This document shows, piece by piece, positions 1-64,000 of a stretch of DNA of 64,000 nucleotides (the first letter of the stretch is position 1; every line of letters starts with the position of its first letter). The position numbers were made by a program, and so were the translations under genes. The notes beneath the pieces are model-generated. The model had not been told where the DNA came from, did no database searches, and was given only the letters and a program-made list of their open reading frames with translations. The stretch lies in assembly GCA_003554105.1 (NCBI GenBank), contig PWFQ01000073.1, positions 41,834-105,833 on the forward strand, read 5' to 3'. This DNA comes from Clostridiaceae bacterium. GTDB taxonomy: Bacteria; Bacillota; Clostridia; Peptostreptococcales; T1SED10-28.

Positions 1-90
1 AATCATGGCATTCAAAAGAACAAACCGTTATAATAGTGAATATAATTCAATTACAATTGAAGGGAATACTGAATGACGGAGGGATAACCG

Positions 91-789
91 ATGAATCGAC
101 TGGCAAAAATGATCAAAGAGGCAAGGGAAGAAAAGAATTTAACGGAAAAAGCCCTTGCAAAAAAATGCGGTGTGGGGGAAAACTACATCAAAGAGATTGA
201 ATCGGGGCGAAAGGTGATTCGGGAAGATATCGCCGAGAAGATTCTGCAAAAATTGGGGAAGCGGATGGATTCCTATGATATGGAAAAAACCATTGCAGAA
301 GAAAGGAAAAAGAACACACCTGAGAAATCATACTTATCAAAAAAACAGGAACCTGAAAAAACGAATTATGACTTAAAACCAACTGCAACCTGGTCAAAAG
401 CACTGGACAGCCTTGTAAAAAATTATCCCGTGATTGACATGAATCAGGGTAAACAAATGGGAATAAAAACACTCCCTGTCATCGATAGTAAAGTGGAAGG
501 ACACCATCCCGATAAACTCTCTTTTTATCAAGTGGGAGACAACAGTGCGAAAGCCTTGCGGTTTGAAAAGGGTGATCTGGTTACAATCCTGGAAACAAAG
601 GAAATTGAAAATGGAGGAATTTATCTGCTGGAGGGTGAAAAGGGGAAAATGATTCGCCGAATTCGTAAGGAACCCGGAGGAGTACTGGGACTCTCTCGAG
701 GAATTGACTCTGAAGGATCGATTAAACGGGAAAAAAATAAAATGACCGTTATCGGAAAGTGCATCAAGGTGGAATATCGGATGGAATAG
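91..789 (+). CDS. XRE-family regulator with S24-like C-terminal domain
   Basis: Residues 1-60 form a Cro/C1-type helix-turn-helix (MIKEAREEKNLTEKALAKKC, then a typical recognition-helix region). Residues about 60-110 are a charged linker. Residues about 125-230 resemble the LexA/C1 S24 fold, with VGDNSAKALRFEKGD at the place where active members have GDSM. The serine is displaced by one position and the position of the catalytic lysine appears to be Arg (MIRRIR), so self-cleavage is doubtful; it may act as a ligand-sensing or dimerisation domain. The ATG at 91 follows GGAGGGATAACCG. lipB starts 10 bp downstream, so it is probably co-transcribed with lipBA and may regulate it (inference). A TATAAT-like -10 lies at 29-34. 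Confidence 0.8.
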   Translation: MNRLAKMIKEAREEKNLTEKALAKKCGVGENYIKEIESGRKVIREDIAEKILQKLGKRMDSYDMEKTIAEERKKNTPEKSYLSKKQEPEKTNYDLKPTATWSKALDSLVKNYPVIDMNQGKQMGIKTLPVIDSKVEGHHPDKLSFYQVGDNSAKALRFEKGDLVTILETKEIENGGIYLLEGEKGKMIRRIRKEPGGVLGLSRGIDSEGSIKREKNKMTVIGKCIKVEYRME

Positions 790-799
790 GAGGAGAATT

Positions 800-1483
800 A
801 TGGCAAAAACACTGCAAATCTTAAATCTCGGTCGATGCTCCTACGGAAGGGCATTGGAGATCCAATATGATTTTTTAAAAAAAAGGCAGGAAGGCTTGAT
901 TACTGATACATTGATCCTCGTTGAACATCCAAAGGTGATTACTTTGGGCAAAAGCGCATCAAAGGAACATATTGTTGTATCGGAGGAAGCATTGAAGAAA
1001 GCCGGAGTGGAACTTTTTGAAATTAATCGGGGAGGGGATGTAACCTATCATGGCGAGGGTCAGTTGGTTGGGTATCCCATTGTGAATCTTATAGAGAAGA
1101 AATGGAAGGTTCGAAGTTTTGTGGAGAATTTGGAGCTGGTATTCATTCGTCTTTTGAAGGAATATGGAATTGAAAGCGAGGCGGGAACGAAAGAAATCGG
1201 GGTATGGATCGGCAATGAGAAGATTACTGCCATCGGCCTTGCTGTCAAAAGAGGTGTGACTATGCATGGGTTTGCTTTTAATATCAATACTCAGCTTGAA
1301 GATTTTCAATTTATAGTCCCTTGCGGAATTCAGGATAAAGGAGTCACCTCGCTGAAAAAACTGAAGGGTGAAACCATGGACTTTGAACGGGTCAGCCGGC
1401 AGGTGATCGATCATTTTACTAAGGTCTATGAATATGATGAGATAAAGGACGTGAACGAGGATGGATTTACAACGAAAGCCTAA
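800..1483 (+). CDS. lipB: Lipoyl(octanoyl) transferase LipB
   Basis: Transfers octanoyl from octanoyl-ACP to the lipoyl-domain lysine of proteins such as GcvH or E2 subunits, in the cytoplasm. The family signature [17 protein letters not shown] begins near residue 76, the acyl-thioester cysteine sits in [13 protein letters not shown] (about Cys175), and the lysine region [10 protein letters not shown] is near residue 140. The 227-aa length is normal. AGGAGG lies 7 nt before the ATG. It overlaps lipA by 23 bp, consistent with translational coupling of the two steps of lipoate assembly. Confidence 0.95.
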
Positions 1484-2330
1484 ATGGATGAGAGTGAAAA
1501 TGGCGGATGTTCACAAGGAAAAGGCATTGAAGAAAATGCTTAATCGCCTGTCGTTAAATACGGTTTGTCAGGAAGCAAACTGCCCTAATCGAATCGAATG
1601 CTACGGGAAGAAAACCGCCACGTTTATGATTTTAGGGAAGCACTGTACAAGAAATTGTCAGTTTTGTAATGTTACCCACCATGAAGCGGAAAAGGTTGAT
1701 CAGGATGAACCGAAAAGGATCGCCGAAGCCGTTAAGGAAATGGGTCTTCTCCATGTGGTGATCACATCGGTAACCCGGGATGACTTGGAAGATGGCGGAG
1801 CATCGCATTTTGCCCTGGTGATTGAGGAAGTCCGAAAAATGGACAGGAAGATCACAATCGAAGTGTTAATCCCTGATTTCCTTGGTTCCAGTGAGGCATT
1901 AAAAATAGTGGTGGATGCGAAACCGGATATAATTAATCATAACGTTGAAACTGTACCGAGACTTTATAAAGGAGTTCGACCTCAAGGAGTCTATGAGCGA
2001 TCATTAAATCTGTTGAAGCATGTCAAGTTGATGGATAAATCAATCTTTACTAAATCAGGAATTATGGTGGGATTGGGGGAAAAAAAGGAAGAGGTTCACC
2101 AGGTGATGGATGACCTTCGAAACATTAATTGTGACTTCCTCACTGTGGGTCAATACTTACCTCCAAGCAAAGAGCATTATCCAATGGAAAGGTATGTTAC
2201 TCCGGAGGAGTTTGATGAATATAAGAAAGAAGGAGAGGAAAAAGGATTTTCCTTCATTGCATCCGCTCCTTTGGTTCGAAGCTCATACAAGGCAGTGGAT
2301 ATGATCAATGCAGCAGAGGGTTCTCAATGA
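1461..2330 (+). CDS. lipA: Lipoyl synthase LipA (radical SAM)
   Basis: Inserts two sulfurs into protein-bound octanoyl groups made by LipB. Both iron-sulfur clusters are visible: the auxiliary cluster cysteines C36/C41/C47 ([12 protein letters not shown]) and the radical-SAM CxxxCxxC at C62/C66/C69 (CTRNCQFC). The C-terminal APLVRSSY supplies the RSSY serine ligand of the auxiliary cluster. The start at 1461 overlaps lipB but is preferred over internal ATGs because it keeps the conserved N-terminal RKPKWMRVK. At 289 aa it is full length. Confidence 0.95.
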
Positions 2331-2410
2331 GACTCAACCGATTGGGATGATCCATGGAACCACTCTTAGGGTGAAAGCAGATCAGTTTTTAATATGAGGA
2401 GGAGATAGAG

Positions 2411-3547
2411 ATGTTTCGGTTTATTACAGCGGGTGAATCCCATGGGCAGGGTGTTCTGGGTGTCGTGGAAGGATTTCCTGCCAATGTTCCTTTAAGCATC
2501 GATGAGATGAATCAGGATATGGCAAGAAGACAGAAAGGCTATGGACGAGGCGAACGAATGAACATAGAAAAAGATGAAATCCGGTTTCTTTCAGGGGTAC
2601 GGGGTGGAAAAACCATTGGAAGTCCCATCACTTTATTTATCGAAAATAAGGACTACCTTAATTGGGCAGCTTATATGGACCCTATACTCGGCATTGAAGG
2701 AGAGAAGAAGGTGACAAAGCCCAGACCCGGCCATGCAGATCTCATAGGAGGGATAAAATATGGTTTCCGTGATCTTCGCAATGTCCTGGAAAGAAGCAGT
2801 GCCCGGGAAACAGCATCCAGAGTTGCGGTGGGATCTTTGGCAAAGCAACTGTTGAAGCAATTCAACATTCACGGATACAGTCATGTGACGGCGATTGGTT
2901 CCGTGGAAGCGGAGCAGGCCATTATTTCCATAGAATTGATTAAAAAAGCAGAAGAATCTCCCATACGCTGTGCAGATCCCCAAAAAGAGCAGAGGATGAT
3001 TGAGACCATCGATCTTGCAAAGAAGGATGGAGACTCATTGGGAGGCATCTTTGAGATCCATATGACCGGAGTGCCTGCAGGTCTTGGCAGTTATGTCCAG
3101 TGGGATCGGAAGCTGGACGGATTGCTTGTCCAGGCTTTGATGAGTATTCAAGGGATAAAAGGGGTAGAAATCGGATACGGAATCGAATTATCAAGAAAAA
3201 TGGGTTCTGATGCCCATGACGAAATTTTCTACGATAAGAAACGGGGATACTATCGAAAAACAAATCATTCCGGGGGGATTGAAGGCGGAATGTCCAATGG
3301 GGAGACCATCGTCATACGATGCGCAATGAAACCTATTCCAACCCTGCGAAAACCCTTAAAAAGTGTCGATATTGAAACAAAGGAAGAGGTTGAAGCCTCT
3401 GTGGAACGTAGTGACGTTTGTGCAGTGCCCTCTGCTGCTGTTGTGGGTGAGATGGTTGTAATGACAGTGATTGCTCAGGAAATGATGAAAAAATTCGGAC
3501 AAGATTCCTTAGAGGAGATGATGAAGAAATGGCAAGGTTATTCATAG
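2411..3547 (+). CDS. aroC: Chorismate synthase
   Basis: Converts 5-enolpyruvylshikimate-3-phosphate to chorismate using reduced FMN; last step of the shikimate pathway. Signatures seen are GESHGQG at the N-terminus, RPGHADLIGGIKYG, ARETASRVAVGSLAKQLL and the late HSGGIEGGMSNGE. Length 378 aa is typical. GAGGAGGAG precedes the ATG. It overlaps aroB by 19 bp, so the two aromatic-biosynthesis genes form one unit. No other aro genes are in the window. The 80 bp between lipA and aroC hold no evident terminator. Confidence 0.95.
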   Translation: MFRFITAGESHGQGVLGVVEGFPANVPLSIDEMNQDMARRQKGYGRGERMNIEKDEIRFLSGVRGGKTIGSPITLFIENKDYLNWAAYMDPILGIEGEKKVTKPRPGHADLIGGIKYGFRDLRNVLERSSARETASRVAVGSLAKQLLKQFNIHGYSHVTAIGSVEAEQAIISIELIKKAEESPIRCADPQKEQRMIETIDLAKKDGDSLGGIFEIHMTGVPAGLGSYVQWDRKLDGLLVQALMSIQGIKGVEIGYGIELSRKMGSDAHDEIFYDKKRGYYRKTNHSGGIEGGMSNGETIVIRCAMKPIPTLRKPLKSVDIETKEEVEASVERSDVCAVPSAAVVGEMVVMTVIAQEMMKKFGQDSLEEMMKKWQGYS

Positions 3548-4635
3548 ACCTGGGTGAGAGCCGTTACCCGATTTATATTGAAGAAGGCTTGTTTTATCAG
3601 ATACCGAGGCTGTTATTCGGTGAATATCCGGACCATTTTCTTCAGGACCCCTGGAAGGATACTGCGAAGAAGGACGTTGTGGTGATTACTGATGATAATG
3701 TCAGTCGGATCTATCAACAGGAAATCGATCAACTTCTAAAAACACTAAATGGAATAAAAATTACGATTCCTCCTACTGAAAAGAGCAAATCCTTGTCGAT
3801 GGTGGAGAAAGTGGCGGAAACCATGGTGAAGGAAGGGGTTGACCGAAAAGGAATCATTCTTGCAATCGGCGGAGGTGTCGTAGGTGATCTTGCAGGATTT
3901 CTCGCATCGGTTTATATGAGAGGTTTGCCATATTTTCAAATTCCGACCACTCTTTTGTCCCAGGTGGACAGCAGTGTGGGAGGGAAAACCGGTGTGAATC
4001 TTACCATGGGGAAAAACTTGATCGGAGCCTTCTATCAGCCTAAGGCAGTTTTTATCGATCCTGCATTTTTAAGGACACTGGAAAAAAAAGAAATCACCAG
4101 TGGGTTAGCTGAAATATTGAAGACCGCAATTATTTGGGACGAAGAGTTTTATTTTGAAGTAAAGGAAACCATTGACAAAGCCTATGGACTGGACGCAGCA
4201 GTGTTGGAAAGCATGTTGAAGCGAAGCTGTGAAATCAAAGGGGAGATCGTGTCTCTTGACGAAAAGGAAAAAGGGCTTCGGAAGATTTTAAACTTCGGTC
4301 ATACCGTCGGTCATGCGATTGAAAAGCTTGATCGCTATGAAGGGCTGACCCATGGTGAGGCTGTGGCGGTGGGAATGTTGGAAGAAGTGAAAATCGGTAA
4401 AAAACTGGGAGTCACTCCGCAGAAAGTGGAAGATGAAATTCTTGCGGGATTGGATAAAATCTTACCCCATATCGACTATCAGAGACAGGAGAATCCCACC
4501 GGAATTATACAGGCAATGCTGAATGATAAAAAGAACCAGGGAGACAAAATTTCCTTTATTCTGCCATCGGAGATTGGGAAAGTTGAAGAGGTTTACATTG
4601 ACGGAATTAAGTTCAGAGATCTATGGAATGCATAA
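3529..4635 (+). CDS. aroB: 3-dehydroquinate synthase
   Basis: Second step of the shikimate pathway: DAHP to 3-dehydroquinate, NAD- and divalent-metal-dependent. The NAD-binding GGGVVGDLAGFLAS, the TTLLSQVDSSVGGKTGVN block and the metal ligands in LNFGHTVGHAIE and THGEAV are present. Length 368 aa is normal. The start lies inside aroC with GAGGAG upstream. A bidirectional terminator follows directly. A short insertion (about residues 35-50) compared with minimal members may be a lineage feature. Confidence 0.95.
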   Translation: MARLFIDLGESRYPIYIEEGLFYQIPRLLFGEYPDHFLQDPWKDTAKKDVVVITDDNVSRIYQQEIDQLLKTLNGIKITIPPTEKSKSLSMVEKVAETMVKEGVDRKGIILAIGGGVVGDLAGFLASVYMRGLPYFQIPTTLLSQVDSSVGGKTGVNLTMGKNLIGAFYQPKAVFIDPAFLRTLEKKEITSGLAEILKTAIIWDEEFYFEVKETIDKAYGLDAAVLESMLKRSCEIKGEIVSLDEKEKGLRKILNFGHTVGHAIEKLDRYEGLTHGEAVAVGMLEEVKIGKKLGVTPQKVEDEILAGLDKILPHIDYQRQENPTGIIQAMLNDKKNQGDKISFILPSEIGKVEEVYIDGIKFRDLWNA

Positions 4636-4641
4636 CCGCAA

Positions 4642-4677
4642 AAGTGCCTTGAAGAAATCATCAAGGCACTTAGTTTT
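4642..4677. terminator. Bidirectional terminator between aroB and the M28 lipoprotein gene
   Basis: An 11-bp perfect stem AAGTGCCTTGA/TCAAGGCACTT with an 8-nt loop is followed by AGTTTTGTTT on the plus strand and by TTTTGCGG on the minus strand. It serves the convergent genes aroB and M28. Confidence 0.85.
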
Positions 4678-4679
4678 GT

Positions 4680-6098
4680 TTATTCCAATCTCTCTATCGT
4701 AGACAGAACAAGATTTCCTATAAGTTCCAATCGGTCCGCGTCAATAATTTCAATGGTGTCATAGGGGTTGTGATAGTAATTGTCAAAAATCTCCACTGAG
4801 TAATCTAAAAGAAGAATGACATCGGATCCCTTAAGTGAAAAAGGAATGTGATCACTTGCGCCTGAGTTTCGTTTGAACTCATACTCTATGTTCGCCTCAT
4901 TTGCCAAATCCTGAAGTATTTCAGGCAAAGTTTCGTCGGAGACCTGATCACTGCCATCAATGAGCAGGTAATCAATCATTGAAGACCCAACCATATCCAA
5001 ATTAATCACCCAAAGGTCCTCCGGTTCATGATCCATGTGATCTGCATAGTAAAAGGAGCCTCTTAAGCCGTCTTCCTCACCGTTAAAAGCAATAAACTCA
5101 ATATGAAAAGGCAGCTGCGTATCGTTTTCCGCGATGACCCTAGCAATCTCCATCATCGTTGCAGTTCCCGATGCATTGTCCAAGGCTCCATAATTGATGC
5201 TTCCTGTGGAGTCCACACCAATATGATCAAAATGAGCAGTAATTAGTAGGGTTTTGTCAGTTTTTTGCCTGCTGGGGTAACGGCCGATAACATTGGCCAC
5301 TTCTTTATCGCGGTGCATAATACCGCCCTTCGCATAAAGAAAGTAGTCTCCATCACTAAAGGATTCAATGACTTCATAGGCATCCTTTGTTATGTACATG
5401 AGACCGGGAGTTTCCTCATCCACAGCCCGGGGATTAAGATAGCTGATTCGAGGCTTCAGGTATATTCGAAATAGATCTCCGCTAAATCGGCTGACGGGAT
5501 CAGAAACGGTGATCATCAGATCACTAATCTTCGAACGGTGTCGTTCCAGTAATTGAGCTTCGTTATTTAAAACAGGGTTAATGATCAAAGAATGGGAGTC
5601 TTCAAAAAAGCTTTCTTTCTGAAGAGATTCCCGATCGGCGATAACAATGGGAGCTTCAATTTCGAATGAATGATTCATAAACGTCGTCTGATCAAATCGT
5701 GGATTCGTTGAGGGCAATGCAACCCGTGAAAGGATAAAATCCTTTCTGTTTTCAAAATCATGCTTGGTATTCCCTTGTGAATCCCGAATTTCCAAAGTGG
5801 CGGGAGTGATAAACTCCAGCTCGAATTGCTCATACCATTGATAATAGCTGTCATCGTCTCCTCCCGGTTCAAGTCCGAGCTCCGAGAAATACTCTTTAAT
5901 ATACTCCATTGCCTTTTCATTTCCTGTTGTTCCTGCACGTCTTCCTTCAAACTCTTCAGAGGAAAGATGATCAATGATCTCGTATGTGCCCTCTCCACTA
6001 AAAGTGGCAGGCTCCATACCGGATTGATCATTATACTGGCAACCGGTGAAGGGAAGGATGAAAAGCATAAGAAGTGCTAATACAGTAAGTCGTTTCAT
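4680..6098 (-). CDS. M28-family zinc peptidase, secreted lipoprotein (intact active site)
   Basis: The N-terminus is a lipoprotein signal ending LPFTGCQ, giving a lipid-anchored extracellular protein of 472 aa. The M28 zinc ligands and catalytic residues are all visible: AHFDH (about residue 287), ALDNASG, FNGEEDG, NLDMVG and SGASDHIPF. Probable role: aminopeptidase activity at the cell surface, feeding amino acids or peptides to importers. The start was moved from the ORF-track ATG (6119) to 6098 because AAAAGGAGGATTATT is placed correctly for it. The prodomain-like segment HLSSEEFEGRRAGTTGN reappears in diverged form in the permease fusion at 46993-49500, which makes this gene a useful internal reference. 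Confidence 0.9.
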   Translation of the reverse strand: MKRLTVLALLMLFILPFTGCQYNDQSGMEPATFSGEGTYEIIDHLSSEEFEGRRAGTTGNEKAMEYIKEYFSELGLEPGGDDDSYYQWYEQFELEFITPATLEIRDSQGNTKHDFENRKDFILSRVALPSTNPRFDQTTFMNHSFEIEAPIVIADRESLQKESFFEDSHSLIINPVLNNEAQLLERHRSKISDLMITVSDPVSRFSGDLFRIYLKPRISYLNPRAVDEETPGLMYITKDAYEVIESFSDGDYFLYAKGGIMHRDKEVANVIGRYPSRQKTDKTLLITAHFDHIGVDSTGSINYGALDNASGTATMMEIARVIAENDTQLPFHIEFIAFNGEEDGLRGSFYYADHMDHEPEDLWVINLDMVGSSMIDYLLIDGSDQVSDETLPEILQDLANEANIEYEFKRNSGASDHIPFSLKGSDVILLLDYSVEIFDNYYHNPYDTIEIIDADRLELIGNLVLSTIERLE

Positions 6099-6159
6099 AA
6101 TAATCCTCCTTTTAATCATAGTGTTATTTTAGCATATTTCCTGGTATACTTCTTAAACT

Positions 6160-6248
6160 ACGAAATTTTTTTCACAATCGTTCACAATTTATTAACAAAA
6201 ATATGTTATACTCATAGGGGATGCGACGAGGCACGAAAAAAATTTCGT
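6160..6248. repeat. 14-bp inverted repeat framing the PIN-TRAM gene promoter
   Basis: ACGAAATTTTTTTC (6160-6173) and its exact reverse complement GAAAAAAATTTCGT (6235-6248) flank a 61-bp segment holding a TATACT -10 (6207-6212). Inside the left part there are two direct copies of TTCACAAT (6171-6178, 6181-6188). The arms could bind a regulator, or the right arm, which is itself partly self-complementary, could fold in the leader RNA. Confidence 0.5.
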
Positions 6249-6282
6249 TGTAAATATTATAATAGCAAAAGGTGTGTTGGTG

Positions 6283-7389
6283 ATGATAAGTAAAATTGTA
6301 CGTTGGATTTTAACAATTTCCGGAGGGTTATTCTTCGGCGGAATATATATCTATTTAAACAGTTTTTTATTTTGGTTTGATCAAATGGAGTTTGCCTTTC
6401 TGCTCGTTCTTTTTGGAGTTGTCTTTCTAAGTGGGTTGATCACATATTTCAGTGCCCCTCCTATTTGTCGCAGCGGACGGGAGTTGATTGCCAGGATTGA
6501 AAACGAATTTTCGAAAATCCCTACCAGGGATTTGATTTTTGGTGGCATCGGTCTTCTTCTCGGTCTGATGCTTGCCTACTTTGCCAGTCAGCTACTGATG
6601 AATCTTCCGATTCCCATCCTGGGAACAATTCTTTCGGTAATCGTAACGTTATTTTTAGGGTACCTGGGAGCCCGAATCGGTCGAAGTCGTGGTGAAGCCA
6701 TGGGCAGCTTTCAGTTACCAATCAATAAAGGAGATGCAAAACGGAAACCTGCAGAATCATCAATCAGCCCAATGAAAGAAAGGTCTATGCCGAAGGTATT
6801 GGATACCAGTGTGATTATCGACGGACGCATTGTGGATATCTGTAAGACTCAGTTTTTGGAAGGCCCTCTCATTGTTCCGGACTTTGTATTGGAAGAACTC
6901 AATAAGGTGGCAAACTCCGATGATCCTCTCAAGGCCAATCGTGGAAAACGGGGACTTGATGTGCTAAAGAAGTTGAAAGAATTTGACTTCATGAATGTGG
7001 AATTGTTGGATCATCAATTTACCAATGAATACGAAAAGGATTTGGAAGTGGACGTGAAACTTTTAAAAGTAGCTCTTCAGCTCAACGGAAAGGTCATTAC
7101 CAACGACTATAACCTGAATAAGGTTGCAGAGGTTCAAGGAGTGGATGTGCTGAACATTAACGACCTGGCCAATGCTGTAAAAGTTGTTGTCATTCCCGGA
7201 GAAGATCTTCATGTGAAAGTCATTAAAGCCGGTAAGGAAAAACGGCAAGGACTTGCCTATCTGGAAGACGGAACCATGATCGTTGTCGAGGATGGACAAA
7301 GCCTAATCGGAAAGAGCATAGAGACTACCGTTACAAGTGTTTTGCAAACTTCTGCTGGAAAAATGATCTTTGCAAAACCCAAAGAATAG
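6283..7389 (+). CDS. Membrane-anchored PIN-TRAM domain protein (YacL type)
   Basis: Residues 1-130 carry four predicted membrane segments with an intervening GRELIARIENEF helix. The PIN nuclease fold begins at about 170 (LDTSVIIDGRIVDI, VPDFVLEELNKVA, ITNDYNLNKVA) and keeps the acidic residues expected to bind metal. A C-terminal TRAM-like RNA-binding segment follows (VIPGEDLHVKVIKAGKEKRQG). Family members resemble Bacillus YacL, a putative membrane-tethered RNase; the true substrate is unknown. The ORF track begins at GTG 6274, but ATG 6283 is better placed after AAAGGTG. No aminoacyl-tRNA or radA neighbours, unlike in Bacillus. Confidence 0.88.
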   Translation: MISKIVRWILTISGGLFFGGIYIYLNSFLFWFDQMEFAFLLVLFGVVFLSGLITYFSAPPICRSGRELIARIENEFSKIPTRDLIFGGIGLLLGLMLAYFASQLLMNLPIPILGTILSVIVTLFLGYLGARIGRSRGEAMGSFQLPINKGDAKRKPAESSISPMKERSMPKVLDTSVIIDGRIVDICKTQFLEGPLIVPDFVLEELNKVANSDDPLKANRGKRGLDVLKKLKEFDFMNVELLDHQFTNEYEKDLEVDVKLLKVALQLNGKVITNDYNLNKVAEVQGVDVLNINDLANAVKVVVIPGEDLHVKVIKAGKEKRQGLAYLEDGTMIVVEDGQSLIGKSIETTVTSVLQTSAGKMIFAKPKE

Positions 7390-7437
7390 ATTTCAGTGTC
7401 TGTGTGTTAGTTACGGAAAAGGAGGTCATTCATTCCT

Positions 7438-8697
7438 ATGTTTAAACGGAAAAAGCCCGGTCATATCGGAATGCTCCTGATTATGTCCACTGCATACATT
7501 GCTGTGGGCATCAACACCCAGGGTTTTAAGGCGATGCTTCCTGTGGTGAGTCAGGACTTTCATATTTCTTCAACGGAAGCTGGCCTCTATGCCACTTTTT
7601 TCTTTTTAAGTGCAACGATCCTTGCCATCGGTACAGGGCGGCTGGTTGATAAGATCGGTCCTAAAAAAGGACTTGTGGGAGGCACTTTGGTGATAGCTGT
7701 ACTGATGTTTTTACATGCCGCTGCACCTTATTTTGGTGTGCTGTTATTTCTTGCTTTTATTACTGGAATGGGATTCAGTATTATCACTCCTTCCATCAAC
7801 AAAGGTGTGATCATGATGGTTCGCCCTTCAGATAGAGCGGTATCCATCGGAATCGCCCAAGCAGGAGGGGGTCTGGGTGGAATCATGGGAGCCAGTTTAA
7901 TGCCTTTTTTAGCAGAGAATTTTGGGTGGAGAACTGCCCTGGTTATTTCCGCTTTTGTCGCTTTAATTATGGTACTCGTACTTAGCAAGTTTTATAAACA
8001 GGGTTCAATGGATGCAGTTGAAGGAAAACATGAGTCACCGTATAATGAAGAAGGCGAAAAAAAGTCCTCCTTCCGGGAGGACTTTAAAGGGCTGTTGAAA
8101 AATCATCTTCTTATTTATGTTTGTATTCTGGCCATGGCCTTTGGTTTTTCCATGGGAAACATAGGCATACATTTCTCTTTGTTTCTCACAAGAGACATGG
8201 GTTTTACGCCCACCCTTGCGGGATTTGCTCTCAGTACCATTATGATCGGAGGGATTATCGGTCAGCCGAGCATGGGGAAAATTAATGACCGTTTTATGAA
8301 AGGCAACCGAAGGATTGGACTCTTCATTCTGGGTTTTATGACGGCGATCATGTTTGGAGTTCTTGCCCTTATTGTCTATCCCGGTCTTGTGGGAGTGGCA
8401 GGGATTTTCATCACTTCTTTTATCCTCGGGTTGTTTGCACTATCGGTGCCCGGTCTTGTTTTCGCTACAATCGGTGATGTCGTAGAGGATCGTTTATTAG
8501 GAACAGCCACAGGAATGGCACTGGTGTTTATCCGTTTGGGTGTTGTTACAGGCCCTCCTTTAATGGGATGGATTGCTGATTTCTCCGGGAGTTATCAATG
8601 GAGCTGGGGGCTATTGTCTACAAGTGTAATGGCAGCAACCCTGTTTTTCTGGATTGCTACCATGCCACATAAAGAACGTCTTTATGCTCAGCCCTGA
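7438..8697 (+). CDS. MFS transporter, 12-TM type
   Basis: A major facilitator of 419 aa with about 12 hydrophobic segments and a charged central cytoplasmic loop (residues about 185-215). The loop-2/3 motif GRLVDKIGPKKG is the MFS signature. Substrate unknown; the sequence is nearest in character to nitrate/nitrite or cyanate-type carriers (weak inference). AAGGAGG lies upstream of the ATG. Its stop is only 3 bp from the stop of the convergent pirin gene. A strong minus-strand terminator hairpin lies inside its central-loop coding region (8057-8088). Confidence 0.85.
   Translation: MFKRKKPGHIGMLLIMSTAYIAVGINTQGFKAMLPVVSQDFHISSTEAGLYATFFFLSATILAIGTGRLVDKIGPKKGLVGGTLVIAVLMFLHAAAPYFGVLLFLAFITGMGFSIITPSINKGVIMMVRPSDRAVSIGIAQAGGGLGGIMGASLMPFLAENFGWRTALVISAFVALIMVLVLSKFYKQGSMDAVEGKHESPYNEEGEKKSSFREDFKGLLKNHLLIYVCILAMAFGFSMGNIGIHFSLFLTRDMGFTPTLAGFALSTIMIGGIIGQPSMGKINDRFMKGNRRIGLFILGFMTAIMFGVLALIVYPGLVGVAGIFITSFILGLFALSVPGLVFATIGDVVEDRLLGTATGMALVFIRLGVVTGPPLMGWIADFSGSYQWSWGLLSTSVMAATLFFWIATMPHKERLYAQP
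8057..8088 (-). terminator. Intragenic terminator for the convergent pirin transcript, inside the MFS gene
   Basis: A 10-bp perfect stem AAAGTCCTCC/GGAGGACTTT with a 5-nt loop lies in the MFS coding sequence; read on the minus strand the stem ends in seven T residues. The pirin gene has no room for a terminator before the MFS stop codon, so this is the first plausible stop for its mRNA. Confidence 0.65.
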
Positions 8698-8700
8698 TCC

Positions 8701-9729
8701 TTAGAAGAACTTTGACGGGGGTCTTGTATCCTTCTCTTCAATCTTTGCATACCGACCGATGTCAATTGGGCTGACGGGATAGGTGGTCTCCCAGGGCCAT
8801 CCGCCAAATTGGGTTTCCTGGTAGTCATCGTAGGCTTGCTGTATTTCCTCCATGGTATTCATAACGAAAGGACCATAGCTTACAACAGGCTCATTAATCG
8901 GCTCGCCCTCCAACACAAGGAGGCGGGCTTTTTTATTTCCGTTAAGCAATGTGATTTCTTCGTCACCTGAAAGTTTGAAGCTTTTTTTGCCATTAAAATC
9001 ATTGCCATCGAGGATGAAATCCTCTCCTTCAAAATAATATAGGCGTCGATTTAAAGTATTTGAGACCTTTGGCAGAGTGAAACTTGCTTTAGGTTCCAAG
9101 TTACTGATGTAAATCCCTACATGATTTTCCGGGTTGTTTGCCCATGAATCAGGAGTAGGCTTCGGTCCACGGGTATTTTTATAGGATCCGGAAATGATCC
9201 TGGTTTTTGTCACTTTCCCATGATCGTTTTTACTGATCAGTTCAGGAATTTCTTCTTCCCAAAGCATTTTGTAATTGGGCTCCACAAATTTACTTCTTTT
9301 CGGCAGATTCAGCCATACTTGAAAGAGCTCAAGGGTGTTCTCCTTATCCTCATGAACAAGAGGAAACATCTCTGAGTGTTGCATACCTTTTCCTGCAGTC
9401 ATCCACTGAACATCTCCCATGCCGTATCGACCGGATTGACCGGCTGAATCTCCATGATCCACATAGCCTTGGAGGACGATGGTTACAGTTTCAAATCCAC
9501 GATGGGGATGTGCCGGAAAACCCGGGACTTCCTTGCCATAATACATACGCCAGTCTTTGGATAAATCGAAATCCTCCTTTGGCTGGGGATCAGGAAGTAA
9601 TTCCTTGGGCACCCCCTGGTTTTCGTTTCCCCGGGGATAATAGTCCAGATGATGCATACGGACCAGGAAGGGGTCCCCCACCTCTTCCTGAAATCGAAAA
9701 TCATTCACCTCTAAAATCGTTTTTCCCAT
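8701..9729 (-). CDS. Pirin-family bicupin protein
   Basis: The 342-aa protein has the pirin N-terminal cupin with iron ligands in PAHPHRGFETVT and GKGMQHSEMF (His, His, His, Glu set present). The C-terminal cupin is seen around ARLLVLEGEPINEPVVSYGPFVMNT. Pirins act as metal-binding redox sensors or quercetinase-like enzymes; the role here is unknown. AAAGGAGGATCACT precedes the ATG. It is convergent with the MFS gene with a 3-bp gap, and its own 3-prime region contains a plus-strand terminator (8902-8934). Confidence 0.9.
   Translation of the reverse strand: MGKTILEVNDFRFQEEVGDPFLVRMHHLDYYPRGNENQGVPKELLPDPQPKEDFDLSKDWRMYYGKEVPGFPAHPHRGFETVTIVLQGYVDHGDSAGQSGRYGMGDVQWMTAGKGMQHSEMFPLVHEDKENTLELFQVWLNLPKRSKFVEPNYKMLWEEEIPELISKNDHGKVTKTRIISGSYKNTRGPKPTPDSWANNPENHVGIYISNLEPKASFTLPKVSNTLNRRLYYFEGEDFILDGNDFNGKKSFKLSGDEEITLLNGNKKARLLVLEGEPINEPVVSYGPFVMNTMEEIQQAYDDYQETQFGGWPWETTYPVSPIDIGRYAKIEEKDTRPPSKFF
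8902..8934 (+). terminator. Intragenic terminator for the MFS transcript, inside the pirin gene
   Basis: The stem CTCGCCCTCC / GGAGGCGGGC (one bulged C, one G-T pair) is followed by TTTTTTA on the plus strand, 205-237 bp after the MFS stop codon and within pirin coding sequence. No terminator exists between the two genes. Confidence 0.65.
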
Positions 9730-9913
9730 AGTGATCCTCCTTTGATCCGGTTAATAATTAATCATATTCTCTTACATACATACCTTTTTCAAAGATGTTT
9801 AAACGAAAATTCTGAGAATGTCGAATCTTTCTTTCAATAGAGGGAAGTGGTATAATGACAGAAAACTTGTCAAACTAAAAACTCCCTGCAAATCCTAAAG
9901 GTGGTGAAGGAAA

Positions 9914-11287
9914 TTGGCTCAGCGGAAGGTTCCCTCAGTGGAAGCATTGGAAAAGCTTTCAGAAAGTATGGATCTTATGGAAGATCTTATTGATAATGCA
10001 TATTACGGAATGGTTCTTGTGGACAAAGACGGAAAAATCATCAAATGGAATTATGAAAAGCTTTTTGGATTAAAAGAATCTCAAGTCGTTGGACGTCCGG
10101 TGAATGAAATTATTGAGAATACAAGGCTTCATATTGTTGCGAAATCAGGTAAAAAAGAGCTCTTTGAACTCCAGGAGATTAATGGCAAACATGTGATTAC
10201 CTCCAGAGTTCCTATCATAAAGGATGGTCAAGTGATTGGAGCTGTAGGAACAGTATTATTTCGTGATACCGAAGAATTGCAGCGACTAGCATCACAAGTA
10301 CAGGAGCTCGAAAAGAAAGTGACCTCCTTCAGCATCTTTACCTTCGATGAGATTATCGGAGTCTCAGAGGAAATGAAAACTTTGAAGAAAGTTGCTAAGC
10401 GGATAGCCAATACAAAGTCAACGGTATTGATACAAGGTGAGAGCGGCACTGGGAAAGAGCTGTTTGCTCAGGCAATCCATCATGAGTCCGGAGAAAGAGG
10501 GAACTTTGTGCCGATCAATTGCGGAGCAATTCCTAAAGATCTTTTGGAATCCGAGCTTTTTGGTTATGAAACCGGAGCTTTTACTGGAGCAAAAAAAGGA
10601 GGAAAGGAAGGAAAACTGGCTCTTGCAAAGAAAGGAACACTGTTTCTTGATGAAGTTGGATCAATGCCTTTGGAGCTTCAATCGAAATTACTGCGGGTCC
10701 TGGAGAGTAGAGAGTATGAGCGTTTAGGAGGAACCGGAAGACTCCGTTTTCAGGGACGGATTATTTCCGCATCCAATGAATCTCTGGAACGTGCTGTGGA
10801 CCGGGGACGATTTCGGCGGGATCTGTATTATCGCTTGAATGTTGTGCGGATTGAGATTCCACCTCTTCGGGAACGCAAAATGGACATTTTGCCCTTAGCT
10901 GAAGAGCTTCTAAAGAAACTCTCTCCTTCTTTTGGAGAAAAAAAGGCGTGTCTTTCAGTTGGCATGATTCATGCCTTGAAAAAATACGATTGGCCGGGAA
11001 ACGTAAGAGAGCTTCGGAATGTTTTGGAGAGGGCGATGATTTTTTCTGAAACCGAAGAGTTAACCGAAGAACTTCTTCCAGGGACGATGAATTTCAGTGT
11101 AAGGGAAGTTGCTGAAAATGAGCAACAGCCAAAATTCTTAAAGGATCGTTTGAAAATCATGGAAAAAGAATTGATTCTTGAGGCAATTGAAAAATGCGGA
11201 GGAAACAAGTCATTGGCAGCAAAGAAACTGGGAATTCATCGAACCCTTCTATATCGAAAGCTGAAGGAAAGACAGCATCAGCTTTAA
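9914..11287 (+). CDS. Sigma-54-dependent transcriptional activator with PAS sensor
   Basis: A PAS domain spans about residues 20-125 (DNAYYGMVLVDKDGKIIKWN), followed by a short coiled linker and the AAA+ domain: Walker A GESGTGKE at 175-182, the sigma-54 contact loop GAFTGA at about 221-226, Walker B TLFLDEVGS and the arginine-finger region FRRDLYYRLNVV. The C-terminus is a Fis-type helix-turn-helix (SLAAKKLGIHRTLLYRKL). The TTG start at 9914 follows GGTGGTGAAGGAAA. The CoA-transferase operon begins 242 bp downstream behind a -24/-12 promoter, so this protein is its likely activator, presumably sensing a small acid or acyl-CoA through PAS (inference). Confidence 0.95.
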   Translation: MAQRKVPSVEALEKLSESMDLMEDLIDNAYYGMVLVDKDGKIIKWNYEKLFGLKESQVVGRPVNEIIENTRLHIVAKSGKKELFELQEINGKHVITSRVPIIKDGQVIGAVGTVLFRDTEELQRLASQVQELEKKVTSFSIFTFDEIIGVSEEMKTLKKVAKRIANTKSTVLIQGESGTGKELFAQAIHHESGERGNFVPINCGAIPKDLLESELFGYETGAFTGAKKGGKEGKLALAKKGTLFLDEVGSMPLELQSKLLRVLESREYERLGGTGRLRFQGRIISASNESLERAVDRGRFRRDLYYRLNVVRIEIPPLRERKMDILPLAEELLKKLSPSFGEKKACLSVGMIHALKKYDWPGNVRELRNVLERAMIFSETEELTEELLPGTMNFSVREVAENEQQPKFLKDRLKIMEKELILEAIEKCGGNKSLAAKKLGIHRTLLYRKLKERQHQL

Positions 11288-11370
11288 GAAAAATGTATTA
11301 ATATATCTACACTATTGAATATGGTGAATATAAAATGATACACTTGAGTAAAGGTCAATGGAAGGAAGTG

Positions 11371-11439
11371 AGTTCATAATAAAAGAAGTGATGATGAACT
11401 ATTTCATTGACTGTTGTAAAATCAGCAGGAGAAACTCCT
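11371..11439. promoter_or_regulatory. Candidate upstream activator sites for the CoA-transferase operon
   Basis: The inverted repeat AGTTCAT-N16-ATGAACT (11371-11377 / 11394-11400) lies about 70-100 bp upstream of the -24 element, the usual distance for an enhancer site. A smaller repeat AGGAG-AAA-CTCCT is at 11427-11439. Binding by the neighbouring activator is inferred, not shown. Confidence 0.45.
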
Positions 11440-11469
11440 TTTAATTGAGAATGTTTTTGAATGCATTTC

Positions 11470-11485
11470 TGGCATAATCCTTGCT
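11470..11485 (+). promoter_or_regulatory. Sigma-54 (-24/-12) promoter
   Basis: TGGCAT-N5-TTGCT matches the consensus TGGCAC-N5-TTGCW, with the invariant GG and GC 12 bp apart. It lies 45 bp upstream of the CoA-transferase start, and a GAFTGA-type activator is encoded directly upstream. Confidence 0.9.
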
Positions 11486-11529
11486 GTATGATTATAAGGA
11501 ACAAATAGTTAAATCAAAGGAGGTATACG

Positions 11530-12192
11530 ATGAAAAAGGTGATTACATTAGAAGAAGCGGCAAATCTTGTGAAAGACGGAATGAGTATAATGGTAGGAGG
11601 GTTTATGGGATGTGGTTCACCCCATAGCATCATTCGTACTCTGGAGGAAAAGAAAACAAGAAATCTCACAATTATTTGCAATGATACGTCCAGAGTGGAT
11701 TATGGGATCGGGAAGCTGGTAGCGGCAAAACAGGTTTCAAAGGTGATTACTTCCCATATCGGAACCAATCGGGAAACAGGAAGACAAATGAACGAGGAAG
11801 GATTGGAAGTGGAACTGGTTCCACAGGGTACCCTTGCAGAAAGAATTCGTTGTGCAGGCGCAGGTCTTGGAGGGTTTCTTACTCCTACAGGAGTCGGGAC
11901 AGTTGTGGAAGAGGGGAAGGAGAAAATGACCATCAACGGACAGGATTTCCTTCTTGAATTGCCACTATCTGCAGATGTTGCTCTTCTTTCGGGAGCTAAG
12001 GTTGACACTAAGGGCAATGTGTACTATGAAAAGGCAACGAGAAACTTCAATCCTGTAATGGCCATGGCTGCCAAGACAGTCATTGTGGAAGCAAGGGAAA
12101 TCGTAGAACCTGGGGAGATTGATCCGAATCACGTTGTGACACCGGCAATCTTTGTTGACTATATTGTAAAGGGGGAAAATTTCCATGAATAA
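11530..12192 (+). CDS. 3-oxoacid/acetoacetate-type CoA-transferase, subunit A
   Basis: Alpha subunit of a class I CoA-transferase (AtoD/CtfA/ScoA-like, 220 aa). Residues 1-40 carry VKDGMSIMVGGFMGCGSPHSII and the core has GTLAERIRCAGAGLGGFLTPTGVGT, both family hallmarks. It moves CoA between short-chain acids such as acetate, butyrate or acetoacetate; the exact acid cannot be read from sequence. AAAGGAGG precedes the ATG. Overlaps subunit B by 8 bp. Expression is expected to need sigma-54 and the upstream activator. Confidence 0.92.
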   Translation: MKKVITLEEAANLVKDGMSIMVGGFMGCGSPHSIIRTLEEKKTRNLTIICNDTSRVDYGIGKLVAAKQVSKVITSHIGTNRETGRQMNEEGLEVELVPQGTLAERIRCAGAGLGGFLTPTGVGTVVEEGKEKMTINGQDFLLELPLSADVALLSGAKVDTKGNVYYEKATRNFNPVMAMAAKTVIVEAREIVEPGEIDPNHVVTPAIFVDYIVKGENFHE

Positions 12193-12847
12193 GGAACGGC
12201 TGCGGGAAACCATCGCAAAACGTGTGGCAATGGAGTTAAAGGACGGAGACATGGTGAATTTAGGAATTGGAATGCCTACATTGGTAGCGAACTATGTACC
12301 TGAGGATATTGATGTCACTTTCCAGTCGGAAAACGGATTTTTAGGGCTTGGCCTTGCTCCAACGGATCCTGAGAGTTTTGATCCGGACCTGGTTAATGCG
12401 GGGGGACTCCCTGCGTCGATTAGAATCGGCGGAGCGTTTTTTGATAGCACTCAATCCTTTGCAATCATCCGTGGAGGTCATCTGGATATCACAGTATTAG
12501 GTGCAATGCAGGTGGATGAGAAGGGGAACCTGGCCAACTGGATGATCCCGAAGAAAATGGTAGCAGGTATGGGTGGTGCAATGGATCTTGTTGTGGGTGC
12601 AAAAAAAGTGATTATTGCCATGGAACATACGGCGAAAGGGAATCCTAAAATCCTAAAAGAATGTCAATTGCCTCTTACCGCAGTCAATCAGGTGGATTTG
12701 ATTGTTACGGAAATGGCAGTTATTGAAGTGACGGATGAAGGATTGGTTTTAAAGGAGCTTGGACCGGAGGCAACGGTTCAGGAAGTTATCGATGCCACGG
12801 AAGCGAAATTATTGATTCCTGAAGATGTGCCAAGAATGAAACTGTAA
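12185..12847 (+). CDS. 3-oxoacid/acetoacetate-type CoA-transferase, subunit B
   Basis: Beta subunit (AtoA/CtfB-like, 220 aa). The catalytic glutamate that forms the glutamyl-CoA thioester is in the SENG motif (FQSENGFLGLG, about residue 46). NLGIGMPTLVANYVP and the GGHLDITVLGAMQVD block are typical. It pairs with the preceding subunit; the 8-bp overlap implies coupled translation. A symmetrical terminator follows. Together the two probably activate or salvage short-chain fatty acids during fermentation. Confidence 0.92.
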   Translation: MNKERLRETIAKRVAMELKDGDMVNLGIGMPTLVANYVPEDIDVTFQSENGFLGLGLAPTDPESFDPDLVNAGGLPASIRIGGAFFDSTQSFAIIRGGHLDITVLGAMQVDEKGNLANWMIPKKMVAGMGGAMDLVVGAKKVIIAMEHTAKGNPKILKECQLPLTAVNQVDLIVTEMAVIEVTDEGLVLKELGPEATVQEVIDATEAKLLIPEDVPRMKL

Positions 12848-12853
12848 AAAATC

Positions 12854-12883
12854 AAAAGTGTAGCGAAAATGCTACACTTTTTT
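12854..12883. terminator. Bidirectional terminator after the CoA-transferase operon
   Basis: An 11-bp stem AAAAGTGTAGC/GCTACACTTTT with a 6-nt loop; T-runs follow in both directions, serving the CoA-transferase and the convergent mnmH. Confidence 0.9.
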
Positions 12884-12887
12884 AATC

Positions 12888-13940
12888 CTAATCCCTTAGA
12901 ACCTTATGTTTCTCCAACCAGGGAAGAAGTTCGGATGGAAGATCTGTATACCGGAAAATCATCGATTGATTTTTGAAGCTCTCCACGGATTTTCTATACA
13001 AAGGATCGTAGTGTTTTTCCAACAAGATCTTAACCAACTCATAATAATTATTCTGCTCCGCCAGATTTAGCAAGTGTTTCACTTGCAAAGATCCCAGAGA
13101 TTTTTTAAATAGTGTGATTTTTTCATTGATTTTCATATAGTGGTTTGGTTCCAAAGATTGCTGTGGAGGTAAATAATCGTTTAAAATTCGGCGGATACGA
13201 CAATCGAAAGTGGTTTCCATCAGGATGTGTATTGGTGAGTTCACGATGGATTGATAAAGATCTTCAGGAACCGTTATTCTTCCGATTCTCCTGCTTTCCA
13301 TTTCCACAAAAATCCGCTGTTGGTTTTGGGGATAAAGGGATTCAAGAAGAAGGGATTCAAAACGTTTCTGGCTTGGAGAATCTTTTCTGTAGAGAAGGTC
13401 TCCGAATAATGAGCCTCCGTTTTGGGCCAGGGATTCCAAATGCAGAATCGGATATCCCCCATCTTTCAAGAGATTTAATGCTTCGGATTTTCCGACACCT
13501 GTATAGCCGTGAAGAACCACAAAAGACCTTTTTGCTGAAAGTTCATACAGGGAGGATCGTACAAAATTGCGATATGCTTTGTATCCACCCTCAAGTTTCA
13601 CAACTTGATATCCTCTTTCCGAAAAGAACTTTGCAGGAACAGTGCTTCTAAGGCCCCCTCTATAGCAATAGAATCCGATGGTTTTTCCGCTCTGTGAGAT
13701 GGTTTTTAAAAGAGACTCCAACAGGTGAACTTTTTCTTCGCCATACTGAAAAGCAATGGATTTGGCTCTTTCTTTATCATCACGATAGAGCTCTCCCACC
13801 TCATGGCGTTCCTCATCGGTGAGGACTGGAAAATTGATGGATGCAAAAATATGATCTTCCTGATACTCTATTGGACTTCGCACATCGATCCATTGGATCG
13901 CCGGATCGTGATAATGGCTTTGGATTGTCACTGACTTCAT
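12888..13940 (-). CDS. mnmH: tRNA 2-selenouridine synthase (rhodanese + P-loop)
   Basis: Replaces sulfur by selenium, through a geranylated intermediate, at the wobble 2-thiouridine of certain tRNAs using selenophosphate. Residues 1-120 are a rhodanese domain with the catalytic cysteine in GFYCYRGGLRS; a P-loop GYTGVGKSE follows near residue 150. The 350-aa length fits SelU/YbbB. ATG 13940 was chosen over 13946 because AAAGGG is 7 nt from it and too close to the upstream ATG. selD is not in the window; its presence elsewhere is expected. Confidence 0.92.
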   Translation of the reverse strand: MKSVTIQSHYHDPAIQWIDVRSPIEYQEDHIFASINFPVLTDEERHEVGELYRDDKERAKSIAFQYGEEKVHLLESLLKTISQSGKTIGFYCYRGGLRSTVPAKFFSERGYQVVKLEGGYKAYRNFVRSSLYELSAKRSFVVLHGYTGVGKSEALNLLKDGGYPILHLESLAQNGGSLFGDLLYRKDSPSQKRFESLLLESLYPQNQQRIFVEMESRRIGRITVPEDLYQSIVNSPIHILMETTFDCRIRRILNDYLPPQQSLEPNHYMKINEKITLFKKSLGSLQVKHLLNLAEQNNYYELVKILLEKHYDPLYRKSVESFKNQSMIFRYTDLPSELLPWLEKHKVLRD

Positions 13941-14111
13941 AAGCATTCCCTTTCATTAAAAAAGTTGATTGATTTTCTGTTTCTCATTCTACTCCTTCCT
14001 GGATGATTGTCAATGAGGGATGCGGGAATAACCAATCTAATCATTGAAATATCAACAGAAAATAATTCAGTGATTTCATGAAATAAGTCTAGTAATTCTG
14101 GTGTTTTCTGC

Positions 14112-14151
14112 TATAATTATTCCTATGTGCAAAGGTTCTGAAAACCTTAAG
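14112..14151 (+). promoter_or_regulatory. -10 element and leader hairpin of the spermidine operon
   Basis: TATAAT at 14112-14117 has no convincing -35. The predicted leader contains a small hairpin AAGGTT-ctgaa-AACCTT just downstream. No larger riboswitch-like structure was recognised in the 232-bp gap. Confidence 0.4.
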
Positions 14152-14178
14152 ATTATAGGGATTGAAGGGGGTTTAATT

Positions 14179-14991
14179 ATGAAAGGTTCTAAAAAAATTA
14201 AATTGCATGGATTTAATAATTTGACGAAGACATTAAGCTTTAACATATACGATATTTGCTATGCCAACTCCGCTGAGGATCGAGAGCGGTATATCAAGTA
14301 TATCGATGAGCAATATAATGCAGAACGATTGACGGACATTCTGAAACATGTTACAAAAACCATAGGAGCACAAGTCCTGAACATTGCTAAACAGGACTAT
14401 GAGCCCCAGGGAGCCAGTGTGACCATTCTGATTTCCGAGGAAGAGGTGTACGACGAAGATTTGGATCCATCCTGCAACAAAGGAATTCTCAAAAACAATC
14501 CCCAGTCGGTTGTTGGGCACCTTGATAAAAGTCACCTCACAGTCCATACCTATCCTGAGTACCATCCAGACAACGGAATCAGTACCTTCAGAGTGGATAT
14601 CGACGTATCCACCTGCGGAACCATTTCTCCTTTGAAAGCATTAAACTATCTCATCGACAGTTTTGACTCCGATATTATCACAATCGATTATCGGGTAAGG
14701 GGCTTTACAAGAAAAGCCAGTGGTCAGAAAATATTTATCGATCACAACATTAACTCGATTCAAAACTTTATTGCAAAAAAAACCTTAAACAAATACAAAC
14801 TGATTGATGTGAATGTATATCAGGAGAATATTTTTCATACCAAAATGATGCTCAACGAGTTCGATCTGGCAAATTATCTTTTTGAAGCGGATCCCGATGA
14901 TTTAACGGTGAAGGAGCAAAAATCCATCATTGCCAATCTGAAGAAGGAAATGAAAGAGATATTTTATGGTCGGAATATAGGGAGGAGCTAA
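14179..14991 (+). CDS. speD: S-adenosylmethionine decarboxylase proenzyme (class 1a)
   Basis: Makes decarboxylated SAM, the aminopropyl donor for spermidine. The self-cleavage site is [13 protein letters not shown], with Lys117-Ser118 as the scissile pair; Ser118 becomes the pyruvoyl cofactor, as in the long E. coli-type enzymes. Length from ATG 14179 is 270 aa, matching that class and not the short Bacillus form. The ORF-track start at 14101 adds residues without a ribosome site, whereas the chosen ATG is preceded by GAAGGGGG. It is the first gene of speD-speA-speE-speB and its stop overlaps the next start (TAATG). Confidence 0.93.
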
Positions 14992-16472
14992 TGAAGTATA
15001 AGCTGAATCAAAACCAAACTCCTTTATTTACTGCAATGAAGGAATATCGTGACCGTCAGGTCACACCTTTCGATGTGCCGGGACATAAGCACGGGAGAGG
15101 ACTAAAGGAATACAAGGATTACTTCGGTGATGCTATGCTGGAACTGGATGTCAACTCCATGAAACCTCTGGATTTTTTAGGAAACCCTACTTCTGTGATA
15201 AAGGAGTCGGAGGAGCTTTTGGCTGATGCCTTTGGAGGAGATCGCGGATTTTTTATTATCAATGGAACTTCTTTTGCAGTTCAGACAATGATTATGAGTG
15301 TCGTAAAGCATGGCGAGAAAATCATTCTGCCGAGAAACGTTCATAAATCTGTCATTAATGCATTGGTTCTTTCCGGAGCACTGCCGGTGTATATGAAACC
15401 CGAGATGGATTCTGAAATGGGCGTTTCCCATAATGTGACCTTGAAAGCATTGAAAAAAGCCTACGAACAGAATCCGGATTCAAAGGCGGCTTTATTTATT
15501 AATCCCACCTATTATGGAGCAGCAGGGGATTTAAGGAGCCTTGTGAAATTTTGTCGTGATCGCGGGATCTATTCTCTGGTTGATGAAGCCCACGGAACCC
15601 ATTTTCATTTTCATCCTGATCTGCCTGTCAGCGGAATGGAAGCAGGAGCGGATTTTTCAGCGGTGAGTCTTCATAAAACCGGTGGATCATTGACTCAGAG
15701 CTCGGCACTCATTATAAACACAGAACGGATTGGCGGACAATATGTCCGTCGATTTATCAACCTGATGCAAACCACGAGTCCATCCTATCTTCTGATGGGC
15801 AGTGTTGATGTAGCAAGAAAGCAATTGGCTCTTCACGGCAAAGAAATGCTTGATGAGGTTCTTGCTCTTTCCCACTGCGCAAGGAGTGGAATCAACAGTA
15901 TAAAAGGAGTCTATTCCATGGGTCCTGAGGCTGTAGGCCGACCGGGGGTTTATCACTTTGACCCGACAAAGCTCAGCATTACCATGAGAAATCTGGGGAT
16001 CAACGGAATGGAGCTTTATGATCGTTTAAGGGACGAATACAATATTCAAATGGAAACCGGAGACGTGTACTCCTCCCTGGCAATTTTAAGTCTGGGAGAT
16101 TCTATGGAATCCGTTGACCATTTAATCCGGAGTATTGAAGATATTAAACAACGCTACGGCAAAAACCATCGTTTGGAATACGATAAAATTGATTTGAATT
16201 ATCCCGATGTTGTATTAACACCACGGGAGGCTTTTTATGGAGAAAAGGAGCGGGTGTCGCTTTCCGATTCCCTGGGAAGAATCAGTGGGGAAACAATAAT
16301 GAGCTATCCTCCCGGGATCCCCGTTGTAGGATACGGAGAAAGAATCACTGAATCTGTGATCGAGCAGATTCTTCTATTCAAATCCTCCCATGGAATCATT
16401 ACAGGGATGGATGATCCGGAAGTCAGCCATTTAAAAGTGTTAAAGGCACCGGTCTTAAAAAAGAGGAGGTAA
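14991..16472 (+). CDS. speA: Orn/Lys/Arg decarboxylase, probable arginine decarboxylase
   Basis: A fold-type I PLP decarboxylase of 493 aa, the Bacillus SpeA/YaaO type. The PLP lysine is in SLHKTGGSLTQSSAL, and VDEAHGTHFHFHP carries the aspartate that binds the pyridine nitrogen. The N-terminal TPFDVPGHKHGRG is typical. An operon also encoding agmatinase argues for arginine to agmatine rather than lysine to cadaverine. The start overlaps the speD stop. Confidence 0.9.
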   Translation: MKYKLNQNQTPLFTAMKEYRDRQVTPFDVPGHKHGRGLKEYKDYFGDAMLELDVNSMKPLDFLGNPTSVIKESEELLADAFGGDRGFFIINGTSFAVQTMIMSVVKHGEKIILPRNVHKSVINALVLSGALPVYMKPEMDSEMGVSHNVTLKALKKAYEQNPDSKAALFINPTYYGAAGDLRSLVKFCRDRGIYSLVDEAHGTHFHFHPDLPVSGMEAGADFSAVSLHKTGGSLTQSSALIINTERIGGQYVRRFINLMQTTSPSYLLMGSVDVARKQLALHGKEMLDEVLALSHCARSGINSIKGVYSMGPEAVGRPGVYHFDPTKLSITMRNLGINGMELYDRLRDEYNIQMETGDVYSSLAILSLGDSMESVDHLIRSIEDIKQRYGKNHRLEYDKIDLNYPDVVLTPREAFYGEKERVSLSDSLGRISGETIMSYPPGIPVVGYGERITESVIEQILLFKSSHGIITGMDDPEVSHLKVLKAPVLKKRR

Positions 16473-16476
16473 AAGC

Positions 16477-17322
16477 ATGGAATTATGGTACACAGAGGAA
16501 CATACCGAAAATGTTCGTTTTTCCATTAAAGTTAAAGAACATCTTTATACGGCGAAAAGTCCCTTTCAAACCATTGATTTTTTCAGTTCTGAAGAGTTTG
16601 GGACTTTTTTCACCCTGGATGGTCTGATGATGGTGAACGAGAAGGATGAGTTTATTTATCATGACATGATCACCCATGTGGCTATGGCGACGAATCCCTA
16701 TGTAAAAAAAGCTCTTGTGATCGGAGGAGGAGATGGGGGAACCGTTCGGGAACTGACCCGTTATCCGGGAATTGAAACCATCGATATGGTGGAAATTGAT
16801 GAAATGGTGGTTCGGGCCTCCCAGAAATATCTCCCCCTTACTGCATCCCAACTGGATAACCACCGTGTCAATCTTTATTTTGAGGACGGTATCCGGTTTA
16901 TACATGGAAAGAAAAAGGAATACGACCTGATTCTTGTGGACTCTACGGATCCTATCGGACCGGGAGAAGGATTGTTTAGCAAAGCATTCTACCAGGATTG
17001 TTTTAATGCCCTGACGGATACAGGGATTCTTATCAATCAGCATGAGAGTCCGTATTATGACCGGGATGTACGGGAAATGAAAAGAGCCCATAATAAGCTG
17101 AAGGAGCTTTTTCCCATCAGTAAAGTCTATCAATTCCATATGCCCACCTATCCTTCAGGATACTGGCTTTTCGGATTTGCATCCAAAACTTTGGATCCCC
17201 TGAAGGATCATCAAAGAGAAGCTTGGGAGGAATTAGGACTTGACACGAAATATTACAACTCTGATTTGCATCAAGGGTGCTTTTCTCTGCCAAGCTTTGT
17301 AAAGAACATGCTGGAAGAATAG
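16477..17322 (+). CDS. speE: Spermidine synthase
   Basis: Transfers the aminopropyl group of decarboxylated SAM to putrescine. The core motifs LVIGGGDGGTVRELTRYPG and DLILVDSTDPIGPGEGLF (catalytic aspartate region) are intact, and the N-terminal beta hairpin precedes them. Length 281 aa. AGGAGG precedes the ATG, 4 bp after speA. It links the speD and speB products. Confidence 0.95.
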   Translation: MELWYTEEHTENVRFSIKVKEHLYTAKSPFQTIDFFSSEEFGTFFTLDGLMMVNEKDEFIYHDMITHVAMATNPYVKKALVIGGGDGGTVRELTRYPGIETIDMVEIDEMVVRASQKYLPLTASQLDNHRVNLYFEDGIRFIHGKKKEYDLILVDSTDPIGPGEGLFSKAFYQDCFNALTDTGILINQHESPYYDRDVREMKRAHNKLKELFPISKVYQFHMPTYPSGYWLFGFASKTLDPLKDHQREAWEELGLDTKYYNSDLHQGCFSLPSFVKNMLEE

Positions 17323-17332
17323 GAGGAGGACC

Positions 17333-18181
17333 ATGAAACCAAACATACAAACTTTTATCGGATGCGATGCCTCTTTTGAAGAAGCGAAGATGGTGATTTT
17401 CGGGGCCCCCTTCGATTCCACCACATCCTTTCGACCGGGGACCCGCTTCGGTCCTGAAATGATACGGCTTGACTCTTTTGGTCTTGAAACCTACAGCCCT
17501 TATTTGGACAAGGATTTGGAGGATTTCTCCGTAATGGATTTGGGTAACCTCGACCTTCCCTTCGGAAATAGTCAAAAATCCTTGAAAATCATTGAAGATA
17601 CAGCGAAAATCATTTTAGACGCAAAGAAAATTCCTTTTTTAATCGGTGGGGAGCATCTGGTTTCCCTTGGGGGAATACGGGCTTCCCATAAGGCTTATCC
17701 TGAAATGGTTCTTCTGCATTTTGATGCCCACGCAGATCTCAGGGATGATTATATGGGAGAAAAAAATTCCCACGCTTCGGTAATTCGAAGGGCGTGGGAG
17801 CACTTAGGAGATGGGAGGATCTATCAGTTTTGTATTCGATCGGGAGCAAAAGAAGAATTTCAGTGGGCAAAGGAACATACCCACTTGGAGACTTTCAGTT
17901 ATGATACCCTGAAGGATGTCGTGGAACAGTTATCCGATGGAACTCCTGTTTATGTCACAATCGATCTTGATGTATTTGATCCTTCGATCTTTCCCGGCAC
18001 AGGAACACCGGAAGTTGGAGGAATTCAATGGGGAGATATGATTAAAATACTAAAAATCCTCCAGCCTTTGAAGATCATCGGAGGGGATGTTGTGGAATTA
18101 TCCCCCCATTATGATTCTTCTGGAGTCAGCACGGCGGTGGCCTGCAAAGTCATTCGAGAGATGATGCTGACGATTTTGTAA
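17333..18181 (+). CDS. speB: Agmatinase
   Basis: Hydrolyses agmatine to putrescine and urea using two Mn ions. The ureohydrolase ligands are seen in GGEHLVSLGG, HFDAHADLRDDYMG and TIDLDVFDPSIFPG. Length 282 aa. AGGAGG is 3 nt before the ATG and 10 bp after speE. It completes a full arginine-agmatine-putrescine-spermidine route in four consecutive genes. A GC-rich terminator follows. Confidence 0.93.
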   Translation: MKPNIQTFIGCDASFEEAKMVIFGAPFDSTTSFRPGTRFGPEMIRLDSFGLETYSPYLDKDLEDFSVMDLGNLDLPFGNSQKSLKIIEDTAKIILDAKKIPFLIGGEHLVSLGGIRASHKAYPEMVLLHFDAHADLRDDYMGEKNSHASVIRRAWEHLGDGRIYQFCIRSGAKEEFQWAKEHTHLETFSYDTLKDVVEQLSDGTPVYVTIDLDVFDPSIFPGTGTPEVGGIQWGDMIKILKILQPLKIIGGDVVELSPHYDSSGVSTAVACKVIREMMLTIL

Positions 18182-18185
18182 AAAA

Positions 18186-18216
18186 GACCCGCGGGTTAAA
18201 ATCCGCGGGTTTGTCC
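18186..18216. terminator. Bidirectional terminator overlapping the end of the next gene
   Basis: An 8-bp stem ACCCGCGG/CCGCGGGT, with the TAA stop codon of the convergent membrane-protein gene in its loop. TTTGTCC follows on the plus strand, and TCTTTTT follows on the minus strand. Confidence 0.8.
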
Positions 18217-18861
18217 TTTCCATGGAGGGTTTTTTCCCTCCCGGAACTCCTCTACTCCCGGACCTTTGAGTTTCTTTAATCGCCAGATACCATAGATGTA
18301 ACTGAAAGTAAGGACAGGGACAATCATCGGCCATCCAGTCAGTGTATTCCAATATGCGATTTCTGTAGTATTTCCTCTTTGATAAATATAGAATCGTGTG
18401 AGAAAGCGAATAAGAAGAAGGAAAGCCCATATTATGGTAACCTCCCGGTAAGCAGGTTTCACGTCTTTTCTCCAAAACCATCCCAGTGGCCAACCCCGAC
18501 TTAGATGAGACAGCCAAGCTGCCAAGGGCTTCCCGATGATCAGGCTTAGAAAAGCAATAACAAACACGAGTCCACTCAAGATCAGTGAACCCAAAAAGTA
18601 GTTGACCGGGTTTCTTGTATAATAGGCATATCCTCCTGCAACAGCAACAGCAAAGAATCCTCCGAGGGCATAAATTCCTTTTTGCTTAGTGAGTATGCGA
18701 TAAACGCCTAAAGTCAGGGCAATACCCAGAGCAATAAGGAATGCAGAAATAAATCCCAAGGCATTGTTTAAAAGACCGAAAGCCAATGGAGGAAGAAGTG
18801 CATCCAGAGTTTTTCCTGATAAAACCGATTTTAGTTCTTCCGTAATTTCATTTTTTCTCAT
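18196..18861 (-). CDS. DUF3159-like integral membrane protein
   Basis: A 221-aa protein with about six hydrophobic segments (for example LLPPLAFGLLNNALGFISAF and FLGSLILSGLVFVIAFLSLI). The pattern of small residues and the basic cytoplasmic segment SHLSRGWPLGWFWRKDVKPA suggest DUF3159-type proteins; I recognise the family only tentatively and the function is unknown. ATG 18861 was preferred over TTG 18867 because GGAAAGGA is 7 nt upstream of it. The stop codon sits inside a terminator loop. Confidence 0.75.
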   Translation of the reverse strand: MRKNEITEELKSVLSGKTLDALLPPLAFGLLNNALGFISAFLIALGIALTLGVYRILTKQKGIYALGGFFAVAVAGGYAYYTRNPVNYFLGSLILSGLVFVIAFLSLIIGKPLAAWLSHLSRGWPLGWFWRKDVKPAYREVTIIWAFLLLIRFLTRFYIYQRGNTTEIAYWNTLTGWPMIVPVLTFSYIYGIWRLKKLKGPGVEEFREGKNPPWKGQTRGF

Positions 18862-18901
18862 CGTCAAGTCCTTTCCAAAAGGAATGATCCTTTCATTGAT
18901 T

Positions 18902-20518
18902 TTAGAGGTTCATCTGTTCAAAGGCCTTTAACAGGATAGGAAGAACCTGCTTTTTTCTTGATATAATTCCGGGTAGAAATTCACCCTGTCCATTATTCAG
19001 GGAGAAAGCATGATGAATAAACTTGGAATTTTTTGAAGCATAGAGTATATAAGAACCTTCCTTCAGAATATCTGTAAATAGAATAAGGGCCACATCCAAC
19101 AACTCATCCTGATAGACCTCTTCCAGATACTTTAACCAATCGCTCTTATCTTTTAAAATCGACTCAATATCAAGAGTGAAAAGCTGACTGACTCCCACCT
19201 TCAATTTACCCAATTCAAAGCTCTTATAATCTTTAAAAAAAAGATCCTCTATGGACTCTCCGGCAAGAGAGGTTCCCGCTTTAAACATCTCCATGGAATA
19301 CTCTTCAATGTTGAGATTTAAGATTTTATTTAACTCCTTTACTGCTTTGCGATCATCTTTGGTGGTGGTTGGAGACCTGAAACAGAGAGTATCGGAAAGA
19401 ATTCCGGAAATTAAGGCTCCTGCTATCCCATAGGGAATCTCAAATCCCTGCTCTTTATACATTTGGTGCACGATGGTGCAAGAGCTTCCAACAGGAAGGT
19501 TGCGAAAAGAGATGGGTAATGCTGTTGAAATATCTCCTAATTTATGGTGATCGATGATTTCAAGGATTTCCGCCTCCTCTATACCTTCTGCACTCTGGGA
19601 ATATTCATTGTGATCGATTAGAATCACTTTCTTTCGATTGGGATTGAGCACATGCTTGCGGCTGATAAAGCCGAGAAATAGTCTGTTTTCATCCAGTACC
19701 GGATAATTTCGATAATGACTGTCTCTCATAGTTTCCTTTACATCATCCAGATAATGATCTTTATAAAAGGAAACAACCGGATTTTTTCGCATGATCTTTT
19801 CGATGTAATTACATTGGTCCACCATTTTAGCAGTATAAAGAGAATCAAAGGGCACGATGATCATGGTTACCATTGCATCTTTAGCCATTTGAACATACTT
19901 TTCCGGAATCTCCCGGTTTCCGGGAATAATCAGCAACTGTACCCTGGAATTGATTGCATACTCAATAATGTCATAACGGTCACCGACGATCACAATATCT
20001 TCCGGGCCGAGGGAGCCTCGAATGGTTTTGTAGTAATCATCAATAACAGAAACATTTCCGTGGAAAAATTCCTGGCCTTTTGCAAGGAGTTGGGCATCCA
20101 AATCCTCTACCAGATTGTTAAGTGAAGTATCAAGACGTTTATAATCTCCGGAAATAAGACTGACAGCGATATCCTTTATACTGACAATCCCTAAAAGATG
20201 GCGATCTTCATCCACGATAGCCATTGTTGCCAATTTTTCTTCCTCCATACGGTTATAGGTAGCAAGAAGGGATGTGCTCTTTGAGATTCCATCAGTTTTA
20301 TGGAAATCCAGATCTTCGACCTGGACTTTAACGTCGCTAATCATCTTCGGTGCTTTTAGTTGAAACCGGTCAAGTACGAAACGGGATTCCTTGTCGGGTT
20401 CTCCAAGGGAACAAGGGAACGCCGGAATACCCTGTTGGTTTTTTAAATAAGACAGTGCAATTGCAGAAAGAATAGAGTCCGAATCAGGGTTTTTATGCCC
20501 GAACACATAGGTTGCCAT
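18902..20518 (-). CDS. Manganese-dependent family II inorganic pyrophosphatase with CBS-DRTGG insert
   Basis: A DHH/DHHA2 phosphoesterase of 538 aa. The N-terminal GHKNPDSDSILSAIA and the later DHHKLGDISTALPISF supply metal ligands. Between them, residues about 65-300 hold two CBS motifs (ATMAIVDEDRHLLGIVS and NYPVLDENRLFLGFIS) flanking a DRTGG-type domain. Such CBS-PPases are regulated by adenine nucleotides and diadenosine polyphosphates in clostridia (known of the family). It hydrolyses PPi in the cytoplasm. GGAGGAAAACTTT precedes the ATG. Confidence 0.93.
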   Translation of the reverse strand: MATYVFGHKNPDSDSILSAIALSYLKNQQGIPAFPCSLGEPDKESRFVLDRFQLKAPKMISDVKVQVEDLDFHKTDGISKSTSLLATYNRMEEEKLATMAIVDEDRHLLGIVSIKDIAVSLISGDYKRLDTSLNNLVEDLDAQLLAKGQEFFHGNVSVIDDYYKTIRGSLGPEDIVIVGDRYDIIEYAINSRVQLLIIPGNREIPEKYVQMAKDAMVTMIIVPFDSLYTAKMVDQCNYIEKIMRKNPVVSFYKDHYLDDVKETMRDSHYRNYPVLDENRLFLGFISRKHVLNPNRKKVILIDHNEYSQSAEGIEEAEILEIIDHHKLGDISTALPISFRNLPVGSSCTIVHQMYKEQGFEIPYGIAGALISGILSDTLCFRSPTTTKDDRKAVKELNKILNLNIEEYSMEMFKAGTSLAGESIEDLFFKDYKSFELGKLKVGVSQLFTLDIESILKDKSDWLKYLEEVYQDELLDVALILFTDILKEGSYILYASKNSKFIHHAFSLNNGQGEFLPGIISRKKQVLPILLKAFEQMNL

Positions 20519-20640
20519 AAAGTTTTCCTCCTTAATATTTACATAGTAGTATTATCATAACGATGGAATCCTTGACCGTCAATAGCAGTCCAGATGAAAA
20601 TGAAAAGGATTTGCGCAAGATAAAAATTATAAGTAAAATA

Positions 20641-20700
20641 GAAAGTAAGACAGAAAGTAAGACAGAAAGTAAGACAGAAAGTAAGACAGAAAGTAAGACA
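20641..20700. repeat. Five exact 12-bp tandem repeats upstream of the deformylase-like gene
   Basis: GAAAGTAAGACA is repeated five times without a mismatch, with a degenerate partial unit just before (GTAAAATA). The array ends 22 bp before the ATG of the downstream gene and abuts its ribosome site (GGGAAAGGAAAGGTGAGG). The minus-strand ORF here (LTFCLTFC...) is only a translation of the repeat. Confidence 0.9.
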
Positions 20701-20722
20701 GGGAAAGGAAAGGTGAGGGCCG

Positions 20723-21208
20723 ATGGCCATTAGAGAAATTCTTCTGTTGGGAGATGAAAGGTTATATAAAAAGGCAAAGCCGCTTAGCGATCAGGACATG
20801 GAAAAGGCTCGAAGAATATCACGGGATCTGGAAGATACAATGATGAACTTCCGGAGAGAAAAAGGATTTGGCAGGGCAATTGCAGCTCCTCAGATTAATG
20901 AACCCTATCGATTAATCTTTGTCCATGTGCAGGGAAGGTCAACCACCATGGTGAATCCTGAATTGATATGTGATGGAGAGACTTATGAAATATGGGACGA
21001 CTGTATGAGCTTTCCCGGTTTGGAAGTAAAAGTTTTACGGTATCGCCAATGTGTGATCCGATTTAATAATTTGCATGGAAAGAAGCAACAATGGAGCCTA
21101 AAAGGAGATATGGCAGAGCTGTTGCAACATGAATATGATCATCTAAATGGAATTCTTGCCGTGGATCGGGCATTAAATAAGAAAGCTTTCCGAATTGTTA
21201 AAAAATAA
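20723..21208 (+). CDS. Peptide deformylase-like protein
   Basis: The fold of polypeptide deformylase is visible: motif I is FGRAIAAPQ in place of GxGLAAPQ, motif II is DDCMSFPG in place of EGCLS, and motif III is the standard QHEYDHLNG. The metal ligands (Cys of motif II and both His of HEYDH) and the catalytic Glu are kept, so metal-dependent hydrolysis is plausible. The changes in motifs I and II place it in a divergent branch; removal of N-terminal formyl groups or another amide hydrolysis is possible. Length 161 aa. The ribosome site AAGGTGAGG adjoins the tandem repeat. Confidence 0.8.
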   Translation: MAIREILLLGDERLYKKAKPLSDQDMEKARRISRDLEDTMMNFRREKGFGRAIAAPQINEPYRLIFVHVQGRSTTMVNPELICDGETYEIWDDCMSFPGLEVKVLRYRQCVIRFNNLHGKKQQWSLKGDMAELLQHEYDHLNGILAVDRALNKKAFRIVKK

Positions 21209-21355
21209 ACTTAACAAATCCTTTATCTTTCATTGACAATGAACAAAATTAATGATAGATTTATATATAGAATTCTGAATATTGATACAACATGATATAT
21301 TCTTAAAAAAGAACAGTGTATTATCAGCAAAGGAGGTTCTTATTTTTTTAATAAG

Positions 21356-21441
21356 TAAATTGGTATGACCATACCACCAAAATATCACCAAAATAAATCT
21401 ATTTTTTTTGCATTTAAATTGGTATGACCATACCACCAAAA
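21356..21441. promoter_or_regulatory. Duplicated GntR/FadR-type operator before the lactate permease
   Basis: Two identical 27-bp copies of TAAATTGGTATGACCATACC(ACCAAAA) start at 21356 and 21415, 59 bp apart. Each holds TGGTATGACCA, matching the TGGT-N3-ACCA type of site used by FadR/LldR/PdhR-like regulators. They lie in the 306-bp gap before the lactate permease gene. Within the gap there are also orphan AAAGGAGG sequences without a start codon and a TTGACA at 21234; no complete promoter could be fixed. Confidence 0.75.
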
Positions 21442-21514
21442 AGGAGGGTAGATAAATAGAAGTTTAAGGGTCCACTTCAAATAAAACCAAATATAATTTA
21501 GGAGGAAAAAATTA

Positions 21515-23200
21515 ATGATCGCATTGTTAGCTATTTTACCGATTTTGACAACAATTATACTTATGGTAATTTTTAATTGGCCTGCTAAAAAAGTTATGCC
21601 CATTGCCTGGATCGTTGCCGTAATATTAGCAGTAACCTATTGGGAAATGCCAATGGATTGGCTGATTGGCGCAAGTATATTTGGAGGTTTAAGTGCTTTT
21701 AACATATTAATTATCGTATTTGGTGCAATCGTATTGATGAATACGCTGAAAAACAGTGGGGCAATCCTCACAATCAACAAAACATTTCACGGAATCAGCC
21801 CGGATCGACGGGTTCAAGCTATTATTATCGCCTTTTTATTTGGAGGATTTATAGAGGGCGCAGCAGGTTTTGGAACCCCCGCAGCCTTAGCAGGACCCCT
21901 TATGGTGGGTCTGGGGTTTCCACCTTTAGGTGCCGCAATGCTCGCTCTTATTGCAAATAGCACACCGGTAAGTTTTGGAGCTGTAGGAACACCGATTATC
22001 GGTGGGGTTTCATCGGTACTGGGTTCCGCGGAAATCAGCTCGCAAATTGCAGATGCAGGAATGACTCATGCCGAGTTTCTTCATCAAGTAGGGATCTGGG
22101 CAGCGATTCCCCATGCTATAGTTGGAGTATTCATGCCCTTGGCCATAGCCATGATCTTAACAAAATTCTTCGGTGAGAATCGAAGCTTTAAAGAAGGCTT
22201 AGAAGTTGCACCCTTTGCAATCTTTGCCGGATTGTCTTACATGATCCCTTACGTTTTCATCGCCGTAGTATTTGGACCGGAACTGCCTTCTTTAGCAGGA
22301 GGACTCATTGCTATTGGAATTACAGTAACCGCAGCGAAAAAGGGATTTTTACAACCGAAAAAAACTTGGGATTTTGCTAACCGAACAAAATGGGACAGTT
22401 CCTGGGTAGGAACCCTGGAAGTACCCGATGTGGATGCAGAAGATGTGGAAAAAGAAGAACTGAAAATTTCTCCTTTCAATGCATGGCTTCCTTATATTCT
22501 GGTATCCTTGATCCTGGTTATTACAAGAATACCGGCCTTTGGAATACAGGGCATTCTACGAGCTCAGTTTATAAGATGGGAAGAAATTCTGGGAACAGGG
22601 CTTACTTACACGCTGCAGTATCTCTACTTACCGGGAACCATCCCCTTTATACTAGTGGCGGTTCTTACAATATTTATGCATAAAATGTCTAAGGAAGTCG
22701 TGAAAAAAACCTGGAAGGATTCGATTAAACAGGTAATTCCCGCAGCTATTGCTTTAGTCTTTGCCATTGGAATGGTTCAGGTAATGCTTAACTCCGGAAA
22801 TAATCTTTCCGGAAGAGATGGAATGATGGTAGCTCTATCTTCAGCAGCAGCAGGAGCTTTCCAAGGAGTCTGGCCCATATTCTCACCCTTTATCGGAGTA
22901 CTTGGGGCCTTTATGTCGGGAAGTAATACCACTTCGAATATTCTCTTCTCCGGATTTCAATACGGAGTTGCGGAACAAATTGAAGCCTCCCGAATTATTA
23001 TTCTTGGGACACAAGTTGTAGGAGGAGCTGCCGGAAATATGATTAGTGTTCATAATGTGGTTGCAGCCTGTACCACCGTTGGTGTTCTGGGAAGTGAAGG
23101 GAAAGTTATTCGGAGAAACGCAGTACCGGCCTTTATTTATACCTTAATTGTCGGAGTGGTAGCCTATATTTCCATAGGACTTTTCCCAAATCTGTTTTAA
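21515..23200 (+). CDS. lctP: L-lactate permease (LctP family)
   Basis: A 561-aa membrane protein with about 13-14 hydrophobic segments. The diagnostic [21 protein letters not shown] and the later [16 protein letters not shown] and [16 protein letters not shown] blocks identify the lactate/glycolate permease family. It probably brings lactate in by proton symport. AGGAGGAAAAAATTA precedes the ATG. It heads the lactate cluster (permease, regulator, racemase, EtfBA, dehydrogenase), and two GntR-type operators lie directly upstream. No terminator is visible after it. Confidence 0.93.
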
Positions 23201-23311
23201 TCTGAGTTAAAGAAAAAAAGGCTTAGCATCTACAGGGGGTTTAGATTAGACGATGAAATATGATATAGTTATAAATATTCATTGTTATGATAAACAAGTG
23301 GAGGGATCAGG

Positions 23312-24043
23312 ATGTTTAAGCCAATCAAAAGTAAAAAAGTCTATGAAATTGTAATAGAAGAAATTCAAAAGAGAATCATTAACGGCACCCTGAATAAAGG
23401 AGATAAACTTCCCACAGAGCGTGCTCTTGCGGAGCAGTTGAATGTCAGCCGCACCTCGATTCGTGAGGCCATGCGTGCTTTGGAAGTACTTGGCATTATT
23501 CAGGTTAAACAGGGAGGGGGAAACTTCATTAAGGATCGATTTGATGATGCCTTAGTGGAGCCTCTTTCCATGATGTTTATGCTAAATGAAAGTCATCCCC
23601 GTGAAATCGTTGATCTTCGTAAAATTATTGAAGTGGAAAGCGCATACCGTGCAGCAGAAAGAATAACTGATGATGAGATTGAAGAGCTCAGGGGCGTTGT
23701 TGATCAGTTGAGAATCCAAACAAAGCTTAAAAATGAAAGCATGAGTGTTCGCTATGACAAAGCTTTTCACTACAGTATTTGCAGGATTGCGGACAATTAT
23801 CTGTTTTCAAATATTCTCAATATGCTCTCGAATCTTATGGATGTTTTGATTGAAGATGCCAGAGGAATTATTCTTCTGAAAGAGGAAAATATGGATGTGT
23901 TGATTCATCAACATGAGAAGATTTTTCGAGGCTTGGAAAAACGAGATCCAAAAGCTGCAGCAAGTGCCATGAGAGAGCACATTGCCCTGATTATAGACGA
24001 ATATCTGGCCAATCTCCACGAAAGCGAGAAGTTTGCTAAGTAG
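23312..24043 (+). CDS. FadR/GntR-family regulator (lactate responsive, LctA/LldR type)
   Basis: The N-terminal winged helix (residues 8-75; GDKLPTERALAEQLNVSRTSIREAMRAL) is the FadR-subfamily GntR domain, and the C-terminal approximately 150 residues fit the FCD ligand domain. Position inside the lactate cluster and the TGGTnnnACC operators before lctP and etfB support a lactate-controlled repressor, as described for LctA/LldR-type proteins. Length 243 aa. GGAGGGATCAGG precedes the ATG. Confidence 0.9.
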   Translation: MFKPIKSKKVYEIVIEEIQKRIINGTLNKGDKLPTERALAEQLNVSRTSIREAMRALEVLGIIQVKQGGGNFIKDRFDDALVEPLSMMFMLNESHPREIVDLRKIIEVESAYRAAERITDDEIEELRGVVDQLRIQTKLKNESMSVRYDKAFHYSICRIADNYLFSNILNMLSNLMDVLIEDARGIILLKEENMDVLIHQHEKIFRGLEKRDPKAAASAMREHIALIIDEYLANLHESEKFAK

Positions 24044-24074
24044 TATGAGCAAGTGAGTAGAAAGGAGACTTAAA

Positions 24075-25352
24075 ATGAGACGAATACGGATCCCCTACGC
24101 TAAAGGATTTATTGAAAAAGATTTTAGTCCTTATAACGTAGCAGGAGTTTTAGAATCGAGAGCCCATCATTTTAAAAACGCTCTGTCCCAGGAAGAGATT
24201 GTGGAAAAAGCCCTGGATGAGCCGATTCAAAGCGAATCATTAGAAGATCAGGTGAAGGGTAAAAAAGACATGGTCATCATCACTAGCGATCACACCCGAC
24301 CGGTACCCAGCAGCATAACGCTGCCGATTCTTCTTCGACGAATACGAAATGCAAATCCCGGGATTGATATCAAAATATTGATTGCTACCGGCTATCACAG
24401 GCCTACAACGAAAGAAGAGATGCTCGATAAGTTTGGTGCCGAGATTGTGGAAAATGAGAACTTGATTAACCACATATCAAAAGATGATGACAGTCTGAAG
24501 TATATAGGTGTACTCCCCTCGGGAGGAGATCTTTGGTTAAACAGGATCGCTTTAGAGGCAGAGCTGCTGATTGCGGAAGGCTTTATCGAACCCCACTTTT
24601 TCGCCGGATTTTCTGGAGGTCGAAAAAGTGTGTTACCTGGTGTCGCCGGTGCAAAAACCGTCTTAGCCAATCATTGCTCCGAGTTTATCGCCAGTGATTT
24701 TGCCAGGACGGGAATCATCGAGAAAAATCCGATTCATAAAGATATGATCTATGCAGCAGAAAAAGCAGGACTCAGCTTTATTTTAAATGTAGTAATAGAC
24801 AGTGACAAAAACATCATTCAAGCCTTTGCCGGGCACAGCGAAAAAGCTCATGAGGAAGGTTGTCGGTTTGTATTGGAGCAGTCAAAAATTGATGAGACTC
24901 CGAAAGCCGATATTGTGATTTCCTCCAACGGCGGTTATCCATTGGATCAAAATATTTATCAAGCAGTAAAGGGAATGACTGCAGCAGAGCCTTGCTGTAA
25001 TCCTGATGGCATTATTATCATGGTTGCAGCCTGTAATGACGGTCATGGAGGAGAGGATTTTTATCGATCCATGGCGGAAGCTTCCTCACCGAGGGAAGTG
25101 CTGGATAGTGTGATGAAAATCCCCCGTGGAGAGACAAAACCTGATCAGTGGGAGTATCAAATACTTGCCCGAATTTTAGACCGGTTCACCGTGATTATGG
25201 TAACCGATCAATGCGACCCTCAAATGATTAGGGATATGCATATGGATCATGCCTACACCTTGGACGAGGCACTGGAGAAAGCTCTTAAGATAAAAGGACA
25301 TAATGCGGAGATGACCATCATACCGGACGGTGTTTCTGTGATTGTAAATTAA
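24075..25352 (+). CDS. larA: Nickel-dependent lactate racemase
   Basis: Interconverts L- and D-lactate with the nickel-pincer nucleotide cofactor. His108 (GYHRPTT), His174 and Lys184 (EPHFFAGFSGGRKS) and His200 (ANH) fall at the residue numbers known for the Lactiplantibacillus LarA active site. Length 425 aa. AAAGGAG lies before the ATG, 31 bp after the regulator. It lets a D-lactate-specific dehydrogenase use L-lactate. The cofactor genes larB, larC and larE are not in this window. Confidence 0.93.
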   Translation: MRRIRIPYAKGFIEKDFSPYNVAGVLESRAHHFKNALSQEEIVEKALDEPIQSESLEDQVKGKKDMVIITSDHTRPVPSSITLPILLRRIRNANPGIDIKILIATGYHRPTTKEEMLDKFGAEIVENENLINHISKDDDSLKYIGVLPSGGDLWLNRIALEAELLIAEGFIEPHFFAGFSGGRKSVLPGVAGAKTVLANHCSEFIASDFARTGIIEKNPIHKDMIYAAEKAGLSFILNVVIDSDKNIIQAFAGHSEKAHEEGCRFVLEQSKIDETPKADIVISSNGGYPLDQNIYQAVKGMTAAEPCCNPDGIIIMVAACNDGHGGEDFYRSMAEASSPREVLDSVMKIPRGETKPDQWEYQILARILDRFTVIMVTDQCDPQMIRDMHMDHAYTLDEALEKALKIKGHNAEMTIIPDGVSVIVN

Positions 25353-25367
25353 AAAATTTGTCTGTAA

Positions 25368-25386
25368 TGGTTGGACCGTTATACCA
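25368..25386. promoter_or_regulatory. Third GntR/FadR-type operator, before etfB
   Basis: TGGTTGGACCGTTATACCA resembles the two lctP operators (TGGT-N3-ACC core). It lies 27-45 bp before the etfB start and suggests an internal regulated promoter for etfB-etfA-lctD. Confidence 0.55.
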
Positions 25387-25412
25387 AAAAGAGGAGAGAG
25401 GAAGGATAAAGG

Positions 25413-26204
25413 ATGAAGACCTTAGTATGTATTAAACAAGTACCGGGTACGTCGGAAGTTAAGTTGGACGAAAACGGAAACTTAATCCGATCGGGAATTG
25501 ATTCGAAGATGAACCCCTATGATCTTTATGCCATTGAAAGTGCCTTAAAGATTAAAGAACAAATGGGAGGAGAAATCAGTGTCATGACCATGGGACCTCC
25601 CCAAGCCAAGGAAGTAATAAGGGAAGCCTATATGATGGGATTGGATAAAGGATTTCTTCTCACGGATCGTCGTTTTGCAGGGGCAGATGTACTGGCCACA
25701 TCGTATACATTATCTCAAGGGGCTTATCAAGCCGGGGATTTCGATTTAATCCTTTGCGGAAAACAAACCACTGATGGAGATACAGCTCAGGTAGGTCCTG
25801 AGATGGCGGAGTATTTAGGAATTCCCCACGTAGCAAATGTAAAAGCGATTGTGGAGGTTAAAGAGAAATCCATTGTTCTCGAAGTGGAAATGCCCACAAC
25901 CATTCAAACCGTAGAGGTAACCTTTCCCTGTTTAATCACTGTGGAAAAAGGAATTTACCAGCCGCGGCTGCCATCCTACCGATTAAAGAAAAAGACGAAG
26001 TATCAAGAGATTATCGAACTTACACTGGATAATTTTAAAGACAAAAATGAAAAACGATACGGCTTGTCAGGCTCACCTACACAAGTTGAAGAAATATTTC
26101 CTCCCGATCAAAACACCACCAGTGAGCGCTGGGAAGGAGAACATCTGGGGACCAGATTATATGATCAGTTGATTGACTTGAAGTTTATCTATAAAAATAA
26201 GTAA
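25413..26204 (+). CDS. etfB: Electron transfer flavoprotein beta subunit (LctB type)
   Basis: The 263-aa EtfB carries the N-terminal KTLVCIKQVPGTSEVKLDENG and the nucleotide/FAD segment LILCGKQTTDGDTAQVGPEMAEYLGIPHV. In the lactate dehydrogenase/Etf complex of Acetobacterium this subunit holds the bifurcating FAD. It precedes etfA by 12 bp. The complex would oxidise lactate with NAD while consuming reduced ferredoxin (electron confurcation; established for LctBCD, inferred here). Confidence 0.92.
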   Translation: MKTLVCIKQVPGTSEVKLDENGNLIRSGIDSKMNPYDLYAIESALKIKEQMGGEISVMTMGPPQAKEVIREAYMMGLDKGFLLTDRRFAGADVLATSYTLSQGAYQAGDFDLILCGKQTTDGDTAQVGPEMAEYLGIPHVANVKAIVEVKEKSIVLEVEMPTTIQTVEVTFPCLITVEKGIYQPRLPSYRLKKKTKYQEIIELTLDNFKDKNEKRYGLSGSPTQVEEIFPPDQNTTSERWEGEHLGTRLYDQLIDLKFIYKNK

Positions 26205-26216
26205 AGGAGGCCTATC

Positions 26217-27413
26217 ATGGCAAGAATTGTTGTAAACCAAAAGAACATTCAAGATATTGATAAAGCAATTAAAATCTGTCCCTTCGGCGCAATTGAGTGG
26301 AATGAGAAAAAACTGGAAGTAGAGATTACCGATGCATGTAAAATGTGTATGATTTGTGTAAACAAAGGACCGGAAGATGCATTTGTACTGGAAGAAGATG
26401 AAGTGTTTATTGATAAAAGCCTATGGAAAGGTGTTTCGGTTTATGTTGATCACGACAATGGGGTTATCCACCCGGTAACCTATGAGTTAATCGGTAAAGC
26501 CAAGGAGTTAGCGAGTAAAATCAATCATCCTGTATATGCGGTTTTTATCGGATCGGATATTGAGAAACAAGCCGAGGAAATTCTTCATTACGGTGTGGAC
26601 GAAGTATTTGTCTATGATGATGAGGCGTTTAAAGATTTTAAAATAGAACCCTATACTGCAGCTTTTTCAGATTTCATCGACAAGGTCTCTCCATCTACGG
26701 TTTTAGTTGGCGCTACCCCCTTAGGAAGATCCTTAGCCCCAAGAGTTGCTGCCCGATTTAAAACCGGACTTACTGCGGACTGTACGATTCTGGACATGAA
26801 AGAAAATACCGACTTGGTTCAAATCCGGCCGGCCTTCGGAGGAAATATCATGGCACAGATTTCCACTCCCAAAAGCCGACCGCAATTTGCCACCGTGAGA
26901 TACAAAATCATGAACGCACCGGACCGTACAGATGAGCCTGCAGGCAAAATCACGGTTTGCGAATCACCAAAGAACCTGTTCTCAGCAATAACCGTATTAT
27001 CTTCGAAGGAAAAAGAGGTAGAAGAAGATATCGCAGACGCGGAAGTTATTGTGGTAGCAGGAAGAGCCATCAAAAAAGAAGAAGACTTGGAGATGATCGA
27101 GTTACTAGCGAAAGAAATGGGAGGCAAAGTAGCCGTTACCAGACCTCTAATCGAAGCAGGTTGGGGAGATCCTAAAACCCAAATAGGTCTCAGCGGAAGA
27201 ACCGTTCGACCGAAATTAATTATTACCTGCGGGGTATCGGGTTCCGTGCAATTTAAAGCGGGTATGACGAATTCTGACTATATTTTCGCTATTAACAAGG
27301 ACCCCAAAGCAGCAATTTTTCAAGTAGCTCATTATGCAATTGTAGGGGACGTTTACGATGTAATACCGGAACTATTAGCGAAGATTAAACAGTCCGAGGA
27401 GGTTAAAGCATGA
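26217..27413 (+). CDS. etfA: Ferredoxin-domain EtfA (LctC type)
   Basis: Residues 1-65 form an N-terminal ferredoxin-like domain with four cysteines for one [4Fe-4S] cluster (C21 in [11 protein letters not shown]41, C44, C47 in CKMCMIC). An EtfA core follows, with the FAD signatures near the C-terminus ([27 protein letters not shown]). Length 398 aa. This extra domain marks the EtfA of bifurcating lactate dehydrogenases and the related caffeyl-CoA reductases. AAGGAGG precedes the ATG, and the stop overlaps the lctD start (ATGA). Confidence 0.93.
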
Positions 27414-28804
27414 ATTTTAAAAAAATAGATCAAAAAGATGTGGATTTTCTGATATCCGTTGTAGGTGAAGAACGAATCTATGTAGGAGAGAGTATCAGTG
27501 AAGATTTTGGAAGGGACGAGCTGGTCGGGGTAAAAAGCATGCCCGAAGTTTTAGTCGAGCCTATTTCTACCGAAGAAACATCAAAAATCATGAAATATGC
27601 CTATGACAACAATATTCCTGTAACACCCAGGGGACAGGGAACCGGACTTGTGGGAGCATCAATAGCAATATATGGCGGGATTATGATGAACATGAGCCGG
27701 ATGAATAATATTTTGGAACTTGACGAAGAAAACCTGACAGTGACTGTAGAGCCGGGATTGCTTTTAATGGAGCTTACCAAGTATGTAGAGTCTCATGATT
27801 TATTCTATCCGCCGGATCCGGGAGAAAAGAGTGCGACTTTGGCCGGAAACATCAATACCAATGCCGGTGGAATGCGAGCTGTAAAGTACGGTGTTACCCG
27901 GGACTATGTACGAGGGATGGAACTGGTATTGCCTAACGGTGAAATAATGGAAGTGGGAGGAAAGATTGTAAAAAACAGCTCAGGTTACGGACTGAAGGAT
28001 CTGATTGTAGGTTCGGAGGGCACCTTGGCAATTGTTACGAAAGCTACCCTTAGACTGCTTCCTTTGCCGAAAAAGATGATCAGCCTTCTGGTTCCCTTTG
28101 ACAAGTTGGAAACCGCAATTGAAACTGTACCAAAAATTATTAAATCGAAAAATGTACCTACTGCCATCGAATATATGGTAAAAGACACGATAATGGCTTC
28201 GGAAGAGTTTTTAGGAAAAGATTTCCCCGATAAATCCTCTGATGCGTATTTACTTCTTTCCTTTGACGGAAACTCCAAGGAAGAAGTGGAAAATGCTTAT
28301 GAAGTGGTTGCGGATATTTGTCTTGAGGCAGGTGCCATCGATGTACTGATTTCCGAGACACAGGAGCGACAAGAGTCGATCTGGTCTGCTCGTGGTGCAT
28401 TCCTGGAGGCGATTAAATCCTCAACTACTGAAATGGATGAGTGTGACGTTGTAGTACCCCGAAACAATATCGCGGAATTTGTGAAGTACTCCAATGAGTT
28501 GAAAGACGAGTTTGATATACGGATTAAAAGTTTTGGACATGCTGGCGATGGAAATCTTCATATTTATATTCTGCGGGATGATTTACCTGAGGATATATGG
28601 AAGGACAAACTGGACAAGGTATTCCAAAAGTTGTATGATCGAGCGAGAGAGTTAAAAGGCCAGGTATCGGGAGAACATGGGATAGGATTTGCGAAAAAAA
28701 CCTATTTGGAAGAATCTCTGTCGAAAGATGCCTTTATGATTATGAAAGGCATTAAAAGAACCTTTGATCCCAAGGGGATTTTAAATCCCGGTAAAATCAG
28801 TTAA
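27410..28804 (+). CDS. lctD: FAD-linked D-lactate dehydrogenase (LctD/GlcD family)
   Basis: An FAD-binding PCMH domain is clear ([36 protein letters not shown]) and the FAD-linked oxidase C-terminal domain ends with [10 protein letters not shown] and [11 protein letters not shown], including the metal/substrate histidines. Length 464 aa. Overlap with etfA implies one complex. Gene order permease-regulator-racemase-etfB-etfA-dehydrogenase holds the same six functions as the Acetobacterium lctA-F cluster in a different order. Followed by a strong terminator. Confidence 0.93.
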
Positions 28805-28886
28805 AGTGTAAAGCTCAAAAAACCTTTAAATTAACAAAATTGTTTTTATGGAAGTATTACGATAAAAGGATACTATGATAGAAAAT

Positions 28887-28922
28887 AATGACCTCTCCGA
28901 TCTGTCGGAGAGGTCATTATTT
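28887..28922. terminator. Bidirectional terminator between lctD and pckA
   Basis: A 14-bp stem AATGACCTCTCCGA/TCGGAGAGGTCATT with a 4-nt loop, followed by ATTTTG on plus and ATTTTC on minus. Confidence 0.9.
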
Positions 28923-28939
28923 TGATGATAATCCGTTGA

Positions 28940-30625
28940 TTATGCTCCTTTTTGCTCCTGCTTTTCAATCTTTTCGACAAATTCATCCAGCTCATTCATA
29001 ACTTCTTTCAGAGCTTTTAATGCTTCCGAAGGGAGAGAATCTATACCGTTTTTCTCTGTTTCTCTGGAATTCACAAAATGAACTCGTTTTTGGAAATTAG
29101 CAATAAACTCCCTGCGGTAGGATTTCTCATAAAGGTCCGCATCGAAACCCTCCCATTCCATGATTTCGAAGTTGTTAAATGGTTCCCAGGGTTTGAATTC
29201 AGCGGTTTTCTCTACAATCGATTCGATGATTCCGAGAGTATCCTCAGGGCGGACCTTTTTCCCCATGAATTCCCCCGTATTGATGATATAGCAGTCAACA
29301 CCATCTTTGATCAAAGACTTGAAAAGTTCATAGTCCACATGCAATGGATAAGTTCTGAAAGGGTTGGCATAAGGCTCTGCAACCAACTGGTTGGGATCAA
29401 CGCCTTTGGCTAAACGTTCCGCTGAAGTTCTGAAGGTTGCCAAGGTGGCTCCCATGACTGATCCCAGTTCCGCACCTTTGATCTTTAAGACCGGAGGGAG
29501 TGTGGGATCTTTCATAATCCAAAAGAGTGCGTCCACAGGTTCATCCAGTCTGTCTACACGGTTTTTTGTCCACAGGCGGGATTTAATAGCCCGACCGTTA
29601 CCGTTGCGGATGTCTTCCGTCACAGGATAAATCTTACCATCGTCATACATAATCGCTCCATTGTTCTGGGTTGTAAGAAGATATTTGTTATCTTCACATC
29701 CCATGGGATAATCCGCCGTTTTATCAAAATAGGTGGGTTCCAAAGCAACGGAGGTTTTATTTTCAATATCTACTATAAAAGCATCGTCGTGAAGAATAGT
29801 GACGTCATATTTATTATCGTGTTTTGCGTGGGTAATGGTCGATTTTCCTGAACCGGATAACCCGAAGGCGGCAATAGTAAATTTCCCGTCATCCAGATTA
29901 TAACGCTTCATTCCTCCATGGCATGCTGCATATCCGTTTCTTGCTGCAGTACCCCAGGCAAGAGTTAATGTGCCTTTTTTATATTCTCCGAAATATTTCA
30001 TCCCTAACAATACGGCACAATTATGTTCCGGGTCGAAGAAGGTAAGTCCGTAAGGGTGATCTGGATGTGACCAGTCAGGATCCGCGAAAATGATAATGTC
30101 ACCTTCGGGAATGTTTTTGGAGGATTTATACATTTCAGCGTATCTTTCGTTAATATATTGAAAATTTAACAACCAACTATAAAGAATGTTTTCATGATTT
30201 TCAGGGATGATCAGATGAGCTTTCATCATAAATTCAGGGTCAAGTCCGACAAGGGCTTCACCGTGAAACATCTTTTGATAACGGGTTCGATAGATGGCTT
30301 CCCTTATAAGTCCGGCATAGTCCTGTGCATTGACCCCGGGTTCTCCGATGATTTTTCTTGCAGCGGCACAGCGCCCAAATGCTGTCCCATCATTGAAAAG
30401 CAATGCATTGGTGCCTTCCTGTAATCCAAGCTTTTCCGGTTCATACACAGGAATTCCTGTAAGTTCAATGGTTCCGGGACTGTTTTTTGCTAAGTGATGA
30501 GCTTGAGATACGGTTTTCACCAACTCCACATTATTTCCGTAGAGGGCGGTCTGAACCGTGACACGAACTTGAGATTTCACCTGATCAAAACCTTTGCGAC
30601 CATCATACTTGTTTACGGTACTCAT
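28940..30625 (-). CDS. pckA: Phosphoenolpyruvate carboxykinase (ATP)
   Basis: Interconverts oxaloacetate and PEP with ATP/ADP. The kinase-1a P-loop GLSGSGKST, the metal-binding HDDAFIVDIE, and the adenine/arginine region RIGNG-like NGNGRAIKSR are present. At 561 aa it is slightly longer than the common 520-540. Next to lactate-use genes it may serve gluconeogenesis during growth on lactate or amino acids (inference). AAGGAGGATGCTTTTTT precedes the ATG. A well-formed promoter with an inverted repeat lies upstream. Confidence 0.93.
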   Translation of the reverse strand: MSTVNKYDGRKGFDQVKSQVRVTVQTALYGNNVELVKTVSQAHHLAKNSPGTIELTGIPVYEPEKLGLQEGTNALLFNDGTAFGRCAAARKIIGEPGVNAQDYAGLIREAIYRTRYQKMFHGEALVGLDPEFMMKAHLIIPENHENILYSWLLNFQYINERYAEMYKSSKNIPEGDIIIFADPDWSHPDHPYGLTFFDPEHNCAVLLGMKYFGEYKKGTLTLAWGTAARNGYAACHGGMKRYNLDDGKFTIAAFGLSGSGKSTITHAKHDNKYDVTILHDDAFIVDIENKTSVALEPTYFDKTADYPMGCEDNKYLLTTQNNGAIMYDDGKIYPVTEDIRNGNGRAIKSRLWTKNRVDRLDEPVDALFWIMKDPTLPPVLKIKGAELGSVMGATLATFRTSAERLAKGVDPNQLVAEPYANPFRTYPLHVDYELFKSLIKDGVDCYIINTGEFMGKKVRPEDTLGIIESIVEKTAEFKPWEPFNNFEIMEWEGFDADLYEKSYRREFIANFQKRVHFVNSRETEKNGIDSLPSEALKALKEVMNELDEFVEKIEKQEQKGA

Positions 30626-30677
30626 AAAAAAGCATCCTCCTTATAATAAGTTCATAGTCAATACAATGACAAATCAT

Positions 30678-30737
30678 ATTATAGATGAAAATAATTATAT
30701 GTGCAAGGTATTTTGAGAAAAAGTATAGCACATATAA
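30678..30737 (-). promoter_or_regulatory. pckA promoter with inverted-repeat operator
   Basis: Minus-strand TTGCAC-N17-TATAAT (30706-30678). A 10-bp perfect inverted repeat TTATATGTGC (30695-30704) / GCACATATAA (30728-30737), spaced 23 bp, has one arm on the -35 element, a layout that fits a dimeric or looping repressor. Confidence 0.65.
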
Positions 30738-30794
30738 GAAAAAGATCCTCATATAATATGCATCGATGAGACAAAGTTTTGTTTTTTCACACAA

Positions 30795-30856
30795 TTAAAG
30801 GAATTTTTGTAGAAGAATCCTGAGAAATTGGGTATACTGAGAAAGAATTCCTTTAA
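30795..30856. repeat. 11-bp inverted repeat framing the dsdA promoter region
   Basis: TTAAAGGAATT (30795-30805) and AATTCCTTTAA (30846-30856) enclose 40 bp containing TATACT (30833-30838). Perfect arms suggest an operator or a leader hairpin. Confidence 0.5.
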
Positions 30857-30896
30857 TAAATACATATTGGAATTGATGAAAAGGGAGGTTCTGTCT

Positions 30897-32132
30897 GTGA
30901 TACTTGAACATCTGAAAAATTGCGATGAAATCTTTTGGTCAAATCCGAATAAGATTGAGGCAAAGAAAGGACTCGAAGCCTTCATATTGACAAAAGATGA
31001 TATTGTTGATGCAGCTAATCGTTTAGAGCGTTTTGCGCCACTGATTCAACGCTATTTCCCTGAAACTGAGGGAGGAATCATCGAGTCACCCATACTACCC
31101 CTCGAATACTTGAAACCGGCTCTTGAGAAGGAGTATGGGGTAAAGATCCTCGGGAACTTTTTTGCAAAAGGAGATCACCTGCTCAAAGTTGCCGGGTCGG
31201 TAAAGGCAAGAGGAGGTATTTACGAAGTCTTAAAATTCGCGGAAGAGATTGCTTTAAAAAATCACTGGATTCATCCGGATGAATCTTATGAGCGGTTGGG
31301 GGACGAGGATTTAAGAAGTAAGTTTTCAAAATATAAAATCGCAGTGGGTTCTACCGGTAATCTGGGACTCAGTATCGGAATTATTTCAGCAACCCTCGGT
31401 TTTCAAGTAACTGTTCATATGTCCAAAGATGCGAAGGAATGGAAAAAAACATTACTTAGAAACAAGGGAGTGACCGTTAAAGAATACGATAGTGATTATG
31501 GAAAAGCGGTGGAGGAAGGAAGGAAATCTACTGAAGGAGATCCATTCACTCATTTTGTGGATGATGAAAATTCCAAGGATTTATTTCTTGGCTATAGTGT
31601 TGCAGCTCTTCGTTTGGAAAACCAATTGATTGAAAAGGGGATCGCGGTGAATAAAAAGCATCCCTTAGTCGTATATCTCCCTTGTGGGGTTGGTGGAGCA
31701 CCGGGAGGAATTGCTTTCGGCTTAAAGATCCTTTATGGTGACCACGTGGAATGTTATTTTGTGGAACCCACTGAAGCTCCCTGTATGCTCCTGGGATTGG
31801 TGACAGGTAAAATGGAACTGGTCCACGTTGAAGACTATGGAATTCCTTTGAAGACTGAAGCCGACGGATTAGCGGTTGGTCGACCTTCGAGAATGGTTTC
31901 CCGTTTTTATAACCGGGTCATTGATGGAGGGTATACTCTAAAAGACGGTAAAATGTTTGATCTGCTAAGGATGGTCTATAGAACCGAGGGTATTAAAATT
32001 GAGCCATCTGCCGCGTCAGCCCTTTATGGTCCGACCCTGATTAAAGATACAGAGAGGACAACCCATTTGGCATGGCTCACCGGGGGATCAATGATCCCTG
32101 ATGAAGAGTTTGAGAAGATGTTGGAACTGTAA
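30897..32132 (+). CDS. dsdA: D-serine dehydratase (ammonia-lyase)
   Basis: A PLP-dependent fold-type II enzyme turning D-serine into pyruvate and ammonia. The PLP lysine is in AGSVKARGGIYEVL; GSTGNLGLSIG binds phosphate; LPCGVGGAPGGIAFGLK is the DsdA glycine loop. The ORF track starts at 30828, but GTG 30897 has GGGAGG 8 nt upstream and gives a normal N-terminus (411 aa; EHLKNCDEIFWSNPN aligns with the family start). No dsdX/dsdC partner is adjacent. Confidence 0.9.
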   Translation: MILEHLKNCDEIFWSNPNKIEAKKGLEAFILTKDDIVDAANRLERFAPLIQRYFPETEGGIIESPILPLEYLKPALEKEYGVKILGNFFAKGDHLLKVAGSVKARGGIYEVLKFAEEIALKNHWIHPDESYERLGDEDLRSKFSKYKIAVGSTGNLGLSIGIISATLGFQVTVHMSKDAKEWKKTLLRNKGVTVKEYDSDYGKAVEEGRKSTEGDPFTHFVDDENSKDLFLGYSVAALRLENQLIEKGIAVNKKHPLVVYLPCGVGGAPGGIAFGLKILYGDHVECYFVEPTEAPCMLLGLVTGKMELVHVEDYGIPLKTEADGLAVGRPSRMVSRFYNRVIDGGYTLKDGKMFDLLRMVYRTEGIKIEPSAASALYGPTLIKDTERTTHLAWLTGGSMIPDEEFEKMLEL

Positions 32133-32232
32133 AATTTGCTGTTAGACTGTTAACATGGGACTGAGTTGGGTATAGTAAGGTTTAAGCCGTTATAATTTTA
32201 ATAAATAATAGTGATTGTAAGGAGGACAATTT

Positions 32233-32979
32233 ATGGAAGCATTAGTATACAGTTTTTTTGCAGGGATCTCCACGGTGCTGGGCGTTTTTATTTTGATGGT
32301 ATTTGGAAAGCCCAGTGACAAGGTTCTTGCTTCTCTATTAGGCTTCGCAGGCGGTATTATGTTGGCTGTTTCTGTGTTTGAACTGATGCCCGAAGCGGTA
32401 GAACTGGGATCGATGACCAGCGCAATTATTGGATTTGTTTTAGGAGCCTTGATGATGTATGGATTGGATAAGGTGGTCCCTCACTCTCATATGTCGGAGC
32501 CTGATGATCTGGTCATTGAGAATCCTGAAAAAATGAAGGAAATGGAAAATCCGATTTTAAGAACAGGGTATTTGATTTTATTTGGAATTGCACTTCACAA
32601 TCTCCCTGAAGGGTTGGCAATCGGTGCGGGATTGGAATCAAGTCCTGAATTGGGTCTATTCATCGCCATCGCCATCGCCCTTCATAATATTCCTGAAGGA
32701 TTAGCAATTGCCGGGCCCTTAAAAGCCGGAGGCGTCACCACAGGAAAACTTCTTTTATTTACTTTAATTGCAGGATTAATGACACCTCTTGGTGCAGGAA
32801 TCGGATTGATTTTCTTTAATATCTCACCGATTTTTGTGGCAGGGTCGCTTGCATTCGCTGCAGGAGCTATGGTGTATATTACTAATGACGAGTTGGTCGT
32901 TCAGGCAAACCACTTAAATGCTCACATGGGGAATGCAGGAATGATTATCGGTCTATTGGTTGGATTTGCAATATTGTAA
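32233..32979 (+). CDS. ZIP-family divalent metal transporter
   Basis: A 248-aa membrane protein with about eight segments. Both ZIP metal-site helices are present: LHNLPEGLAIGAG and LHNIPEGLAIAGP. A short His/acid loop (VVPHSHMSEPDD) follows the third segment. Probably imports zinc, or also iron or manganese, as ZupT/GufA-type proteins do. GTAAGGAGGACAATTT precedes the ATG; TATAAT lies at 32191. Ends at a long palindromic terminator. Confidence 0.92.
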   Translation: MEALVYSFFAGISTVLGVFILMVFGKPSDKVLASLLGFAGGIMLAVSVFELMPEAVELGSMTSAIIGFVLGALMMYGLDKVVPHSHMSEPDDLVIENPEKMKEMENPILRTGYLILFGIALHNLPEGLAIGAGLESSPELGLFIAIAIALHNIPEGLAIAGPLKAGGVTTGKLLLFTLIAGLMTPLGAGIGLIFFNISPIFVAGSLAFAAGAMVYITNDELVVQANHLNAHMGNAGMIIGLLVGFAIL

Positions 32980-33049
32980 ATTAGACGCTAAAATGATACT
33001 GCAAAAAAAGCTGGAAAATTTAATGTAAATTAAGATGCATCAAGGAAAT

Positions 33050-33081
33050 AAACCGATGAGAGTTAACTCTCATCGGTTTTT
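33050..33081. terminator. Bidirectional terminator between zip gene and fetB
   Basis: A 15-bp near-perfect palindrome AAACCGATGAGAGTT/AACTCTCATCGGTTT with T-run on plus. It includes the last codons and TAA stop of fetB. Confidence 0.85.
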
Positions 33082-33851
33082 AATTGATCCCGATCATTAA
33101 AAAAGCTTTTATAACCAAGTTGAACAAAAAGTATAACAGTTAGAGAGACACTTCCTAATATACCGAGCATGATTGCAATTTGATAGGCGATGGCTGTGAT
33201 GGGAGAAACGCCTGAAAGAATTTGCCCGGTCATCATTCCGGGAAGGAAAACAATGCCCATTCCCACCATCGAGTTTACTGTAGGGAGAATGGCAGCATCA
33301 AAGGCCTGATCTACGATCTCCTTTGCTGCTTTTTTGGGAGTTGCCCCAAGCATTAATGCGCCTTCCACTAAACTTTTCTGTTCCCGCATTCCATCGGTTA
33401 AACGACTGACGCCCAGCGAGACCCCTGTCATGGAGTTTCCGATCAGCATTCCTGCAATCGGAATCACATATTGAGGGTCATACCAAGGGCTGATCTGCAC
33501 GACCACGAAAAGGAAAAAAAGGATGCTGACCAGAGTGCCGCTGATCATGGAGACAGCCACAATTCTCTTTAGATCCTTTCCCAGAGGATTCTTGGTACGT
33601 TGACGGATATTATAAATTGCGAAGGTTTGCATAATAATCAGTACCAAAACAGTCAAAAACGGGTTCATGGTTTCAAAAAGGTATACAAGAACATACCCTA
33701 CAAGGATTAACTGAAGAGTCATTCGTATGCTGGAAATCAAAACCTCTTTCTCCCTGGGGATGCCCTTAGCTCTGAGAATCATGATAAGTATGATTATAAA
33801 TACATAGGCAAAAGCCACTTGATAGATCCCCAGATCAATGATTCCATTCAT
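33063..33851 (-). CDS. fetB: FetB/YbbM-type ABC transporter permease (UPF0014)
   Basis: A 262-aa membrane protein of the UPF0014 family with about seven segments (SSIRMTLQLILVGYVLVYL; MIGNSMTGVSLGVSRL near centre; LMLGATPKKAAKE; FLPGMMTGQILSGVSP). In E. coli FetAB exports iron and protects from oxidative stress. The start at 33851 follows AAAGGAGG with 7-nt spacing and overlaps fetA by 17 bp; the ORF-track start (33875) has no ribosome site. Confidence 0.9.
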   Translation of the reverse strand: MNGIIDLGIYQVAFAYVFIIILIMILRAKGIPREKEVLISSIRMTLQLILVGYVLVYLFETMNPFLTVLVLIIMQTFAIYNIRQRTKNPLGKDLKRIVAVSMISGTLVSILFFLFVVVQISPWYDPQYVIPIAGMLIGNSMTGVSLGVSRLTDGMREQKSLVEGALMLGATPKKAAKEIVDQAFDAAILPTVNSMVGMGIVFLPGMMTGQILSGVSPITAIAYQIAIMLGILGSVSLTVILFVQLGYKSFFNDRDQLKTDES

Positions 33852-34470
33852 AGGCTTTACCTCCTTTGATTTCAATTATCCGGTCACCGAACTTTTTTGC
33901 AAGATCTTTGCCATGGGTGATCATGATCAAGGTTTTATGATTCTTTTTTACATACTCCACTACATGGCGAATGATAAAATCCTCGGTTTCATCATCCAAT
34001 GCCGAGGAAGGTTCATCCAGCAGAAGAACTTCAGGGTTCATTAAAAGTACTCTTGCCAGGGCTACGCGCTGCTTTTCTCCACCGGACAGGTTCTCGGCAT
34101 CATCATCCAAGGCTTTTTGAAGATTAACTGAAGACATGATGTTTTTCAGGGTAGAATGATCCGGCAGTTCTCCTTCGGCCATCTCCAGCCCTTTTATGAG
34201 ATTATCCTTAACTGAACCGTGGAAAATCACCGGTGTCTGGGGAAGCATGATGACTTTTCTTCGCAAGTCCACCGGATCCAAATCCTGTAAATCATCTCCC
34301 CTGTAGAGAATTGAACCTTTATCGGGAGAAAGGAGATGATTAAGCATTTTCAGCAATGTAGTTTTTCCACTTCCGCTTTCTCCGATAATACAGGTCACCT
34401 TCCTTTCTTCAATCTCAAGATCTTCGATCTCTAATATGCTCTTATAGCGTAGATGTTTAATGGTAATCAT
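33835..34470 (-). CDS. fetA: FetA/YbbL-type ABC transporter ATPase
   Basis: A 211-aa ABC ATPase: Walker A GESGSGKTT, Q-loop MLPQTPVIF, signature LSGGEKQRVALARVL, Walker B VLLLDEPSSALD and H-loop MITHGKD. It pairs with FetB. Sits 17 bp after the PadR gene, so the three form an operon likely repressed by PadR. Confidence 0.9.
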   Translation of the reverse strand: MITIKHLRYKSILEIEDLEIEERKVTCIIGESGSGKTTLLKMLNHLLSPDKGSILYRGDDLQDLDPVDLRRKVIMLPQTPVIFHGSVKDNLIKGLEMAEGELPDHSTLKNIMSSVNLQKALDDDAENLSGGEKQRVALARVLLMNPEVLLLDEPSSALDDETEDFIIRHVVEYVKKNHKTLIMITHGKDLAKKFGDRIIEIKGGKAYEWNH

Positions 34471-34487
34471 ATAGTGTTCCTCCTCAA

Positions 34488-34793
34488 TCAGTTAATTTCA
34501 TTAAAAAGTTCCTTTGCTTTTCGGCGGGCTTCATGAAGAATTTCAGTCCCTTTTTCAGTAGTTTGATAATACTTCCGAATTTTGCCGTCGATTATTTTTT
34601 CCTCTTTAACCAGCATGCCGTCACTTTCTAATCGATGCAGAAGAGGGTACAGTGTTCCTGGACTTATATCATATCCGTGATTTTTCAGCTCTTCGATCAT
34701 CCAGGAGCCGTAAAATGCTTTGCAATTGCCGTGATAAAGAATGTGGATCTGGATAAAACCAAGGAAAAACTTACGAAGTATTGGATCGGTCAT
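34488..34793 (-). CDS. PadR-family transcriptional regulator
   Basis: A winged-helix PadR domain over nearly the entire 101 aa (FYGSWMIEELKNHGYDISPGTLYPLLHRLESDGMLVKEE; YYQTTEKGTEIL). ATG 34793 was chosen over 34799 because the AGGAGG spacing is 7 nt rather than 1. As first gene before fetAB it is probably an autoregulator responding to a substrate of the transporter (inference). Confidence 0.88.
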   Translation of the reverse strand: MTDPILRKFFLGFIQIHILYHGNCKAFYGSWMIEELKNHGYDISPGTLYPLLHRLESDGMLVKEEKIIDGKIRKYYQTTEKGTEILHEARRKAKELFNEIN

Positions 34794-34828
34794 TCTCATT
34801 CCTCCTTATATTCATCTGGTATACATAA

Positions 34829-34851
34829 CCGATATCTAAATCCGATATCGA
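34829..34851. promoter_or_regulatory. Candidate PadR operator
   Basis: Two direct copies of CCGATATC 13 bp apart (34829, 34842), the second extended to a partial palindrome ATCCGATATCGAT. Located 36-58 bp upstream of the padR start. Confidence 0.4.
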
Positions 34852-34918
34852 TAAGTGTAGTCTATATAAGCCTTCAAACACAGTCAAGGGAAAACGAAAA
34901 AAATAAGTAAAATTTCTC

Positions 34919-34947
34919 TTGATTATCCCTGAAGAATTCAGTAAAAT
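34919..34947 (+). promoter_or_regulatory. tRNA-Val promoter
   Basis: TTGATT-N17-TAAAAT, ending 17 bp before the mature tRNA 5-prime end. Confidence 0.65.
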
Positions 34948-34964
34948 AAGGATAGATTGAATAA

Positions 34965-35040
34965 GGGACATTAACTCAGTTGGGAGAGTGTTAGCTCGAC
35001 AAGCTAAAAGTCACAGGTTCAAGTCCTGTATGTCCCACCA
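34965..35040 (+). tRNA. tRNA-Val (anticodon GAC), CCA encoded
   Basis: A 76-nt cloverleaf: acceptor GGGACAT/ATGTCCC (7 pairs), D-stem ACTC/GAGT, anticodon stem TTAGC/GCTAA with loop TCGACAA, T-arm ACAGG/CCTGT, A73 and CCA encoded. Anticodon GAC with A35 and A73 supports valine identity. Position 33 reads C instead of the nearly universal U. Confidence 0.9.
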
Positions 35041-35056
35041 ATTTGAATTTCCATGG

Positions 35057-35092
35057 CTTCTGACCAAAGATCGGGTCGGAGGTCATTTTTAT
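35057..35092 (+). terminator. Terminator after tRNA-Val
   Basis: A 9-bp stem CTTCTGACC/GGTCGGAGG (two G-T pairs) followed by TCATTTTTA. Confidence 0.65.
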
Positions 35093-35149
35093 TGTCCGTT
35101 TCTATGATATAATAGTGCAAATCACAAGAAAAGGAAAGGGGAAAATAAC

Positions 35150-36130
35150 GTGAAGCGACGATTGAAAAAAGGCCGGATTCAGGGGACCGTGAAAGGGACC
35201 AGGAGAAGAAAAGCAGTAATTGGAATAGGTGTTATGATTTTAACCGTGATTGTCATTCTATTGATCGTATTATCAGCATTGCGGATCAGTTCGTTGCCAG
35301 GCGTGGGCAGGGAACTGGCAGAAAAAGCTGGAGTTGCTTATCCGGCAGTGATTGCACATAGAGGCTTATCCCACAATGCTCCGGAATCAACTGAACATGC
35401 CTATCGTTTGGCGAGGGAGTTTGAAGTCGATTATCTTGAGGCCGACGTTCAACGAACAAGTGATGGGTATCTTGTCGTCTACCATGATGACAGGGTTACT
35501 TCAGAAAAGACTGATGTTCAAAATCATTTTCCCGATCGTGAAGGAGATCCTTTAAGTTCGTTTACATTGGAGGAGTTACAGCAATTGGACATAGGCAGCT
35601 GGTTTAATGAAAAGTACCCCGATCGTTCCCGATCTTTTTATAAGGGAGCAGGAATTCTTACATTAAAAGATCTTATCGGTTTAGTAATAGGCTTTGAAAA
35701 AACAGGATTATACCTGGAAACGAAATCACCGGAAAGTCAGCCGGGAATTGAAGAGGATTTGATAAATGTACTGGAGGAATCAGGATACAACGGAAGTTTG
35801 GTTTTTCAATCTTTTTCCCTGGACAGCTTAAAAAGATTGAGAGAACTAAGACCTGAAATACCCAGGGTCTTGTTAATCCGTGAAGAAACAGCAAAGGAAA
35901 GAGGCTTCAATTCCATTGTAGATGAAGCAAAGTATTTTGTAGACGGAATTGGACCTGTAGGACACCTGGCTTACCCAAAACATACGGGGTATGCTCATCG
36001 CGAGGGTCTTTTTGTTCACCATTATACAGTTAACGATGCATGGATGATGCAGTTGTTTCATTTCTTCGGTTCTGACGGATTTTTTACTGACCGGGGAGAT
36101 CTTGCCGTAGAGCTGTTAAAAAACCGTTAA
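35150..36130 (+). CDS. Membrane-anchored glycerophosphodiester phosphodiesterase
   Basis: A basic N-terminus and one membrane segment (residues about 22-45, VIGIGVMILTVIVILLIVL) precede a GDPD TIM barrel facing outward. Catalytic residues are seen in IAHRGLSHNAPEST and DYLEADVQRTSDGYLVVYHDD; the barrel continues through LYLETKSPE. It would hydrolyse deacylated phospholipid or teichoic-acid glycerophosphodiesters. The GTG start at 35150 follows AAGGGGAAAATAAC. Length 326 aa. Single-gene unit between the tRNA and a FapR-like box. Confidence 0.9.
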   Translation: MKRRLKKGRIQGTVKGTRRRKAVIGIGVMILTVIVILLIVLSALRISSLPGVGRELAEKAGVAYPAVIAHRGLSHNAPESTEHAYRLAREFEVDYLEADVQRTSDGYLVVYHDDRVTSEKTDVQNHFPDREGDPLSSFTLEELQQLDIGSWFNEKYPDRSRSFYKGAGILTLKDLIGLVIGFEKTGLYLETKSPESQPGIEEDLINVLEESGYNGSLVFQSFSLDSLKRLRELRPEIPRVLLIREETAKERGFNSIVDEAKYFVDGIGPVGHLAYPKHTGYAHREGLFVHHYTVNDAWMMQLFHFFGSDGFFTDRGDLAVELLKNR

Positions 36131-36145
36131 AAATAAAAGTTACTA

Positions 36146-36162
36146 TTAGCACTAGGTACTAA
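36146..36162. promoter_or_regulatory. FapR-like operator
   Basis: On the minus strand this reads TTAGTACCTAGTGCTAA, which differs at one base from the FapR consensus as I recall it (TTAGTACCTRRTACTAA). It lies at the -35/spacer of a promoter whose -10 is TATAAT (36170-36175), upstream of the FabK/nitronate-type gene. Confidence 0.6.
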
Positions 36163-36222
36163 TATATGATATAATCAATCTTAATGAGCAGGATGATTCT
36201 AAAATCAGAAAGGTTGATGAAA

Positions 36223-37293
36223 ATGAATATAACGGAATGGAAAATCGGGAACAGAACTGTCCCATATCCCATTGTCCAAGGTGCCATGGGCGTAGGGGTA
36301 TCCCTTTCCAGTCTTGCGGCGAGTGTTGCAAATGCAGGAGGGATAGGAATGATCTCCGGTGTGCAAATCGGCTTTGATGAGCCGGACTTCGAACAAAACC
36401 CAATGGAGGCCAATATTCGGGCATTAAGAAAGCATATTCGTCTAGCAAAAGAACTAAGCAAAGGTGGAGTAATCGGTGTGAATCTGCTGGTGGCTATCAG
36501 AAATTATAAAGAAATGGTCAAAGCGGCTGTTGATGAAAAAGTGGATCTGATTGTTTCCGGTGCAGGTCTGCCGAAGGACCTCCCAAAATTGGTGGAGGGA
36601 TCAGACACTCTAATTGCTCCAATCGTGTCTTCAGGAAAGGGAGCAGGCTTGATTGCCAAAATGTGGGATCGTCGCTATGGAAGACTTCCAGATGCCGTTG
36701 TTGTTGAAGGACCCGAAGCGGGAGGGCATTTGGGCTTCAATAAAGATGAGTTGTCAGGTCCAGGGCTCCCCTCGATTTATGATTTAATCGAGGAGGTTAA
36801 GAAGGCCTTGATCCCCTTTGAAGAGAAGATAAAAAAAGAAATTCCTGTTATCGCAGCAGGCGGAATTTTTGACGGGAAGGAATCGGCGGAAGCATTAAAG
36901 CGAGGAGCAGCAGCTGTACAAATCGGATCCCGGTTCGTTGGAACCTATGAATGTGACGCACATCCAAACTTTAAGAATGCTTATATCGATGCAAAAAAAG
37001 AAGACATTGAACTGGTAATCAGCCCTGTGGGAATGCCGGGAAGAGCAGTGAAGAATCCACTGACAGAGCAATTAAAAACAGGGAGAGTTGCGGTGGAACG
37101 ATGCTATAACTGTTTGATTCCCTGTGATCCTAAAGAGACCCCCTATTGCATTTCCGACGCTTTGATCCGGTCGGTGAAAGGGGACGTGGAAAAAGGATTG
37201 ATCTTTGCCGGAAGCAATGCATATCGGGTCGAGAAGATCCAATCGGTGAAAGAAGTATTTGATGAACTGATCAAAGAGTTAATGGAAGCATAA
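36223..37293 (+). CDS. FMN-dependent nitronate monooxygenase / FabK-like enoyl reductase family
   Basis: A TIM-barrel flavoprotein of the 2-nitropropane dioxygenase family (357 aa): YPIVQGAMGVGVSLSSLAASVANAGGIGMIS, VVEGPEAGGHLG (catalytic His region), VIAAGGIFDGKESAEALKRGAAAVQIGSRF. A four-cysteine stretch near the end (RCYNCLIPCDPKETPYCISDA) might bind metal. The FapR-like box upstream favours a role in lipid synthesis, perhaps enoyl-ACP reduction as FabK; nitronate oxidation is the alternative. Start 36223 is 9 nt from GAAAGG; the ORF-track start has no ribosome site. Confidence 0.82.
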   Translation: MNITEWKIGNRTVPYPIVQGAMGVGVSLSSLAASVANAGGIGMISGVQIGFDEPDFEQNPMEANIRALRKHIRLAKELSKGGVIGVNLLVAIRNYKEMVKAAVDEKVDLIVSGAGLPKDLPKLVEGSDTLIAPIVSSGKGAGLIAKMWDRRYGRLPDAVVVEGPEAGGHLGFNKDELSGPGLPSIYDLIEEVKKALIPFEEKIKKEIPVIAAGGIFDGKESAEALKRGAAAVQIGSRFVGTYECDAHPNFKNAYIDAKKEDIELVISPVGMPGRAVKNPLTEQLKTGRVAVERCYNCLIPCDPKETPYCISDALIRSVKGDVEKGLIFAGSNAYRVEKIQSVKEVFDELIKELMEA

Positions 37294-37330
37294 ATAATAC
37301 CCTCCTTCAAAATGAAGGAGGGTATTATAT
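37294..37330 (+). terminator. Terminator before kynU
   Basis: A 16-bp stem ATAATACCCTCCTTCA/TGAAGGAGGGTATTAT with a 3-nt loop followed by ATTTG. Confidence 0.75.
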
Positions 37331-37429
37331 TTGAGATTGAATTTTCAAGATTTGATAAATATTTCTTTCACAGAGTTATGGAAGAGACGAGCTGATCTAT
37401 GATATCATTATAGTAAGAGGAGGGATAGA

Positions 37430-38713
37430 ATGAAATATGAGTTCAAAGGAACACCTGAATTTGCCAAATTGATGGATGAAAATGACAAGCTGAAGAACTT
37501 CAGAAAACGATTTCATGTCAAAGAGAACGAAATTTACATGGATGGAAATTCTCTAGGCCTCAGCTCTGAGGATGCCCACAAAAGCGTTCATCAGGTCTTA
37601 AAGCACTGGAAAGATGAGGGAATTAAGCTTTGGGGAATGAAGGACGGAAAGTATTTTCATTATCCTCAAATGATTAGTGAGAGAATGGCAAAGCTGATTA
37701 ACGCAAGCAAGGAAGAAGTTATTGTGATGGGTTCAATTACGACAAACCTGCATCAAGCTCTTGCGACCCTCTATCAGCCAACAAAGGAACGCTACAAGAT
37801 CATTGTTGATGAACTCAATTTTCCGACAGACATCTATGCGGTAAAGAGCATCTTAAAATTAAAGGGCTTCAATGTTGACGATGCCATGGTGACAATTAGA
37901 AGTGACGACGGCAGAACGATTGACGAAGAAGACGTGATCCAGGAAATGAAGGATGATGTGGCATTGATTCTTCTACCTTCGGTGTTATACCGCAGCTCTC
38001 AACTTTTAAACATGGAGAGGATTACTGAAATCGCCCATCAAAAAGGAATTATAGTTGGGTGGGATTTGGCCCATTCCATCGGTGCAATTCCCCACAACTT
38101 TGAAAAACTTCAACCGGATTTTGCAGTCTGGTGTACCTATAAGTATCTGAATGGAGGGCCAGGTTCAGTAGGTGGTCTGTATATGAACAAACGGCATTTA
38201 GGCAAAGAATCAGGCTTAGCAGGATGGTTTGGAAATCGCGATGAGGATCAGTTCCAGCTGAGACATGATTTTGTTCAGGCAGAGGATGTTTCCGGATATC
38301 TTCAGGGCAGTCCCCACATGCTTTCAATTGCACCACTTGAGGGAAGTCTGCAAATTTTTGAGGAAGCGGGAATGAAACAGATCCGTGAGAAATCCCTGAT
38401 AATTACCGCCTATCTGATGTATCTCATCGAAAGTCGTTTGGAATCCCTGGGATACTCAATTGGCAATCCCCGCGAAAACCATCGTCGTGGGGGTCATGTC
38501 TGTTTGGAGCATGAGGAAGCTTATCGGATCAGCCAAGCCCTCAGGGATCACTGCGTAGTGCCTGATTATCGCGAACCTAATGTGATTCGACTTGCCCCGA
38601 CAGCTCTTTATAACACTTATGAAGAAGTCTACCGTCTTGTGGAGACCCTGGAGAAGATCATTAAAGATGAGATTTACAAAGACTATTCCAATGAACGGAG
38701 GACCGTTCTCTAA
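37430..38713 (+). CDS. kynU: Kynureninase
   Basis: A PLP fold-type I hydrolase converting kynurenine to anthranilate and alanine. The signature YMDGNSLGLS is near residue 36; the PLP lysine is about Lys238 in WCTYKYLNGGPGS; GWDLAHSIGA holds the aspartate bound to PLP. Length 427 aa. AGAGGAGGGATAGA precedes the ATG. It stands alone between terminators, and no tryptophan dioxygenase, formamidase or anthranilate gene is near, so its substrate source in an anaerobe is unclear. Confidence 0.9.
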   Translation: MKYEFKGTPEFAKLMDENDKLKNFRKRFHVKENEIYMDGNSLGLSSEDAHKSVHQVLKHWKDEGIKLWGMKDGKYFHYPQMISERMAKLINASKEEVIVMGSITTNLHQALATLYQPTKERYKIIVDELNFPTDIYAVKSILKLKGFNVDDAMVTIRSDDGRTIDEEDVIQEMKDDVALILLPSVLYRSSQLLNMERITEIAHQKGIIVGWDLAHSIGAIPHNFEKLQPDFAVWCTYKYLNGGPGSVGGLYMNKRHLGKESGLAGWFGNRDEDQFQLRHDFVQAEDVSGYLQGSPHMLSIAPLEGSLQIFEEAGMKQIREKSLIITAYLMYLIESRLESLGYSIGNPRENHRRGGHVCLEHEEAYRISQALRDHCVVPDYREPNVIRLAPTALYNTYEEVYRLVETLEKIIKDEIYKDYSNERRTVL

Positions 38714-38731
38714 AGAAGAATACCAAAAAGT

Positions 38732-38768
38732 AAAAGAAGTCCAAACCTTTAAGGCTGGACTTCTTTTT
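38732..38768. terminator. Bidirectional terminator between kynU and the MaoC gene
   Basis: A 12-bp stem AAAAGAAGTCCA/TGGACTTCTTTT with a 12-nt loop and T-runs both ways. Confidence 0.85.
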
Positions 38769-38785
38769 CGTTAATCTCTTTTACT

Positions 38786-39208
38786 TTACTTAGGAAGCAT
38801 GATCATAGCTTCGCCGTCCAAAAGAATTTTTCCATCCTGATTTTTACAGAGGGTTTCAAGAATAAATATATTCTTTTCTTCCTTGATTTCTTTGACGGTG
38901 ACGATTGTAGTAACCGTGTCACCGATATAGACAGGTCGCTTGAAGTTAAAGGTCTGACTTAAGTAAATACTTCCATATCCGGGAAGCTGGGTTCCCAGAA
39001 CCTTTGAAACCAATCCTGCTGAAAGCATTCCGTGGGCAATTGGCCGTTTGAACATTGTGTTTTTGGCATACTCCTCATCCAAATGAACCGGGTTTCGGTC
39101 TCCTGTCACTTCGGAAAACTTGAGTACATCATCCCTGGTAATATGTTTGACATCTGTGGCATTGTCCCCTACTTGAATAGGTTCAGAAATATGATCTTGT
39201 GCAGACAT
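38786..39208 (-). CDS. MaoC-like (R)-specific enoyl-CoA hydratase family protein
   Basis: A single hot-dog fold domain of 140 aa. The hydratase-2 motif is intact: FSEVTGDRNPVHLDEEYA (Asp and His dyad) followed by FKRPIAHGMLSAGL. Related to PhaJ and to short MaoC proteins acting on 2-enoyl-CoA. Start 39208 was chosen because GGAGGG is 6 nt upstream; the earlier ATG directly abuts the ribosome site. Confidence 0.88.
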   Translation of the reverse strand: MSAQDHISEPIQVGDNATDVKHITRDDVLKFSEVTGDRNPVHLDEEYAKNTMFKRPIAHGMLSAGLVSKVLGTQLPGYGSIYLSQTFNFKRPVYIGDTVTTIVTVKEIKEEKNIFILETLCKNQDGKILLDGEAMIMLPK

Positions 39209-39347
39209 GGACATCCCTCCTCGAATTGTTAAAACATTATCAATATCTTACAGTTCCATCATACCTTGATTATATAAAAAAATCAAGGAGATTTATAGAG
39301 GAAGTTGGGTATACAAAATAAAACAGGAAAAGGAGGAAATTGATTCT

Positions 39348-39995
39348 ATGGAAAAAGAACTTGTCTGGTATTATTCCTACGGTTCAAATCTTCACCGAAG
39401 CCGCTTTCTCTGTTATATTAATGGAGGTACCCCGGAAGGTTCTTTGCGATCTGAAAAAGGATGCAAAGACGGAAATCAGCCCATAAAAGATCGGGGGAAA
39501 ACCCTTCGACGGGAAATACATTTCTCCGGGAAATCCTCGCGATGGAATCATAAAGGTGTGGCAGCGATCAGTCCCATTGAGGACAGCACAGCGTTGACCT
39601 ATGGACGAATGTATCTCATAACCCTCGATCAGTTTATTGACGTGGTCAAGCAGGAAAATCATATAGGCACAGAAGAGGAGTTAGCAATTGCTTTTCCTAA
39701 TGAAAAGACACCTGAGAGTATAGTATTTCCTGAACACCGTTATGGAAAGCTATTATATCTTGGTGAGGATGAAGGATATCCAATTTATTCATTTACAATT
39801 ATCGAGGATTTTTATGAGGCGGAAATCGTACCGCCGGATCCTTCATATATCCGCGTAATCCAGAAAGGGCTCGAGGAAGCACATCGATTTTCTTTGTGGG
39901 AATCGGAAAAGTACTTCATTCAGCTTCAGGGAATAAAGGGTTTTTATCAACGGGAAGCCATAAGAAAAATTATAAGGGGAGAAGTCAATGAATAA
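39348..39995 (+). CDS. GGCT/AIG2-like protein
   Basis: The N-terminal VWYYSYGSNLHRSRF is the YGSN substrate loop of gamma-glutamylcyclotransferase-like folds; GRMYLITLDQF is a second conserved strand. The protein is longer than the simple domain (215 aa), with an alpha-helical tail. Catalytic activity is uncertain. AAAGGAGGAAATTGATTCT precedes the ATG. It overlaps the M24 peptidase by 8 bp, suggesting a joint role in peptide or gamma-glutamyl metabolism (inference). Confidence 0.7.
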   Translation: MEKELVWYYSYGSNLHRSRFLCYINGGTPEGSLRSEKGCKDGNQPIKDRGKTLRREIHFSGKSSRWNHKGVAAISPIEDSTALTYGRMYLITLDQFIDVVKQENHIGTEEELAIAFPNEKTPESIVFPEHRYGKLLYLGEDEGYPIYSFTIIEDFYEAEIVPPDPSYIRVIQKGLEEAHRFSLWESEKYFIQLQGIKGFYQREAIRKIIRGEVNE

Positions 39996-41247
39996 TCGAA
40001 AAAATGAATACGGAATTTTGCCGATAAAAGAGCAATATGAAATTATCGATGATTTATTGGAACATCGCTTAAAGAATTTACTGCCACAGCTGATGGGAAA
40101 AACGGGCGTTGATCTTTGGGTTGTTCCTTCCAGGGAATATAATGAAGACCCTGTCTTTAAAACCTTGGTTCCTTCGCTTCAAAAAACTGCATCAAGATTA
40201 TCGATTTTAGTATTCTATTATAATGGAAAATCTGTTGAATGCTATAGTATTTTCGGACCCAATCAACGACTGGACCGTTTATATAAAGGAATCTGGGATC
40301 GAAACAAAGAAGATCAATGGCAATGTCTAAAATCTCTCGTTGAGAAGATTCAACCTGAGAAGATCGGGATTAATTACTCGGAAAAACATGGTATTACCGA
40401 CGGAATTACCCGATCTTTGTTTGAAAAAGTCATGACCACAATCGGCACTGATGATCAAACGAAGATCGTCAGTGCAGAAGATCTTGGCAGGTTATGGTTG
40501 GAGACCAGAACAGAGAAGGAAATTGAGCTTTACCCAAAAGTTTATCGTGTGGCAACATCCATCATAGAAAGAGCATTTTCCAGGGAGACAATCGCACCGG
40601 GAGAAACGACAACTGATGATGTCCAGTGGTGGATGCATGAAATAATCGATGATCTTGGTCTTGAAGCTTGGTTCAGCCCTGATGTAACCCTGCAAAGAAA
40701 AGGTGATTCCCGTTTCCGTATTTTTAATGAAACCATAGAGGGGGGAGATCTCCTTCACTGTGATATAGGGATTGAATACCTTACTTTGTGCACGGATACT
40801 CAACGGATGGCCTATGTTCTGAAGCCAGGAGAGAAAGAAGTTCCGAAGGATCTTAAAAATGGATTTGAGAAAGCAAAGGAATTTCAGGATATAGTTGCAG
40901 GGGAGTTCAAGGAAGGAAAAACCGGTAATGAAATTCTCAATCAATCCAGAATAAAAGGAAAAAAAAGGGGATTGGAGCCCACTCTCTACACCCACCCGAT
41001 CGGACTTCACGGTCATGGGATCGGAATGAATGTGGGGCTGTTTGAAGAGCAGGAATTTGTGAAAAACTCAGGAGAGTACCCTTTAAGTGATCGAACCTGC
41101 TATGCTCTGGAATTGAACATCCGTACGAGGATTAAAGCATGGGACGATCAAGAGGTGCATTTTATGCTGGAAGAAACCACAGGGTACTACAATGGAAAGC
41201 TGCATTATCTCCCAAGCAGACAGGAAAGACTTATAGTTGTCAAATGA
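39988..41247 (+). CDS. M24-family metallopeptidase (Xaa-Pro type)
   Basis: A 419-aa protein with a creatinase-type N-terminal domain and an M24 pita-bread C-terminal domain. Metal ligands: LLHCDIGIEYLTLCTDTQR (two Asp, 11 apart), PIGLHGHGIGM (His), and two Glu in ALELNI and EETTGY. Probably cleaves Xaa-Pro peptides in the cytoplasm. It starts inside the upstream gene. Confidence 0.88.
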   Translation: MNNRKNEYGILPIKEQYEIIDDLLEHRLKNLLPQLMGKTGVDLWVVPSREYNEDPVFKTLVPSLQKTASRLSILVFYYNGKSVECYSIFGPNQRLDRLYKGIWDRNKEDQWQCLKSLVEKIQPEKIGINYSEKHGITDGITRSLFEKVMTTIGTDDQTKIVSAEDLGRLWLETRTEKEIELYPKVYRVATSIIERAFSRETIAPGETTTDDVQWWMHEIIDDLGLEAWFSPDVTLQRKGDSRFRIFNETIEGGDLLHCDIGIEYLTLCTDTQRMAYVLKPGEKEVPKDLKNGFEKAKEFQDIVAGEFKEGKTGNEILNQSRIKGKKRGLEPTLYTHPIGLHGHGIGMNVGLFEEQEFVKNSGEYPLSDRTCYALELNIRTRIKAWDDQEVHFMLEETTGYYNGKLHYLPSRQERLIVVK

Positions 41248-41314
41248 TAATAATTTTTAATTTTAATGGATAATTTCAAAATAATGGGGTAGAAAAGAAT
41301 AGGAGGTGGGACCA

Positions 41315-41716
41315 ATGACCGAGTATTTACGAATGTACCTTATTGTCCTTCTATCTTTTGTAATTATTGATTTATTTTGGCTGGGTATTGTAGCAAAAAA
41401 ACTGTACCGGAAATACATAGGCTTTCTTATGCGCGATAAAGTATATTGGCCTGCGGCAATCATTTTTTATCTATTGTTTATCGGTGGGATTTTATTTTTC
41501 GCAGTTCTGCCGGGAATTGAACGAAGCAGCATTCTCTATGGAACCCTGTCAGGAGGATTTTTCGGCTTCATAAGTTATGCAACTTATGATTTAACCAACC
41601 TTGCAACTCTTAAAGGATGGCCGAAAACCATTACTGTCATTGATTTAATCTGGGGGACACTCTTAACGGGAGGAACCTCAGCACTAAGCCTATGGATGAT
41701 ACAACTGCTTGCTTAA
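41315..41716 (+). CDS. DUF2177 membrane protein
   Basis: A 133-aa protein with four membrane segments (YLIVLLSFVIIDLFWLGIVA; YWPAAIIFYLLFIGGILFFAV; LSGGFFGFISYATYDLTNLA; VIDLIWGTLLTGGTSAL). YATYDLTNLATLKGWP is characteristic of DUF2177. Function unknown. ATG 41315 follows AGGAGGTGGGACCA. Confidence 0.85.
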   Translation: MTEYLRMYLIVLLSFVIIDLFWLGIVAKKLYRKYIGFLMRDKVYWPAAIIFYLLFIGGILFFAVLPGIERSSILYGTLSGGFFGFISYATYDLTNLATLKGWPKTITVIDLIWGTLLTGGTSALSLWMIQLLA

Positions 41717-41755
41717 ATTGATCAACAAAAAATTTGAGAGAAAAAGGTGAGAAGA

Positions 41756-43528
41756 ATGAAGAAAAAAGAAATCAATGGGAAAGATTTTTTCACAATCTTT
41801 CGTCACGGAGCAATGGAAGTCATTCGTAACAAAGAGCATTTAAATCGTATTAATGTTTTTCCTGTGGCGGATGGTGATACGGGGAATAACCTTGCCCTTA
41901 CATTGAACTCTGTACTAAGCTATACAAAAGTGGTGGATTCCTTTTCCGACACGGTAAATTCCATGGCTGAGGCCTCAATTTATGGTGCCCGGGGAAATTC
42001 CGGTGTTATTTTCGCACAATATATTTCCGGTATAGCCATTGCAAGTGAAGGAAAAGAAAAGATGTCCCTAAAGGATTTTATTGAGGCTGTGAAGAAAGCG
42101 GCTGAGGGAATTTACGATTCGTTATCTGCTCCTGTAGAGGGTACTATGCTTACGGTAATGAAGGGCTGGGCCTACTATTTATCAAATCATAGAGAGCGGT
42201 TCCAACATGTAGAGGATCTTTTTCTTCAATCCATCGATGAAGCAAATATTATGTTGCAGAACACACCGGAGCAGCTTGCGATACTAAAAGAGCATAATGT
42301 TGTAGATTCCGGAGCAAAGGGCTTTGTGTATTATTTGGAAGGAATTATTAAATATTTTAAGGGGGAAGTTCTGGAGGATGTTGGGGATCATTTTGAGGTG
42401 GCCTTTGAAACCGCTGATATCGAACAATCCCATGGAAACCTCAATTATCGCTTTTGCACAGAGTGTTTGATTAAGGGGAATCCCGACAAAGATTCAATAA
42501 AAGCAGCAATCAATGATTTGGGAGATTCGATAATTGTTGCAGGAAGTACCACTTTGAAACATGTTCATATTCATACCAATGATGTATCCGCCTTTTTTAA
42601 GAAGGTGGCTCCCTTTGGAGTTCTTGAACGTCCGAAAGTTGAGGATATGGTCTTGCAGGAGCAGTTGAAGGGGAAACAGAAGAAAGTTGCAATATTAACT
42701 GACTCCATCGGAGATTTTCCTTTAAACCTCAGAGAAAAGTATGATATCCATGTGCTTCCTGTAAATCTTTTTGTAGGAGAAAATCACTATTTGGATAAGT
42801 TAACCGTGGATCCCTACGAGTTTTACGAAACCATTAAACATTCTCCGATTTATCCTAACAGTTCTCAGCCTAACGATTTTCAGGTTAAACAGAAGCTGGA
42901 TTTCTTAAAGGATCATTATAAAAGTGTAATTGCGGTTATGGTTTCAAAGCAATTAAGCGGAACCTATGAAAGTGTCCGTAAATATGGTGATAAACTGAAG
43001 GAGAATGGATATCCCATTGAAGTGATTGACTCCAGATTAAACTCCGCAGCCCAAGGTTTGCTTGTAGTGAGGCTGGGAGAGGCATTAAGTGACGGCGCAG
43101 ATTTAGAGGAACTGGTCAAGATTACGGAAGAATGGATTCCCAGAACGGAAATCTATGTTGCTTTAGATACCTTTGCCAATTCATTAAAGAGTGGGCGGGT
43201 CCCGAAGGTTGTCGGTCAGATCGGCACACTTTTTAAACTGAGACCCATCATCTCTCTTGATAAAGAAGGAAAAGGAACTGCTTTTTCCATTGCATTGACG
43301 AGAAAAGCCTTAATGAATAAAATTAAAAAGATGATGGCAGAAAAGCACAACGAGAAACCGGTGATCGAATACTCAGTGGTTTTCTCCAAGGATAGGAAAG
43401 ACGCTGAGAATTTTGCAAAAGAACTGCAAGATATAGTTGGAAAGCCGCCGAAATACTTGACTGAAGTTTCATCAGTAACTGCGCTTCATGTTGGCGAAGG
43501 AGCAATTGCCGTGGGCTTGGTTCGATAA
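41756..43528 (+). CDS. DhaL-DegV fusion: FakA-like kinase domain joined to FakB-like fatty-acid-binding domain
   Basis: Residues about 8-200 form a DhaL/DAK2 nucleotide domain ([19 protein letters not shown] with metal-binding aspartates; [16 protein letters not shown]). A FakA-type middle segment follows ([19 protein letters not shown]). From about residue 305 a complete DegV/FakB domain runs to the end: [54 protein letters not shown]. In staphylococci FakA phosphorylates fatty acids carried by separate FakB proteins; here both may be on one chain of 590 aa. ATG 41756 follows AAAGGTGAGAAGA. Confidence 0.88.
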
Positions 43529-43541
43529 AAGGGGGAGAAAA

Positions 43542-44315
43542 ATGGAACAGATTATATACGAGTCAATCCTGCTGCTATTCGTCTATTACCTGATATTTTT
43601 CATCGTAGGAACATTGATCAAAAACAACTCAATTGTGGATATCGGATGGGGTATCGGATTTGTAATTGTGGCATGGTATACTACTGTCAGGACAGGAAAT
43701 TTTGGAGGAGCCAATCTGCTTGTGACTCTATTGATCAGCATTTGGGGACTTCGGTTGTTCTATCATATTATTCGCAGAAATTTGGGTAAACCGGAAGATT
43801 TCCGCTATGCGAAATGGCGGAAGGAGTGGGGCAAATGGCATATTCCCAGAGCCTTCCTTCAGGTGTATATTCTCCAGGGATTCTTTCTTTATCTGATTGC
43901 ATTGCCCATTATTCTATTAAATCGTGGAGAGGTTGCATCCATCAGCATGTTGGGAATCATTGGACTTGTTGTATGGATTATTGGGTTTTTCTTTGAAAGT
44001 GTTGGAGACCATCAGTTGAAAAAATACAAGGAAAATCCTGAAAATAAAGGAAAAATCATGCGTTACGGATTATGGAAATATACTCGGCATCCCAACTATT
44101 TTGGCGAGGCGACAATGTGGTGGGGTCTTGCATTGATTGCACTGGGCGGAGGAGTATCCCTAATGGTTCTGATCAGCCCTCTTCTAATCACCTACCTGGT
44201 TCGCTTTGTTTCAGGTGTACCGATGCTGGAGAAGAGCTTCAAGGACCGACCGGGATTTAAAGAGTATCAAGAGGCAACCAATGCATTTATTCCATGGTTT
44301 CCGAAAAAGAAATAA
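43542..44315 (+). CDS. DUF1295 / isoprenylcysteine-methyltransferase-like membrane protein
   Basis: A 257-aa protein with about seven membrane segments. [22 protein letters not shown] matches the RHPNY motif of DUF1295/ICMT-like and steroid-reductase-like families, where it binds a nucleotide cofactor. Substrate unknown. GGGGGAGAAAA precedes ATG 43542, 13 bp after the FakA-FakB-like gene, so the two are probably co-expressed and may both act on lipids. Confidence 0.85.
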
Positions 44316-44348
44316 AGAGATAAACGTATAGATAGGGAGCGTGTCTGA

Positions 44349-45551
44349 GTGGTAACGAAAAAACGTGGTCTTCATTATGAAAGAAAGTCAAACTGGGGGA
44401 TTTTTTATCTGGCAACCCTTTTGGTGTTTCTCAATTTTTGGTCCAGTGTTACTACCATCCCACTCTATGTAGGGTTTTTGGGAGGGAGGGATTTCCACGC
44501 AGGAATTCAGGGAACCCTCTTTTTCTTTGGTGCAGTGGTTTTCCGTTTTTACCTGGGACCTTTATCGGACCGAAAGGGTAGAAAACTGATTCTTCTCGTG
44601 GGTGCCTTTGCCTTTGCAACTACTCCACTGCTATTACTAGTTTTCCAGACAGTGAACAGTGTGATTCTCCTGAGGCTTTATCAAGCTGTTGGACTTGCCG
44701 CGTATTTTGCTGCCGGTCCGGCTTTTGTTGGTGATGCGGCTCCTTTCCAAAGACTGGGAACCTATATGGGGATCTATCGACTGATTGTTGCGGTGGGTCT
44801 GCTTGTTGGACCCGCTTTAGCTCTTGAAATAATAGGAAGGGTGGGTTATGACGCCTGGTTTTGGACGAGCTTTGTGCTGGGGTCATTAGCGTTCTTATTA
44901 CTCCTCGTCATTGATTCACCGGAGCCGGGGAAAGTCAGTGATGACAACCTTATTCATTCAGGAAAGAACATTCTGAAGGATGGAGATAATCGTGAAATTT
45001 ATATGGCCATTGCATTGTTTTCCATCTGCTCCGGAATCGTTTTTACTTTTGTCCCGGTATTCCTCGAGTCAGTTGTAGGGATGGAAAATCCGGGAATTTT
45101 CTTTACAGTCTATTCTTTAGCAGGAATTGTAGCCAGCATTACGGTGGGAGCACTTTTGGATCGACTGTCACCACGGCGAATGATGATGACTTTGGGAGTC
45201 GGTTATGGATTGGGGCTGGTATTTATTTATCCTCTATCAGAATTTTTCCCCGGCATTCTTTTGGCGGCAGTGGTTATGGGTGCAGGTTTTTCGGGGACGA
45301 TGGTGGGTCTAACCACCAGTCTTATAAAACGGATTGAGAAGGAACGGAGGGGAGTTGCTGTCTCATTGCAGGAAAACACGATCGATGTGTTTATGGCCGC
45401 CGGATCCTTCGTTTTCCCGGCAATGATTTCATTGATGGGGTATGGTGTCAGCTTTAGTGCAATCGGAATATTTCTTATGGGTATGATGGGATTATCGGTT
45501 TTGCAGAGGAGAAAAAAACAAAAGTTCAATCATCAAACAGAAGATCTATAA
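44349..45551 (+). CDS. MFS transporter
   Basis: A 400-aa major facilitator with about 12 segments; the loop motif LGPLSDRKGRKLI is the MFS signature and LLDRLSPRRM its second-half equivalent. Drug/sugar-efflux-like in character; substrate unknown. The GTG start at 44349 follows GGGAGCGTGTCTGA. It ends before a terminator shared with the small ferredoxin gene. Confidence 0.85.
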   Translation: MVTKKRGLHYERKSNWGIFYLATLLVFLNFWSSVTTIPLYVGFLGGRDFHAGIQGTLFFFGAVVFRFYLGPLSDRKGRKLILLVGAFAFATTPLLLLVFQTVNSVILLRLYQAVGLAAYFAAGPAFVGDAAPFQRLGTYMGIYRLIVAVGLLVGPALALEIIGRVGYDAWFWTSFVLGSLAFLLLLVIDSPEPGKVSDDNLIHSGKNILKDGDNREIYMAIALFSICSGIVFTFVPVFLESVVGMENPGIFFTVYSLAGIVASITVGALLDRLSPRRMMMTLGVGYGLGLVFIYPLSEFFPGILLAAVVMGAGFSGTMVGLTTSLIKRIEKERRGVAVSLQENTIDVFMAAGSFVFPAMISLMGYGVSFSAIGIFLMGMMGLSVLQRRKKQKFNHQTEDL

Positions 45552-45585
45552 ATAAGCAACAGCCAAAAAAAAGACAAAAACGGAA

Positions 45586-45618
45586 AAAAATCCGGGGTGA
45601 AACTCCCGGATTTTTTAT
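45586..45618. terminator. Bidirectional terminator between MFS gene and ferredoxin gene
   Basis: A stem AAATCCGGG/CCCGGATTT with A- and T-runs on both sides (GATTTTTTATG on plus). Confidence 0.85.
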
Positions 45619-45630
45619 GTTCGTCTCGAA

Positions 45631-45819
<189 letters not shown>

Positions 45820-45839
45820 TTATTTTGTAGTACAAAGCT

Positions 45840-45869
45840 ATTATATCAATTTTTTTAAAAAGATCTCAA
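45840..45869 (-). promoter_or_regulatory. Ferredoxin promoter
   Basis: Minus-strand TTGAGA-N18-TATAAT, 39 bp upstream of the ferredoxin start. Confidence 0.55.
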
Positions 45870-45905
45870 TGTGATGCAACAAAAAAGGATGAGATTTCGT
45901 ATAAA

Positions 45906-45924
45906 TATAATGAGAATCATTATA
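45906..45924. promoter_or_regulatory. Fur-like box between ferredoxin and the Opp-type operon
   Basis: TATAATGAGAATCATTATA agrees with the E. coli Fur consensus GATAATGATAATCATTATC at 16 of 19 positions. A PerR- or Zur-type site is also possible. It lies 27 bp upstream of the Opp promoter -35 and 37 bp upstream of the ferredoxin -35. Confidence 0.6.
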
Positions 45925-45950
45925 AATCAATAGTTATACAATTGTCTTAA

Positions 45951-45979
45951 TTGACACATAATTTATAGTAGTGTAATAT
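45951..45979 (+). promoter_or_regulatory. Promoter of the Opp-type operon
   Basis: TTGACA-N17-TAATAT, a near-consensus housekeeping promoter 44 bp upstream of the first start codon. Confidence 0.8.
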
Positions 45980-46022
45980 ATTTGATATATATAAAAAAAT
46001 TATTACTGAGGAGGAGCGGGAT

Positions 46023-47009
46023 TTGGAAATTATTCGCGTGGAAAATTTACACAAAAAGTTTACCTTAAAAAGTAAAATTTTAGAGATCCCTACTGGTTTA
46101 GTTCACGCTGTTAATGGAGTTGATTTCAGTATTGATAAAGGGAAAACCTTAGGCCTGGTCGGCGAGTCCGGCAGTGGAAAATCCACAACGGGACGATTAT
46201 TGTTACGTTTGTTACAACCAACAGAAGGCAGGGTTTACCTGGAAGGCAGAGACATCAGCGAGATTAAAAACCGTGAATTCCGAAAAATTCGCAAGGACAT
46301 CCAGATGGTCTTTCAAAATCCCTATGCGGTTCTCGATTATAAGATGACCATTGAAGATATCCTCACTCAGCCTCTTCATATTCATAAAATCGTTCATCCA
46401 TTGGAGTATAGCAAGGAAGTTGAACGACTTTTGAGAATTGTCGGACTGTCAAAAAAAGATCGAAAAAAATTTCCCCATGAATTTTCAGGAGGACAAAGAC
46501 AAAGAATCGGAATTGCCAGAGCATTATCCACTAAACCTAAGTTTGTAGTGTGTGATGAGCCTGTTTCCGCTTTGGATGTTTCTGTGCAATCACAAATTAT
46601 TAATTTATTGAAGGAGCTTCAGGAGGAATTTCATCTTTCCTACCTGTTTATTGCCCATGGCCTGAATGTTATAAAACATGTGAGTGACCAGGTGGCTGTC
46701 ATGTATCTCGGAAAAATTGTTGAGAAGGGTGATGTGGAAGCCATTTTCCAACGACCGAAGCACCCTTATACGATTGCTTTGATGTCCGCATCCCCAATTC
46801 CCGATCCTGAAGCAAAAAGAGAACGAACCCATTTAAAAAAGGAAATCCCCAGTGCCCTTGAAATACCTTCGGGGTGTTCATTCCATAACCGGTGTCCAAA
46901 AAAAATGGATATTTGCGAAAGAGTAACGCCAAAACTGATAGGAGAAGGAGACTATCAAGTTGCATGTCACCTTGTTGAAGGAGTTGCTTCCCATGGTTCA
47001 TCGGCTTAA
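46023..47009 (+). CDS. Opp/Dpp-type ABC transporter ATPase (OppF-like)
   Basis: A 328-aa ATPase: Walker A GESGSGKST (about residue 48), signature FSGGQRQRIGIARAL, Walker B FVVCDEPVSALD, and the oligopeptide C-terminal extension with four cysteines (CSFHNRCPKKMDIC, VACHL) that in related DppD proteins binds an iron-sulfur cluster. The TTG start at 46023 follows GAGGAGGAGCGGGAT. First gene of the four-gene operon; its end overlaps the next start by 17 bp. Confidence 0.92.
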   Translation: MEIIRVENLHKKFTLKSKILEIPTGLVHAVNGVDFSIDKGKTLGLVGESGSGKSTTGRLLLRLLQPTEGRVYLEGRDISEIKNREFRKIRKDIQMVFQNPYAVLDYKMTIEDILTQPLHIHKIVHPLEYSKEVERLLRIVGLSKKDRKKFPHEFSGGQRQRIGIARALSTKPKFVVCDEPVSALDVSVQSQIINLLKELQEEFHLSYLFIAHGLNVIKHVSDQVAVMYLGKIVEKGDVEAIFQRPKHPYTIALMSASPIPDPEAKRERTHLKKEIPSALEIPSGCSFHNRCPKKMDICERVTPKLIGEGDYQVACHLVEGVASHGSSA

Positions 47010-49500
47010 ACGGATCAATTATCCCTTGCTTGTAGGAGGAGTTCTCCTCCTTTTTGTCATGTTTGCATATTTTTTCCCTCATTTGCTAACGGATATGGAT
47101 CCCAACGTGGAGGAAGCGGCAAAGTACATAGAGGTAAGACGGGGCGGAGAGCTCGTTGAGGAATACTCAACCCGTCCCTTCCCACCCAATGAGGAAAACC
47201 GTTTTGGGAGTGATGAAGCGGGACGGGATCTTTACAGCCGTTTAATCTACGGAACGAGAAACACCTTGAGGGTGGCATTCTCGGTGGTGTTGTTTCGGAT
47301 GCTTATTGCAATGCCCATGGGGATCATGGCGGGAATGGGAGTGAAAACAGCATCCATTGTGATTAATACCTTTAATACCCTTTTTACGGCAATCCCGAAA
47401 CTTTTAATTTCCTTTGTTATTTTAAATGTGGCCTATTTCAGGAACCTGGAGATGCAGCATTCCATTTGGGCCTTTGCCATTGTCTTAACCGTGGTTGGGT
47501 GGTCAAAAGTGGCTGCATTAATTGAGGATCAGACATCGAGGATCATGCAGGAAGACTTTATCGAAGGTGAAATTGCTGCGGGGAAAAGCTACCGTCAAAT
47601 CGGATCCCAGAATCTTATGCCTCATTTGATACCCCATGTGGTCAGCTATACATTTATGGAAATCGGAATGGTTCTGTTTTTATTGGCCCAGCTTGCAGTT
47701 TTAACGGTGTTTGTAGGACCGAGAAGGATTGCTTTGGCGGAATCCTTTTCTGCCGGATTTGAAATGGCCTTTGAACCTGAATGGGGCAGTATGCTGGCCC
47801 GGGCTCCCATCATCATTCGCTCATTTCATGATCGGATGTGGTTGATTATCTACCCTGCTCTTACTTTTTTCCTTGCAATTACAGGGTTTAATCTGACGGG
47901 AGAAGGGTTGAGAATCGAGTTTCAAAAGCGGAGTTCAAGAGTTGTCAGTTTCATTCGACAAGGGTTTTTCTTTTTCTCACCCAGGATTTATATCGAACAG
48001 TGGAAGAATCTTAAAACCTATTGGAGAGCTGTTGGGGTAAAAACTCTTGGACTGGTGGCGGTGCTGCTCTTTTTCTTCTTCCCTCCGGAACCCAGCATGG
48101 TACAATTTAATACTGAAAAGGCATTTGAACATTTGGAAGTATTGACTGATGAGTCTTTGGAAGGCAGAGTGATCGGTTTTGAAGGCGGTCGCAGAAGCGG
48201 AGACTATATTATTCATACACTTCAGGACTATGGACTTGAGCCTTGGCAGGGAAATTATTATCATGAATTTCCTTCAATGGACCCGGGAAACACCGGCTAT
48301 TTTGAGAGGCTGGTGGTGGAGAAGGCAACTTTGGTTCTGGAAAAGAACGGAATAAAGGAGACCTTTCATGTTAATGAGGATTTCTTCCTTCCCCATTTAG
48401 CAAAATCCATTTCTTTAGACCTGTATGAAGGGAATGTTCCTGAAGATGGATATACCTTTGAGGGAAGAACCATCACCTATGAGGAGGATCATATCGAAAT
48501 CGGCTTAGAGCCCCATATTGATCCGATCCCTCTGATTAAAGCTCAGGGTAGACAGGAAGTAAGTAGATACTTTTATGTACAGGGACAGAGCTTTGGAGGA
48601 AGCAGCCCGACGGAGTTGGGATTTCCTACGATCAATGCTCCTGCAGGGGTGCCGTACCGCTTGGGGATTATTTATACTGATGAATTTGATGATCGTATAA
48701 TCAATACCTACAGCCACACCAATACCCATATCATCCCCTTTGGGGAACTTCGGGAGAAACTGGAGAATGCGGACATCCATATTACTCTACATTTAGACCC
48801 GCCCAAAGCTCCGGACTATCCGGGAAGAAATATTATGGGCTTTCTGCCGGGACGAAACTGGGAGAATGAAGGACCCAGGGATCTCGTGATTATAGGGGCA
48901 CCCTACGACGGGTTTTATACCGGTGGAAGAGAGGGCTTCAACCCTGCCTTGTCTGCAACGGCGGCAGCCACTAGTCTTGAATTGGCAAGAGCCCTTTCAG
49001 AGCTTGATGAGCCTTTGGAAAAAAGCATCATGTTCATCTTCTTCGATGGAGAACAGAGTGAGTTTCCCTTCAGACTGCGCGGGTCTTTTCAGTATAACAG
49101 AAGTAGAGGCCGGTTTGAACAGGCAGATTTCCCATATACCTATATCGAGGTGGGTTATACGGGTAATAATCAAGTGAATCGAATGGATATTAATTTCGTT
49201 AATGGAAAAGGACCGGGTAGGGAGAGTTATTTTGCCAGAGATGAACTGCTAAAGCGTTTGAACGATTTGAATGTTGATTATCGAATGTTTTATGACAATC
49301 GACGGATGACGAACTACTCCCTTTACAGCGTTAGCATTAACTCCGAGTTTTCCATGCGTTTCGGTGGTATGTACTTTCCCTTTATGAACCTAAGAGAGGA
49401 TACCATCGATGAAGTGAATGAGGATTATATGAAAGATCTCGGCCAGATTATTTTGGATACCGTCACACTGAATCCCCTGTTTAATGGGGAAGGCATGTAA
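46993..49500 (+). CDS. OppC/DppC-type permease fused to a degenerate M28 peptidase ectodomain
   Basis: Residues 1-320 are an OppC-like permease: a first membrane helix, NRFGSDEAGRDLYSRLIYG, the ATPase-contact EAA loop AAGKSYRQIGSQNL (about 195) and the family ending GFNLTGEGLR. An extra membrane helix (about 344-365) then exports a domain of about 460 residues. It aligns with M28 peptidases: LEVLTDESLEGRVIGFEGG mirrors the intact M28 lipoprotein of this window, and IIGAPYDG, LSATAAATSLELA and IFFDGEQSEF take the places of AHFD, DNASG and NGEED. The first His and bridging Asp are lost, so it is probably a pseudo-enzyme. Start 46993 has GAAGGAG upstream. Unusual architecture; no substrate-binding protein gene is present. 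Confidence 0.88.
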   Translation: MVHRLKRINYPLLVGGVLLLFVMFAYFFPHLLTDMDPNVEEAAKYIEVRRGGELVEEYSTRPFPPNEENRFGSDEAGRDLYSRLIYGTRNTLRVAFSVVLFRMLIAMPMGIMAGMGVKTASIVINTFNTLFTAIPKLLISFVILNVAYFRNLEMQHSIWAFAIVLTVVGWSKVAALIEDQTSRIMQEDFIEGEIAAGKSYRQIGSQNLMPHLIPHVVSYTFMEIGMVLFLLAQLAVLTVFVGPRRIALAESFSAGFEMAFEPEWGSMLARAPIIIRSFHDRMWLIIYPALTFFLAITGFNLTGEGLRIEFQKRSSRVVSFIRQGFFFFSPRIYIEQWKNLKTYWRAVGVKTLGLVAVLLFFFFPPEPSMVQFNTEKAFEHLEVLTDESLEGRVIGFEGGRRSGDYIIHTLQDYGLEPWQGNYYHEFPSMDPGNTGYFERLVVEKATLVLEKNGIKETFHVNEDFFLPHLAKSISLDLYEGNVPEDGYTFEGRTITYEEDHIEIGLEPHIDPIPLIKAQGRQEVSRYFYVQGQSFGGSSPTELGFPTINAPAGVPYRLGIIYTDEFDDRIINTYSHTNTHIIPFGELREKLENADIHITLHLDPPKAPDYPGRNIMGFLPGRNWENEGPRDLVIIGAPYDGFYTGGREGFNPALSATAAATSLELARALSELDEPLEKSIMFIFFDGEQSEFPFRLRGSFQYNRSRGRFEQADFPYTYIEVGYTGNNQVNRMDINFVNGKGPGRESYFARDELLKRLNDLNVDYRMFYDNRRMTNYSLYSVSINSEFSMRFGGMYFPFMNLREDTIDEVNEDYMKDLGQIILDTVTLNPLFNGEGM

Positions 49501-49511
49501 AGGAGGTTGCT

Positions 49512-50456
49512 ATGAAAACTGAGTTTGCAGTAAACTTAGGAAAAAAAATTTTCTATCAGGCCATAGTTCTGGTCATGATTCTAGTGATTATTCTTATTGC
49601 CTCCGGAATTCCTACGGACTTCAACGTCTATTATGAGTACGGACAGTATCACTGGTCTATGAGTCTGGAAGAGGTCAGATTAAATATATTCCAACATTTT
49701 CAAGGGTTTTTATCCGGTGAAATTTTCGATGTGGTCATAGCTGGAGAATCGATTGGAACTCTCTTCAGATCCGCATTTGTCTTAAGCCTGAAAGTGTTAT
49801 TCGGCGGTACGGTCCTGGCATTTTTGATCGGTGTCCCCAAAGGGATTCTGGATAGTCGAAAGAGGGGGAAAAGTGGAACCTTTAAGCTTTTACAATCCTA
49901 TATTCCCTTATCGATCCCTGATGTATTGACAGTGGGTCTTGTTCAATTCGGAGCAATCTACCTGTATTATAATGACATCACCTTTTTTGGATTGGGTCCG
50001 ATTCACTTTCTCGGGGATGAAAGCTGGTTGAGTACAATTTACCCTATCATTTCCATCAGCATTTTGCCTGCAGCATATATGTCAAGAATTACAGCGTCAA
50101 CCATCGAGGACCTTTATACGAAACAGTTCATTATTACTGCCAGGGGCAAAGGATGCTCCTTTGGGCAAATTCTTCGACAGCATATGATGAAGAATATCGT
50201 GTTTGAAATTCTATCTTCATCCCCAACAATTATGGCAGTGATGTTCTCAAGCTTGATCATCATCGAGCGGTTGTTTTACTATCAGGGGCTAGGTTATCAT
50301 CTGATCTTCTTCTTTAGCTCTTACAGCTTAACACCTGAGCAGGCCAGTGCGGCTTTTGCCGTCTTTATTATGGGGCTTGCATTTTTCTACTATATGCTGT
50401 TTATGGGCTTTAAAGGAATGAAAACCTGGATTCTGCCGAAAATCAAGGAAAGTTAG
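49512..50456 (+). CDS. Opp/Dpp-type ABC permease (OppB-like)
   Basis: A 314-aa permease with about six membrane segments; the EAA loop is FIITARGKGCSFGQILRQHM and the usual OppB N-terminal helix is present. The extracellular part after the first helix (FNVYYEYGQYHWSMSLEEV) is short. AAAGGAGG precedes the ATG, 11 bp after the fusion gene. Pairs with the fused OppC-like subunit. Confidence 0.9.
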   Translation: MKTEFAVNLGKKIFYQAIVLVMILVIILIASGIPTDFNVYYEYGQYHWSMSLEEVRLNIFQHFQGFLSGEIFDVVIAGESIGTLFRSAFVLSLKVLFGGTVLAFLIGVPKGILDSRKRGKSGTFKLLQSYIPLSIPDVLTVGLVQFGAIYLYYNDITFFGLGPIHFLGDESWLSTIYPIISISILPAAYMSRITASTIEDLYTKQFIITARGKGCSFGQILRQHMMKNIVFEILSSSPTIMAVMFSSLIIIERLFYYQGLGYHLIFFFSSYSLTPEQASAAFAVFIMGLAFFYYMLFMGFKGMKTWILPKIKES

Positions 50457-50467
50457 GGGGAGTTGCA

Positions 50468-51442
50468 ATGAAACTATTGGAAGTGAAAAATCTGAAGACC
50501 TACTTTTTTATTCATGACCAGGAAATTCCGGCAGTGGACGGAGTGGACTTAACGATCAACAAAGGAGAGGTAGTGGCTTTGATCGGAGAATCGGGGAGTG
50601 GTAAAAGCGTTACATCCATGTCGATTATGGGGTTGATCGACTCTCCGGGGAAAATTATGGAAGGAGAAATACTTTTTCACAGAAACGAACTCTTCACAGA
50701 CAATCTGCTTAAAAAAAGTGACCGGGAGCTGCAGGGGATACGGGGCAATGAGATTTCCATGATCTATCAGGACCCTATAACCTCACTGCATCCTATGTTA
50801 AAGGTTGGAGACCAGGTGGCAGAAGTCCTGCAGATTCATAAAAAAATGGGCAAGAAACAAGCTAAAAGAGAAGCAGTCGAAATGCTCAAGAGAGTAGGAA
50901 TCTCCGATGCGGAACAAAGAGCGGATGAACTTCCTGAGAAGTTCAGTGGAGGAATGAGACAAAGAATTATGATTGCAATGGCCATGATCAGCAATCCCAA
51001 ACTGTTAATCGCAGACGAACCCACCACTGCATTGGATGTAACCATTCAAGCTGAAATCCTGGATCTGCTTCGAAAGATGGGACAGGAAGAGGATGCTGCC
51101 ATACTTCTTATTACTCATGATTTGGGTGTGGTTGCGGAGATGGCTGACCGGGTTTGTGTAATGTACTGTGGAAAGATTATGGAGGAAGCCGATGCCAAGG
51201 AGCTTTTCAAACATCCGAAAAATCCTTATACACAGGGTTTAATGGAGTGCATTCCAAGAATTGATGACGATCGTCGAAAAACTCTTCAAATTATTGAGGG
51301 TTATGTACCTCACCCCACGGATTTTCCTAAGGGATGTCGTTTTTCAACCCGATGTCCGAAAGTAATGGATCGATGTCGGGAAGAATTGCCGGAGTTGATC
51401 GAAATCGAACCGGGACATAAGGTGCGTTGCTTCCTTTATTAA
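50468..51442 (+). CDS. Opp/Dpp-type ABC transporter ATPase (OppD-like)
   Basis: A 324-aa ATPase: Walker A GESGSGKSV, signature FSGGMRQRIMIAMAM, Walker B LLIADEPTTALD, H-loop ITHDLG, and four cysteines in the C-terminal extension (CRFSTRCPKVMDRC, RCFLY). Second ATPase of the complex. GGGGGAGTTGCA precedes the ATG. Last gene of the operon; a terminator follows and the next gene is convergent, so no binding protein is encoded in the unit. Confidence 0.92.
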   Translation: MKLLEVKNLKTYFFIHDQEIPAVDGVDLTINKGEVVALIGESGSGKSVTSMSIMGLIDSPGKIMEGEILFHRNELFTDNLLKKSDRELQGIRGNEISMIYQDPITSLHPMLKVGDQVAEVLQIHKKMGKKQAKREAVEMLKRVGISDAEQRADELPEKFSGGMRQRIMIAMAMISNPKLLIADEPTTALDVTIQAEILDLLRKMGQEEDAAILLITHDLGVVAEMADRVCVMYCGKIMEEADAKELFKHPKNPYTQGLMECIPRIDDDRRKTLQIIEGYVPHPTDFPKGCRFSTRCPKVMDRCREELPELIEIEPGHKVRCFLY

Positions 51443-51502
51443 TAATAGATTTGAAATTCCTGATCCTTCCCATGAAGGTATTCTCTAAACATTTAAACAG
51501 GA

Positions 51503-51538
51503 AAGAACCTTGTCCGATATTAGACAAGGTTCTTTTTT
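51503..51538. terminator. Bidirectional terminator after the Opp-type operon
   Basis: A stem AAAGAACCTTGTC/GACAAGGTTCTTT with 8-nt loop, T-run on plus. Shared with the convergent OFA transporter gene. Confidence 0.88.
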
Positions 51539-51570
51539 GATATGAGTTAGATTAAAATGATTTTAGTCTG

Positions 51571-52815
51571 CTATTTTTGTGCCAAAGCATCGAGTCCTTT
51601 TTCCGGAGCTGGTGCCGTAACTTTTAGAGCGAGGAACGCACCAACTAAACTAAGCAAACCGGAGATAATATAACTATAAGCATATCCGCCGGTAAAGTCT
51701 CGGATAAGGCCACCGACCAAGGGGCCGAACACGCCTCCGATTCCCCAGGCAGTAATGACAAAGCCGTAATTCACTCCAAAGTTTTTCATACCAAAGTAAT
51801 CACCTGTGATTGCAGGAAATACCGTCAACATTCCTCCGAAGGTAAAGCCTACGGTTGCTACACCCAGCATTAGAATTGCGGGAGTTGCTGCGAAGGGTAG
51901 CAGAATATAGGCGGATACCTGTAAAATAAACATGGCAAGTAAAGATTTGGTTCGTCCTATTCGATCCGAAATAATTCCCCATTGGACTCGACCAAAGGCA
52001 TTGAATACTGCATAAATGGCTGCCAGGATGAAACCGTTGGTGATCCCGGACTGTTCGAAACCGATATTGGACAGCTGGCCGATAATCAATAGCCCTGCAA
52101 AGGTTCCACAGGCAAACATTGACCAGATCATTTTAAACTGCTTGGTTTTTAACATTTCGCCGGATTCAAATTCTTTTGTGGCAGTCGTGGAGAAAGAAGG
52201 TTTAACCTTAACCGTTTCCGAATCCTCAGGAGCAGGTGGAAGATAGCCTTCCGGCGGGTTTTTAATTACTTGGGAAAGAGCCATAATTCCAATGAAAAAT
52301 GCTCCACCTAATACAAAAAACGTTGTTTCGATTCCATGGTTTGCAATAAGACTTGAGGTTAATGGCCCAACGTAAACAGGGGCTAAACCGAAACCGCTGA
52401 CAACAATCCCTGAAACTACACCTCTCTTGCTGGGGTGAAACCATTTTACAGCAGCGGGAGTCGGTGCAGCGTAGCCTAACCCCATAGCAATTCCGAAAAT
52501 GACTCCGAAAGTAAGGGTTAATGTTACGGGGTTTAACAGCAAACCTGATAGTGAAAGGCCGATCCCTGCAAGGACTGCGCTAGCCATAATAATCTGTCTC
52601 GGACCTAATCTGTCCTGCAGTTTTCCTCCGGGAACCATGGAAAAAGCGAACATTGCGCAGGCAACCATATAAGGAATCTGAGTCGCTGTTGCACTCCAGC
52701 CCCGATTCATTAATGCTGCAGAGATGACTCCCCATGCATAGAGGGTCCCTAACATTAAATTCACACCAAGACCAGCGAGTAATACAATAATACCTTTGTT
52801 AAATCCAGTTTTCAT
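51571..52815 (-). CDS. OFA-family MFS transporter (oxalate/formate antiporter type)
   Basis: A 414-aa facilitator with about 12 segments. The N-terminus NLMLGTLYAWGVISAAL, then GGKLQDRLGPRQ and GLGYAAPTPAAVKWFHPSKRGVVSG, are OFA family marks. It probably exchanges small carboxylates such as formate, oxalate, lactate or pyruvate. The start at 52815 follows AGAAGGAGTTGG; the ORF-track start 99 nt upstream has no ribosome site. Confidence 0.88.
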   Translation of the reverse strand: MKTGFNKGIIVLLAGLGVNLMLGTLYAWGVISAALMNRGWSATATQIPYMVACAMFAFSMVPGGKLQDRLGPRQIIMASAVLAGIGLSLSGLLLNPVTLTLTFGVIFGIAMGLGYAAPTPAAVKWFHPSKRGVVSGIVVSGFGLAPVYVGPLTSSLIANHGIETTFFVLGGAFFIGIMALSQVIKNPPEGYLPPAPEDSETVKVKPSFSTTATKEFESGEMLKTKQFKMIWSMFACGTFAGLLIIGQLSNIGFEQSGITNGFILAAIYAVFNAFGRVQWGIISDRIGRTKSLLAMFILQVSAYILLPFAATPAILMLGVATVGFTFGGMLTVFPAITGDYFGMKNFGVNYGFVITAWGIGGVFGPLVGGLIRDFTGGYAYSYIISGLLSLVGAFLALKVTAPAPEKGLDALAQK

Positions 52816-52949
52816 CCATCCAACTCCTTCTAAAATTATCATAGCATTATTACGGTCAATTATTCCATGTACTATTATACTTATTCTTATATCCATATAC
52901 AATGGAATAATCAAATTAAATTAAATTTTATGTATAAAAATAGCATAAG

Positions 52950-52984
52950 AAAAATCAGCCTCGGAGGTAATTATTCAAGGCTGA
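52950..52984 (-). terminator. Terminator after tRNA-Ala
   Basis: Minus-strand stem TCAGCCT/AGGCTGA with long loop, followed by TTTTTC. Confidence 0.65.
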
Positions 52985-53002
52985 CCTTTAATGAAATCGA
53001 AT

Positions 53003-53077
53003 TGGTGGAACTGACGGGATTCGAACCCGTGACCCCTTGACTGCCAGTCAAGTATTCTCCCACTGAACTACAGTCCC
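53003..53077 (-). tRNA. tRNA-Ala (anticodon GGC), CCA encoded
   Basis: A 75-nt cloverleaf: acceptor GGGACTG/CAGTTCC including the alanine identity pair G3-U70, D-stem GTTC/GAAT, anticodon stem CTTGA/TCAAG with loop CTGGCAG, T-arm ACGGG/CCCGT, A73, CCA encoded. Confidence 0.93.
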
Positions 53078-53101
53078 CTAAAGGCTTATAACACATGAGT
53101 A

Positions 53102-53130
53102 ATTATAAAGGATTCTTCTATAAAAGTAAA
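53102..53130 (-). promoter_or_regulatory. tRNA-Ala promoter
   Basis: Minus-strand TTTACT-N17-TATAAT, about 24 bp before the mature tRNA. Confidence 0.55.
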
Positions 53131-53212
53131 GAGAAAAGAGTGAGGTTTTTCCTCTTTTTCTCCATATGCTATAATAAGAATTATGAAAATGAATTGAAAG
53201 GAAGTGAACGGG

Positions 53213-54163
53213 ATGAATCAATGTGCGATTGGTGTGGACTTGGGAGGTACATCGATTAAGTTCGGTCTTCTGACGCTTCAAGGGGAAGTGGTGGAAAAAA
53301 TTCATCGGAAAACACCGAGAAGCAAAGACTTTTTCCATGTTGTCGATGTAATTGACCGGGGAGTAAGGGATCTCTTTGAAAACAGCAAGTATAAAAAAGA
53401 TCAATGTGCAGGTATAGGAATCGGAATTCCCGGAGTATGCGACGGTGAAGGAGAAGTGATTTTTGCCAACAATCTTCATTGGAAAAACAAGCCTTTGAAA
53501 GACGTACTGGAAAAAAGGATCGGTCTGCCTGTGAAGGTTGGGAATGATGCGACACTGGCAACGGTGGGAGAGTATAAATTCGGAATGCTGAAGGATTGCA
53601 GAAACGGTATTCTTCTGACTCTTGGTACCGGTCTTGGAGCAGGGGTCATCATCGAAGGGAAAATCTTTCACGGAAGTCATTATCTGGGAACGGAAATCGG
53701 ACATACGATTATCGGAGACAACTTTTATCAATGCAATTGCGGAAACTATGGCTGTCTTGAAACCTTTGCATCTGCCACTGCGATGATCCGCTATGCACGG
53801 AAGCTTTTGGAAACGGAACCCAGTTCATTCCTTCAAACAAAAACCAAGGGAGATCCTTTTCGATTAAATGTTGAAATGATCTTTGAAGGAGTAAAGTCGG
53901 GAGACAGAGTTTCAGAGAAGACATTAAAACGATTTATTCACTATCTTTCTATGGGAATTTCCAATCTTATAAACATTTTTGATCCGGAAGTGATCGCTCT
54001 TGGTGGCGGTGTCAGCTATGGGGCGGATGTTTTTCTTGAAGATTTGAGGGAAAAGACGAAAGAATATACCTACGTGAGGGAAAAGAACCCTACACGAATT
54101 GAAATAGCTCAATTGAAAAATGATGCGGGATTGATGGGAGCGGCAGGATTTGTAACAGAATAG
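53213..54163 (+). CDS. ROK-family glucokinase
   Basis: A 316-aa sugar kinase: GVDLGGTSIKFGL phosphate loop, GNDATLATVGEYKFG (catalytic Asp), LGTGLGAGVI, and the ROK zinc motif CNCGNYGCLE with the preceding EIGH. Most likely phosphorylates free glucose released by the neighbouring glucosidase, glucanotransferase and phosphorylase. ATG 53213 follows AAAGGAAGTGAACGGG; TATAAT at 53170-53175. Confidence 0.9.
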   Translation: MNQCAIGVDLGGTSIKFGLLTLQGEVVEKIHRKTPRSKDFFHVVDVIDRGVRDLFENSKYKKDQCAGIGIGIPGVCDGEGEVIFANNLHWKNKPLKDVLEKRIGLPVKVGNDATLATVGEYKFGMLKDCRNGILLTLGTGLGAGVIIEGKIFHGSHYLGTEIGHTIIGDNFYQCNCGNYGCLETFASATAMIRYARKLLETEPSSFLQTKTKGDPFRLNVEMIFEGVKSGDRVSEKTLKRFIHYLSMGISNLINIFDPEVIALGGGVSYGADVFLEDLREKTKEYTYVREKNPTRIEIAQLKNDAGLMGAAGFVTE

Positions 54164-54223
54164 TGAAAATCTTTTCTATAATACTATCATTTCATCGATT
54201 TTTATGGTATATTTTTTTAAAAG

Positions 54224-54237
54224 GCAATCGTTTGCAC
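54224..54237. promoter_or_regulatory. LacI-type operator before the GH31 gene
   Basis: GCAATCGTTTGCAC: arms GCAA/TTGC around TCGT. It shares GCAATCGYTTGCAC with the site before the binding-protein gene. A MalR-like or CcpA-like protein could bind; no LacI-family gene is in the window. Confidence 0.65.
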
Positions 54238-54258
54238 AACAATTGAAGGAGGTATTTT

Positions 54259-56394
54259 ATGAATACCTATATAATCGGAGAACAGGCAAAATACTATGAA
54301 TTCGGTAAGCCGATTTCCAGTAATGCTATTGTTGAAATGAAAGTTCCTGCAGTTTTTCCCCTGGAAGAGATCGTAAAAATAGAGAGAAGATCGGAAATTC
54401 AATTTTCCCTGAAAGAGGATACAAGGGTCTATGGATTAGGAGAGAATCTTGGCGGAATCAACAAAAGGGGAGGACGTTATGAATCCTATTGCAGAGATGA
54501 AGCGAATCATACGGAGGATAAAATTAATCTGTATGGTGCGCACAACTTTTTCGTTATAGAGGATAAAGAAAAAGCAATAGGATATTTTGTGGATTTTCCA
54601 GGAAGAATACATTTTGATATCGGATTTACGAATGATGATGAGTTTATTATCACGATCAACGGTGAAAATTTCGGTTTGATGAAAATCGAAGGATCGACGC
54701 CGTCGGAAATCATCACGAAATTCTTAAAAACCATTGGGAAACCTTATATTCCTCCAAAATGGGGATTTGGATATTTCCAAAGTCGATGGGGCTATCGGGA
54801 TCAAAAAGAGATCCAGGAAGTAGTTGACACTTTTCAACAACATGAAATTCCTATGGACGGAATCTATCTGGATCTTGATTATATGGTTGATTTTAAAAAC
54901 TTCACAGTATCCAGGGAACGATTTCCCGATTTTGAAGATTGGACAAAATCTTTGAAAGAAAAAGGGTTGTATCTTATACCGATAATTGATGCAGGTGTAA
55001 AAATCGAAGAAGGGTATAACGTCTACGAAGAAGGTGTCAAAGGAGACCATTTTGCTGTTAATCAAGAGGGGGAACCCTATGTGGCAGCGGTTTGGCCCGG
55101 GAAAGTCCACTTCCCTGATTTCTTTCAGGAAAAAACCAGAAGGTGGTTTGGTGAATACTATAGAGATTTGACGAAAATGGGAATCGAAGGTTTTTGGAAT
55201 GATATGAATGAACCTGCGATCTTCTATGATGAGAAGAGTTTGGAAGAAGCTGTGGATATGGCCATTGATTGCAGAGGGAAAAACCTGAACGTTCACAAGT
55301 TTTTTCACTTAAAGGACACCTTTAGCAACCTGCTGAATGATGAAAAATATCATCAACGGTTTTATCACCGGATGGACGGAGAGAAAAAAACCAATGAGGA
55401 AGTACATAATCTCTATGGCAACTATATGACACAATCAGCCTATGAGGGATTAAGTCGTCATCTTGATCACCGCTTTCTTCTCATTTCCAGAGCATCCAGC
55501 ATTGGAATGCATCGATACGGAGGAATATGGACAGGAGACAATGCCTCCTGGTGGAGTCATTTGGAAGAAAACGTGAAAATGATGCCCCTGTTGAATATGG
55601 CAGGCTTTTTCTATACCGGTGCGGACACCGGCGGCTTTGGAGGTCAATGCAGCGGAGAGCTGCTTACACGCTGGCTACAGTTCAGCATATTTACTCCTTT
55701 GCTACGCAATCACTCAGCACTGGATACCCGGGCTCAGGAGCCCTATGCCTTCGATAAAAGAACTCTGGAAGAAACAAAGCATCTTATTCGTTTACGATAC
55801 CGACTGATCCCATATCTTTACTCCACATACATGAAAGCGGTGGATAAGTATGAGATGATGTTCAAACCCCTTGCTTTCTTTTACAAGGAATCACATTATA
55901 AGGAGATTGAAGATCAGCTTCTCCTGGGAGATGAATTGATGATTGCGCCGGTGGTTGAAAGAGGAAAAACCGGGCGCAGGGTGGATCTGCCGGAGGAAAT
56001 GGCGAAAATTGAGTTTGCAGATTCCGGATATACGGTGGAAATTGTCAAGGAGGGACCCCATTACCTTGCTTATCAGCGAGACCGTTTGATTATCTTTCTT
56101 AAAAAAGGTCATATGCTTCCTTTGGGAGATGTGGCAATGAATGTGAAAGAACTGAAGAACGAAAAACTTGACCTGTTGGTTTATATGGATGAAAATGCCG
56201 AACATCTTCTATATACTGATGACGGACTTTCAATCGACAGGAATGATCAGGTTAAAACAATTTTTTCAGTGATCCATCGGGAAGGCGATTTTCTGGTTGA
56301 TATAAAAAACCCCTATAAAGGGTTAAAAGTTGTTAATTTTTCATTCCTGACAAACGAGGGACTAGTTAAAAAAACTCACAGGATAAACAGTTAA
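54259..56394 (+). CDS. GH31 alpha-glucosidase
   Basis: A 711-aa cytoplasmic enzyme (no signal peptide). The nucleophile is Asp315 in GFWNDMNEPAIF and the acid/base about Asp427 in IWTGDNASWW. GIYLDLDYMVDFKNFT lines the barrel. It would release glucose from the non-reducing end of imported maltodextrins or isomaltose. GAAGGAGGTATTTT precedes the ATG. Head of GH31-malQ-glgP, with a LacI-type operator upstream. Confidence 0.93.
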   Translation: MNTYIIGEQAKYYEFGKPISSNAIVEMKVPAVFPLEEIVKIERRSEIQFSLKEDTRVYGLGENLGGINKRGGRYESYCRDEANHTEDKINLYGAHNFFVIEDKEKAIGYFVDFPGRIHFDIGFTNDDEFIITINGENFGLMKIEGSTPSEIITKFLKTIGKPYIPPKWGFGYFQSRWGYRDQKEIQEVVDTFQQHEIPMDGIYLDLDYMVDFKNFTVSRERFPDFEDWTKSLKEKGLYLIPIIDAGVKIEEGYNVYEEGVKGDHFAVNQEGEPYVAAVWPGKVHFPDFFQEKTRRWFGEYYRDLTKMGIEGFWNDMNEPAIFYDEKSLEEAVDMAIDCRGKNLNVHKFFHLKDTFSNLLNDEKYHQRFYHRMDGEKKTNEEVHNLYGNYMTQSAYEGLSRHLDHRFLLISRASSIGMHRYGGIWTGDNASWWSHLEENVKMMPLLNMAGFFYTGADTGGFGGQCSGELLTRWLQFSIFTPLLRNHSALDTRAQEPYAFDKRTLEETKHLIRLRYRLIPYLYSTYMKAVDKYEMMFKPLAFFYKESHYKEIEDQLLLGDELMIAPVVERGKTGRRVDLPEEMAKIEFADSGYTVEIVKEGPHYLAYQRDRLIIFLKKGHMLPLGDVAMNVKELKNEKLDLLVYMDENAEHLLYTDDGLSIDRNDQVKTIFSVIHREGDFLVDIKNPYKGLKVVNFSFLTNEGLVKKTHRINS

Positions 56395-56412
56395 GGATTA
56401 AGGAGGAATAGT

Positions 56413-57894
56413 ATGTTTCAACGATCCAGCGGGATACTCCTGCACATATCGTCTTTACCCGGTGAGTATGGCATCGGAGATTTTGGAAAAGAAGCCTACC
56501 GGTTTGTGGATTTTCTCGAGGAGGCGGGAGTGAAGAATTGGCAAATCCTTCCTTTGGGAATTACCGGATATGGAGATTCCCCCTACCAGAGTTTTTCAGC
56601 TTTTGCAGGAAATCCCTACTTTATTGATTTAGATAAACTGATCTCCATAAAGTTGATCACAAAAGAAGAAGTGATGGAGGCAAAGCTCAATTCAAATCCT
56701 GAAAAAGTCGATTATGGCCATCTTTATGACAAGAAAATGAAGCTGTTGAGACTTGCATATAAAAGAGGCAAAGACCTCCTGAAACAGGAACTGGATACAT
56801 TTTATGAAAGGGAATATACCTGGCTTCAGGAATTCTCCCTGTATATGGCAATCAAGGAGCACCATGGACAAAAGTCATGGCTCGATTGGGAGCCTGAATT
56901 CCGAATTTGGCAGTCTGAGAAAGTGAAAAATTTCGAAAAAGAGAATGGGGATGCAATGGGATTTTGGATTTTTACTCAGTACTTTTTCGATAAACAGTGG
57001 ATGACACTGAAGAGATATGCAAACAGTAAGAACATAGAAATCGTTGGAGACCTTCCCGTATACGTTTCGGATGACAGCTCCGATGTCTGGAAAAATCCGG
57101 AACTGTACAAACTGGATGAGGAAAGAAAACCCATTACAGTGGCCGGTGTGCCGCCGGATGCTTTCTCAAGCACCGGTCAATTATGGGGCAATCCTATTTA
57201 TGACTGGGAGAATATGAGGCAAAATGGTTATCAATGGTGGACAAGGAGAATTGCCCATAGCTTTAAGCTCTATGATGTACTGCGGATCGACCATTTCAGA
57301 GGTTTTGAATCATATTGGGAAGTTCCATATGGAGAGGACACTGCGATGTTCGGAGCTTGGACAAAGGGTCCCGGTATCGAACTGTTCCATAAAATCAAGG
57401 AAGAGCTGGGCGAACTGAAAATTATTGCAGAGGATCTGGGGTATTTAACAGAGGATGTTGAAAAACTCATTGAAGCTACAGGATATCCGGGAATGAAGGT
57501 TCTTCAATTTGCCTTTGATCCCAGGGAGGAAAGTGATTATCTTCCCCATAACTATACAAAGAATTCCGTCGTGTACACAGGAACTCACGATAATCATACG
57601 GTGTTGGGGTGGGCTGAAAACATCCCTAAGGAAGAATTGTTGTATGCGATAGAATATCTGAAGCTTGATGACGTCGAAGGTTATCCCTGGGGAATGATCA
57701 GAGGAAGCTGGAGCTCAGTTTCCGACCTGGCAATTGCTCCGATGCAGGAGTTTTTGAATCTTGGCGATGAAGCCAGAATGAACATCCCATCAACCCTTGG
57801 AGGAAACTGGGAGTGGAGAGTGGAGAAACATCATTTGACGAAAAAACTGGCGAAGAGAATTCACAGATTGAACGACACTTATAGGAGGTTATAA
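56413..57894 (+). CDS. malQ: 4-alpha-glucanotransferase
   Basis: A GH77 amylomaltase of 493 aa: GILLHISSLPGEYGIGDFG at the start, nucleophile Asp in LRIDHFRGFESYW, acid/base Glu in IIAEDLGYLT, and the transition-state Asp in TGTHDNHTVLG. It disproportionates short maltodextrins into longer chains for the phosphorylase and free glucose. AAGGAGGAATAGT precedes the ATG; glgP begins 1 bp after its stop. Confidence 0.95.
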   Translation: MFQRSSGILLHISSLPGEYGIGDFGKEAYRFVDFLEEAGVKNWQILPLGITGYGDSPYQSFSAFAGNPYFIDLDKLISIKLITKEEVMEAKLNSNPEKVDYGHLYDKKMKLLRLAYKRGKDLLKQELDTFYEREYTWLQEFSLYMAIKEHHGQKSWLDWEPEFRIWQSEKVKNFEKENGDAMGFWIFTQYFFDKQWMTLKRYANSKNIEIVGDLPVYVSDDSSDVWKNPELYKLDEERKPITVAGVPPDAFSSTGQLWGNPIYDWENMRQNGYQWWTRRIAHSFKLYDVLRIDHFRGFESYWEVPYGEDTAMFGAWTKGPGIELFHKIKEELGELKIIAEDLGYLTEDVEKLIEATGYPGMKVLQFAFDPREESDYLPHNYTKNSVVYTGTHDNHTVLGWAENIPKEELLYAIEYLKLDDVEGYPWGMIRGSWSSVSDLAIAPMQEFLNLGDEARMNIPSTLGGNWEWRVEKHHLTKKLAKRIHRLNDTYRRL

Positions 57895-57895
57895 T

Positions 57896-60256
57896 ATGAA
57901 CAAATACGATTTACTTGGAAAAATGGAGTCCTATCTGTTAACGGAAGCGAAGAAAACCTTAAAAACAGCAACTGACAAGCAAAAGTATCATGCTCTGGCG
58001 AAGGCGATTATGGGAGAAATCGCACCGAAGTGGATTGAATCCGAAGAAAAATACAAGGGGCGGAAAAAAGCGTATTATTTTTCAGCGGAATATTTGATGG
58101 GTCGGGCCATGTCCAATAATCTCATTAATATGAAGCTGAAAAAAGATGTTGAAGAAATTTTGGGAGATGAAGAGATCACATACAATGCTCTGGAGGAGCA
58201 AGAGGAAGATGCTGCTCTTGGAAACGGAGGCTTGGGTCGACTTGCCGCCTGCTTTTTAGACTCTGCAGCAACACAAAATTATCCGCTCCACGGATATGGC
58301 ATCCGTTACCAGTATGGAATCTTTAAACAGGAGTTTGTCGACGGTTTTCAGGTGGAACGCGGCGATGACTGGACAAGAGACGGAGATCCATGGTCTATTA
58401 AGCGAAGAGATAAAGCAGTTCTTGTACGATTTGCAGACGAGGATGTCATTGCAGTTCCTTTTGATATGCCCATTGTCGGATACGGAAAGCATACCATCAA
58501 CACTTTGCGCTTATGGGAAGCCCACGGTGTTAAAGCATTTGATCTGGAAAGATTTAACCGCCAGGACTATAAAGGGGCCCTTGAAGAGGAAATTAAAGCA
58601 TCCGCCATCTCCAAAGTTCTTTACCCTGATGACTCCACTGAAGAAGGAAAAATATTGCGATTAAAGCAGCAGTACTTCTTTGTATCTGCTTCTCTTCAGG
58701 ACATGATTCGCAGGCATCATGAAGAAGGCAAGGACATCCAAACCTTCCACGAAGACAATGCGATTCAGTTAAACGACACACACCCTGCAGTAGCAGTGCC
58801 TGAACTGATGAGGCTTCTTACAAAATCGGAGGGACTCTCCTGGGAACAGGCTTGGGAAATTTCCAGAAAAACTCTGTCCTATACGAACCACACTTTGATG
58901 GCCGAAGCCCTTGAGCAGTGGCCGATTGATTTTTATCGATCCATGCTTCCCGATATCTATACCACTATTGAAAAAATTAACCGGCAGCTTCTGGAGGATC
59001 TGAAATCCAAAGGGATTAAAAATCTTGCTGATTTTGCAATTATCTCTCATGGAAATATCAAGATGGCCTGGCTGTCAATCTACGGAACTAATTCAACCAA
59101 CGGTGTTGCCCAACTTCATACTGATCTGTTGAAGAACGTGGAACTGAAACACTGGTATGAACTTTATCCTGAACGCTTTAACAACAAGACCAACGGAATC
59201 ACCCAAAGACGATGGTTATTGAAAAGCAACCCTGAGCTGGCAAACTATATTACCGATCTTTTAGACAGCAAAGGATGGATTGTTCATCTGGATCGTTTAA
59301 AGCAGTTATCAGAGTTTCAGGATGATGAAACCATCAAACGGTTTTTAGAGATAAAAGACTTAAAAAAAGAACAACTGGCCAGGTACATTGGAGTGCATGA
59401 AGGAATTAAAATCGATCCGAAATCAATCTACGATATTCAAATTAAACGTTTACATGAATATAAACGACAGCTTCTGCTTGCATTTTACATTTTGGATCTT
59501 TATTATCAGCTTAAAGAGAATCCGGAAATGGATCTCCATCCCAGAACCTTTATTTTCGGAGCAAAGGCGGCACCGGGATATTACAGAGCGAAGGGAATCA
59601 TTAAGTTCATCCATGAAGTGAAAAACCTTGTGAACAATGACTCGCAGGTAAATGACAAAATTAAAGTGGTATTCGTTGAAAATTACAGGGTTTCCTATGC
59701 AGAAATGCTTTTTCCTGCAGCAGATGTTTCCGAGCAAATCTCGACGGCAGGAAAAGAAGCATCAGGAACTGGAAACATGAAATTTATGCTTAATGGCGCA
59801 CCAACTCTTGGTACCTATGACGGAGCAAACATCGAAATTGTGGAAGAGGCGGGAGAGGAAAACAACTTCATCTTCGGGCTTCGAGTTGAGGAAATAGAGA
59901 ATATGAAAGGAACCTACGATGCAAAGGGAGCCTATGAAAACGTTCCAGGGCTGAAACGAGTAGTCGATACCTTAGTTGACGGGACTTTCGATGATAGCGG
60001 CACGGGGATGTTTAAAGATCTTTATAATGCTTTAATTTATGGCGCAGAATGGCATGAAGCGGATCATTACTTTATCCTTGCTGATTTTGATGGATACAGG
60101 CAAAAACAATGGGAAGTGGATAGAGCCTACAGAGATCGGCTTGCCTGGGGACGAAAGGCATGGGCAAACGTTTCCAATGCAGGAAAATTCAGTTCCGATC
60201 GAACCATTGAACAATATGCGGAAGAAATTTGGAGGATCGAAAAACAGCAAAACTAG
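57896..60256 (+). CDS. glgP: Glycogen/maltodextrin phosphorylase
   Basis: A GT35 phosphorylase of 786 aa releasing glucose-1-phosphate. GNGGLGRLAACFLDS and the PLP region EASGTGNMKFMLNGA (Lys629) are exact family marks. The genomic pairing with malQ favours maltodextrin as substrate, although this sequence type also acts on glycogen. AGGAGGTTATA at the malQ end serves as ribosome site, indicating coupled translation. Confidence 0.95.
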   Translation: MNKYDLLGKMESYLLTEAKKTLKTATDKQKYHALAKAIMGEIAPKWIESEEKYKGRKKAYYFSAEYLMGRAMSNNLINMKLKKDVEEILGDEEITYNALEEQEEDAALGNGGLGRLAACFLDSAATQNYPLHGYGIRYQYGIFKQEFVDGFQVERGDDWTRDGDPWSIKRRDKAVLVRFADEDVIAVPFDMPIVGYGKHTINTLRLWEAHGVKAFDLERFNRQDYKGALEEEIKASAISKVLYPDDSTEEGKILRLKQQYFFVSASLQDMIRRHHEEGKDIQTFHEDNAIQLNDTHPAVAVPELMRLLTKSEGLSWEQAWEISRKTLSYTNHTLMAEALEQWPIDFYRSMLPDIYTTIEKINRQLLEDLKSKGIKNLADFAIISHGNIKMAWLSIYGTNSTNGVAQLHTDLLKNVELKHWYELYPERFNNKTNGITQRRWLLKSNPELANYITDLLDSKGWIVHLDRLKQLSEFQDDETIKRFLEIKDLKKEQLARYIGVHEGIKIDPKSIYDIQIKRLHEYKRQLLLAFYILDLYYQLKENPEMDLHPRTFIFGAKAAPGYYRAKGIIKFIHEVKNLVNNDSQVNDKIKVVFVENYRVSYAEMLFPAADVSEQISTAGKEASGTGNMKFMLNGAPTLGTYDGANIEIVEEAGEENNFIFGLRVEEIENMKGTYDAKGAYENVPGLKRVVDTLVDGTFDDSGTGMFKDLYNALIYGAEWHEADHYFILADFDGYRQKQWEVDRAYRDRLAWGRKAWANVSNAGKFSSDRTIEQYAEEIWRIEKQQN

Positions 60257-60325
60257 TTAAAACAACATGTTGAGGAAATAGCGGTCCAAGGCAGCTAAAA
60301 AAGATTGAATATTTTAAAATAATTA

Positions 60326-60398
60326 TTGTAACATCCATATAAAGGATGTATAATGATTATAGGGTATTTTTTTACTAATGAGTGCAATCGCTTGCACT
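60326..60398 (+). promoter_or_regulatory. Binding-protein promoter with downstream LacI-type operator
   Basis: TTGTAA (60326-60331)-N17-TATAAT (60349-60354). The spacer holds an inverted repeat ACATCC-ATATAAA-GGATGT. The palindrome AGTGCAATCGCTTGCACT (60381-60398; 7-bp arms) lies about 20 bp after the predicted transcription start, where a repressor would block elongation. Confidence 0.78.
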
Positions 60399-60434
60399 CT
60401 GAAAAATGAGAATGATTTAAAGGGAGGATGTAAA

Positions 60435-61787
60435 ATGAAAAAGTTATTCGGTTTACTGTTAATTCTATTACTGGCCTTTGCACTTGTGGCCTGCGGAGGA
60501 AATGGTGAAGATCCCGTGGACGACAACGGTGACAACGGTGAAGTGGTGAACGGCGACGATGTTGATGAAATTGAAGGAATTGAAGCAACAATTACGGTAC
60601 AGGTTGAAGAAGGTTGGCTCTCCTACTATGAAGCAGCGAGAGACCGTGTCCTTGAAAATAATCCCGATTCGACCATCGAGTTTATTGTAACACCATCTTT
60701 TGACCATCTTGACGTTCTTGACAGTACAGACCCGACCAATGAGGACGTGGCAGACTTATTTGCAATTCCTGCTGACCGGGTTTATGGATTGAACACAAAT
60801 GATGTGCTTGCACCTCTTGATGCTCTTGAACTGGCAGCACTAGTCGGAGGATTCGATGACTATGACGGAGGCCTGGGTGGAAACTTTAACATTGACGGAG
60901 AGTATATGGCCTTCCCAATGAACATCGAGACTTTGATCAACTTTGGAAACACTGCCAATGCAGAAGCGGCAGGAATCGACTTTGACGATGTATTGGAATT
61001 TACAGAAATGGGATTTGAAGACATGCTTGTTCCTGTTTGGAATGCATGGTTTGGCGTTGCCTTAACAAACTCAGCGGAAATTGAACTGCTTGGACATGAC
61101 GATGAGGGAATGCTATATTCTGACTTAACTCAGGACTTTGCTGATCTTGAGCCTGCAAAGCAGGAAGTTTTCGAAGCACTGTTTAATTACTGGCAAGCTC
61201 ATCACGAAGCGGGAACTGACCTTTGGGACAATGAAGCTGCTTGGGGATATATGGATTCTGAATTTGGTACCGGAGGAGACACAGCTCTCCGAATTGAAGG
61301 ACCTTGGTCTACGGGAAATCTTTCCGGTCAAGCTGGAGACGGTGAAGATCTTGCAATCCTTCCGATTAGTCAGGTAACTCTTAATGGAAATCCATTGGCT
61401 CACTGGCAAGGCGGTTGGGGTCTTGTATTAAACTCCCGAATTGAAGTGGATCAGGATAAAATGGATCTCGGTCATGCAATGATCGCTGAAATTCAAAATA
61501 CTGATTATGCAGTAGACTTCTTTACAGCCAGCGGAAAGATTATGGAGAACGTTGATGCATCATTATATTTGGATTCCGATCTTTCAGATACCGACAAACT
61601 GGTTATTGAATCAGTGATCGAATCTTACAACCAAGCTATTCCACGACCACTTTTCACCGAGTGGGGCCAGGTTTGGGGAACTTGGGAAAATGCAATGCTT
61701 TCCTGGTCTGCAGTGAATCCATCAAATGTTGAAGAAGCCTACAACGAAGTTAAGGCTGCATTTGATGCAATGATGTTAAACTTCTAA
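60435..61787 (+). CDS. Maltose/maltodextrin ABC transporter binding lipoprotein (MalE-like)
   Basis: A 450-aa extracellular lipoprotein: signal peptide MKKLFGLLLILLLAFALVACGG with lipobox LVAC, then a very acidic linker rich in Asp, Asn and Gly (residues about 22-55), then a periplasmic-binding-protein fold of the sugar type. Placement after glgP and before a MalF-like permease indicates maltodextrin. The start is ATG 60435 (GGGAGGATGTAAA); the ORF-track start is 57 nt too early and overlaps the operator. The strong acidity suggests exposure to high salt or pH (inference). Confidence 0.9.
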   Translation: MKKLFGLLLILLLAFALVACGGNGEDPVDDNGDNGEVVNGDDVDEIEGIEATITVQVEEGWLSYYEAARDRVLENNPDSTIEFIVTPSFDHLDVLDSTDPTNEDVADLFAIPADRVYGLNTNDVLAPLDALELAALVGGFDDYDGGLGGNFNIDGEYMAFPMNIETLINFGNTANAEAAGIDFDDVLEFTEMGFEDMLVPVWNAWFGVALTNSAEIELLGHDDEGMLYSDLTQDFADLEPAKQEVFEALFNYWQAHHEAGTDLWDNEAAWGYMDSEFGTGGDTALRIEGPWSTGNLSGQAGDGEDLAILPISQVTLNGNPLAHWQGGWGLVLNSRIEVDQDKMDLGHAMIAEIQNTDYAVDFFTASGKIMENVDASLYLDSDLSDTDKLVIESVIESYNQAIPRPLFTEWGQVWGTWENAMLSWSAVNPSNVEEAYNEVKAAFDAMMLNF

Positions 61788-61837
61788 AAAAACATCACCG
61801 GGGACAATTTGATAATCCTCAGAATAACGAGAAGGTT

Positions 61838-61873
61838 CAGGGAAGAAGGGTAAACCTTTCTTCCCTGTATTTT
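61838..61873 (+). terminator. Intercistronic terminator after the binding-protein gene
   Basis: A 13-bp stem CAGGGAAGAAGGG/CCTTTCTTCCCTG (one G-T pair), 4-nt loop, followed by TATTTTTAT. Such partial terminators often set a high binding-protein to permease ratio. Confidence 0.8.
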
Positions 61874-61897
61874 TATCCAATGAAAGAAGTGAGCTGA

Positions 61898-62341
61898 ATG
61901 CTTGTATCAAGATCCATTCCCAAAAATAAATTGTATATGATCATCGGATTCTCATCGGTGGTTATTGTGGCCCTCTCTCTCGATGTACTGTACCGCGTGA
62001 AGAGCTATCAGGAATTTGTTCATTGGTGGGAAAGGATAGAAGCGATGGAAGGCATCGGATTTTCTGAAGATGAAGCTTTTAGCACGTACTTGACATCAAA
62101 TATGAGTCTTTACTTTACCAATGCAATTATACCAATGATTTTCACGATTCATACGTACTTTACCAAGAAAAAGCGGAGCTTGAACGGCTTGTTTGTTTTT
62201 TTGTGGGCAGTGCTTCTGGCAGGAGGATTCGGGTTTACCCTGGTGGAGTGGAATACCGGTTCCCTGTTTTATTACTTGAGACTGGGCGGATATATAGGAC
62301 TTTTTATTACAACCTTGACGTTATCAACAGATTCTGAATAA
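61898..62341 (+). CDS. Small membrane protein in the maltodextrin transport operon
   Basis: A 147-aa protein with about four membrane segments (MIIGFSSVVIVALSLDVLY; YFTNAIIPMIFTIHTYF; LFVFLWAVLLAGGFGFTLV; YLRLGGYIGLFITTLTL). I do not recognise the family. It lies between the binding-protein gene and the MalF-like permease, with AGAAGTGAGCTGA upstream, so a role in assembly or regulation of the transporter is possible. Confidence 0.75.
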   Translation: MLVSRSIPKNKLYMIIGFSSVVIVALSLDVLYRVKSYQEFVHWWERIEAMEGIGFSEDEAFSTYLTSNMSLYFTNAIIPMIFTIHTYFTKKKRSLNGLFVFLWAVLLAGGFGFTLVEWNTGSLFYYLRLGGYIGLFITTLTLSTDSE

Positions 62342-62390
62342 CTGTTCAAAAATCCATATCACGGAAAATACGGTAAAAGGGGGGAGTCCC

Positions 62391-64000
62391 TTGGCAACGA
62401 TTGGAATTAAGCTGTACGATGAGATTGGAAGAACCTATGATCGAAAAAACACATATTTAAAGGAACTGGCAATATTAGTGAATCAATACCATAATGCATC
62501 GAAGGAAGAAAAACAGAAGCTTAAGGAAGAGATTGCACTTCACAAAAAACGAAAACAGGAGCACCCTTATTATAAAATGTATAATGAGTTCAAGTCGAAG
62601 GAGAAGATTTTTAAAAAAGAGTTGAAAAAAGAAGTGCAAAATTTTCGGGGGAAACTGGATGATGATTCTTCTTCAGAGGTGAAATCTTTAAAAACAAAGG
62701 ATTTCAAAGCGAAAAAAACCATGGATTTTTATGAGCATTATAGTGAATTGACCTATGAAGCGGATTTTAAATATCATGAAGCTGAAATGGAGCGGAAGCA
62801 CTATCCTGAGCTGATGGGAATTATTCAGGAAAAAGAGCGTCAGCTCCGGGAAGCAATGACGACCAAAAAACAAGAGGCCAAACAAACTGATCAGAAAAAA
62901 GAAAACCAGAATTTCCAACAATTCAAAAATGATAAAAAAGAGGAACTGAAAAGTAATATTGCTGAACTTAAAAGGAAAAGAAAAGAGAAAATTATCTCTG
63001 AAAAGGCTAAGAAGACAGGGATTGCAGAACTGAAGAAGCGTTATAAAAATGCCCTTCAACTTCGGAAACTGAAAAACCCTGTAGTTGGAAACAATGAAGA
63101 AATCAAGGCGTTAAAGTATGATCTTAAAATTATACCGAAGCGGATGAAAAGAACGCTGAGCGCAGATCTGGCTGACATTCGAAGGAAAACCCCTGTCGAA
63201 GTGGAGAAAATTCATCCGGTTTTCGCATTCACCACCTTTCTTTTGCCCGGTCTCGGCCAGCTGCTCAATAAACAATTTGTGAAAGCGGTTTTGTTTTTTA
63301 TCGCTTCTTTATTCATTTATTTAGTGGCAGTTCCTTATTCATTGGGATACGGCAACTATCAAGGAGAAGGCATTGCAGGCCTTATCAATCTAGCAGAGGG
63401 AGCTCCCCGGATTTTCCGATCGTTAATTTTTATGATTGAAGGAATTATCGCAATTCTTCTCTCATTAATTGCCATTGGTCTTTTCTATATTTCTTTCAGA
63501 GACGTGTACGGAGTGGAAAAGAAAGAAGCAAAAGGAGTTAGAAGCAAGAACTGGTATGAAACCGTCACCAATATTTCTCAAGACGGGTTTCCCTATGTGG
63601 TATCCATGCCCGCATTCTTTATTGTCATCTTTATTGTTCTTGTGCCAGTGATTACAACATTTTTGCTATCTTTTACAAACATGAATCCCCAAAACCAGTC
63701 GAAGTTCAACTGGGTTGGGCTCAGTAACTATCAGCGTCTTGCCTTGGGAGAAGGCTTGACTGGATCTGTCTTCTGGTATATTTTAGGGTGGACTGTGATA
63801 TGGACCCTGGCAGCCACAACGTTGGCAATCTTCATCGGGTTTTTCCTTGCAATTATTGCCAACAATGAGCGGATTATCGGGAAAAAGTTCTTCCGAACAG
63901 TCTATTTACTCCCCTGGGCGGTACCTGCCTTTATCACGATCCTCTTTTTCAGTATTATGTTCTCGCCCAATGGGGCTTTGACGGATATTCTGACAGGGAT
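62391..64000 (+). CDS. MalF-like sugar ABC permease with long charged N-terminal extension (partial)
   Basis: An open frame from TTG 62391 (AAGGGGGGAG upstream) continues beyond the window, at least 536 codons, and is not in the ORF track. Residues 1-270 are highly charged and helical, rich in Lys, Glu and Gln (for example KEEKQKLKEEI, KERQLREAMTTKKQEAK), with coiled-coil character. Membrane helices start at about 275 (VFAFTTFLLPGLGQLL), and a MalF/UgpA-type core follows (VSMPAFFIVIFIVLVPVITTFLLSFT, WVGLSNYQRL, FFRTVYLLPWAVPAFIT). Ordinary MalF proteins have no such cytoplasmic extension. The partner MalG is expected just downstream. Confidence 0.88.
   Translation, partial: MATIGIKLYDEIGRTYDRKNTYLKELAILVNQYHNASKEEKQKLKEEIALHKKRKQEHPYYKMYNEFKSKEKIFKKELKKEVQNFRGKLDDDSSSEVKSLKTKDFKAKKTMDFYEHYSELTYEADFKYHEAEMERKHYPELMGIIQEKERQLREAMTTKKQEAKQTDQKKENQNFQQFKNDKKEELKSNIAELKRKRKEKIISEKAKKTGIAELKKRYKNALQLRKLKNPVVGNNEEIKALKYDLKIIPKRMKRTLSADLADIRRKTPVEVEKIHPVFAFTTFLLPGLGQLLNKQFVKAVLFFIASLFIYLVAVPYSLGYGNYQGEGIAGLINLAEGAPRIFRSLIFMIEGIIAILLSLIAIGLFYISFRDVYGVEKKEAKGVRSKNWYETVTNISQDGFPYVVSMPAFFIVIFIVLVPVITTFLLSFTNMNPQNQSKFNWVGLSNYQRLALGEGLTGSVFWYILGWTVIWTLAATTLAIFIGFFLAIIANNERIIGKKFFRTVYLLPWAVPAFITILFFSIMFSPNGALTDILTG

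Follow-up and report, generated by a model that had tools for sequence, protein, structure and literature searches.

Among the ABC sugar importers, which are textbook examples of transport machinery, the best studied is the one that includes MalF. The locus analysed here raises the question of what a MalF-like permease might do with an additional segment of more than 270 residues ahead of its first membrane helix, and whether such a segment is made at all. The window, i.e. the whole stretch of 64,000 nucleotides that was analysed, comes from a Clostridiaceae bacterium (contig PWFQ01000073.1, positions 41,834 to 105,833). The permease frame lies on the plus strand, begins at a TTG at position 62391 and stays open as far as the end of the window, where the contig stops too; 536 of about 690 residues are present in this copy.

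The permease gene and its operon

The features of the locus are collected in Table 1. Judged by its sequence, the permease is a MalF-type (CUT1) subunit of a binding-protein-dependent ABC importer. Behind the extension, the membrane part opens with a PGLGQLLNKQ hairpin and leads into the first portion of the permease core. Hydropathy allows six helices ahead of the EAA loop, in keeping with an N-in topology. The window copy ends inside the BPD_transp_1 domain (PF00528), which was found in the full-length orthologues L032 and L046 with E-values of 7e-15 and 2.7e-17, respectively. The EAAxIDGA coupling loop is near-invariant in the orthologue alignment and, for the window's genome, lies outside the window. 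The proteins score below the curated cut-off of 392 bits for the enteric MalF equivalog NF008232 in NCBIfam, the truncated window protein reaching 49.8 bits and full-length orthologues 180 and 204 bits. The first membrane hairpin (PGLGQLLNKQFVKAVLFF, window 63225–63360) has sub-threshold similarity to DUF6677 and DUF5683, a similarity shared by shorter MalF relatives.

Table 1 Features of the locus, with the basis of each assignment
Feature	Coordinates	Strand	Basis
4-alpha-glucanotransferase-like ORF, 493 aa	56413..57894	+	Sequence reading; orthologues in several related operons
Glycogen/maltodextrin phosphorylase-like ORF, 786 aa	57896..60256	+	Sequence reading; orthologues in several related operons
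MalE-like extracellular solute-binding lipoprotein (start more likely at 60435)	60378..61787	+	Pfam SBP_bac_8, 2.2e-06
Small integral membrane protein of 147 aa with four helices predicted	61898..62341	+	Directly upstream of the permease
Shine-Dalgarno-like AAAAGGGGGGAG	62375..62386	+	Precedes the TTG start; orthologues align at site and start
N-terminal extension of the MalF-like permease, 274 aa	62391..63212	+	AlphaFold2; 40 aligned orthologues; dN/dS
N-terminal motif L-Y-D-x-I-G-x-x-Y-x-R-K-N-x-Y-L-x-E-L-A, aa 8–27	62412..62471	+	Orthologue alignments
I-S-x-K-A motif, aa 202–206, between two predicted helices	62994..63008	+	Alignment, AlphaFold2
Invariant P-x-E, aa 268–270, at the junction of extension and membrane part	63192..63200	+	Orthologue alignments
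MalF-like membrane core, cut by the contig end	63213..63998	+	MalF matches in PDB and NCBIfam; BPD_transp_1 in orthologues

The operon of binding protein, MalG and MalK is present when the window, related loci and a further contig of the same genome (L114, G000:C69) are considered. The latter contig opens with an 86-aa frame that is 84% identical to the Acetoanaerobium core and is likely the 3' end of the window's malF, followed by malG (299 aa), malK (361 aa), a LacI-type regulator and three further ORFs. These last three were read as glgB (glycogen branching enzyme), glgC and glgD, suggesting from their sequences that maltodextrin uptake may be linked to glycogen turnover.

A sequence-only reading of the window had proposed that a charged stretch reads from the TTG directly into a MalF core, behind a strong ribosome site. 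The frame was confirmed, and both the start and the Shine-Dalgarno site are aligned across orthologues: position 1 alone has a conserved start with a Shine-Dalgarno sequence of at least five matching bases, seen in 27 of the 29 orthologue rows, a count that is partly circular as the starts were picked by the author from the alignment. An internal start just before the first membrane helix was likewise sought across the orthologues, and the 29-row alignment held no in-frame start that was common to them and had a strong site. A TTG start was seen in 14 of the 30 orthologues counted (entries named: window 62391, L003–L009, L035, L036, L039, L040 and L052), mostly behind a similar AAAGGTGGG site, and its recurrence possibly reflects a tuned low translation rate.

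Sequence, fold and origin of the extension

The extension is shared by more than 40 orthologues from Clostridia, Treponema and Streptobacillus, so that its presence in related Clostridia, which the sequence-only reading had left to be checked, is well documented. These orthologues came from related genomes and GTDB contigs, and their complete copies measure about 670–700 aa, that of Clostridium sp. Cult1 excepted. In close pairs its dN/dS is 0.06–0.18, indicating that it is under purifying selection. Because of this conservation and these ratios it is more than a chance open frame, and the evolutionary evidence supports the conclusion that it is translated. The idea that the extension is not made, either because translation begins just before the first helix or because the frame is a chance fusion, can draw on TTG being a weak start codon, but with the low dN/dS, the conserved length, motifs, start and Shine-Dalgarno site, and the lack of a shared internal start, we regard it as highly improbable.

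Pairwise identity among the orthologues averages 35% for the extension and 66% for the core. In an alignment of 40 sequences, R18, K19, F113, I202, K205, A206, P268 and E270 are invariant, and N20 of the N-terminal motif is conserved in more than 90%. The LKxKRKEGLISxKA stretch may resemble SHOCT-type helix pairs. The segment of about 270 residues is indeed charged, as had been noted, but this applies to the segment as a whole and not to each of its residues: 118 of the 274 (43%) are K, R, E or D, giving a net charge of +24. No hydrophobic segment occurs before the first membrane helix, found near residues 291–321. Because of the net charge, the lack of a membrane segment and the position of the EAA loop, the extension is predicted to be cytoplasmic, on the side where MalK binds. 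Taken together with the core matches, the orthologues and the predicted topology, this bears out the view of a MalF-type permease carrying a large cytoplasmic extension.

An AlphaFold2 model of the extension alone, built with 40 sequences, reached a mean pLDDT of 95.6 and a pTM of 0.82 and comprises eight helices together with a beta hairpin, a short one, at the N-terminus; the same elements of the extension recur in the model of the 536-aa window protein. The extension is thus confidently predicted to be a folded helical domain. A near-significant amphipathic period was found in two of the eight helices and is weak in the other six, so the earlier description as "probably coiled coil" is weakly supported, and coiled coil was set aside as the main description.

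Database searches gave the domain no relative. The window extension is without a Pfam match (scattered weak matches were seen in one or two of 28 members) and without an acceptable NCBIfam match, and a profile search of PDB sequences returned zero matches at E-values up to 1. Fold searches of PDB and BFVD gave nothing significant, the best PDB match having an E-value of 0.21 and a TM-score of 0.24, and neither PDB sequences nor the folds in PDB and BFVD linked the extension to EIIA or another regulatory domain. The nearest folds, themselves weak matches, are those of elongated helical dimers, F-BAR domains among them; given the scores, a BAR/F-BAR reading was set aside. For the small membrane protein, Pfam gave no match and NCBIfam one below threshold. 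Literature searches, limited mostly to papers outside the subscription journals, did not yield an account of the extension. As far as these libraries and papers reach, both the extension and the small membrane protein appear undescribed.

The extension was found in 24 of 297 genomes of the window's order, in five of 399 genomes across the phylum (the window's own included), and in four of 145 genomes of the Treponema putidum family, where one copy is disrupted. In this last case (G756:C1:2518092–2518852; L093, L094) the extension is split, its N-terminal part has four stop codons, and the gene may be decaying. Complete frames matching the extension profile are about 670–725 aa long, the shorter ones being disrupted or located at contig ends. 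All complete frames therefore have the length of the permease, and the domain is always fused to it. Among 300 phylum genomes, cores with an identity to the query of 67% or more belong to frames of 705–711 aa, plus the window's truncated copy, whereas cores at most 44% identical belong mostly to frames of 420–490 aa from genomes that do not match the extension profile. In the phylogenetic tree all 44 extended proteins group on the same side of one branch, which is supported at 100/99. Because of this branch and the clean split in core identity and length, the domain was probably gained once in this MalF subfamily, an origin supported by sequence comparison. The copies in Treponema and Streptobacillus suggest transfer between phyla.

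A linked membrane gene and possible roles

The small membrane protein encoded directly upstream of the permease, which the sequence-only reading had overlooked as a companion of the extension, probably has an N-in/C-in topology. Its profile finds the gene in 22 of the 297 genomes of the order, all of them within the 24 with the extension and always adjacent to it. The remaining extension genomes are G028, which has a divergent 122-aa ORF at the corresponding position, and G145. Outside the order, the pair occurs in Fastidiosipila, Clostridiaceae, Neofamilia, Streptobacillus and Vallitalea records and one further clostridial record. No real match to the small gene was found in nine genomes with a related unextended MalF, and a match was found in four with the extension. 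This linkage is well supported, and the small gene is likely a partner of the extension. One operon inherited as a block could give such co-occurrence without contact between the products; with the core controlled for, the distances of extension and small protein show a partial correlation of 0.37, which points weakly beyond block inheritance and may reflect rate effects. The pair is not obligatory, since a Treponema putidum genome keeps the extension and the small gene was not found there.

We give about an even chance to the reading that the extension and the small membrane protein form a two-part accessory module of MalFGK2 that stabilises or gates the importer. In the most likely mode of action, the small protein would sit beside MalF in the membrane and the cytoplasmic domain would dock on MalF/MalG/MalK; once docked, the domain would stabilise or gate the transporter, with gating possibly answering a cytoplasmic cue. 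A case that counts against the accessory module is Clostridium sp. Cult1 (L043:4938–5588), in which extension residues ~4–59, including the RKN motif, are lost in frame. Its permease is 641 aa long, about 56 residues just after the start being absent, and the small membrane gene is kept; the loss may be real or may stem from an error in the assembly.

A more specific proposal, which we hold only tentatively, is that the extension and the four-helix protein constitute a new regulatory subassembly that would sense a cytoplasmic metabolite or the glycogen state and gate MalFGK2 accordingly, in organisms whose glycogen turnover is supplied by imported maltodextrin.

The sequence-only reading had offered three roles for the extension, of which regulation of the ATPase and organisation of transporters in the membrane are possible. 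In one version of ATPase regulation, the extension alone would regulate or select the cognate MalK, and the small protein would have a separate role, for example as a chaperone of the binding protein or permease. Such an arrangement accords with the Treponema putidum genome and with the dedicated malK directly after malG in nearly all loci covering that region as well as in the window's own genome, but in almost all other cases tested the small gene lies next to the extension and is tied to it, and we consider this arrangement rather unlikely.

Another of the three roles was to tether the maltodextrin phosphorylase or 4-alpha-glucanotransferase, by which incoming sugar would be handed on. In the window, as in several relatives, both enzyme genes are neighbours of the importer genes; in many loci with the extension and small gene, however, neither enzyme gene lies within 5 kb. 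Two paralogous Vallitalea operons (L040:2875–4488 and L099:1718–11801) both have the extension and the small gene. One has a GH43-like gene between the binding protein and the small gene, and its paralogue has glucanotransferase and phosphorylase ORFs. As the neighbouring enzymes vary while the extension and small gene are kept, tethering is disfavoured and appears improbable.

Equally improbable, in our view, is the organisation of transporters by the extension as a self-associating scaffold that would cluster them in the membrane. The long helices and the elongated dimers among the weak fold neighbours would suit it, but those fold matches fall short of significance and the heptad periodicity is weak.

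Comparison with known sugar transporters

The MalF of Escherichia coli resembles the window permease in its EAA-loop core, a predicted cytoplasmic N-terminus and an extra membrane hairpin before the core, and its operon likewise includes binding protein, MalG and MalK. It differs in having no counterpart of the 270-aa cytoplasmic domain and in carrying a periplasmic loop of ~180 aa (PMC2246101); the window permease has no such large loop between helices 3 and 4, and only a short stretch separates the predicted helices 401–428 and 455–490. A conserved domain with a confidently predicted fold and no catalogued relative, together with a co-inherited membrane protein, points to some level of assembly or control that is missing from the E. 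coli model, and gives a lead on function for two uncharacterised families at once.

The closest outside core is that of the shorter Bacillota MalF relatives (MdxF/GanP-like, mostly 420–490 aa; 42–44% identity). These share the PGxGQxxNKQ hairpin but lack the extension, and in the two loci read no small membrane gene lies between the binding protein and permease genes.

Cytoplasmic switches of sugar transporters are known from the control of MalK by EIIAGlc and from LacS with its fused EIIA-like domain (PMC10710835), from which the window extension differs in having neither a sequence nor a fold match to EIIA. Small membrane subunits that modulate transporters are exemplified by AcrZ with AcrB and by LucB with a mycobacterial lipid ABC transporter (PMC10710835). 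No relation was found between these and the small protein, which at ~150 aa with four predicted helices is linked to a domain added to the permease. The large hydrophilic insertion in the MalG of Thermotogales (PMC2246101) concerns the other subunit than the extended MalF and serves as precedent only, as a lineage-specific region added to a maltose permease subunit.
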